Origin: a virus
DNA length: 30,564 nt
Virus record (IMG/VR): IMGVR_UViG_3300031963_004870
Location: 1-30,564 of that record
Strand: one strand, 5' to 3'
Both the position numbers and the translations under genes were made by a program. The notes beneath the pieces are model-generated. The model ran no database searches and was not told the origin of the DNA. It saw nothing but the letters and a program-made list of their open reading frames with translations. Below, piece by piece: positions 1 to 30,564 of this stretch; the stretch's first letter is position 1; each line of letters starts with the position of its first letter.

Positions 1-1222
1 TTCGAACGGGAAACCCACCCTTTTCCATAATGGTCGGTAAAAGTTTTAAAATCCCCTCCCTCTCCATCGGATGTGTATCTATGAGAAACGCATCATAGGT
101 GTATAGAATCAATTTCGATTTCATCTCACTCATTTGGTTTAGGATATCACTCATCTTTTTATAATTCACTTCCGTTTCTAGAGCTTGTAAGAGATAATTA
201 AATACCTTTTGTTCAGTCCCTCCTTCTATTTTAGTGAAATGAATTTCCCTTCCGTATAGGGGTGTTTTCAGAACTCCGGAGATTACGAACTTTTGGTAAA
301 CCTCTTTGATGTATTTATCAACGGTTTGAAAAAACGGTATCTCCCTTGCGAACGAATCCAACCCCCCATAGAGATACTTAAAGGTTAGAGCTTTGGCCGT
401 TTCGTAATCCGTTCCATAAAGATTGGCAAGGTGTTGGTGAGCAGTTTCTCCTTTTGGAAATTCATACCCTACGATTTTCGCAATCAAACGGATGTGGTAA
501 GACTCGTAATCGAATTGTAAGAGAGTACCCCCATCAAAACGGCTAACAAAACAATCTCTACTACCATCGGATTTGTTAAGAGCGGAGTAATTTACATTAA
601 GGTGTCTATTGGATGGTCTACCTGTAGTTGTGTATGGATTGTATTTCGTATACACTTTACCATTATGTATGTGCTTGGGAGAGAAACTAAATCTATCAAT
701 AAATTTTTCCTCTTCGACTTGTACCCCAGCCCCCTCCAGCCTCCCTAACTCTTTTATGGAATCTGAATAAATACGATACCAACTCTTTCTGTTTTTTATA
801 TCAGGGATTGATTTTAAGAGTTCGTACCACTTCATTAGCGGGATACAATCATTCAACTCATTATAATCGGACCTATACCCCTTAAAAAGAGTTTCTACCC
901 ATTCAGAGAAATTAAATGGTTTACCATATTCTTCGAAGTAGACCCATTCATAATCTAACCCTTCTGATTGAATGTATCGGTTTCCCAAAACCAATGTATT
1001 TTCATTACAAAGTTTATGTATTGGAAAATTTGGTAAGGTTGAAGCATCAACATGATTGAAATTTATTATACCATCATCGGTTTCAGTTCTGTAATACAGA
1101 AACGATAGATGCGTACCAAATTCATGTGCTTTGGGTGAACTCCACACTGGTATCAATAATCTAATGTTTGGATTAGATTGGACAAAAAAATGTAGGGTAT
1201 CCCTATTTTCTATTAAGTTCAT
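1..1222 (-). CDS. Compact family A DNA polymerase, C-terminus cut by window edge
   Basis: The frame stays open from ATG 1222 to the left edge (407 codons). An in-frame TAG lies two codons upstream (TAG GGT ATG), so this is the first possible start. Family A landmarks appear in order: TTTGR (198-202), motif A FDYESYHIR (237-245) with catalytic Asp238, motif B K277-x3-F281-x3-Y285 matching E. coli Pol I K758/F762/Y766, FNYLLQALE (341-349), and motif C TYDAF (375-379) with Asp377. Only about 200 residues precede the TGR motif, against about 345 in Klenow, so the 5' nuclease is absent and a full 3'-5' exonuclease is unlikely. By comparison with Pol I, roughly 20-50 residues are missing at the edge. 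Oddities are His243 where Pol I has the steric-gate Glu710, and YDA where HDE is usual. It probably replicates or repairs phage DNA. The family call is firm; whether it is the main replicase is unknown. Confidence 0.85.
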   Translation of the reverse strand, partial: MNLIENRDTLHFFVQSNPNIRLLIPVWSSPKAHEFGTHLSFLYYRTETDDGIINFNHVDASTLPNFPIHKLCNENTLVLGNRYIQSEGLDYEWVYFEEYGKPFNFSEWVETLFKGYRSDYNELNDCIPLMKWYELLKSIPDIKNRKSWYRIYSDSIKELGRLEGAGVQVEEEKFIDRFSFSPKHIHNGKVYTKYNPYTTTGRPSNRHLNVNYSALNKSDGSRDCFVSRFDGGTLLQFDYESYHIRLIAKIVGYEFPKGETAHQHLANLYGTDYETAKALTFKYLYGGLDSFAREIPFFQTVDKYIKEVYQKFVISGVLKTPLYGREIHFTKIEGGTEQKVFNYLLQALETEVNYKKMSDILNQMSEMKSKLILYTYDAFLIDTHPMEREGILKLLPTIMEKGGFPVR

Positions 1223-1260
1223 ACCCTACAAATATATAAAATTTATTTCAATAATCCAAG

Positions 1261-2040
1261 TTATTCTCCCCAATGGTTTTTACGAAGTTCATATACATCG
1301 ATTGGCTCACGTTTCATGTGATTACCTTGATTAAAGTATGCTCCTTTTTTTAGATATCCACCCAAAAAGTTTCGTCTAAATCTATTTGATTTATTTGGTT
1401 CTGAACCATGAATTGTGTGTGAGTGAAGTAAAACAACTTCTCCTTTACGAAGATATCCTTCTACTTTTCTAAAATCATGTCCTTCTGGCATAACACACGG
1501 CTTACCTCTTTCGTTTCTCCAAAACTTTGGATTACTCTTTGCTCTTTCCTCATCAATTTCAATCGGTAAGACTGGTAATCTGTGTGAACCTTCGTAATTC
1601 CAAACTGCTCCGTTTTCGGGATCGTGGTTATCCAACGCTAAAGCAGTATTGATAATTTCGTTATGTTTACAACCTGTATAGAATCCATTTTGGTGTTGGT
1701 CTCTACCCAATTGTCCTGGTGGTTTGAAATATGCCCAAGTTTGTAAGCCTATCAACTCCCCCTCCATCAAAAACTCCATTGCTTCAATCAACTTTGGATG
1801 GACAAATAATTTTTCTAATTTTGATGATAATTTGTGTGGATATGCAAATGGGTCCCATTCTCCCCATTCATCACCATTGTCTTTAGTAGTCAATGACCGT
1901 TCTTGACGTAATCTTTCTAATTCATCATTAATTTCATCACATTGTTCCTCTGTAAGGAGTTGTAATACGGTCCAACCTCGATATCTCCAATCGAAGGTCA
2001 TTTGTTGAATTTCTTCTTGTGTAAGATGTTTAAATGCCAT
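1261..2040 (-). CDS. PhyH-like Fe(II)/2-oxoglutarate dioxygenase
   Basis: This 259-residue protein has the layout of phytanoyl-CoA dioxygenase (PhyH) family enzymes, which oxidise a substrate with O2 and 2-oxoglutarate. Visible landmarks are the proximal metal-site region DQHQNGFY (114-121), the segment ALALDNHDPENGAVWNYEGSH (133-153) typical of the double-stranded beta-helix core, the distal His211 in HTIHGSEP, and basic residues RFRR (220-223) where the 2-oxoglutarate carboxylate is usually held. The usual metal triad is HxD...H, but here it reads His116-Gln-Asn118, so the Asp is replaced by Asn. The length is normal for the family. It lies 38 bases upstream of the polymerase gene and downstream of the tail block, behind its own promoter-like box. 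The substrate cannot be read from the sequence; a nucleotide, a protein or a small metabolite are all possible. Confidence 0.8.
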   Translation of the reverse strand: MAFKHLTQEEIQQMTFDWRYRGWTVLQLLTEEQCDEINDELERLRQERSLTTKDNGDEWGEWDPFAYPHKLSSKLEKLFVHPKLIEAMEFLMEGELIGLQTWAYFKPPGQLGRDQHQNGFYTGCKHNEIINTALALDNHDPENGAVWNYEGSHRLPVLPIEIDEERAKSNPKFWRNERGKPCVMPEGHDFRKVEGYLRKGEVVLLHSHTIHGSEPNKSNRFRRNFLGGYLKKGAYFNQGNHMKREPIDVYELRKNHWGE

Positions 2041-2071
2041 AACTATTAATTTGTTCTTTAGGTAAATATAC

Positions 2072-2079
2072 TATAAATA
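2072..2079 (-). promoter_or_regulatory. Putative phage promoter box before the PhyH gene
   Basis: The sense strand reads TATTTATA, inside AAATATTTATAG. It ends 31 bases before the ATG at 2040 and sits in the 67-base gap after the tail block. It matches the box found before most transcription units here. Confidence 0.5.
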
Positions 2080-2107
2080 TTTTTTATTTCCAAATTTTTA
2101 AATAATT

Positions 2108-2485
2108 TTATGATTTGTAAAATTGTGTTACATTTGGTAAATACAATCCTATATTTTTTAATGTAGTAGATGCAATGAACAAAGATGATTTATTTGAATC
2201 AATGATTCCCTTATCGGTAATATCACCTTTTTCATTATAAACTGCATTTAATGGTCCTGATATTCTCCATCTAACGATTTCAACATTCCAATTTGGATTT
2301 TCATTTAATTTTTGAAATGTATTTAATGAAATTTCATATACAAATCCGTTTACATCGTTTGCTTTTTGTGCAAAATATCTATCTATACTTCCAATTGAAT
2401 AATCGTCTTCGGTTGGAGACGGTACAATCGTACTTGGAGTAGATAGTGGATAAAAAGTTTTATTTTTAATTAAATCTTTATACAT
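2108..2485 (-). CDS. Small protein at end of tail operon, function unknown
   Basis: The protein has 125 residues starting MYKDLIKNK. I chose ATG 2485 because it lies one base after the stop of the hub gene (stop codon 2487-2489). An upstream ATG at 2557 would force a 71-base overlap and add a lysine-rich tail that looks like out-of-frame hub sequence. The N-terminal 35 residues are Pro/Ser/Thr-rich. The rest looks like a compact soluble domain (NPNWNVEIVRWRISGP near 76-91). There is no signal peptide and no membrane segment. It is probably translated from the same message as the hub gene, so a baseplate or tail-tip role is a guess from position only. I do not recognise a family. Confidence 0.7.
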   Translation of the reverse strand: MYKDLIKNKTFYPLSTPSTIVPSPTEDDYSIGSIDRYFAQKANDVNGFVYEISLNTFQKLNENPNWNVEIVRWRISGPLNAVYNEKGDITDKGIIDSNKSSLFIASTTLKNIGLYLPNVTQFYKS

Positions 2486-2486
2486 A

Positions 2487-4721
2487 TTAATCTTCTTCTT
2501 CTTCTTTAACTTCAATTCTATAAGATGCGACAATTGTAGTTTTCCAACCATTTTCATCTAATCCATGTTTTACATTCGTAATTTGAAAATACCCATTTCT
2601 GTTGTATATTTCAGGAACTCCATCTATAAGGAAATATTCTCCAGAACTCAATCCAGCAATTCCATCTATTGCTAGAGTTATTTCTAAAAATGTTAGAGCA
2701 GTGGTTCCTTTTGATTGTTTTCCTATTGTAGATTGTATTAAACTTTTATCAGTATAAATTAAATTATTAGCAGAAGTTTTACTATCTTTATTTGATTTAA
2801 ATTTAACGAAATTTTGACTCAAAACTTCATTCATATTTGTTTTTTCCTTTTCCCCATCTTTGTTTTCGGTAATGTTTGTTACACTTCCTCCAGAAGTTAG
2901 AATTTTATTCCATTCATCGGAATCTTTTACCAATTTAATTTCAAGAGCATTTATTGAATAGTATCCATCAGCATTTGGTGTTCTATAATTAATAGCATCT
3001 TTATATGTTCTACTTGCATTTGTTTCCGTATCTTCAGTTTTATCCTTTTGAATATTATTTATTGCAAGTTGAGATGAATATAATGCCTGTGATTGAGCTA
3101 AAACATCTAATGCCATATCAAACGTAAATTCTTTTACGATAGAACCCTTTGCACCTATTTTAAATCTATATTTTTCAACAGGTGGTGGTGGTGTTTGTAA
3201 TTTTCTATCAATTATAGTATTAGTTGAAGAAGCGTTTGGATTATCATCTGGTTTACCGATTTCTAATTCACATAACCCAAACATATTATCATTAATCAAA
3301 CTTGTTAAAGCATTTACAATATCAGCTTGAGCGTATGCTTGTGAATAAAATTGTACAAATGTGGACCATTTAACAAATACATTTAAAAGATTACCACTTA
3401 TAGATGATAATGAAACAGTTTCAGATGTGTTAGATTTACTGGTTAATGTTATGTTTGTAGCTTCTTTTCCATTTGAAATATTAAAACTATATCCATTTAT
3501 CGGCGCATCTACAAAACTTCCGCTTTTATCTATTATTATTTGTTCTTTTAAATTAGCATCAGTTACTACTTTTATAGATGGTAATCGTCCTGGTAATATA
3601 AAATCTGATGTAGTTGATATAATATGTGGTGATGAATTTACTGGTATAATATCTTTACCATCCAATGTATACGCCGCATCTAAAATGTTTTTAGATTGTT
3701 TATATACCTGAATATTATTTAATATTTTCATTAGTAATCTAAATGAAACATATTGTTCTTTATTAAATTTAGTATCTTCCTGCTTTTCGTTTAAAACCCC
3801 CCAGTTAAAAAATTCATTCTTGTCATCTTTTTCAGTTATTACGTTTTCAAGTGGTGGTTCATTCATATCCGCAGCGATTTTTTTAACCCAAGATTGAAAT
3901 CCTGTTACGTTTGGGTCACTTGAAGGTTTACTTCCTTTCGCTGCTGGTTTTGCTTGTTTTACGGGCATCCATAATTGCAATTCATTTCCTGCGGATACTT
4001 CTAACATTATATCGTATGTACCATCTTCCTGGGGACTGAATGTGTAATTAGTAACATTCCCTGCCATGTAATCATACTCATAGTTAGTTTCCTCTATCGT
4101 TTTTAAATACGCCAATCTAGCCTCTCTATATGCGTTATCTTTGTGAGAAAATATTTTCATATAGGCATCTACATAATCTGTAAATTTCTTTTTTGCAAAT
4201 AATTTAGAACCAATTATATATTTATTGGATTTGTTTTTAATATCAGTATTCCACCCCCATTCTACTACAACTTTAGTAGCAGGTCTTAAAAAAAACAATT
4301 CAAACATTTCTAGTTGTTTCAAACTAAATACTTTTATTTGAAGTTGTGCAGTTTTTAGTGTATTATTATTACCATCCGTATCCAACTCCATTGATAATAT
4401 AATTGGAGTAGATATTCTTCTATTTGTTTCTTTTAGAACTTCTATTGGTTTCCCATTTAAATCATATCCAACAATTGTGTTACCAGTTTGATATAAGTTT
4501 TTTATATCAGTAGTATTTGCAACCACACATCCTTGAAACGCGTTTGTATAATCTTGATTTTTTACTATTTCTTCATACGGAATACTTTTATCCGTAACTA
4601 CGGTAGCAGAACTCAACATGATAAATGGTGATAGAGAATTTACATAACTAATATCATTTTCTCTTTCTGTTAATTTTTTTACTATACCCGGTTTTAAAGG
4701 GGCTAAAAATGGAAATCCCAT
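2487..4721 (-). CDS. Baseplate hub protein (gp27/gpD-like)
   Basis: This 744-residue protein is the best candidate for the tail hub that joins tube and tail tip. The N-terminal part contains LSMELDTDGN and KTAQLQIKVFSL, then ATKVVVEWGWNTD (about 149-161), a type of segment seen in hub proteins of T4-like phages. The C-terminal end has GEYFLIDGVPEIYNRNGYF followed by ITNVKHGLDENGWKTTI, the typical end of gp27/gpD/VgrG-fold hubs. A PPPP run occurs near residue 516. No lysozyme or needle domain is visible, so a separate spike protein should be encoded elsewhere. It starts four bases after the LysM gene and ends one base before the next start. The hub role is inferred from its ends and its place after the tape measure and cap; confidence is moderate. 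Confidence 0.72.
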   Translation of the reverse strand: MGFPFLAPLKPGIVKKLTERENDISYVNSLSPFIMLSSATVVTDKSIPYEEIVKNQDYTNAFQGCVVANTTDIKNLYQTGNTIVGYDLNGKPIEVLKETNRRISTPIILSMELDTDGNNNTLKTAQLQIKVFSLKQLEMFELFFLRPATKVVVEWGWNTDIKNKSNKYIIGSKLFAKKKFTDYVDAYMKIFSHKDNAYREARLAYLKTIEETNYEYDYMAGNVTNYTFSPQEDGTYDIMLEVSAGNELQLWMPVKQAKPAAKGSKPSSDPNVTGFQSWVKKIAADMNEPPLENVITEKDDKNEFFNWGVLNEKQEDTKFNKEQYVSFRLLMKILNNIQVYKQSKNILDAAYTLDGKDIIPVNSSPHIISTTSDFILPGRLPSIKVVTDANLKEQIIIDKSGSFVDAPINGYSFNISNGKEATNITLTSKSNTSETVSLSSISGNLLNVFVKWSTFVQFYSQAYAQADIVNALTSLINDNMFGLCELEIGKPDDNPNASSTNTIIDRKLQTPPPPVEKYRFKIGAKGSIVKEFTFDMALDVLAQSQALYSSQLAINNIQKDKTEDTETNASRTYKDAINYRTPNADGYYSINALEIKLVKDSDEWNKILTSGGSVTNITENKDGEKEKTNMNEVLSQNFVKFKSNKDSKTSANNLIYTDKSLIQSTIGKQSKGTTALTFLEITLAIDGIAGLSSGEYFLIDGVPEIYNRNGYFQITNVKHGLDENGWKTTIVASYRIEVKEEEED

Positions 4722-4725
4722 AACT

Positions 4726-5028
4726 TTATTTATTTATTTTTTCTAAATCATTTAATACCGTAGATATGCTACCTGGAATTCTTAATTGAGTTCCTGGATT
4801 TATAAAAAACGATGCATCATTTAAGTTATTTGCAACTGCTATTACCCACCATAATGCTTTATCTCCAAAATATTTAGAAGCAAGTATATCCAATCTATCC
4901 GATGCCTCTGAAATAATATAAAAATCATTATCGGATGGTTTTATTTTTGGATATATAGTACTACTTATATACTGCTTTTTAGTATCTTTGGTTGTTAAAT
5001 TTTTGGAATACAAATATCTACTTGCCAT
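4726..5028 (-). CDS. LysM-domain baseplate protein (gp53/gpX-like)
   Basis: The protein has 100 residues. A LysM-like domain covers about residues 45-90: DRLDILASKYFGDKALWW, then VIAVANNLND, and finally PGTQLRIP. This DxLxxLAxxYxGDxxLWWxIAxxN...GxxLxIP pattern is typical of small baseplate or tail-tip proteins in contractile systems (T4 gp53, P2 gpX and their relatives in contractile injection systems), where the LysM fold binds baseplate partners rather than peptidoglycan. The ATG overlaps the stop of the upstream cap gene by one base (TAATG), which points to coupled translation. It sits between cap and hub, where such proteins commonly lie. The domain call is strong; the exact T4 equivalent is not settled. 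Confidence 0.82.
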   Translation of the reverse strand: MASRYLYSKNLTTKDTKKQYISSTIYPKIKPSDNDFYIISEASDRLDILASKYFGDKALWWVIAVANNLNDASFFINPGTQLRIPGSISTVLNDLEKINK

Positions 5029-6482
5029 TATTCTTTTGTTTCATTTATAATAAATTTACCACCATTTATTCGAGAAGTACTCATTCCCCATACATTGTTA
5101 AAATCATTATTAGGTGTTATACCATCGGATTGATATGATAATCCATCGAAATTGTACTTGTATTTAGTTATTCCTCCTTCGGTTACTGTTTTATGATTTT
5201 CAATAATTTTCATACCAATTTGTACATCTATTACAGATGGATATAGTGTATTATCATTATTTAATCCAAATTTTACATAAATAGGATGTCTTCCATCTTG
5301 TGAGCCATTAGGGTCACCATTAGGCCATACGGTATTATCATCTATTTCAAATGATAAACTTTCTATATATCCGTAAATGTTTTTATACATATCACCAATT
5401 GTTAAGTAAAACAAATTTGGAGAAAATGCATATTGTGAAGTTTGCGTATCATTACCATATTTCATTTGTGAAATTTCTTCATAAGGAAATGCTAATGATT
5501 TAAGATAATTTACCTTTTTTATCATTACATCTTTTTCTTTAACAGTTGTGTAATATAATTTTAAAGTAAATTGTAAAGTACGCTCCACTCCCAAATATCT
5601 ATTCACTTTAAATGGTGAACCTAAATATCTGAAATTTGTCCATTCAGGACTTACATTTTCAGATAATCCTGTTACTGCTCCCGCAAATGGAACTATTGAT
5701 TTATTTCCTTCTTTTCTGAATAATACCCAAATTTGATTTACATCTCTATATTTTTGTATATCGGTATTTAATAAAGTTATATCATCATATTTTTCCTTCT
5801 CATTTACATTTTTAGTAGCACCATCCCATCCGTTTCTAGAAATTCCATTTCTAAATTCAGTAGATGTTATTGTATCATCAGTAAGTGGACTTTTTGCAGG
5901 TGTGAATCCACCAAAACTCAAGTTTGTAATTTGTTTATAATCTGAAAACTTTTTTTCTGGAGCCATAGTCTTACCTCCAAGTTGGGTTCTTCCAAATAAT
6001 GGAGCAAACCCTTCAGGAGCTCCATTTTTTATTTTTAATTCTTTTGCTAATTTTTTTAATTCTCTGGCTGAACCAAATTTATTTAAAGCCTGTTGAGCAA
6101 CAAATCCAGCTGCTGAAGCAGGAGATGTTCCATCTAATAACCTTTTTATTATTGAGTTTGGAGCGGGTGTATCTTTTACATAATAAGATTTACCAGCTTC
6201 TACCGCGTTTCTTAATTGAGCTTGAGTTAATGCAACGAGGGTTATTGGTTTTGCAAATGGTAATTCACTTCTAAAAATAGTATCATCTGGCCTGTTTGCA
6301 AATCCACCTAAAGCACCTCCGACTTGATTTCCAACGATATCTGCTACTTTATTGGGTGATGATGTTAATAATGCTGCACTACGGGCTACATCAACGAATC
6401 CTTTGCTTTCAATTCGGACTTCTCCTAATTTTCCATAAAGGTCTTTTTTTTGTGATTTGAAAAGGTCTCTAATTTGTGCCAT
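5028..6482 (-). CDS. Baseplate tube-cap protein (gp48/gp54-like)
   Basis: This 484-residue protein has a C-terminal half resembling the gp48/gp54 tube-cap family of T4-like phages. SPEWTNFRYLGSPFKVNRYL (about 281-300) is followed by GVERTLQFTLKLYYTT and then FYLTIGDMYKNIYGYIESL, leading to SFEIDDNTVWP. In T4 these proteins sit on the hub and start tube growth. The N-terminal half is Ala/Gly-rich and less recognisable (for example FVDVARSAALLTSS near 29-42). The gene directly follows the tape measure, as gp48 follows gp29 in T4, and it has its own promoter-like box. T4 uses two related caps; only one is visible here. The family call is from recalled motif similarity. Confidence 0.72.
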   Translation of the reverse strand: MAQIRDLFKSQKKDLYGKLGEVRIESKGFVDVARSAALLTSSPNKVADIVGNQVGGALGGFANRPDDTIFRSELPFAKPITLVALTQAQLRNAVEAGKSYYVKDTPAPNSIIKRLLDGTSPASAAGFVAQQALNKFGSARELKKLAKELKIKNGAPEGFAPLFGRTQLGGKTMAPEKKFSDYKQITNLSFGGFTPAKSPLTDDTITSTEFRNGISRNGWDGATKNVNEKEKYDDITLLNTDIQKYRDVNQIWVLFRKEGNKSIVPFAGAVTGLSENVSPEWTNFRYLGSPFKVNRYLGVERTLQFTLKLYYTTVKEKDVMIKKVNYLKSLAFPYEEISQMKYGNDTQTSQYAFSPNLFYLTIGDMYKNIYGYIESLSFEIDDNTVWPNGDPNGSQDGRHPIYVKFGLNNDNTLYPSVIDVQIGMKIIENHKTVTEGGITKYKYNFDGLSYQSDGITPNNDFNNVWGMSTSRINGGKFIINETKE

Positions 6483-6500
6483 CTATAGTTCTACATTTAC

Positions 6501-6508
6501 TATAAATA
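6501..6508 (-). promoter_or_regulatory. Putative phage promoter box before the tube-cap gene
   Basis: The sense strand reads GAGATATTTATAGT across the box, in the 62-base gap after the tape measure gene. The box ends 18 bases before the ATG at 6482, the shortest spacing in the set. Confidence 0.55.
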
Positions 6509-6544
6509 TCTCTAATTCAGATTTATTATTAATTTTCAAATGTA

Positions 6545-9352
6545 TTATATGAAATCACCAATGGTCTTTCTACCGTTTCCACCTAATGCATAAGACCTTC
6601 TGGCTTCTTCACGAAGTCTTTCTGAAATTACTTTACCATCCAGATTAAGTGTGCCTTCAAATAGACCTTGTGTATTTATAGCAATTTCTGTCAATATTGT
6701 AGTAGCCAATCCGAGTAATGAAACGGTTTCTATTTGTAAAGCGGAATTAAATTCGGCTTCAGTTAATTGACTAGCTCCTGTTTCTTGTAGTTTTTTATCT
6801 AACTCTTCTTGAGTTAACGCTTGAGTAAATAACTGACTACCATTGGTTATTGTGGCATTTTTAGCTTCGTCCATTTTTAGCTTTACTTCCTCCTGGTTTG
6901 CTACGTCAGATAGGCCGTTTGTTGCAACATTATTAGCTAATTCTAATGTTTTCTCTGTATTTTCTTCAGTAGCTGCAACTGTAGATTTATAACCTACTAA
7001 ATTTGCCTGTCTTAATTCTTCTAATTTTTTCTGGTCAACAAAATACTCTGTATTGGCTTGGCCTTTAAATCGTCCTTGTTGTATTATCACCTGTTGTGAC
7101 CCAACTAAACTCTTTATCATCTCAAATTCTTTATCCGATACTCCCTGCTGCTTTTTCCAATAGGCTCCCCCATCACGTAAAATGGGACCTCCTTCATTAA
7201 TAAAAGATTGCGCAAGATTTTGAATTCGTCTAATTTCTCTATCTGTGTCCTTATTCTTGTCTGCTATTTGAGTTCCAAATGTAGATTGAGTTACTTGTCC
7301 CAATGTTGCTTCTACCGCTGCTTTATCTTTCATATCCACATTATTTTTCTCTAATGCATCATTGAAAGATAAAACTAATTTACCAACATCTTCACTTTTT
7401 ATACGTTCCTCCTTCAATAACTGCATTACTAGATTACTAGTTTCTGCACCTTGTCCTATACTCGCATCTAACCCATAAGCCGCCATTGCGGTGGCCATAT
7501 CTGATTTACTTTTCGCACCCATCAAAAGAGCACCACTTGCAACGTCAGCTAACTCCTGTGCTGCTAGGTCTTCCTTTTCCATATCGGCAGCAAACTTTAA
7601 TTCCCAGTATGCTCTATATCTTGCTTCTTCTTTTATTAAATCCATTTTTTGAGCCTGTTCTAACAACATCATTGCCGCTCTCTGTCTCTGCTCAAACTCT
7701 AATAACTTTTTTCTCTGTTCTTGCTCTAATGCCAATTTTGCACCAGCATTTGCCAAATCTTGATTAAGAGCCGCATCTGCAAATGCTTTTCCTTTGGCAG
7801 CTTCCGCTTTTAATTCACCAGCAACTTTTGGGTCTTCTTTACCTTCCATTAATGCCATTAACGCAGATATATCCATTCCGGTAGCCTGTGATAATTGTTG
7901 TTTAGCAAATGGATTCATTGCACCGATATCCATGCCACCCAACGCGGATTTAAGAGCAGCTGCACCTCCTGCTTGGTCACCTGCCATTAATTTAGCTCTT
8001 ACTTCGGAAAGATTTACATTTTTACCCAACATTGCGGATAAACTCATTTCCGCTTTAATACTATCTTTATAGTTTAATACCATAGTATCCGATGCCTTCA
8101 TCATTGATGACATTGATACACTCATTTTACTTAATAAAACCGCTTGTTTTGCAAAACTATCAGCAGTACCATTACTGAATTTATATATATCTTCACCCGC
8201 TTCTTTAATTTGATTGAAGATTACTTGAGGTGCTATATCATTTATTTTAGCAAATGACTCAAATCCTCCTATTAAATTTTGAGCCGTTTCAGCTGAAGTT
8301 TTACCCATCAAACTGAATAATTTTGTCATATTCATGACATCCTCATCACTTCCACTTAAATGATATGCCAATCCTTGCGCGTTTTCAGATAGTTGAAAAC
8401 TTTGTTTAATTCCCAATCCAAATGTAGCAGTGAATTTACCTACACCTTCGAGTATTTGTTTTGTACCAGAACCGATTGCTTTTAAGGCTCTTTCTGAAAT
8501 TGTTGCATATTTTTCTATAAATGAGATACCAGAAGCTGATATTGCTTTTCGTTTTTCTAATTCAGCATCTAATGTTTCTTTTGCTTGGTCTAATTGGAAT
8601 TGTAACGCATCTTTTCTTAAACCCATTTCATACTCAACTTCATCCTTGACTAAACTATGTTCGAATGCCATCTTATCCATCGCAATCCCTTTTGAATGGT
8701 CAAAAATTTCTCTCTGAAGTTGTTGTTGTAATTCTAATGGTTTTTGATAAGCATATTTTGCATCTATTTTTCTAAATGCTTCCGTACCTTCTAAACTACC
8801 TTTCATGTCTGCTATCCCACCAGGCCCTAACATACTACCTTTATTTGTAGCCATTTTTACTCCTGCTACCAATTTAGCTAATCCACCACTATTCCAAAAA
8901 TCAAAGGCCATTTTTAAACCACTCAATACCATTCCTGCTGGTCCAGCTGCTCTTAATATCGCACCTCCAGCGGAACCTAGTCCTGCTGCAGCTTTACCCA
9001 ACATACCACCTGTTCCACCACCACCCTTTATACCAGCTAATCCTTTTTTGAATCCATTAAAATTTTCCTTACCCATTAATTTTCCGGCTACGCGCATGGT
9101 TTTTTTACCGAACATGTTTTCAAATTGGTCGACAGCATTGGCCACTTTTTTCTGGTCCCCTCTTTCTGCTTTCTTTTCTGATTCTACCTTTTTCTTTGCT
9201 TTTCGGTCTAGCTCTTGTGTTTTTGCAAATCCGGCAAAAGAATCTGCTAATCTTTCTGCTACTTTTGAAAAATTGTCAACAGTTGCTTGAAAAGTACCTA
9301 TACTTCTTTCTTGAGCTAAATCTAATTCTTCTTGTTTGCGACTCTTTGCCAT
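6545..9352 (-). CDS. Tail tape measure protein
   Basis: The protein has 935 residues and spans the tail lumen, setting tube length. The N-terminus is charged and helical (Lys/Glu-rich, 40-75). It is followed by a Gly/Ala-rich hydrophobic stretch (about 110-152, including GGMLGKAAAGLGSAGGAIL), a long helical segment rich in Lys, Glu and Gln (about 205-275), and a second strong coiled-coil (LEQEQRKKLLEFEQRQRAA and onward, about 540-610). The hydrophobic patch plus long coiled coils is the usual tape-measure signature. No peptidase or lysozyme motif was seen. It is the longest gene of the tail block, lies just after the chaperone-position pair and before the cap, and has its own promoter-like box. 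If about 0.15 nm per residue applies, the tail would be about 140 nm long; this is only a rule of thumb. Confidence 0.85.
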   Translation of the reverse strand: MAKSRKQEELDLAQERSIGTFQATVDNFSKVAERLADSFAGFAKTQELDRKAKKKVESEKKAERGDQKKVANAVDQFENMFGKKTMRVAGKLMGKENFNGFKKGLAGIKGGGGTGGMLGKAAAGLGSAGGAILRAAGPAGMVLSGLKMAFDFWNSGGLAKLVAGVKMATNKGSMLGPGGIADMKGSLEGTEAFRKIDAKYAYQKPLELQQQLQREIFDHSKGIAMDKMAFEHSLVKDEVEYEMGLRKDALQFQLDQAKETLDAELEKRKAISASGISFIEKYATISERALKAIGSGTKQILEGVGKFTATFGLGIKQSFQLSENAQGLAYHLSGSDEDVMNMTKLFSLMGKTSAETAQNLIGGFESFAKINDIAPQVIFNQIKEAGEDIYKFSNGTADSFAKQAVLLSKMSVSMSSMMKASDTMVLNYKDSIKAEMSLSAMLGKNVNLSEVRAKLMAGDQAGGAAALKSALGGMDIGAMNPFAKQQLSQATGMDISALMALMEGKEDPKVAGELKAEAAKGKAFADAALNQDLANAGAKLALEQEQRKKLLEFEQRQRAAMMLLEQAQKMDLIKEEARYRAYWELKFAADMEKEDLAAQELADVASGALLMGAKSKSDMATAMAAYGLDASIGQGAETSNLVMQLLKEERIKSEDVGKLVLSFNDALEKNNVDMKDKAAVEATLGQVTQSTFGTQIADKNKDTDREIRRIQNLAQSFINEGGPILRDGGAYWKKQQGVSDKEFEMIKSLVGSQQVIIQQGRFKGQANTEYFVDQKKLEELRQANLVGYKSTVAATEENTEKTLELANNVATNGLSDVANQEEVKLKMDEAKNATITNGSQLFTQALTQEELDKKLQETGASQLTEAEFNSALQIETVSLLGLATTILTEIAINTQGLFEGTLNLDGKVISERLREEARRSYALGGNGRKTIGDFI

Positions 9353-9372
9353 AGTTAATTATAATAATTACA

Positions 9373-9380
9373 TATAAATA
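9373..9380 (-). promoter_or_regulatory. Putative phage promoter box before the tape measure gene
   Basis: The sense strand reads GTATATTTATATG across the box. It occupies the 37-base gap between the short chaperone-position frame and the tape measure gene and ends 20 bases before the ATG at 9352. Confidence 0.55.
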
Positions 9381-9389
9381 TACATATTA

Positions 9390-9623
9390 CTATTTTCTTC
9401 GTGCTCTACTAGGAGCAGATGCTGCTTTTTTAGTCGCGTTTTCATACAATTTAGCTTCGGTGTTCTTACTATTAAGTAATTCATTCCAATAAAATTCTCT
9501 TAATTTAGTGGGCATGAAATATACATCATGCCAAGTAAACCCGCCATTTGAGTTATAGATTAGTGAAAATATTTGTTTGTGTAAAGTTACAGAATGATTA
9601 GTCGGCAGGGTAAAAAAAGTCAA
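9390..9623 (-). CDS. Downstream frame of a probable tail assembly chaperone pair (gp51-like position)
   Basis: This frame of up to 77 codons has no ATG near its beginning. The only early start is a TTG at 9623, two codons after an in-frame TAG (9627-9629), and it overlaps the upstream gene. The next ATG would be residue 32, inside what looks like the folded core. The core reads LHKQIFSLIYNSNGGFTWHD then VYFMPTKLREFYWNELL, which resembles small proteins of T4-like phages in the gp51 neighbourhood. It ends in a basic tail (SRARRK). Since conserved-looking sequence begins right at the overlap, I think it is expressed mainly as a +1 or -2 frameshift extension of the 10416-9598 product, giving a protein of about 341 residues. 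This is inferred from layout; a TTG start cannot be excluded. Confidence 0.7.
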   Translation of the reverse strand: MTFFTLPTNHSVTLHKQIFSLIYNSNGGFTWHDVYFMPTKLREFYWNELLNSKNTEAKLYENATKKAASAPSRARRK

Positions 9624-9629
9624 GTCCTA
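9598..9629 (-). promoter_or_regulatory. Candidate programmed frameshift site (T7 slip)
   Basis: The overlap of the two open frames is bounded by TAG in the +1 frame (9627-9629) and TAA in the zero frame (9598-9600). Inside it the sense strand reads GAC TTT TTT TAC, a run of seven T (9612-9618). tRNA-Phe on the second TTT can re-pair perfectly after moving +1 or -2, and either move enters the downstream frame. A perfect 6-bp inverted repeat, AAGTCC/GGACTT with a 5-base loop (9622-9638), lies just upstream. Confidence 0.55.
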
Positions 9630-10416
9630 TTGGGACTTTAAGAGCCTCCTTCTCCCCTGTGAACGGTGATGTATATTCAAAACTTAAATTTATATCTGGA
9701 GTAATTTTTTGTATATATTTTCTTAAAGCTCTGGAGTCAGAAGCTCTCAATTGATTTACAACAAAATTACTGATAAAACCCAAATCTCTGTTACCATCTA
9801 TTTCTAAAATAATTCTTCTTAATCGTGTAGTAACTTCTTTACCTTCTTTCAAAGTTTTTTCAGATGCTTCAATATCTTTATTTATAGCCATTTCATCACC
9901 ATGCGTCAATAATTTAAATTTAATTATTGATTTAGATTGTGGTAATGTGAATTGATATTCATTTTCTCTGTTAAGTAAATTTTCATCAATTTCTTTAATT
10001 GATAATTTACTCATATCAACTTTAGTTTGAACTGCTTCGTTTTCTACTGGGTCTGTAACGGTAACATCATACTCTGGTCCGTATGCCAACACTCTAGTTG
10101 CAATTAGAATTGCATTCTTATCTCCAATTATCAAATCAGAAAGACTTACTCCTGGTTCTACAATTATTGATTCTAATAATTTATCAATTACTATACCCTT
10201 ACGGATAAGATTTGTAGAAGTAAGAATATCTTCTTCTTTAGCAGTCATTAATTTAACAGTCACCTCACCTTTTGATAATGGAGATGATTCGGGATAACAT
10301 AATCCCTTTGATGGTAAACTAATAATTTCCGTTGGGAATGGATACGATTTTTGTTGTTGATAAACAGGATTAGAATTTAATCCTCTACTAACTGCTTGTT
10401 CGGTAATTTCTTCCAT
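9598..10416 (-). CDS. T4 gp26-like baseplate/tail-assembly protein, upstream chaperone-position frame
   Basis: The protein has 272 residues starting MEEITEQAV. I chose ATG 10416 because the longer reading from 10485 would begin inside a terminator hairpin and add an unlikely hydrophobic leader. Residues 30-60 carry EIISLPSKGLCYPESSPLS and VKLMTAKEEDIL, a signature I associate with the T4_baseplate family (gp26-like). The middle has YQFTLPQSKSIIKFKLLTHGDE and the C-terminus FEYTSPFTGEKEAL. In T4 the order is 26-51-27-28-29(tape measure). Here the pair also precedes the tape measure, the place held by tail assembly chaperones in many other phages. It may be made both alone and fused to the next frame. 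Family recall is moderate; a chaperone role is inference. Confidence 0.75.
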   Translation of the reverse strand: MEEITEQAVSRGLNSNPVYQQQKSYPFPTEIISLPSKGLCYPESSPLSKGEVTVKLMTAKEEDILTSTNLIRKGIVIDKLLESIIVEPGVSLSDLIIGDKNAILIATRVLAYGPEYDVTVTDPVENEAVQTKVDMSKLSIKEIDENLLNRENEYQFTLPQSKSIIKFKLLTHGDEMAINKDIEASEKTLKEGKEVTTRLRRIILEIDGNRDLGFISNFVVNQLRASDSRALRKYIQKITPDINLSFEYTSPFTGEKEALKVPIGLDFFYPAD

Positions 10417-10437
10417 AATAATAACATTTTGTTTAAT

Positions 10438-10445
10438 TATAAGTA
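10438..10445 (-). promoter_or_regulatory. Putative phage promoter box, one-base variant
   Basis: The sense strand reads TACTTATA, differing from the common box at one base. It ends 21 bases before ATG 10416 and lies just downstream of the terminator at 10455-10485, so it would restart transcription of the tail genes. Confidence 0.45.
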
Positions 10446-10451
10446 TATGTA

Positions 10452-10485
10452 AAACAAAAAAATGGGATGTATTTCTACACCCCAT
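10452..10485 (-). terminator. Rho-independent terminator after the two-gene mini-operon
   Basis: The sense strand forms a 9-bp stem, ATGGGGTGT pairing with ACATCCCAT (one G-T pair), with loop AGAAAT, followed by TTTTTTGTTTT. It follows the 64-residue gene by about 30 bases. Confidence 0.85.
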
Positions 10486-10513
10486 ATTAAATTATTTTAA
10501 AATACTATTTTAA

Positions 10514-10708
10514 CTACCAACCAGGATAACCCCTTTGAGCTAATTCCTGTGTAACCTCATGATACTTCTCCTCACTCACTACACCATTCCAAAAACACCA
10601 ATCATAATTGGTCTTATGGGGGTCATTATGTCCATTGAACTCCGCAGTAGAAATCAACAAATCACAATACTCACTTACACTCATGCCAGCAATTTCTTCA
10701 GTTTCCAT
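10514..10708 (-). CDS. Small acidic protein of the mini-operon, unknown function
   Basis: The protein has 64 residues, starting METEEIAGMSVSEYCDLL and ending RGYPGW. It is acidic, rich in aromatic residues (CFWNGV near 38-43), and has two Cys and two His residues that do not form an evident zinc motif. It has no signal peptide or membrane segment. It lies 18 bases after the 87-residue gene and just before a strong terminator, so the two are probably one message. The base composition is less AT-rich than the flanking intergenic DNA and supports coding. No family is recognised. Its place between tube and chaperone-position genes, with separate control, suggests an accessory role unrelated to tail building. 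Confidence 0.6.
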   Translation of the reverse strand: METEEIAGMSVSEYCDLLISTAEFNGHNDPHKTNYDWCFWNGVVSEEKYHEVTQELAQRGYPGW

Positions 10709-10726
10709 ATCTTATTTATTTATTTG

Positions 10727-10990
10727 TTAGTATTCAATTAAGGAAATTGGAACGATAAACACACCACCACTCTTTACACTTAAAGTAGCCTTTGTTCGAT
10801 TAATTTTATTAACCCACAAATCTTTACCTCGCAATTTCGGGTGATTAACCGTAACTTGCATACCCACACTTAAACCCACTTTCTTTTGAAGTGATTCGAT
10901 ATTGCGTTTTTGTTTGATTAACTCAACAACAATCTGATTGATGTTACGCAATTCTGATACTGACAATTTTGATAATTCTGAAATGTTCAT
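10727..10990 (-). CDS. Small basic protein with helix plus SH3/KOW-like barrel, unknown function
   Basis: The protein has 87 residues. Residues 1-40 look like a helical hairpin rich in Leu, Ile and Lys (SELSKLSVSELRNINQIVVE). Residues 43-87 look like a small beta barrel: VGMQVTVNHPKLRGKDLWVN, then KATLSV and a final strand VPISLIEY. A GMxVxVxHPKLxGKxxxVxxI pattern is reminiscent of KOW/SH3-like nucleic-acid or ribosome-associated domains, but I do not recognise a named family. The net charge is positive. It is the first gene after the host-like promoter at 11036-11066, so it may be expressed early, unlike the structural genes around it. Confidence 0.65.
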   Translation of the reverse strand: MNISELSKLSVSELRNINQIVVELIKQKRNIESLQKKVGLSVGMQVTVNHPKLRGKDLWVNKINRTKATLSVKSGGVFIVPISLIEY

Positions 10991-11035
10991 AACTTTTAGA
11001 TTTTAGATTTTAAATGTTTAACTCTTATTACATAG

Positions 11036-11066
11036 TAAAGGTAATACATTCTGCTATAAAAGTCAA
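11036..11066 (-). promoter_or_regulatory. Bacteroidota-type promoter for the mini-operon
   Basis: The sense strand has TTG (11064-11066), a 20-base spacer, then TACCTTTA (11036-11043), matching the Bacteroidota -33 TTTG / -7 TAnnTTTG pattern except at single positions. It lies about 45 bases before ATG 10990. The phage box ATATTTATA is absent here. A triplicated TTTTAGA-like 7-base direct repeat (10994-11012) fills the leader. Confidence 0.5.
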
Positions 11067-11114
11067 GTCTTTTTTCAATTATTTTTTAAATTTATAATGG
11101 TTCTAAATAAGACA

Positions 11115-11146
11115 TAAAAAAAGGGATAGAAATCTACCCCTTTTTA
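11115..11146 (-). terminator. Rho-independent terminator after the tail tube gene
   Basis: The sense strand reads AAAAAGGGGTAGA, then TT, then TCTATCCCTTTTTTT. It is a long stem with one G-T pair that runs into a T tract, about 27 bases after the tube stop. It should keep sheath/tube transcription out of the mini-operon. Confidence 0.85.
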
Positions 11147-11172
11147 ATTATTTTAAAGTTTACAATTAAAGA

Positions 11173-11661
11173 TTAGTATTCAAGAATTGCGTAATCATAA
11201 GTTAAAGTTAATTCTATCGATAGTGGGTCGTTTGAAGCCCAATCCAATTCACCAAAGTTTGCTGAAGTGATAAATGCTCCTTTTAAAGTCCATTGTTCAA
11301 TCTTATCACCTACTGGTCCTAATAAGAAGAAGTTAATATCTTTCTTATAGAATGCCGCGTATCCATCTCTACCTGTTAGAGATTCGTGTGAACTTCTAAC
11401 CCACTCCATTACTTGCTGTGCTCCAGATGGAACGATTGGGTCATAAAGAGAGATAGTAATATCATCCCAAGTGGATTTACCCTTAATCTTTCTTTTTACG
11501 TTGATGTGGTCTAGTTCAACTATTTCCGATGTGAAAGTTGGTCTACTAGCCGTTTTGATGATGTATGATTCAATACCATTGATTTCCATAATAAATCTAT
11601 TCCCCAATTTGGGTTCAAAATTTCTGTAGAACATCTTGTCAAACTCTAATATTTCTGGCAT
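11173..11661 (-). CDS. Tail tube protein (T4 gp19-like)
   Basis: The 162-residue protein has the length of gp19-type tube subunits, which stack as hexameric rings inside the sheath. Typical parts are an N-terminal EPKLGNRFIMEINGI (residues 16-30), SYIIKTASRPTFTSEIVEL (32-50), where gp19 proteins have an IKSxxxPxxxxxxIE segment, the KSTWDDITISLYDPI region (61-75), and a C-terminal strand LSIELTLTYDYAILEY. It directly follows the sheath gene, separated by a short gap that holds a promoter-like box, as in T4 (18-19), and is closed by a terminator. Because tube subunits are needed in large numbers, this isolated unit with its own box and terminator fits high expression. The call is firm. Confidence 0.9.
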   Translation of the reverse strand: MPEILEFDKMFYRNFEPKLGNRFIMEINGIESYIIKTASRPTFTSEIVELDHINVKRKIKGKSTWDDITISLYDPIVPSGAQQVMEWVRSSHESLTGRDGYAAFYKKDINFFLLGPVGDKIEQWTLKGAFITSANFGELDWASNDPLSIELTLTYDYAILEY

Positions 11662-11686
11662 CTTTTTTTTATTTAATTGTTTCTAA

Positions 11687-11694
11687 TATAAATA
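11687..11694 (-). promoter_or_regulatory. Putative phage promoter box before the tube gene
   Basis: The sense strand reads AGATATTTATATT across the box, in the 46-base gap after the sheath gene. It ends 25 bases before ATG 11661. Confidence 0.55.
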
Positions 11695-11707
11695 TCTAAT
11701 TTCTAAA

Positions 11708-13942
11708 TTATCCGTTAAAACTTGCTCCAGTTGGTAAGATGTTGAAATCAATTTGAATGAATTCAGCGGTTTTAGTCGGTTGTAAGAAGATAGCTCCTGC
11801 TAATATGTTTCTATCAATTACATCAGGCGTATTGTTAGTATCATCCATCACTACTCTAAACGCGTAAAGTCCTTGTCTCTGTTGGATGCTATCCAAATAT
11901 GGATTAACAATGTTTAAGAATCTGTTTCTAGTTTCAGAAGTATTTTGTTCAAACACTAAATATCTAGATGAAGATGCGATATACTTTCTAACAGTCAACA
12001 ACAATCTTCTTACGTTGATTCTATCCAATGCAGATGGTCTATCTTGCAATGTTTTTTGTCCGAATACTACAATTCCTTGTCCAGGGAACTGAACGATTGG
12101 GTTTACTTTGTTTTCGTATAATGAATCTTTTTCGGATTGAGTTAAACGATTTTGAACACTTACTGCTCCAATTAAACCACCTCTATTCAAACCTGCTGGT
12201 GCAAACCATTCAGCTGCTACTCTATCGTTAGCCGCAAATACCCCAGGCAATAATACTGATGGTGGTACTGCGATTAGTTTGTTAGTGTTAACATCGATTG
12301 TTTTAACCCAAGGGTAGTAAGTTGCTACCATATTTGAATCGATTGATTGTGCTTCTGTATTTGCTTGTCCAATTGAATCACCATAAGCGGTTGTATCCAA
12401 AATGTAGAAACAATCATTTCGTTGCTCAACCATATCCAATACTGAAGTTGCTACTGAAGAGTGTAATCGTTTGATAACACCTGGAGTTACAACCATATTG
12501 ATGTCAAATTCATCTACATTTGATAATGCCGCGATATGTTTAGCGTATGCTGCTGAACCACTAGCATTTACTGTTGATAAGTTAAATCCTTGTGAGTTTC
12601 CTGCTGAAATATCTGCTCCTGTCAATATTGGAGTTGCTGGATTCATACCATCAAATCCTTCTTGGAATCCTACAATGAATTGTGCCGAAGTTGAACCTAC
12701 TGCTAATGTACCACCATTTGATGCATCTAATCCAAATACAGAGTTAGAACCTACACCTGCTCCAGTCGGAATTGGCTTTAAGTAGATATTGTTATCAGTA
12801 TTACCATCTAAATTGATACCACCATATTGTGTTGCCGATGAAGTTAAGAATGTTACTGCAGGAATCAATGCTCCAACTGCTGCCGATGCGGATACTGGTA
12901 AAGTATACGCTGCGTGTCCGAATGGAACTGCTTGTACGGGAGCCGATGTATTTAAGTTAGCAATTCTAACATATTTTGAATTACTTACCCAATCTCCAGA
13001 TTCAGATATTTTACCCTCTGAATCAATTGATAATTTTCTATCACCGATTACTCTACTAATATAGTTAGGAGAATTAGGGTCTAAATTTACATTTGAATAA
13101 GTTTCTAATACTACTTTTTTCTTATTTGTATCACCAAATTCTCTTACAACTACGGTGAATGTACCATAATCAGTACCATTTACAGAACCTGCTGCTTTAA
13201 TATTTGTGATACCAATTTTTACTTTAGTATTTGCCGCATTACCTGCTCCGATTGTTTCAAATTGGAATAAGTTATATCTATCACCAGAGATTACTTGAGA
13301 TGTAATCATTGGTGTTAACGCCTCTTGCGCATCAAATGTAAAAAGTTGGTCACCCAATACAGTTACTGAAGAAGATGCACTGGAATTAAATGTTATAGAA
13401 GAATTTTTAAAGAATCCATACACATAAGGGTCTTTAGAACCAAACGCAGATGTTCCAAATACTGCTTCAATATCGTTTGTATCGGTTACATCCAAAGAAG
13501 CAGATAGGTTTAATCCACTACCTCTTAATACGAAATCACCTGCTCCTGCATTAGAAGAAGTTAATTGTGCGTCTGCAAAACCTCCGTTTGCACTTCCTGA
13601 AGTATTGAATAAGATACCTAAAGATGCTGATACAGCTCCTGAAGTTGCAGTTAATAATAAAGGTGCTACTTCGGTATATCCTCCAACACCCCCAACTCTA
13701 CAAATTGTAGCAGTTCCTGCCTCTCTTAAATAATTTTGTACGGCTAAAGGAGTAAGATATGTGCCATCTGCTGCTCCAAATAATTTTTCAAATTCTGCCT
13801 GTGAATTTACGATTGTAGGTACCAATGGTCCTTCTTTGAAAGGTCCGATAAATGCTGCTCCAATATCTGCTACCCCTTGCTGTAAGAATGAAAGGTCATT
13901 TTCTTTTGTAAATACACCTGGTGATACTATTTTGTCTGCCAT
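11708..13942 (-). CDS. Contractile tail sheath protein (T4 gp18-like)
   Basis: This 744-residue protein is a little longer than T4 gp18 (659). The N-terminus reads VSPGVFTKENDLSFLQQG, then AAFIGPFKEGPLVPTIVNS and EFEKLFG, the standard beginning of contractile sheaths (SPGV...G...KGP...P..V.S..EF...FG). The conserved C-terminal domain is present: LDRINVRRLLLTVRKYIA, LVFEQNTSETRNRFLN, YLDSIQQRQGLYAFRVVMDD and AEFIQIDFNI. The variable middle (about 90-430) is Ser/Gly/Asn-rich and carries the extra length, probably a surface domain. It precedes the tube gene. Together they form the contractile pair that defines a myovirus-type tail. The call is firm. Confidence 0.92.
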   Translation of the reverse strand: MADKIVSPGVFTKENDLSFLQQGVADIGAAFIGPFKEGPLVPTIVNSQAEFEKLFGAADGTYLTPLAVQNYLREAGTATICRVGGVGGYTEVAPLLLTATSGAVSASLGILFNTSGSANGGFADAQLTSSNAGAGDFVLRGSGLNLSASLDVTDTNDIEAVFGTSAFGSKDPYVYGFFKNSSITFNSSASSSVTVLGDQLFTFDAQEALTPMITSQVISGDRYNLFQFETIGAGNAANTKVKIGITNIKAAGSVNGTDYGTFTVVVREFGDTNKKKVVLETYSNVNLDPNSPNYISRVIGDRKLSIDSEGKISESGDWVSNSKYVRIANLNTSAPVQAVPFGHAAYTLPVSASAAVGALIPAVTFLTSSATQYGGINLDGNTDNNIYLKPIPTGAGVGSNSVFGLDASNGGTLAVGSTSAQFIVGFQEGFDGMNPATPILTGADISAGNSQGFNLSTVNASGSAAYAKHIAALSNVDEFDINMVVTPGVIKRLHSSVATSVLDMVEQRNDCFYILDTTAYGDSIGQANTEAQSIDSNMVATYYPWVKTIDVNTNKLIAVPPSVLLPGVFAANDRVAAEWFAPAGLNRGGLIGAVSVQNRLTQSEKDSLYENKVNPIVQFPGQGIVVFGQKTLQDRPSALDRINVRRLLLTVRKYIASSSRYLVFEQNTSETRNRFLNIVNPYLDSIQQRQGLYAFRVVMDDTNNTPDVIDRNILAGAIFLQPTKTAEFIQIDFNILPTGASFNG

Positions 13943-13975
13943 TTTATATACTAATTTAAAATTTTATTATCTCAT

Positions 13976-13983
13976 TATAAATA
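13976..13983 (-). promoter_or_regulatory. Putative phage promoter box before the sheath gene
   Basis: The sense strand reads TATATTTATAATG across the box. It ends 33 bases before ATG 13942, in the 68-base gap after the Hint-LamG gene. Confidence 0.55.
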
Positions 13984-14010
13984 TAAACTTTTATTTCAAA
14001 ACAACAATTA

Positions 14011-15738
14011 TTACTTTAATGTTGTTGAGAAATGATTATATACCTGCGCTACTGATGTAGAATTCTGTAATACATTGTAGAATAATACGGCTTGGATACC
14101 TCCATTCCAAAATGTTGTTCTTGCACTATTACATCCAATTGTTACAAAGTTAGTAGAAGATGGAGCAGTAAATGCTGATGAAGTGAATGTTCCTACTGAA
14201 CTACCATCAACGTATATGGTACAAGTACCTGATGGTTGGAATGCTGCTGAAATTAAATAGTTTACCCCACTCGTTAATGATGTGGTTAATTGTGCACTAT
14301 TTCCTAATGAACTACCATAAAACTTAACTCTATTTAATGTAGAATTATCAGTAGATTCGATTGCTAACCCATAAAATCCAGCATAATCAAAAATATGTCG
14401 CGATGCTACACCCAATGTTGTAGTTGGTCTAATCCAAACGTGGATTGTACCAGTATTTGTATTAAATTGTGAATATCCACCATTAATGTTAGTTGTCGTA
14501 TCTTTGTAGAAGAATTGGTTAGTTCCGTTAAATGTTACAAATGATGCTTTCTTATTTGCACCATTTGTAGATGTTGGATTACCACCCGTAATTCCCGCAT
14601 CGTTTATAACACCTGCAGGTCTAACACCTGTATTATATCCACTCAAATCTAACCAGTCTGCTGCTGCAGAACCTGAATTATAAGATGCCGTTTTATATTG
14701 GTCAACATATAATCTTAATCCTGAAGATGGAATATATGGTTGTGTAGTTGTTCCTTTGTTATGAGATATGATACCGTTTGCCAAATAAACGTCAGCATTT
14801 TCCACATTAAGTGTTACGATTTCAACATCTTCAATTATTACTTCAATATCAGTAATTTCTACCTCATTTAAACCAGTTACCGAATCGTATGTTACTACTA
14901 AATCACCAATTAATACATCTTCGATATTCTTAAAACGATATTTTTCGATTTCAGAATCCCAAACCCAAAGAGGGTGAGTTCCAGTTGCTTTTATCAATCC
15001 ACCATTTAAATCGTAATATCCACTTGCAAAGTTAAATACAATATCTGCTACATTTACTTCTTGATATGAACCAGATTGATTTTCTAACATATAGAATCTC
15101 CAATCAACTTGGTCTGATTCTGGATCCTGGTCTTCATCAGGTAAACCATCAGGTACCCATGCTTTAATAGTATCACCTACTGAAAGGTCTTCTACATTTA
15201 CAAGAGTTCCATCTGCTTTAGTTATTTTTGTTCCAAATAGTAAACAGAAATCTGGTTGGTTAATTGTATTATAAACATCTACTGCAAATAGGGTTTTGGT
15301 AGATGGTGTGTTATATCCAGTTGCTGCCAAATTATAACCATCGGCATAATTTAAAGTCAATACTGAAGATGCTTCCGAATATGTTGATTGTGCAATAGAT
15401 GCAGGTGTAATTGGAAATGACGGAGATGCACCTAATGTTGGAGAACCTACTGAAAAGTTTGCGTTATTAAAAGATGCAGTATAATTTGCAGCTACACTAC
15501 CTACTTTCGAACCATGTAATGAACCCGCTGTCCCAAATGAGAATGTTGCGGTTTCTGTTGTAGATTCTACTATATAAGTAAAAGTTGGCAAATTTGGCGT
15601 TACGGAGTCTATTGCGAATGAAGTTAGTGAACTATTCGAAGCTCCACCTGATAACCCTCCCAATGAAACTGCTCCGGCTCTGTTTGAACCACTAACCGCT
15701 CTAAATAAATTTCCTAATGATAAATTAGTTCTTGGCAT
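14011..15738 (-). CDS. Tail adhesin with Hint (intein-like) autoprocessing domain and LamG-like domain
   Basis: The protein has 575 residues in three parts. Residues 1-164 are Ser/Gly/Asn-rich beta-type sequence (start NLSLGNLFRAVSGSN). Residues 165-327 are a Hint domain: Cys165 in CLLFGTKITKADGTLVNVED, a TGTHPLW block with Thr252 and His255, and the C-terminal block DVYLANGIISHNKG with His326-Asn327. There is no homing endonuclease. The residue after Asn327 is Lys, not Cys/Ser/Thr, so classical splicing is not expected; cleavage at either end remains possible. Residues about 338-575 look like a concanavalin/LamG sandwich (GLRLYVDQY, WLDLSGY, FNGTNQFF, GTIHVWIRPTT, CTIYVDGSSVGTF), common in carbohydrate-binding adhesins. 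It lies between the glycosyltransferase and sheath genes. I infer a surface tail protein, possibly cleaved to release or expose the LamG part. Confidence 0.85.
   Translation of the reverse strand: MPRTNLSLGNLFRAVSGSNRAGAVSLGGLSGGASNSSLTSFAIDSVTPNLPTFTYIVESTTETATFSFGTAGSLHGSKVGSVAANYTASFNNANFSVGSPTLGASPSFPITPASIAQSTYSEASSVLTLNYADGYNLAATGYNTPSTKTLFAVDVYNTINQPDFCLLFGTKITKADGTLVNVEDLSVGDTIKAWVPDGLPDEDQDPESDQVDWRFYMLENQSGSYQEVNVADIVFNFASGYYDLNGGLIKATGTHPLWVWDSEIEKYRFKNIEDVLIGDLVVTYDSVTGLNEVEITDIEVIIEDVEIVTLNVENADVYLANGIISHNKGTTTQPYIPSSGLRLYVDQYKTASYNSGSAAADWLDLSGYNTGVRPAGVINDAGITGGNPTSTNGANKKASFVTFNGTNQFFYKDTTTNINGGYSQFNTNTGTIHVWIRPTTTLGVASRHIFDYAGFYGLAIESTDNSTLNRVKFYGSSLGNSAQLTTSLTSGVNYLISAAFQPSGTCTIYVDGSSVGTFTSSAFTAPSSTNFVTIGCNSARTTFWNGGIQAVLFYNVLQNSTSVAQVYNHFSTTLK
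14758..15246 (-). other. Hint domain coding segment
   Basis: This segment encodes residues 165-327, from the Cys codon TGT (15244-15246) to the Asn codon AAC (14758-14760). The preceding codon CAT gives His326; the next is AAA (Lys). All blocks needed for N-S acyl shift and Asn cyclisation are present, without a +1 nucleophile. Confidence 0.8.
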
Positions 15739-15749
15739 ATTCGTATGTA

Positions 15750-16748
15750 TTATTCTCCGTTATAAATATCTAAAAGTTTTTCTTTCCATACTTCTTTGTT
15801 TGAAAAGTGGTTTATCATCCAACTTTTAAGTTTTTCAAATTCTGTTTTACGGGTTTCGTAATCATCGTTACAAATCGTTTGGTAGGTCTGCTTAAATGTT
15901 TCCGCATCACTAGCTTTGTATTTGTAGTCAAGTGGAACATGCCAGTCTTCATGTAATATGGGAAGCTTACCCCAATCCACTGCCTCAAATATACCGTATC
16001 CGAAGGGTTCGTACTCAAAACAAGAATGAGAGATTCCCCAATCAAGTCCATAGAACCTTTCTTTAAATTTGTAATCAAATTTGTAAACCTTTGACTTTTC
16101 GAATTTGAAGCCATATTTCTTTTTATAGTATTTGTTGAATGTTTCTGAATTTGTAGAAATAAATCCACCCAAACCATCCATATATTCAACATTCTTTCTA
16201 CCTTCTACTCTTGCGGCATATCCTATCTCAATAGATTTAGAAAGTTCTTTATTTTGTGTAAATTCATATACATTTGGAATGTGATATAAATTTTCTGTTT
16301 CGTATGGAAAATGGTATAATCCTACCCAAACTTTATTTTTAATTTTATTAATTAATTCACTTTCGTATTCCCAATTACCATACCAATGAAGATATTCATC
16401 TTTCTCCATTTGTGCCAATAAAGACACTTTTGTTAAATTGTGGAAAATAATCGAATCAATTTTTTCCAAATTTTGATGTATAGCTCTGGTTGGAGTGTAA
16501 TGACCATGTAATATGTGAATACGTCTAGCACTATCTAATATTTTTATAATTTCATCTTCAGATGTTTCCCAAATATGTTCAATATCAATAGGGAATTCTT
16601 CGTAATTTTGGGGTTTATGTCTATGGAAAAGAAGAAGTGGCTTCACTTCTAAATGAGGAGCCACTTCTTTTATCCATTCGGTTACCCACATATCAGCACC
16701 GCTATTGAACCAAGGACCTCCAGCGGTGGTGTAGTACACATCATACAT
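15750..16748 (-). CDS. GT-B glycosyltransferase (GT4-like)
   Basis: The protein has 332 residues. The C-terminal half carries hallmarks of retaining GT-B enzymes of the GT4 type: GYAARVEGRKNVEYM (176-190) with Arg180 and Lys185 placed to hold the donor phosphates, and the E-x7-E motif FEYEPFGYGIFEAVDWGKLP (244-263) with Glu247 and Glu255. The N-terminal half has HILHGHYTPTRAIH (78-91), consistent with an acceptor-side Rossmann domain. There are no membrane segments, so it should act in the cytoplasm. It starts three bases after the stop of the 956-residue S74 fibre gene and ends 11 bases before the Hint-LamG start, so it is probably co-expressed with the fibres. The acceptor is unknown; Ser/Thr-rich fibres are the obvious candidates, with host surface sugars or phage DNA as alternatives. 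Confidence 0.82.
   Translation of the reverse strand: MYDVYYTTAGGPWFNSGADMWVTEWIKEVAPHLEVKPLLLFHRHKPQNYEEFPIDIEHIWETSEDEIIKILDSARRIHILHGHYTPTRAIHQNLEKIDSIIFHNLTKVSLLAQMEKDEYLHWYGNWEYESELINKIKNKVWVGLYHFPYETENLYHIPNVYEFTQNKELSKSIEIGYAARVEGRKNVEYMDGLGGFISTNSETFNKYYKKKYGFKFEKSKVYKFDYKFKERFYGLDWGISHSCFEYEPFGYGIFEAVDWGKLPILHEDWHVPLDYKYKASDAETFKQTYQTICNDDYETRKTEFEKLKSWMINHFSNKEVWKEKLLDIYNGE
15761..15768 (-). promoter_or_regulatory. Putative phage promoter box inside the end of the glycosyltransferase gene
   Basis: The sense strand reads AGATATTTATAACG across the box and at the same time codes for the last residues DIYN of the glycosyltransferase. It ends 22 bases before ATG 15738 of the Hint-LamG gene. 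Confidence 0.5.
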
Positions 16749-16751
16749 TGA

Positions 16752-19622
16752 TTATAAACCTTTGTTATTTCTACAATTATTTAAATCTATTCTTAATTGC
16801 TCTATTTGTAATTGTTGTTCTTTAATACCTTCAATTAGTAATGCTACTAACTTATCGTATTTAACTGCTTTGAATCCACTTTCTCTCGTCTGAACTAATT
16901 GTGGTAATACTGCTTCAATTTCTTGTGCAATTACACCCACATCGTTTCCTTCGTATCCGTGCTCAACTTTATTTTCTTCTTTCCAATCGTAAGTGTTACC
17001 ACTAATCTTTCTGATTTTGTCGATTGCGTTTTCAATTGGTTTGATGTTTTCTTTGAAACGAATATCAGAAGATGAGAATGCTACAACATCATTTGCCGCA
17101 TCAATTCTACCAGCGGTAGCGGATGCTGTCATACCAATACCCAATGAGTTGAATTGTACGTTAGATGATGTTGCTACTGCTTGTCCGATTGCAATTGTTG
17201 GGGTTGCTCCCTCACCACTATTATTTGTAATAGTAACACCAGTTCCTTGTACCAAAGATGCTACATAATCACCCGTTGTATCAGTGCCCAATGCAACTTG
17301 ATTTGCCGCTACCGTAGTTGCAAATGAAACATTACCTAAATTTGTAATAGTTCCTGTACCAGTTACATCACCAGTTAAAGTGATTGTAATATCAGTACCT
17401 TCCAAATTACTTAATCTTGTTAATGCAGAAGAACTAAATGCTTCTAAATTAGCAGTTTCAACTTCCAATACACCTAATCTAGTGATTGCAGAACCACTTG
17501 CAGTTGATAATTGGTCTAATCTACTCGTTTGTGTAGTGTTAGTCGTATCATTTGATGCGGTGTATGAGTTTAATGAACTCAATATGCCGATTACTTGCGA
17601 TGAACCACTAACAACCGTTTCTGCATTTAATCTTGTCTTAATTGTTGTATTAATAGAAGATGTAAATAATTCTAAATTAGCAGCTTCAACTTCTAATGCC
17701 GATAATCTAGTTAATGCAGAAGAACTAAATGATTCTAAATTAGCAGTTTCAATTAGTAAACTCGCAGTTGTGGAGTTTACATTTGAATTAAATACTGAAA
17801 TATCAACTCCATCAACTGTTCCTGATATTGTTATACTACCAGTTACTGCTACATTTGAACCCAATGAAATTGTAGTTCCATCATCAAATATATTTGAATC
17901 TACGATATGCTCTTTACCAGTTCCTTTTACTAATCTATTATTTGTTAAGTAAGTTTCATTACCTAAATTATTATAAGTTTCAGGACCCATCAATAGAACC
18001 GATGATGTTGTATCAGTTCCATTTCCTCTGTGAATAAATAGAAGTTCGTCTTGTACCGCATCGTATAGGAATGAACCAGAACCACCAGATGAACCACTGT
18101 CTATAATTTGTAATCCTGCAAATCTAGATGATGGAGTTGCTGTATTTAATGTTACAATTGATGCTCCAATTACTAAATTTGAAGAACTAATAGTTTGAAT
18201 TGATGAAGAACCTAATACAATTAAATCTTCTGTTACAGTCAATGAACCACTAACAGTTTGAGAACCGTTAAATGTATTTGTTGAATTTGTTCTTGCAAAA
18301 GTCCCACTAACTGCCTCATTTGCTGCAACTCTTTGTGTTAAACTTGCAGTTGTAGAGTTTAAGTTTGTTATTGAAATATCTTGTGAGTCATTTGTAGTTT
18401 TAGCAGCTGATGCCGAACTAATTAATGAACCTGTGATAGTTGCTAATGCACTATTTTGAGTTAATTGCGAACCACTAAAATTATTTAAATTTGATACTGA
18501 AATATTTAAACTAGCGGTAGTTGATTCTAAATTAGTTAATCTACCATCTTGTGAGTCATTTGTAGTTTTAGCAGCTGATGCTGAACTAATTAATGAACCA
18601 CTTATTGTTGATAAAGCAGTATCAAATGCGGAAAATCCAGTTGTTGATTGTAAAGTTACTTGAGATGAACCACTTACAACCCCATTTGTTGCTGCAATGG
18701 AACCAGTGATGTTTGCACGAATTGAGCCCGATATTTCAACTACCGAACCACTATTACCTATAGTAATAAACTCACTATTATATGCTCCAATTTGTACATA
18801 ATCACCATATACTAATGCTTGTGATTGTCCATTTTTTAAATCTTGGACAGATACATTTGCTGTATTGCCACCAAGTACCCCTCCCGAAGGATATGCCTGC
18901 ATATGTGCTCTGAATGGTGATACATTTAATTCCGCACCATAAGTTGGATTAGAATCATTATCAAAAGAATGTATTTGTAAAGAATGTTCGTATGTATCCG
19001 TACCATCATTCCAATGTTCAATTGCAATACCAATACCTTCATAAGGTCTGCCATTAGATGCAGTAAATGGTGCAAGTCTTAAAAAGTGTGACTCGCTTCC
19101 TACTGATGGCCATCCTCTTGTAAATTCTATATTAGAACCACTTGCAATCAATGAACCAGTTATACTTACACCGTTTGAAAAGTTTTGAGAACCATCTGCA
19201 TTAGCAGATAATGTAGATATAACTGTATTATTTGCTACAAATTTAATAGAGCCTGTTGAAACATACAAATCTCTCCAAACTTTAGTAGCAGAACCTAAAT
19301 CAAATGCATTTGTAGTTTGTGGGATAAGTGAAGAACTTAAAGATGCTACAACATTTACAGTATCTGCAGTTGCATCACCAATTGTAATAGCTCCACCAAT
19401 TGTTACGTTACCTCCAATGTTTGCGTTGCCAGTAATATCCAATCCAGAACCTGAAATAGGTCCGAAATTTCCTGTGCTACCTGTACCACCTGCTGATAAA
19501 ACGATGTCTCCGTTTGGACCACCGACTAATAGAGTTCCTAATGTTGTGTTTACGAATGGTTCTCCGAATGCTAACGAACCTGATTGTTGTGCGGTTGTCC
19601 CACGTCTAAATTTAAGTGCCAT
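16752..19622 (-). CDS. Tail fibre with C-terminal Peptidase_S74 chaperone (956 residues)
   Basis: The N-terminus MALKFRRGTTAQQSGSLAFG is the RRGT...GE tail-attachment motif. Parallel beta-type repeats and a unique domain (about 170-290, with LRLAPFTASNGRPYEG) follow. Then come Ser/Thr/Asn-rich coiled-coil modules (SASAAKTTNDSQ, FSGSQLTQNSALATITGS) and a domain shared with the neighbouring fibres (about 455-585: VLGSSSIQTISSSNL, SGSFLYDAVQDELLF). The last 106 residues are an intramolecular chaperone of the Peptidase_S74 family: SSDIRFKENI with the Ser852-Lys857 dyad, GNTYDWKEEN, GNDVGVIAQEIEAVLP and a final coiled coil. In the family this part trimerises the fibre and then cuts itself off. The gene is followed three bases later by the glycosyltransferase. 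Confidence 0.88.
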   Translation of the reverse strand: MALKFRRGTTAQQSGSLAFGEPFVNTTLGTLLVGGPNGDIVLSAGGTGSTGNFGPISGSGLDITGNANIGGNVTIGGAITIGDATADTVNVVASLSSSLIPQTTNAFDLGSATKVWRDLYVSTGSIKFVANNTVISTLSANADGSQNFSNGVSITGSLIASGSNIEFTRGWPSVGSESHFLRLAPFTASNGRPYEGIGIAIEHWNDGTDTYEHSLQIHSFDNDSNPTYGAELNVSPFRAHMQAYPSGGVLGGNTANVSVQDLKNGQSQALVYGDYVQIGAYNSEFITIGNSGSVVEISGSIRANITGSIAATNGVVSGSSQVTLQSTTGFSAFDTALSTISGSLISSASAAKTTNDSQDGRLTNLESTTASLNISVSNLNNFSGSQLTQNSALATITGSLISSASAAKTTNDSQDISITNLNSTTASLTQRVAANEAVSGTFARTNSTNTFNGSQTVSGSLTVTEDLIVLGSSSIQTISSSNLVIGASIVTLNTATPSSRFAGLQIIDSGSSGGSGSFLYDAVQDELLFIHRGNGTDTTSSVLLMGPETYNNLGNETYLTNNRLVKGTGKEHIVDSNIFDDGTTISLGSNVAVTGSITISGTVDGVDISVFNSNVNSTTASLLIETANLESFSSSALTRLSALEVEAANLELFTSSINTTIKTRLNAETVVSGSSQVIGILSSLNSYTASNDTTNTTQTSRLDQLSTASGSAITRLGVLEVETANLEAFSSSALTRLSNLEGTDITITLTGDVTGTGTITNLGNVSFATTVAANQVALGTDTTGDYVASLVQGTGVTITNNSGEGATPTIAIGQAVATSSNVQFNSLGIGMTASATAGRIDAANDVVAFSSSDIRFKENIKPIENAIDKIRKISGNTYDWKEENKVEHGYEGNDVGVIAQEIEAVLPQLVQTRESGFKAVKYDKLVALLIEGIKEQQLQIEQLRIDLNNCRNNKGL

Positions 19623-19669
19623 CTAGTTTACCTTTTTTTTAGTACGTTAATAAAATTATTATGTATGTG

Positions 19670-19677
19670 TATAAATA
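19670..19677 (-). promoter_or_regulatory. Putative phage promoter box before the 956-residue fibre gene
   Basis: The sense strand reads AGATATTTATACAC across the box. It lies between the stop of the 531-residue fibre gene and ATG 19622, ending 47 bases before the ATG. Confidence 0.5.
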
Positions 19678-19678
19678 T

Positions 19679-21274
19679 CTATTTATTTTCCAATACTTTA
19701 ATTTTAGCTGATAATTCTTTGATTGCCTCAATTAGTAATGGAACTATTTTTTCATATTGAACTGCTTTAAATCCGTTATCTCTATTTGTTACAATTTGTG
19801 GAAGTATTTGTTCAATTTCTTGTGCAATTACCCCAACATCATTTCCTTTATGAGAATGAACTACATCATATCCCTCTTTCCAATCGTAAGTGTTACCACT
19901 AATTGATTCAACTTTTTCTAATGCATTTTGAATTGGTTGGATATTTTCTTTTAATCTAATATCAGATGAATAAAATGCAGTAATATCTCCAGTTGCTCTA
20001 ATCTCACCAGTAGTTGTTGATGCGGCAGTTCCTATACCCAATGAATTGAATTGTGGATTTGCATCGGTTTTTATACTCTGTGCTAATGTCAATGTTACAT
20101 CTGCACTTTCCAATCCGGAACCCGCAGCAGTTAAACCATTAGAAGTATTGCCCGTAATAGTTTGAACATAATTACCAGATGTTCTCGTTCCTAATGCAAT
20201 ATCACCCGTTGTGGATGCTACATTGATTTGAGATGAACCAGAAACAACACCATCCGTATTTAATTTATCTTTAATAGTTGTATTAATGGATGATGTAAAT
20301 GTATTTAAACTCCCAGTCGAAGTTTCTAATAAACCTAATCTAGTATTTGCTGATGATGTAAATGTTTCTATATTTGTTATAGAAATTTTAGCAGAAGCAG
20401 AAAATGTATTTAATTCAGTTAAAATTGATATTATTTGAGATGAACCCGATACAATCCCCGCAGGTATATTTGATAAATTAGGATACGAAACTTGTGATGA
20501 ACCAGATACTAATGTAGTTCCAGTTGCGTAAAATGTTCCGTTTACAACCGAATTTGACCCAAGAGTTATTAAAGTTCCAGTATCAGTGATATTTGAATCA
20601 TTGAGGTGTTCTTTACCACTTCCTTTTGGTACTCTATTATTTGTAAGATAGGTTTCATTTCCTAAATCATCGTATGTTTCAGGTCCTAATAGGAAATGGG
20701 ATGATGTTACATTTGTTCCATTACCTCTGTGTACAAATATGAATTCATCTTGAAGTGCATCATATAGGAATGAACCAGATTGTCCTGCGGAACCACTATC
20801 GATTACTGCAATACCACCAAATCTTACCGATGGTTGATTTACTGCTACAGTAATTAAATTAGTTCCAATATCTAAAGTAGATGAACTAATATGTTGTATA
20901 GATGATGAACCCAAAACTACAAAATCTTGAGTTACAGTTAATGAACCACTAATTATTTGATTATCAGTAAATGTATTTACCGCAGCTAATCTTGCAAAAC
21001 TAGATGTTAATTGAGAAGAACCCGAAACTACACCTTCTGGAAGATTTGAACTAACGCTTCCTATTTGTAATTGAGTCCAACCATTTGAATTTCCAACATT
21101 TGTGGTATCAGTCAATACCCATATTGTGTTACTATCTTGTTGAAAAACTAGTAACCCTTCATATACATTAGCAGATGATAAAGCGTAACGGGCAGTCTGG
21201 TCCGCTAATGTTATTCTAGCATCAACGGGTTCGTTGTTAGTTATGTTAAATCCACCAGGTAATATAATTGCCAT
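19679..21274 (-). CDS. Tail fibre with C-terminal Peptidase_S74 chaperone (531 residues)
   Basis: The N-terminus differs from the other fibres (GGFNITNNEPVDARITLADQ, then ANVYEGLLVFQQDSNTIWVL), so it may attach to a different tail partner. A shared domain follows at about 105-235 (VLGSSSIQHISSSTLDIG, RFGGIAVIDSGS, SGSFLYDALQDEFIFVHRGN, LLGPETYDDLGNETYLTNNR), then heptad-like segments with SGSSQ motifs. The C-terminal 96 residues are a Peptidase_S74 chaperone: SSDIRLKENI with Ser437-Lys442, GNTYDWKEG and GNDVGVIAQEIEQILP. It is a close paralogue of the 956-residue fibre over the shared domain and chaperone. It begins 14 bases after the 1513-residue fibre gene without its own promoter-like box, so the two are probably one message. 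Confidence 0.87.
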   Translation of the reverse strand: MAIILPGGFNITNNEPVDARITLADQTARYALSSANVYEGLLVFQQDSNTIWVLTDTTNVGNSNGWTQLQIGSVSSNLPEGVVSGSSQLTSSFARLAAVNTFTDNQIISGSLTVTQDFVVLGSSSIQHISSSTLDIGTNLITVAVNQPSVRFGGIAVIDSGSAGQSGSFLYDALQDEFIFVHRGNGTNVTSSHFLLGPETYDDLGNETYLTNNRVPKGSGKEHLNDSNITDTGTLITLGSNSVVNGTFYATGTTLVSGSSQVSYPNLSNIPAGIVSGSSQIISILTELNTFSASAKISITNIETFTSSANTRLGLLETSTGSLNTFTSSINTTIKDKLNTDGVVSGSSQINVASTTGDIALGTRTSGNYVQTITGNTSNGLTAAGSGLESADVTLTLAQSIKTDANPQFNSLGIGTAASTTTGEIRATGDITAFYSSDIRLKENIQPIQNALEKVESISGNTYDWKEGYDVVHSHKGNDVGVIAQEIEQILPQIVTNRDNGFKAVQYEKIVPLLIEAIKELSAKIKVLENK

Positions 21275-21288
21275 TTCTTATTTTTATT

Positions 21289-24200
21289 TTATGTTAATGT
21301 ATATGTTATGCTACTTCCTGCACCACCTGCATTCGGAACAGTTGTTCTGTAAACCTTATACTGTCCAATCGTTGTTAATGTAAATTGTCCTAATACCGCA
21401 AAACCACTCGTTGAGATACCTGTTAAGTTTGGTCTTGCTGAATCAAATACTATATAAAGATATTTATCACCCGTCCAACTAATTGTTAGGGTTTGTCCAC
21501 TTGCAGTAGTTGTTCCTTTTGATATTGTACCAATTGAACCACCCAATGTAGTATCCCATGCTCCAATATTTTCCAATTCTCCGGCAGTAAATGAAGATGC
21601 GTCACTTGCACCATATCTTAAACTTCTAATTTTTGTATAAGTAGTAGTTGTCGTAGATGTGGTTGTTAAATCTGGTATATTATCACCTATTGGAGATGCG
21701 TAGTTCGCAGTAGCGGTTATACTAATTGAAGTAGAACCCGTTGCAGAACCTGTCACAAAGTATGGTGTACTAACATTTGTTGTAGTATTTACCAAATTCC
21801 AACTATTAGATGGGTCTGCTGATGAAGATGTGAATGAAATACTACCAGTCGCACCTTGTTCGATTTGATTTGATGATGCCCCTAACTGAACTGTCGCAGT
21901 TGGTGTCAACGTAGGAGAAGCGGGGCTTGATTTGGAAATTGTTCCAGTAGCCGTAGTTGACGTTTTATACAAAGTACCATCTAATGGAGAACTTGCAGTA
22001 TATTCTAATCTATATGTATGTGAACCAGATGTAGTTGTACTGAATGATAATGATGTTCCACTACCAACTTCAGTTAATAAAGTAGAACCTTCGTATAAAG
22101 ATGCACTTACTAATGTATATCCCTGATTACTCCAAGTACCATTTACAATGTACGCATCATTTACATTATTAAATCTATCTGTTAAAAATCCACTTAAAGA
22201 TGTTGCTATTGATGTTGGTATTGCTGGAGTTCCGAAAATAAATTTCAAAGTTCCATTTATAAATGTTACTGCCACATTACTATCAAAATCTGCCACTTCG
22301 ATTCCTGTTAATTGTTCTATACTATTTGTTACATAATTGATATATCCACTACTTGATTCTAATGCTGCAATAGATGCGGATACGGATTCACTAAAAGATG
22401 ATGTAAATGTATTTAAATTTTCAATCGAAATTTTAGCAGAAGCAGAAAATGTATTTAATTGTGTTAAAGGATTTCCTCCACTAATTCCACCAATTCCTTC
22501 TAAATACACAAGTCTTTCTTCGTGGTCTTTAACAGACGATGTCATCAATGATGCACTTATATATGATTGAGATGCGGATATTATTAATGAACCCGTAATC
22601 GTTGCTAATGCAGTATTTTGAGTTAATTGAGAACCTGTGAAATTATTTAAACTTGCAGTAGTTTGGTAAATAGATTCCAACGAAGCGGTTACACTTGCAC
22701 TAAATAAATTTATAGATGCAGTAGTTTGGTAAACGGATTCCAACGAAGCAGTTACACTTGCACTAAAATTATTTAAACTTGCGGTAGTTTGGTAAACGGA
22801 TTCTAATGATGATGTTACACTTGCACTAAAATTATTTAAACTTGCCGTAGTTTCGTAAATAGAACTCAACGAAGCAGTTACACTTGCACTAAAATTATTT
22901 AAACTTGCGGTAGTTTGGTAAACGGATTCTAATGATGATGTTACACTTGCACTAAATAAATTTAAAGATGCTGATGATTGGTGAATACTTGCCAAATCAT
23001 TATTTACAGATTGAGTATATAAATTTAAACTCGCAGTCGTCTGATATACGGAAACCAATGAAGCCGTTACACTTGCACTAAATAAGTTTAATGAAGAGGT
23101 AGTTTGATAAATGGATTCTAATGAAGTGGTTACACTTGCACTAAAATTATTTAAACTTGCCGTAGTTTGATTTAAAGAGGCAGTTGTATTATTTATTTCA
23201 GTTAATTGTAGTGAAGATGTAAATACACTATCACCACCTGCTAAAAGTATTTTTGATTCAGCTCCTTTTTTACCAGCCTTCCAATAATCGATTGTACTAT
23301 CCCATAACAATGAACCCGATAGTAAAGAACCACCAGTTGCATCCGTTACTTCAATACCCGCTTGGGTTTGAGAATATCCATAATTTAATTGTATTATGTT
23401 ATCTCCAATATTAACTTCATTACTATGAACTGTTGTAGTTACACCTAATACTGATAAATTTCCTAAAATGGTTGTATTAACACCATCAACTGTGATTGCA
23501 GTTTTTAAAGATGATGTATAGGAATTTAAACTAGCCGTAGTTTGATATATAGATTCTAATGATGAGGTTACACTTGCACTAAAATTATTTAGTGGATTTA
23601 ATATAGATATTATTTGTGATGAACCTGATACTAGCGTTGGTTTATTTAGAACATTTGCAAATTCTACGTCAGCAGCGGTTACACCAGTCAATCCACTACC
23701 ATCCCCAACAAATGAAGAACTAATTACCGATGCACTTACATATCCACTAAAGTATGTATTAGATGAACTAATCAATAGTTCATTTACATTTGCACTGATT
23801 GTGTATTCGGATGTAGTTGTTACTTCACCTAATCCAGCCAATTTCAAACTTGCCAATCCTTCTCTTGCGGTTAAATTAGCCTGTGTAAATGTACCACCTA
23901 CCAATACATTATCATTTGGTAGAAGTGTTACCGAGTTTACACTACCTGTGTTTAATCTATATGTACTAGTAGAAAATCCATCTATGAGACTTCCATTATC
24001 ATAATCTACTATTATAAATCTATTAGTGGTTTGATATGATGCTAGAGGATTTCCAAGACTGGTAAAACTACCACCTATTAATATTTTATCACCATCGTAA
24101 AAATCAAAATCATTTACATATTGTACTCCTGGAGTATTTTGGTCTGAACCACTTATGTATAGTCTAAATCCATTATCATATGCACCCCTTCCAAAAGCCA

Positions 24201-25830
24201 CATCATCGGTTGTTAATCTTGCAAATCCGGCATTTCTACCTTGTGCTCCTACTCTAGTATCTTTAAATCTACCAGCAATATAGATATAACCATTATCACC
24301 TGCGGTGTAGGCATCAGTTACTTTAATTTTTTGAATTCTATCTAAACTATTACCAGTAGCTATATCTAAATTATTACCAGCAAATCCAAAATCTAAAGCA
24401 CCACTAGGATGAAGTTTTACAAGATGATGGTAGTCGGAGAATGAATTCCATTGTTGAAAATCACCACCAATTAAAATTGCCTCTTCGGAACCACTAGGTA
24501 GTAATGCTACTGAATAAAAATTATCATCTCCAAATCCAGGAGATGTAGATACTACTAAAGAAGTATCAATAGTACCATCTGGATTTACTCGTCTACTTCC
24601 TGATGGAAAACTACCTACACAAACTATTTTATTATCGCTTTGAATTGCAATATCTCTAATTTCACCAAATGAACCCCAAGATTGAGCCTCAAATGATGTA
24701 TCTAATATACCATCGGAATCTAACCTTGCAAGTCCATAACGCAATGCACCATTAACTCTACTAAAATTACCACCTACTATAATTTTACCATCAGATTGAG
24801 TAACAAATGTATTTACATATCCGCCAGTATCACCTCCTATTGTTGTACTAAATACAGGTGCGGAGAAAGAAGTATCTATCGTACCATTCGAATTTAATCT
24901 TGCTATATCATTTGTAGTATGTCCATCTACAGATGTAAATCTACCAGCAATTAATATCTTACCATCACCTAATACTAATGATTTTTTTATAATTGTAGAT
25001 TCTGAACCTGAAAAATCTAAATTGAATGTGGAATTTAAAGCAGGTATATTTTGTGTCAATGATGCATCTAATTCAAACCCATCAGAATTAATACTACCAC
25101 TCACTAAAACTGAACCAGATAGTATTGTTGGACCTATATTTCTAAAAGTAGATGAACCACTAATAGTTAAGGAACCACTAATAGTTTGATTACCTACAAA
25201 TATATTACTTCCAGTAGTCGCATAACTTGCAGTTACACTTTGTAAATTATCTACTTCACCTTGTAATGATGAAGTGATAAGTTCTATATTATCTAATCTA
25301 CTATCAGCAGATTGAGTAAAAGTGTTATATCCAGTATTGATTGATTCTTGTGATGCAGTAAATGCATTTAAAGATTGAGATACAATTGATATTGCATCAA
25401 ATTGGGAATCTATTGAAGATGATAATAATACTATATCAATACCATTTACACTACCAGTAAAAGATGCACTTATACTATTAGCATATACAGTTCTCCATTT
25501 TGCACCAGATGTTCCTAAATCGAGAGTTCCGTTTCCACCTGGAACTAAATTAGTTGTAAATACACCTGGAACACTAATATTATCCCCGGTGTTGTTTCCT
25601 AAAAATAAGTTACCAGATATTGCAACATCACCACTAAAATATGCGTTTGATGCGGTTATATTTCCTGTCAATATAACATCACCATTTACAGGTGCATTTA
25701 AAGTTAATACATTGTAGTTATTTGAACCACTACCAAATTGTAAAGAACCAGAACCCTGATGTAGATATAATTCACCTTCTGTAAGTGATTCATTTGTAGT
25801 TCCTCTTCTTATTTGAAATATAGCTGCCAT
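21289..25830 (-). CDS. Giant tail fibre with seven-repeat beta-propeller (1513 residues)
   Basis: This is the largest gene in the window. It starts with MAAIFQIRRGTTNESLTEGE (attachment motif), then parallel-beta and coiled-coil segments to about 260. Residues about 264-666 hold seven Delta-60 (DUF5122) repeats, recognised by strands GKILIAGRF, GKIIVGGNF, NKIVCVGSF, EAILIGGDF, GYIYIAGRF, DKILIGGSF and DNVLVGGTF plus LNSNGTIDTSF-type turns. Seven repeats suggest a complete seven-bladed propeller. A shared fibre domain follows (about 793-870), then a tandem array of 21-residue coiled-coil repeats (about 883-1064). The last 350 residues are Thr/Ser-rich beta sandwich-like sequence ending SITYTLT, with no S74 chaperone. 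I infer a long fibre with a propeller as a side receptor-binding head or spacer. It may depend on another chaperone for trimerisation. Confidence 0.87.
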   Translation of the reverse strand: MAAIFQIRRGTTNESLTEGELYLHQGSGSLQFGSGSNNYNVLTLNAPVNGDVILTGNITASNAYFSGDVAISGNLFLGNNTGDNISVPGVFTTNLVPGGNGTLDLGTSGAKWRTVYANSISASFTGSVNGIDIVLLSSSIDSQFDAISIVSQSLNAFTASQESINTGYNTFTQSADSRLDNIELITSSLQGEVDNLQSVTASYATTGSNIFVGNQTISGSLTISGSSTFRNIGPTILSGSVLVSGSINSDGFELDASLTQNIPALNSTFNLDFSGSESTIIKKSLVLGDGKILIAGRFTSVDGHTTNDIARLNSNGTIDTSFSAPVFSTTIGGDTGGYVNTFVTQSDGKIIVGGNFSRVNGALRYGLARLDSDGILDTSFEAQSWGSFGEIRDIAIQSDNKIVCVGSFPSGSRRVNPDGTIDTSLVVSTSPGFGDDNFYSVALLPSGSEEAILIGGDFQQWNSFSDYHHLVKLHPSGALDFGFAGNNLDIATGNSLDRIQKIKVTDAYTAGDNGYIYIAGRFKDTRVGAQGRNAGFARLTTDDVAFGRGAYDNGFRLYISGSDQNTPGVQYVNDFDFYDGDKILIGGSFTSLGNPLASYQTTNRFIIVDYDNGSLIDGFSTSTYRLNTGSVNSVTLLPNDNVLVGGTFTQANLTAREGLASLKLAGLGEVTTTSEYTISANVNELLISSSNTYFSGYVSASVISSSFVGDGSGLTGVTAADVEFANVLNKPTLVSGSSQIISILNPLNNFSASVTSSLESIYQTTASLNSYTSSLKTAITVDGVNTTILGNLSVLGVTTTVHSNEVNIGDNIIQLNYGYSQTQAGIEVTDATGGSLLSGSLLWDSTIDYWKAGKKGAESKILLAGGDSVFTSSLQLTEINNTTASLNQTTASLNNFSASVTTSLESIYQTTSSLNLFSASVTASLVSVYQTTASLNLYTQSVNNDLASIHQSSASLNLFSASVTSSLESVYQTTASLNNFSASVTASLSSIYETTASLNNFSASVTSSLESVYQTTASLNNFSASVTASLESVYQTTASINLFSASVTASLESIYQTTASLNNFTGSQLTQNTALATITGSLIISASQSYISASLMTSSVKDHEERLVYLEGIGGISGGNPLTQLNTFSASAKISIENLNTFTSSFSESVSASIAALESSSGYINYVTNSIEQLTGIEVADFDSNVAVTFINGTLKFIFGTPAIPTSIATSLSGFLTDRFNNVNDAYIVNGTWSNQGYTLVSASLYEGSTLLTEVGSGTSLSFSTTTSGSHTYRLEYTASSPLDGTLYKTSTTATGTISKSSPASPTLTPTATVQLGASSNQIEQGATGSISFTSSSADPSNSWNLVNTTTNVSTPYFVTGSATGSTSISITATANYASPIGDNIPDLTTTSTTTTTYTKIRSLRYGASDASSFTAGELENIGAWDTTLGGSIGTISKGTTTASGQTLTISWTGDKYLYIVFDSARPNLTGISTSGFAVLGQFTLTTIGQYKVYRTTVPNAGGAGSSITYTLT
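22636..23185 (-). repeat. Tandem 63-bp repeats encoding 21-residue coiled-coil units
   Basis: About eight units spaced 63 bases apart (for example the acacttgcac core at 22691 and 22754) encode variants of TTASLNNFSASVTASLESVYQ. Twenty-one residues equal three heptads, so copy changes keep both frame and coiled-coil register. Units differ at a few bases, so the array is imperfect. Confidence 0.85.
23833..25041 (-). other. Delta-60 (DUF5122) beta-propeller segment of the giant fibre
   Basis: This segment encodes residues about 264-666. Seven repeats of about 50-70 residues each carry a GG/AG-(R/N/S/D/T)-F strand end. The spacing is less regular in blades 3 and 6. Flanking sequence is typical fibre, so the propeller looks inserted. 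Confidence 0.8.
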
Positions 25831-25850
25831 TTATTGTTATTTCTGTTTTG

Positions 25851-25858
25851 TATAAATA
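25851..25858 (-). promoter_or_regulatory. Putative phage promoter box before the giant fibre gene
   Basis: The sense strand reads AGATATTTATACAA across the box. It lies in the 30-base gap after the 266-residue gene and ends 20 bases before ATG 25830. Confidence 0.55.
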
Positions 25859-25860
25859 TC

Positions 25861-26661
25861 TTAAATATTAAAATCTAAATCACCTGATTCCGAAATATAT
25901 TTTGCCAAGTGCATATAGTTTGCAGTTATACTGCCAGTTGTTACATTTATTGCAGATGCACTTACCGATAAACGAGTAGTATTACCAATTACAACATCAA
26001 ATGAACCTGTCCGTGCTATTGCTAGAGTATTAGCAGTTGAATCTTCTATGAAGTTTACAGTTCCTGCTGCTTCGGGGTCTAAATTAAAATCAAATGTGTT
26101 TGGTCCTGCGGATACACCAACTTCTGTTCCATTTACTAAAAATGAACCACTTACAGAAACTGAACCTGTGAATGAATGAATATCATCGGATGTATTACCG
26201 AATTTAGAACTACCACTTTCAAAAAGTATAGATGAAGAAATTACTGATATATTAAATTGTCTAGCATTTACTTCACCTAATACGGTTAAATTATTTGTAA
26301 TGGTTTGAGAACCACTTAATATTAAGCTCCCACTTAATAATGCGGAACTACCTGTAATATCTCCACTTATATCAATATCACCTGCTCCTATAATATCATT
26401 TGTTACATACAAATCTCTAGTTATATTGGCGTCTTGTGTTACTACTAATTCCCCAAAGGAACCCGTTCGAGTTAAGGCTATAGAGCCAGTTGTAATTGAG
26501 TTTGTTACTACAATACCTTCTATGGAATCTAAATTTCCGGAACGCTTAATAAATACCTTACCATCGTAAGTGTTTATTGCTATTTCCCCAACATTTAATG
26601 AACCAGTATCTGGTACTTTGCCAGGTAGCGATGAACGCTTTAGTATAATACTTTGTGCCAT
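25861..26661 (-). CDS. Short tail fibre-like protein (266 residues)
   Basis: The N-terminus MAQSIILKRSSLPGKVPDTG, then NVGEIAINTYDGKVFIKRSG, is nearly the same as in the next gene upstream (27400-26750) and is a variant of the KRG...GE attachment motif. The middle contains TRTGSFGELVVTQDANITRD, LYVTNDIIGAGDIDISGDIT and repeated SGS turns, typical of beta-helical or beta-prism fibre stalks. The C-terminal region begins NTFDFNLDPEAAGTVNFIED and ends YISESGDLDFNI. There is no coiled-coil array and no chaperone. It is a paralogue of its neighbour that diverges after about residue 110. It is likely a short fibre or a fibre adaptor; the exact role is unknown. Confidence 0.78.
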   Translation of the reverse strand: MAQSIILKRSSLPGKVPDTGSLNVGEIAINTYDGKVFIKRSGNLDSIEGIVVTNSITTGSIALTRTGSFGELVVTQDANITRDLYVTNDIIGAGDIDISGDITGSSALLSGSLILSGSQTITNNLTVLGEVNARQFNISVISSSILFESGSSKFGNTSDDIHSFTGSVSVSGSFLVNGTEVGVSAGPNTFDFNLDPEAAGTVNFIEDSTANTLAIARTGSFDVVIGNTTRLSVSASAINVTTGSITANYMHLAKYISESGDLDFNI

Positions 26662-26696
26662 ATATATGAGCTGTAGATTATTTGATATTATGTAAT

Positions 26697-26722
26697 AAAA
26701 AAAGGTACTATATAGTACCTTT
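26697..26722 (-). terminator. Rho-independent terminator between the two short fibre genes
   Basis: A perfect 22-bp palindrome, AAAGGTACTATATAGTACCT plus TT, forms a stem of 8 or more bp and is followed on the sense strand by a run of seven T. It lies about 28 bases after the 216-residue gene and directly precedes the promoter-like box of the next. Confidence 0.82.
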
Positions 26723-26729
26723 ATAAATA
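26722..26729 (-). promoter_or_regulatory. Putative phage promoter box before the 266-residue fibre gene
   Basis: The sense strand reads ATATATTTATAAAGG across the box. It touches the 5' edge of the terminator palindrome and ends 60 bases before ATG 26661, the longest spacing seen; the terminator hairpin would be in the leader if this box is used. Confidence 0.4.
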
Positions 26730-26749
26730 TATGATATTTTTATAATCGT

Positions 26750-27400
26750 TTAAAATTCTCCAGCATCTGGACCCAATGAAGAAGATGCTTCTAAAGCTGC
26801 TAATCTATTAGCTACTGAACCACTAAATGCTAATACATCTCCAATTCCATAAAGTGAACCACTAAAACCATTTGTAGTTGTAAAAGTTCCTCTAACTTCC
26901 TCATTGTATCTAAATTCAACTGCGGTAGGAGTAGTTGCTACTTTATAAAGAGAGCCACTACCTTGTATAAATCCGATTGTTCCTGCAAATGGTTCCGAAT
27001 TGAAATCGAAATCATCGGGTCTCATTGAAGCAGTGATACCCGTCAATCCACCACCAAAACCTACATAAGCAGATGCTGATACAATAGATGCGGATACTGC
27101 TCCTGCAATATCAATATCACCATTGCCAACAATATCTCTAGTTACAAATAAATCCTGTCCAATGTTTGCATCAAAATCAATACTAGCTTCACCAAATGAA
27201 CCAGTTCCAGTCAATGTTATTGAACCAGTGGTAATCGAATTGGTAGTAACTAATGTTTGAATTGATTGTGAAGAACCCGATTTATGTAAATAAACTTTAC
27301 CATCATATACGTTTACACCTAACTCACCTACTAATAGAGAGCCAGTATCAGGAACTTTTCCTGCTATGAGCGACCGTTTTTGTAATATTTTTTGAGCCAT
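26750..27400 (-). CDS. Short tail fibre-like protein (216 residues)
   Basis: The protein starts MAQKILQKRSLIAGKVPDTG, then VGELGVNVYDGKVYLHKSG, and is a paralogue of the 266-residue protein over the first 110 residues (both continue TNSITTGSITLT/ALTRTGSFGE-like). It contains FDFNSEPFAGTIGFIQGSG (about 132-150), matching FDFNLDPEAAGTVNFIED in the paralogue, and ends with a short heptad segment NRLAALEASSSLGPDAGEF. It is bounded by terminators on both sides (27433-27462 and 26697-26722), so it is a single-gene unit. The usual promoter box is missing upstream; the sense strand instead shows TATAAATG 15-22 bases before the ATG. It is probably a short fibre or adaptor. Confidence 0.77.
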   Translation of the reverse strand: MAQKILQKRSLIAGKVPDTGSLLVGELGVNVYDGKVYLHKSGSSQSIQTLVTTNSITTGSITLTGTGSFGEASIDFDANIGQDLFVTRDIVGNGDIDIAGAVSASIVSASAYVGFGGGLTGITASMRPDDFDFNSEPFAGTIGFIQGSGSLYKVATTPTAVEFRYNEEVRGTFTTTNGFSGSLYGIGDVLAFSGSVANRLAALEASSSLGPDAGEF

Positions 27401-27432
27401 TATGATTGATGTTTTTTGTTCATTTATAATTT

Positions 27433-27462
27433 TAAAAACCCCCCTCTTTGGAAGGGGGGTTT
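27433..27462 (-). terminator. Strong rho-independent terminator after the 871-residue fibre gene
   Basis: The sense strand has AAACCCCCC, a 9-base loop, then GGGGGGTTT followed by more T. The perfect 9-bp stem includes six G-C pairs. It lies six bases after the stop codon. Confidence 0.92.
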
Positions 27463-27467
27463 AGTAT

Positions 27468-30083
27468 TTAGAATGAACCACCATCAATTGTGTTACTCAT
27501 TACAAAATCAGTGCCATCCCATTGTAGTAAATCTCCAGCTACACTTGCGGTTGGAACTAAATCCAAATTACCATTTGTGTTTCGGAATGCCACTCGTTTA
27601 GAACTTCCTGCTGCCGAACCCAAATTAAAGGATGCGGTAACCGCAGGTGCAATTAATGCTACCGATGAAGTAAATGATGTAGATGAATGTTGATAAACAA
27701 AATTTGCATTTGCTCCAGCGATTTCTATACCAGCGCCATCTGCCGTTGCCGATGATGTTGAACCACTTGCTAATGTAATTAATTTATCTTCTACTATTAA
27801 TGTTGCAGTGTTTAATGTTACAGTATTACCTTGTACTACTAAATCACCACCTACTACTACATCACCTGTCGTTGTTACTTTTGCAAATGTTACATTATTG
27901 CCAGTACCTACTCCTTGTATTGTTCCAGTTCCTTCTAATGTATCTAATCTACTATCTACTGAAGAACTGAATGTTGTTCCAAAAGATGAAGTAAATGAGT
28001 TGATATTCGTAATAGAAATATCTACACTAGCTGATTTCGAATTTAAGTTAGTGATAGAAACACTAGCAGCGGATGCCGATGAAATCAATGAACCACTAAC
28101 TACGCCGATTTCAGTCAATCTCGTATCAACGCTTGCAGTATAAGTTGCTAAAGTTGAATTTTGAGTTAATTGAGAACCACTAAATGTGTTTAAGTTTGTT
28201 ATTGAAATATTAGCAGCGGATGCGGAACTAATTAATGAACCACTTACTGTTGCTAATGCAGTATTTTGAGTTAATTGAGAACCACTAAATGAATTTAATG
28301 CGTCAATTGATACTTGCTGTGATGCAGAGGATGAGTTTAATGCAGTTACCGAAGTATTTACACTTGCACTAAATGTATTTAAGTTTGTTATAGAAACTCC
28401 TTGTGAATCATTTGTAGTTTTTGCTGCCGAAGCTGAAGCAATTAAACTTCCACTAACTACTCCTATTTCCGTTAATCTAGTTTCAACTGAAGCAGTGTAG
28501 GTTGCTAAAGTTGAATTTTGAGTTAATTGAGAAGATGTAAATGAGTTTAAGTTTGTTATGGAAACTCCAACACCAGAACCTACGTTTGCAACTACTTCTG
28601 CGATTGATGCGGATACTGAACCACTAAATGAACTAAAGTTTGTAGTTTGAGTTACATCAATTTGAGATGAACCACTCACTACTCCGTTAGTTGCGTTTAA
28701 TGTTCCAACACTCAATGAACCTGTTACGATTACATCACCTGCTACTGAAATACTTGTCGTACCATTCTGTGTGATAATGGAACTTCCAATGTGGTCTTCA
28801 CCAAGCGCAACCATAATTTTACCAGCTGTCAATACGGTTTCATCACCCAATGAACCAGTATTGATTGGACCGTATATTAGTACTGCGGAATTGGCAACTT
28901 CTGTTGAACTTGAAGGTCTAACTGAAACCCAATGGTCTCTTAATGAATCCCAATAAAGTGAACCTGTAGCTTGAGTTGAACCAGAATCAATTACATCGAT
29001 ACCTGCAAATCTAATTGCTGGGGTTGAGGTGTTCAATACGATTGTATTATCACCTAATTGTAATACACTCGCAGTTACATTTAGAAGTGATGATGAACCA
29101 TAAACAACTAAATCTTGTGTAATATATAATGAACCAGTAATTACTTGTGTTCCATTAAATACATTACCACTATCAGTTCTTGCATAAGAACCACTATCTG
29201 CTTCAATTGCATCTAATCTTTGTTCGTGATTTGATGCAGTTGCGATTAATGAACCTGTGATGGTTGCTAATGCAGTATTTTGAGTTAATTGAGAACCACT
29301 AAATGAGTTTAAGTTTGTTATTGAAACACTAGCTGCACTTGCAGATGAAATCAATGAACCACTAACAACTCCGATTTCAGTAAATCTAGTTTGAGCGGAT
29401 TCAGTAAATGAGTTTATGTTACTAACTGAAGTATTTAAACTTGCAGTTGTAGAATTCAAATTAGTTATTGAAACGTTTTGAGAATCATTTGTAGTTTTAG
29501 CTGCTGATGCGGATGCTATTAAACTTCCACTTACAACGCCAACTTCTGTTAATCGTGTTTCAACGGAACCTGTATAAGTTGCTAACGTACCATCTTTTTC
29601 TAATTGAGAAGAACTGAATGAATTTAGTGCTCCTAAACTAACTAAAGTACTACCACTAAAAGTATTTAATGCCGCTACAGATGTACCAATTGCACCACTA
29701 CCAATTGATGCACTTAATGCGTTGATTGATGATGCAACCGATGAACTAAAGTTACTAATGTTACCTGTTAAATCAGGAATATCATTGGCTCCTTCACCCA
29801 ACAAATATAAGGTAGAACTACCACTTGCGTAGTAAGGAACTCCTTTTACTAATCCGTTGTAAGTACCAGCCGCAAATGTATTTGGTGCTGCGTTTCCTAC
29901 GAGAAATCTATTTACCGCTTGTACCTGTCCATTTTCTGGAACTGCAAATACAATCGATGCACCATTCGTTACCGTAAGGTTAGATGAGCCTGAAGCAATT
30001 ACTAATTCACCTTTCTGTAAGGATGATGTTACTGCGGATAGGGCTTCTAAACTACCGCGTCTGTGTTTAATGATTTGTGCCAT
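27468..30083 (-). CDS. Long coiled-coil tail fibre (871 residues)
   Basis: The protein starts MAQIIKHRRGSLEALSAVTS and continues QKGELVIASGSSNLTV, the attachment motif. Long Ser/Thr/Asn-rich heptad modules follow (FSGSQLTQNTALATITGSLI, SASAAKTTNDSQNVSITNLN, RLTEIGVVSGS) in two blocks, before and after a shared fibre domain at about 310-460 (VYGSSSLLNVTASVLQLGDN, IRFAGIDVIDSGS, TGSLYWDSLRDHWVSV). Near 750-810 there is a second stalk domain, VQGNTVTLNTATLIVEDKLI, then SATADGAGIEIAGANANFVY, of a kind seen in T4-like marine phage structural proteins. The C-terminus ends DFVMSNTIDGGSF, without an S74 chaperone. It contains three identical 28-base repeats. The gene is followed at once by a strong terminator. 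Confidence 0.85.
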   Translation of the reverse strand: MAQIIKHRRGSLEALSAVTSSLQKGELVIASGSSNLTVTNGASIVFAVPENGQVQAVNRFLVGNAAPNTFAAGTYNGLVKGVPYYASGSSTLYLLGEGANDIPDLTGNISNFSSSVASSINALSASIGSGAIGTSVAALNTFSGSTLVSLGALNSFSSSQLEKDGTLATYTGSVETRLTEVGVVSGSLIASASAAKTTNDSQNVSITNLNSTTASLNTSVSNINSFTESAQTRFTEIGVVSGSLISSASAASVSITNLNSFSGSQLTQNTALATITGSLIATASNHEQRLDAIEADSGSYARTDSGNVFNGTQVITGSLYITQDLVVYGSSSLLNVTASVLQLGDNTIVLNTSTPAIRFAGIDVIDSGSTQATGSLYWDSLRDHWVSVRPSSSTEVANSAVLIYGPINTGSLGDETVLTAGKIMVALGEDHIGSSIITQNGTTSISVAGDVIVTGSLSVGTLNATNGVVSGSSQIDVTQTTNFSSFSGSVSASIAEVVANVGSGVGVSITNLNSFTSSQLTQNSTLATYTASVETRLTEIGVVSGSLIASASAAKTTNDSQGVSITNLNTFSASVNTSVTALNSSSASQQVSIDALNSFSGSQLTQNTALATVSGSLISSASAANISITNLNTFSGSQLTQNSTLATYTASVDTRLTEIGVVSGSLISSASAASVSITNLNSKSASVDISITNINSFTSSFGTTFSSSVDSRLDTLEGTGTIQGVGTGNNVTFAKVTTTGDVVVGGDLVVQGNTVTLNTATLIVEDKLITLASGSTSSATADGAGIEIAGANANFVYQHSSTSFTSSVALIAPAVTASFNLGSAAGSSKRVAFRNTNGNLDLVPTASVAGDLLQWDGTDFVMSNTIDGGSF
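28159..28186 (-). repeat. 28-bp interspersed fibre repeat, copy 1
   Basis: On the + strand the copy reads TTTTGAGTTAATTGAGAACC followed by ACTAAATG. It encodes part of the FSGSQLTQN module. Identical copies are at 28264-28291 and 29278-29305; a near copy is at 18453 in another fibre gene. Confidence 0.85.
28264..28291 (-). repeat. 28-bp interspersed fibre repeat, copy 2
   Basis: This copy is identical to copy 1, which lies 105 bases away. The spacing is a multiple of three, so recombination between the two would keep the frame. Confidence 0.85.
29278..29305 (-). repeat. 28-bp interspersed fibre repeat, copy 3
   Basis: This copy is identical to copies 1 and 2. It lies 1014 bases from copy 2, again a multiple of three, on the other side of the shared fibre domain. 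Confidence 0.85.
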
Positions 30084-30128
30084 ATTGTGTTGGTTAATCC
30101 CTTTTTGATTTAATTACGATTATACTTT

Positions 30129-30136
30129 AATAAATA
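30129..30136 (-). promoter_or_regulatory. Putative phage promoter box before the 871-residue fibre gene, one-base variant
   Basis: The sense strand reads ACATATTTATTAAA across the box, differing at the last base. It lies in the 102-base gap after the partial fibre gene and ends 45 bases before ATG 30083. Confidence 0.4.
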
Positions 30137-30185
30137 TGTTTTTTTTTACGAACCGAATGTTTCGCATGTTACATTTATATTTTTT

Positions 30186-30564
30186 TTACCATTCACCCAT
30201 GTCGATGTTAATGTTTGATTGGGATAAGGTAAGTTCTGCATCTGTTGCAAATGTATTATCCAACGATGCGGTGAATTGGTTAATAGATGCGGAATGTTGG
30301 TTCAATGGATTTAATATATCAATTACTTGTGATGAACCAGAAACTAATGTTGGTCTATTTAGTATATTTTCATATTCTATTGATGATGCCTGTGTTCCAC
30401 CAACTACTCTAGAACCTGTGAGACTTCCCGTAGTATCTGATAATACAACTTGTGCCGATGAAGATATAACTCCTTCGGGTAATACTGCACCAACTTCCGA
30501 TGTAATAACATTAATTACAGATTGCGAAAAATCGTTACCAACTTGTGCCGCCGTATTTAATGCC
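30186..30564 (-). CDS. Tail fibre-like protein, N-terminus beyond right edge
   Basis: The minus-strand frame is open from the right edge to TAA 30186-30188, giving the last 125 codons of a longer protein. The sequence includes PEGVISSSAQVVLSDTTGS, then YENILNRPTLVSGSSQVIDI and LNPLNQHSASINQFTASLDN, and ends NINIDMGEW. The NRPTLVSGSSQ module is almost the same as NKPTLVSGSSQIISILNPLN in the giant 1513-residue fibre, so this is another member of the fibre set. There is no chaperone at the C-terminus. The 102-base gap after it contains only AT-rich DNA and the promoter-like box. Confidence 0.8.
   Translation of the reverse strand, partial: ALNTAAQVGNDFSQSVINVITSEVGAVLPEGVISSSAQVVLSDTTGSLTGSRVVGGTQASSIEYENILNRPTLVSGSSQVIDILNPLNQHSASINQFTASLDNTFATDAELTLSQSNINIDMGEW

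What the first reader, a model, noticed from the sequence alone, without database searches (positions are those of the whole stretch)
14011..15738. Hint (intein-like) domain inside a LamG tail adhesin
Cys165, the TxxH block and His326-Asn327 are all present, but the +1 residue is Lys. This fits a bacterial-intein-like or hedgehog-like self-cleaving domain rather than a splicing intein. Cleavage would split the product into a 164-residue N-terminal part and a LamG part, or could attach the N-part to another nucleophile. Such maturation of a tail adhesin could time exposure of the receptor-binding part or cross-link it.
Basis: partly seen in the sequence, partly recalled or inferred. Interest (0 to 1): 0.75.

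Follow-up and report, generated by a model that had tools for sequence, protein, structure and literature searches.

The report
Self-processing phage tail domain, lysine junction
A tail protein of uncultured freshwater and marine phages carries a built-in self-processing domain related to inteins, with a lysine where splicing inteins have cysteine, serine or threonine, and it is encoded beside a glycosyltransferase gene; this could be a new way for phages to cut or join parts of their tails.

Summary
ORF 14011-15738(-) encodes an N-part (1-164), a Hint domain (165-327) and a LamG-like C-part. The predicted fold matches inteins and bacterial-intein-like (BIL) domains; the top Hint row is Tetrahymena BIL2 (Z 18.9, tied with mini-inteins). 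The +1 Lys is not a decayed position: HNK is present in 127 of 131 distinct Hint ORFs; one has Thr, three lack the end. The domain is under purifying selection, its C-part is swapped between lineages, and it is paired with a GT-B glycosyltransferase gene: 80 of 80 loci fetched through that gene have the Hint ORF, or its N-part, 7-21 nt downstream. In a scan open at the last residue, 25 of 25 Hint-bearing ORFs ending HN-X-stop had X = Lys. BIL2 is reported to form a Lys isopeptide bond (PMC8616854, passages). Best reading: a Hint domain that uses Lys328 as acceptor, joining N-part and tip through lysine.

The parts
14011..15738 (-). Hint-LamG protein gene, 575 aa
15247..15738 (-). N-part, residues 1-164 (N-extein-like), beta-rich predicted fold, no family found
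14758..15246 (-). Hint domain, residues 165-327
15244..15246 (-). Cys165 codon (block A nucleophile)
14974..14985 (-). TxxH block, residues 252-255
14758..14763 (-). His326-Asn327 codons (block G)
14752..14757 (-). Lys328-Gly329 codons, conserved +1 and +2 residues
14014..14757 (-). C-part, residues 328-575; swapped between lineages
14053..14472 (-). Laminin_G_3 match, residues 423-562
   Evidence: ConA-lectin-like fold
15750..16748 (-). GT-B fold glycosyltransferase-like gene, 332 aa; ends 11 nt before the start codon of the Hint gene
   Evidence: pairing; fold
16752..19622 (-). context: tail fibre with S74 chaperone domain
11708..13942 (-). context: tail sheath
11173..11661 (-). context: tail tube

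Best explanation
Residues 165-327 are a resident Hint autoprocessing domain that uses the conserved lysine after His-Asn as acyl acceptor in place of Cys/Ser/Thr. Proposed steps: Cys165 makes a thioester with Phe164 (N-S acyl shift, helped by Thr252/His255). Lys328 then attacks the thioester, by its side-chain amine before Asn327 cyclises (isopeptide, branched product) or by its alpha-amine after Asn327 cyclises (ordinary peptide). Asn327 cyclisation releases the 163-residue Hint, leaving the N-part joined through Lys328 to the LamG tip. The partner GT-B enzyme probably glycosylates this tail protein or its product. Shown here: the domain, its predicted fold, its residues, their conservation, the gene pairing and the swapping of C-parts. 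Inferred: every chemical step and the role of the GT.
For: HNK is present in 127 of 131 distinct Hint ORFs (126 HNKG, 1 HNKH; 1 HNTD; 3 without the HN end). Among loci fetched by the GT, a choice blind to the Hint sequence, 77 of 80 have HNKG; 2 lack the HN end and 1 has no Hint ORF because its contig is cut. KG begins each of the swapped C-parts, so it travels with the Hint, not the tip. Independent scans with the residue left free: +1 was C 102, S 7, K 6, T 2, F 1, V 1, A 1 in 120 loci, 4 of the 6 K ending HNK-stop; HN-X-stop gave K in 25 of 25 Hint-bearing ORFs, the other 9 of 34 being short ORFs without a Hint match. On the tree HNK-ending Hints are not one group (4 changes, at least 3 forced), and the last Hint of one array (L330) groups with second-position Hints of other arrays yet ends in Lys. 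Hint dN/dS is about 0.09 to 0.37 in 8 pairs (ratios taken). BIL2 is reported to give a Lys isopeptide bond (passages of PMC8616854). In 80 loci fetched by the GT none had an intact N-part without a Hint.
Against: No reaction is shown. In HNK-stop proteins nothing follows the Lys, so joining would only add one lysine to the N-part. L149, which also has the GT partner, has Gln in place of the block B His and ends HNKH. Inner Hints of tandem arrays have A, R, C, F, I or L at +1. In the free scan Lys is rare beside Cys (6 against 102). The split of HNK-ending Hints on the tree could be gains or gains and losses, and several branches are long. BIL2 ties in Z with ordinary mini-inteins, and where its lysine lies relative to HN was not seen. 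BIL domains without a +1 nucleophile are reported to give mainly cleaved products (PMC7664689, passages).
Confidence: 0.42

Rival explanations
1. Cleavage only: Asn327 cyclisation and thioester hydrolysis split the protein into N-part, Hint and tip; Lys at +1 is retained for efficient cleavage or as a needed N-terminus of the tip.
For: BIL domains lacking a +1 nucleophile give mostly cleaved products (PMC7664689 passages). The residues needed for both cleavages are intact. The HNK-stop proteins have no tip to join.
Against: Does not by itself explain why +1 is Lys in other Hint proteins even where nothing follows.
Confidence: 0.27
2. Transfer in trans: the N-part thioester is attacked by a lysine or another nucleophile of a neighbouring virion subunit, cross-linking the tail; hedgehog-like transfer to a glycan is a variant that would use the GT partner.
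For: GT pairing and pairing in L149, where no C-part exists. BIL2 is described as conjugating its N-flank to different substrates (PMC8616854 passages).
Against: No partner identified; the conserved cis Lys would be redundant.
Confidence: 0.1
3. Lys-Gly is a modification site read by the GT partner (for example hydroxylysine glycosylation) and the Hint only exposes or buries it.
For: K-G after HN with a GT gene next door; a PhyH-type dioxygenase gene lies in the window at 1264-2040.
Against: HNK-stop proteins lack the Gly. L149 has HNKH with the GT but its record has no PF13640 match. 2OG oxygenases are common in these genomes (2-5 PF13640 matches each in 7 of 9 records), so their presence says little.
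Confidence: 0.1
4. The Hint is catalytically dead or a structural spacer and the full 575-residue chain is the virion protein.
For: No biochemical data; segments at both junctions are low-confidence (156-160, 330-332).
Against: The catalytic residues are unchanged across the close family and the domain is under purifying selection.
Confidence: 0.09
5. An ordinary mobile intein inserted in a tail gene.
For: Same fold and motifs.
Against: +1 is not C/S/T; no intein-free allele among 80 GT-fetched loci; present across a family of down to about 30% identity.
Confidence: 0.02

Closest known systems
BIL2 domain of Tetrahymena thermophila BUBL1 (PDB 6Y75, 6TMM)
   Same: Top Hint-fold row (Z 18.9, rmsd 1.9 over 141 residues, model 160-332); sequence profile match E 2.9e-6; reported to form an isopeptide bond with a lysine of its C-flank (passages).
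   Different: 21% identity; ubiquitin-like flanks in a eukaryote; Z tied with mini-inteins (6fre 18.3, 1mi8 18.1). Position of its lysine relative to HN not seen here.
A-type bacterial intein-like domains (e.g. C. thermocellum BIL, 2LWY)
   Same: Profile match E 5e-7, TMt 0.84; HN end without C/S/T at +1. That 2LWY is A-type is recalled.
   Different: Here +1 is Lys in all intact family members seen, the gene lies in a phage tail cluster and a GT gene is paired.
Class 1 mini-inteins (Ssp DnaB, RecA)
   Same: Fold and Cys1, TxxH, HN.
   Different: +1 Lys; no empty allele seen.
Hint in Erwinia phage Y3 tail protein (Y3_110, KY984068)
   Same: Phage tail protein with a C-terminal Hint, annotated by its depositors as containing an intein domain.
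   Different: Collagen-like N-part, HN followed by Thr and 9 more residues, no GT of this family in the 12.5-kb stretch read.
'Hint domain containing protein' of an uncultured Caudovirales phage (A0A6J7WKC1)
   Same: Structural match in BFVD.
   Different: 929 aa; only its name and score were seen.

Membership tests
Hint (hedgehog/intein) superfamily | Hint fold | tested here: met
   predicted model: 6y75 Z 18.9 over 141 residues; 2lwy TMt 0.84
Hint (hedgehog/intein) superfamily | Cys/Ser1, TxxH, C-terminal HN | tested here: met
Class 1 intein | Cys, Ser or Thr at +1 | tested here: not met
   Lys328
Class 1 intein | sporadic presence, intein-free alleles exist | tested here: not met
   none in 80 loci fetched by the GT gene; one contig is cut in the N-part. 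N-parts away from the GT were not searched for by themselves
Class 1 intein | self-excision with peptide ligation | not testable with these tools
   needs expression
A-type BIL | HN end without Cys/Ser/Thr at +1 | tested here: met
   definition from PMC7765530 and PMC7664689 passages
A-type BIL | located in variable regions of bacterial proteins | tested here: inconclusive
   phage protein with variable C-part; the one genome-collection scan returned only RNR inteins
Hedgehog Hog domain | Hint followed by a sterol-recognition region, no HN end | tested here: not met
   HN present and a LamG or fn3 part follows; sterol region from PMC7765530 passages, absence of HN in Hog recalled
Lys-isopeptide Hint (BIL2-like) | lysine in the C-flank | tested here: met
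   Lys328 in sequence
Lys-isopeptide Hint (BIL2-like) | isopeptide formed | not testable with these tools
   needs mass spectrometry
GT-B glycosyltransferase (partner gene) | GT-B fold | tested here: met
   predicted model: WaaG, BshA and PimA among the top matches, E 2.3e-8 to 1.1e-6; that these are GT-B is recalled
GT-B glycosyltransferase (partner gene) | transferase activity and acceptor | not testable with these tools
   needs an assay

The most novel reading that the evidence does not exclude
Phages use a distinct class of Hint domains ('HNK' Hints) whose +1 lysine is the acyl acceptor: they build side-chain-linked (isopeptide) or lysine-capped virion proteins without ATP, and one branch is coupled to a glycosyltransferase that decorates the product.
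Probability: 0.27. Interest if true: 0.9.

Novelty: new variant of a known kind. Interest (0 to 1): 0.7.

Why it matters
If Lys328 is the acceptor, this would be a virus-encoded, ATP-free way to join protein parts through a lysine, with BIL2 of a ciliate as the reported precedent. It would give a new ligation tool and show how a phage can swap receptor-binding tips behind a constant self-joining module. Even if it only cleaves, it is a maturation step of a tail-cluster protein that is easily missed in annotation, because this sequence falls below Pfam cut-offs, and it predicts exact fragments that virion proteomics can test.

Tried and rejected
Vint (PF14623) gave no match in the window. PHROGs gave no family for the 575-aa protein. 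In the phage collection (50,697 records) 5 records have any match at E 0.01 and none covers 80% of the protein; the GT occurs in 1 record. Internal ribosome start: AAAGG in the HNKG codons looks like a ribosome-binding site, but 0 of 139 distinct family sites have an in-frame ATG/GTG/TTG 3-17 nt downstream. 2OG oxygenases beside Hint arrays: the 4 neighbours that I picked by eye all match PF13640, but such genes are common in these genomes, so dropped. The ATP-grasp look of the N-part of the array proteins was not confirmed by Pfam. L149's Hint protein or GT as single queries found no IMG/VR relative. The one genome-collection scan gave 2 loci, both ribonucleotide reductase inteins. The viral structure library gave mostly lectin-like matches and one Hint protein. 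Literature: 9 searches showed me no paper on Lys+1 phage Hint domains, judged from listings and abstract starts, and passages of nine of them; two jumbo-phage papers mention inteins only as mobile elements in the passages seen. The library lacks most subscription papers, and the primary BIL2 paper is not held. Matches of the C-part to clostridial neurotoxin binding domains reflect a common lectin-like fold and say nothing on toxicity.

Selection bias that I made: rows of A4 were filtered to contain HNKG, and A7, A8 and A9 derive from it (A8 and A9 add L149), so the invariance of HNKG in those alignments is not evidence. The Hint profile used comes from A9, so it leans slightly to HNK ends; two of the 25 ORFs are contig-edge pieces of 28 and 43 aa. 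The loci were found by an HNKG pattern. Loci counts include the same contig fetched with different flanks. The HN-X-stop scan covered TAA and TAG stops only, because a wider pattern was too short.

Full report
What is there. The ORF 14011-15738 on the minus strand encodes 575 residues. LamG matches at 423-562. Pfam Hint models are only sub-threshold on this sequence; of 62 aligned relatives 17 match Intein_splicing at E 0.01 or better, best 7.8e-8. An AlphaFold2 model from 62 rows (window and IMG/VR) has mean pLDDT 86.9, with low-confidence segments at 156-160 and 330-332, close to both junctions of the domain, and one more at 117-121. VIA-align matches residues of about 158-334 to BIL and mini-intein structures: 6y75 Z 18.9 and rmsd 1.9 over 141 residues, 6fre Z 18.3, 1mi8 Z 18.1, 5i0a Z 17.9, which count as ties; Foldseek lists 6tmm, 6y75 and 2lwy among its top 50. 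A family profile finds 2lwy (5e-7) and 6y75 (2.9e-6) by sequence. The C-part has a concanavalin-lectin-like fold.

How it is conserved. In IMG/VR, 258 stretches encode a relative of the full protein and 294 of the Hint alignment; 80 loci were kept each time. In the alignment from the first set (82 rows, 59 distinct) C165, H255, H326, N327 and K328 are unchanged in every row that has a letter there. Of 88 distinct ORFs with any of the parts, 83 are N-part + Hint + C-part; the other 5 are the two pieces of a broken gene (L053), one cut contig (L138), and the distant L149 and Erwinia L081. Over the three IMG/VR scans that had given relatives by then, plus L081 and L149, 126 of 131 distinct Hint ORFs have HNKG, 1 HNKH (L149), 1 HNTD (L081) and 3 lack the HN end; two of those three are L201, which is cut, and a piece of L184, which is split by a frame change, and the third I take to be L053, which has an in-frame stop before HN. 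In loci fetched by the GT gene, without reference to the Hint, 77 of 80 have HNKG, 2 have no HN end and 1 (L183) has no Hint ORF, its contig ending in the N-part. K328 is coded AAA 100, AAG 3 in 103 distinct sites, one site having CAC instead of a Gly codon after it, and the other Gly codons being GGA, GGT or GGC. Pairwise dN/dS of the Hint (ratios I took) is about 0.09 to 0.37 over 8 comparisons, much as in the flanks.

The C-part is swapped. Three kinds follow the same Hint: the LamG of the window; a second group of 545-591 aa proteins, in which the profile of the window's C-part finds only L151 and L160 weakly; and a group of 415-438 aa proteins with about 100 residues after HN, which it does not find. 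In A4, 41 of 62 members match Laminin_G_3 and 5 match fn3. Conservation drops after Gly329 (A4 rows were chosen to have HNKG, so K and G are fixed there by choice).

Glycosyltransferase partner. The gene 15750-16748 ends 11 nt before the start codon of the Hint gene. Its model (mean pLDDT 89.2) matches glycosyltransferases such as WaaG, BshA and PimA; no Pfam family was found for it. Of 297 loci (L001-L298) with a Hint ORF by profile, 275 have the GT ending 0-30 nt upstream, 4 have it elsewhere in the locus (L078, L113, L148 and L149) and 18 lack it; of these 18, 17 have the Hint ORF beginning within 178 nt of the start of the locus, and the other is Erwinia L081. Of 80 loci fetched by the GT, 80 have the Hint or N-part ORF 7-21 nt downstream. 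Of 78 new loci fetched by an HNKG Hint pattern, 73 hold the GT and 5 begin inside or just before the Hint gene. In the phage collection the GT occurs in 1 of 50,697 records, the 484-kb LR756508, after a Hint gene that ends HNKH-stop and far from that record's two sheath genes. A second copy of the GT family exists in 6 of 8 large records searched; one of the six (in G003) lies next to another Hint protein, which ends THN-AKGGAPPG. The tail sheath lies downstream of the Hint gene in 287 of 287 loci with room, and the S74 fibre is in the locus in 188 of 198 with room upstream. The phages nearest by sheath among the annotated ones read (Microcystis phage Mel-JY01, Flavobacterium Immutovirus) have no match to the N-part, Hint or GT models in the 30-kb and 21-kb stretches read. 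So the pair looks like an added cassette; it was not traced on a phage tree.

Is Lys at +1 a chance residue? Two scans of IMG/VR left the +1 residue free. Four of the six K end HNK-stop. So most such viral Hints are ordinary inteins, and among the 9 without C/S/T six have Lys. The pattern NG-[IMV]-[ILMV]-V-H-N-X-stop gave 34 stretches: 25 ORFs with a Hint match all end in Lys (19 distinct over the last 100 residues, 14 clusters), and 9 short ORFs (6-71 aa) without a Hint match end in I, G, R or D. Across the loci then held, Hints that end exactly at +1 are Lys in 21 of 21 distinct (overlapping). Many belong to proteins with two or three Hints in a row, whose inner Hints have A, R, C, F, I or L at +1 and only the last Lys. 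On a 71-row tree, HNK-ending Hints need 4 changes (at least 3 forced), which gains, or gains and losses, could explain; the last Hint of L330 groups with inner R-type Hints of other arrays (98/91) yet ends in Lys; several branches are long and some joins unsure. My reading is that Lys goes with place or function and not only with descent.

How it may work. The residues for the N-S acyl shift and Asn cyclisation are intact. What differs from a class 1 intein is the acceptor. [quoted passage not shown] the primary paper was not held). That, the retained Lys and its recurrence make a Lys acceptor my first choice. Against it stand the HNK-stop proteins, which have nothing to join, L149 without the block B His and the lack of any experiment.

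Noticed in passing
L331 1228-3519, L333 1360-3621, L334 2145-4442(-), and L465, L473, L376, L354: A second phage protein kind, about 640-784 aa when complete, with two or three tandem Hint domains at its C-terminus, the last usually ending HNK-stop (degenerate in L334); its N-part looks like an ATP-grasp enzyme by eye, not confirmed by Pfam.
   Followed up: partly
L470 5121-7787(-), L486, L475, L472 and others: Proteins of 853-919 aa with one C-terminal Hint ending WFFVNGMLVHNK-stop; L470 and L486 have PT-rich repeats; L470 has no relative in the annotated phage collection at E 1e-5.
   Followed up: partly
L300 3973-10173: An Aenigmatarchaeota ribonucleotide reductase with, by eye, three inteins; the second is followed by Lys (HN-KRRGANMG), seemingly an intein with +1 lysine.
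   Followed up: no
L053 (also L171) and L184: Hint genes broken by an in-frame stop just before HN, and by a frame change inside the Hint; real or sequencing error unknown.
   Followed up: no
window 1264-2040(-): Phytanoyl-CoA dioxygenase-like (PhyH) gene beside the tail cluster, E 1.4e-19.
   Followed up: no
L336 2764-6924 (LR756508): A 1386-aa protein, portal-like by eye, that appears to hold three ordinary inteins (HN-S, HN-T and a KN-S end).
   Followed up: no
L302 6464-8938 and 9953-12427 (LR756508): Two neighbouring tail sheath genes in one huge phage.
   Followed up: no
window 21289-25830(-): A 1513-aa protein with three DUF5122 beta-propeller stretches, E 1e-34.
   Followed up: no
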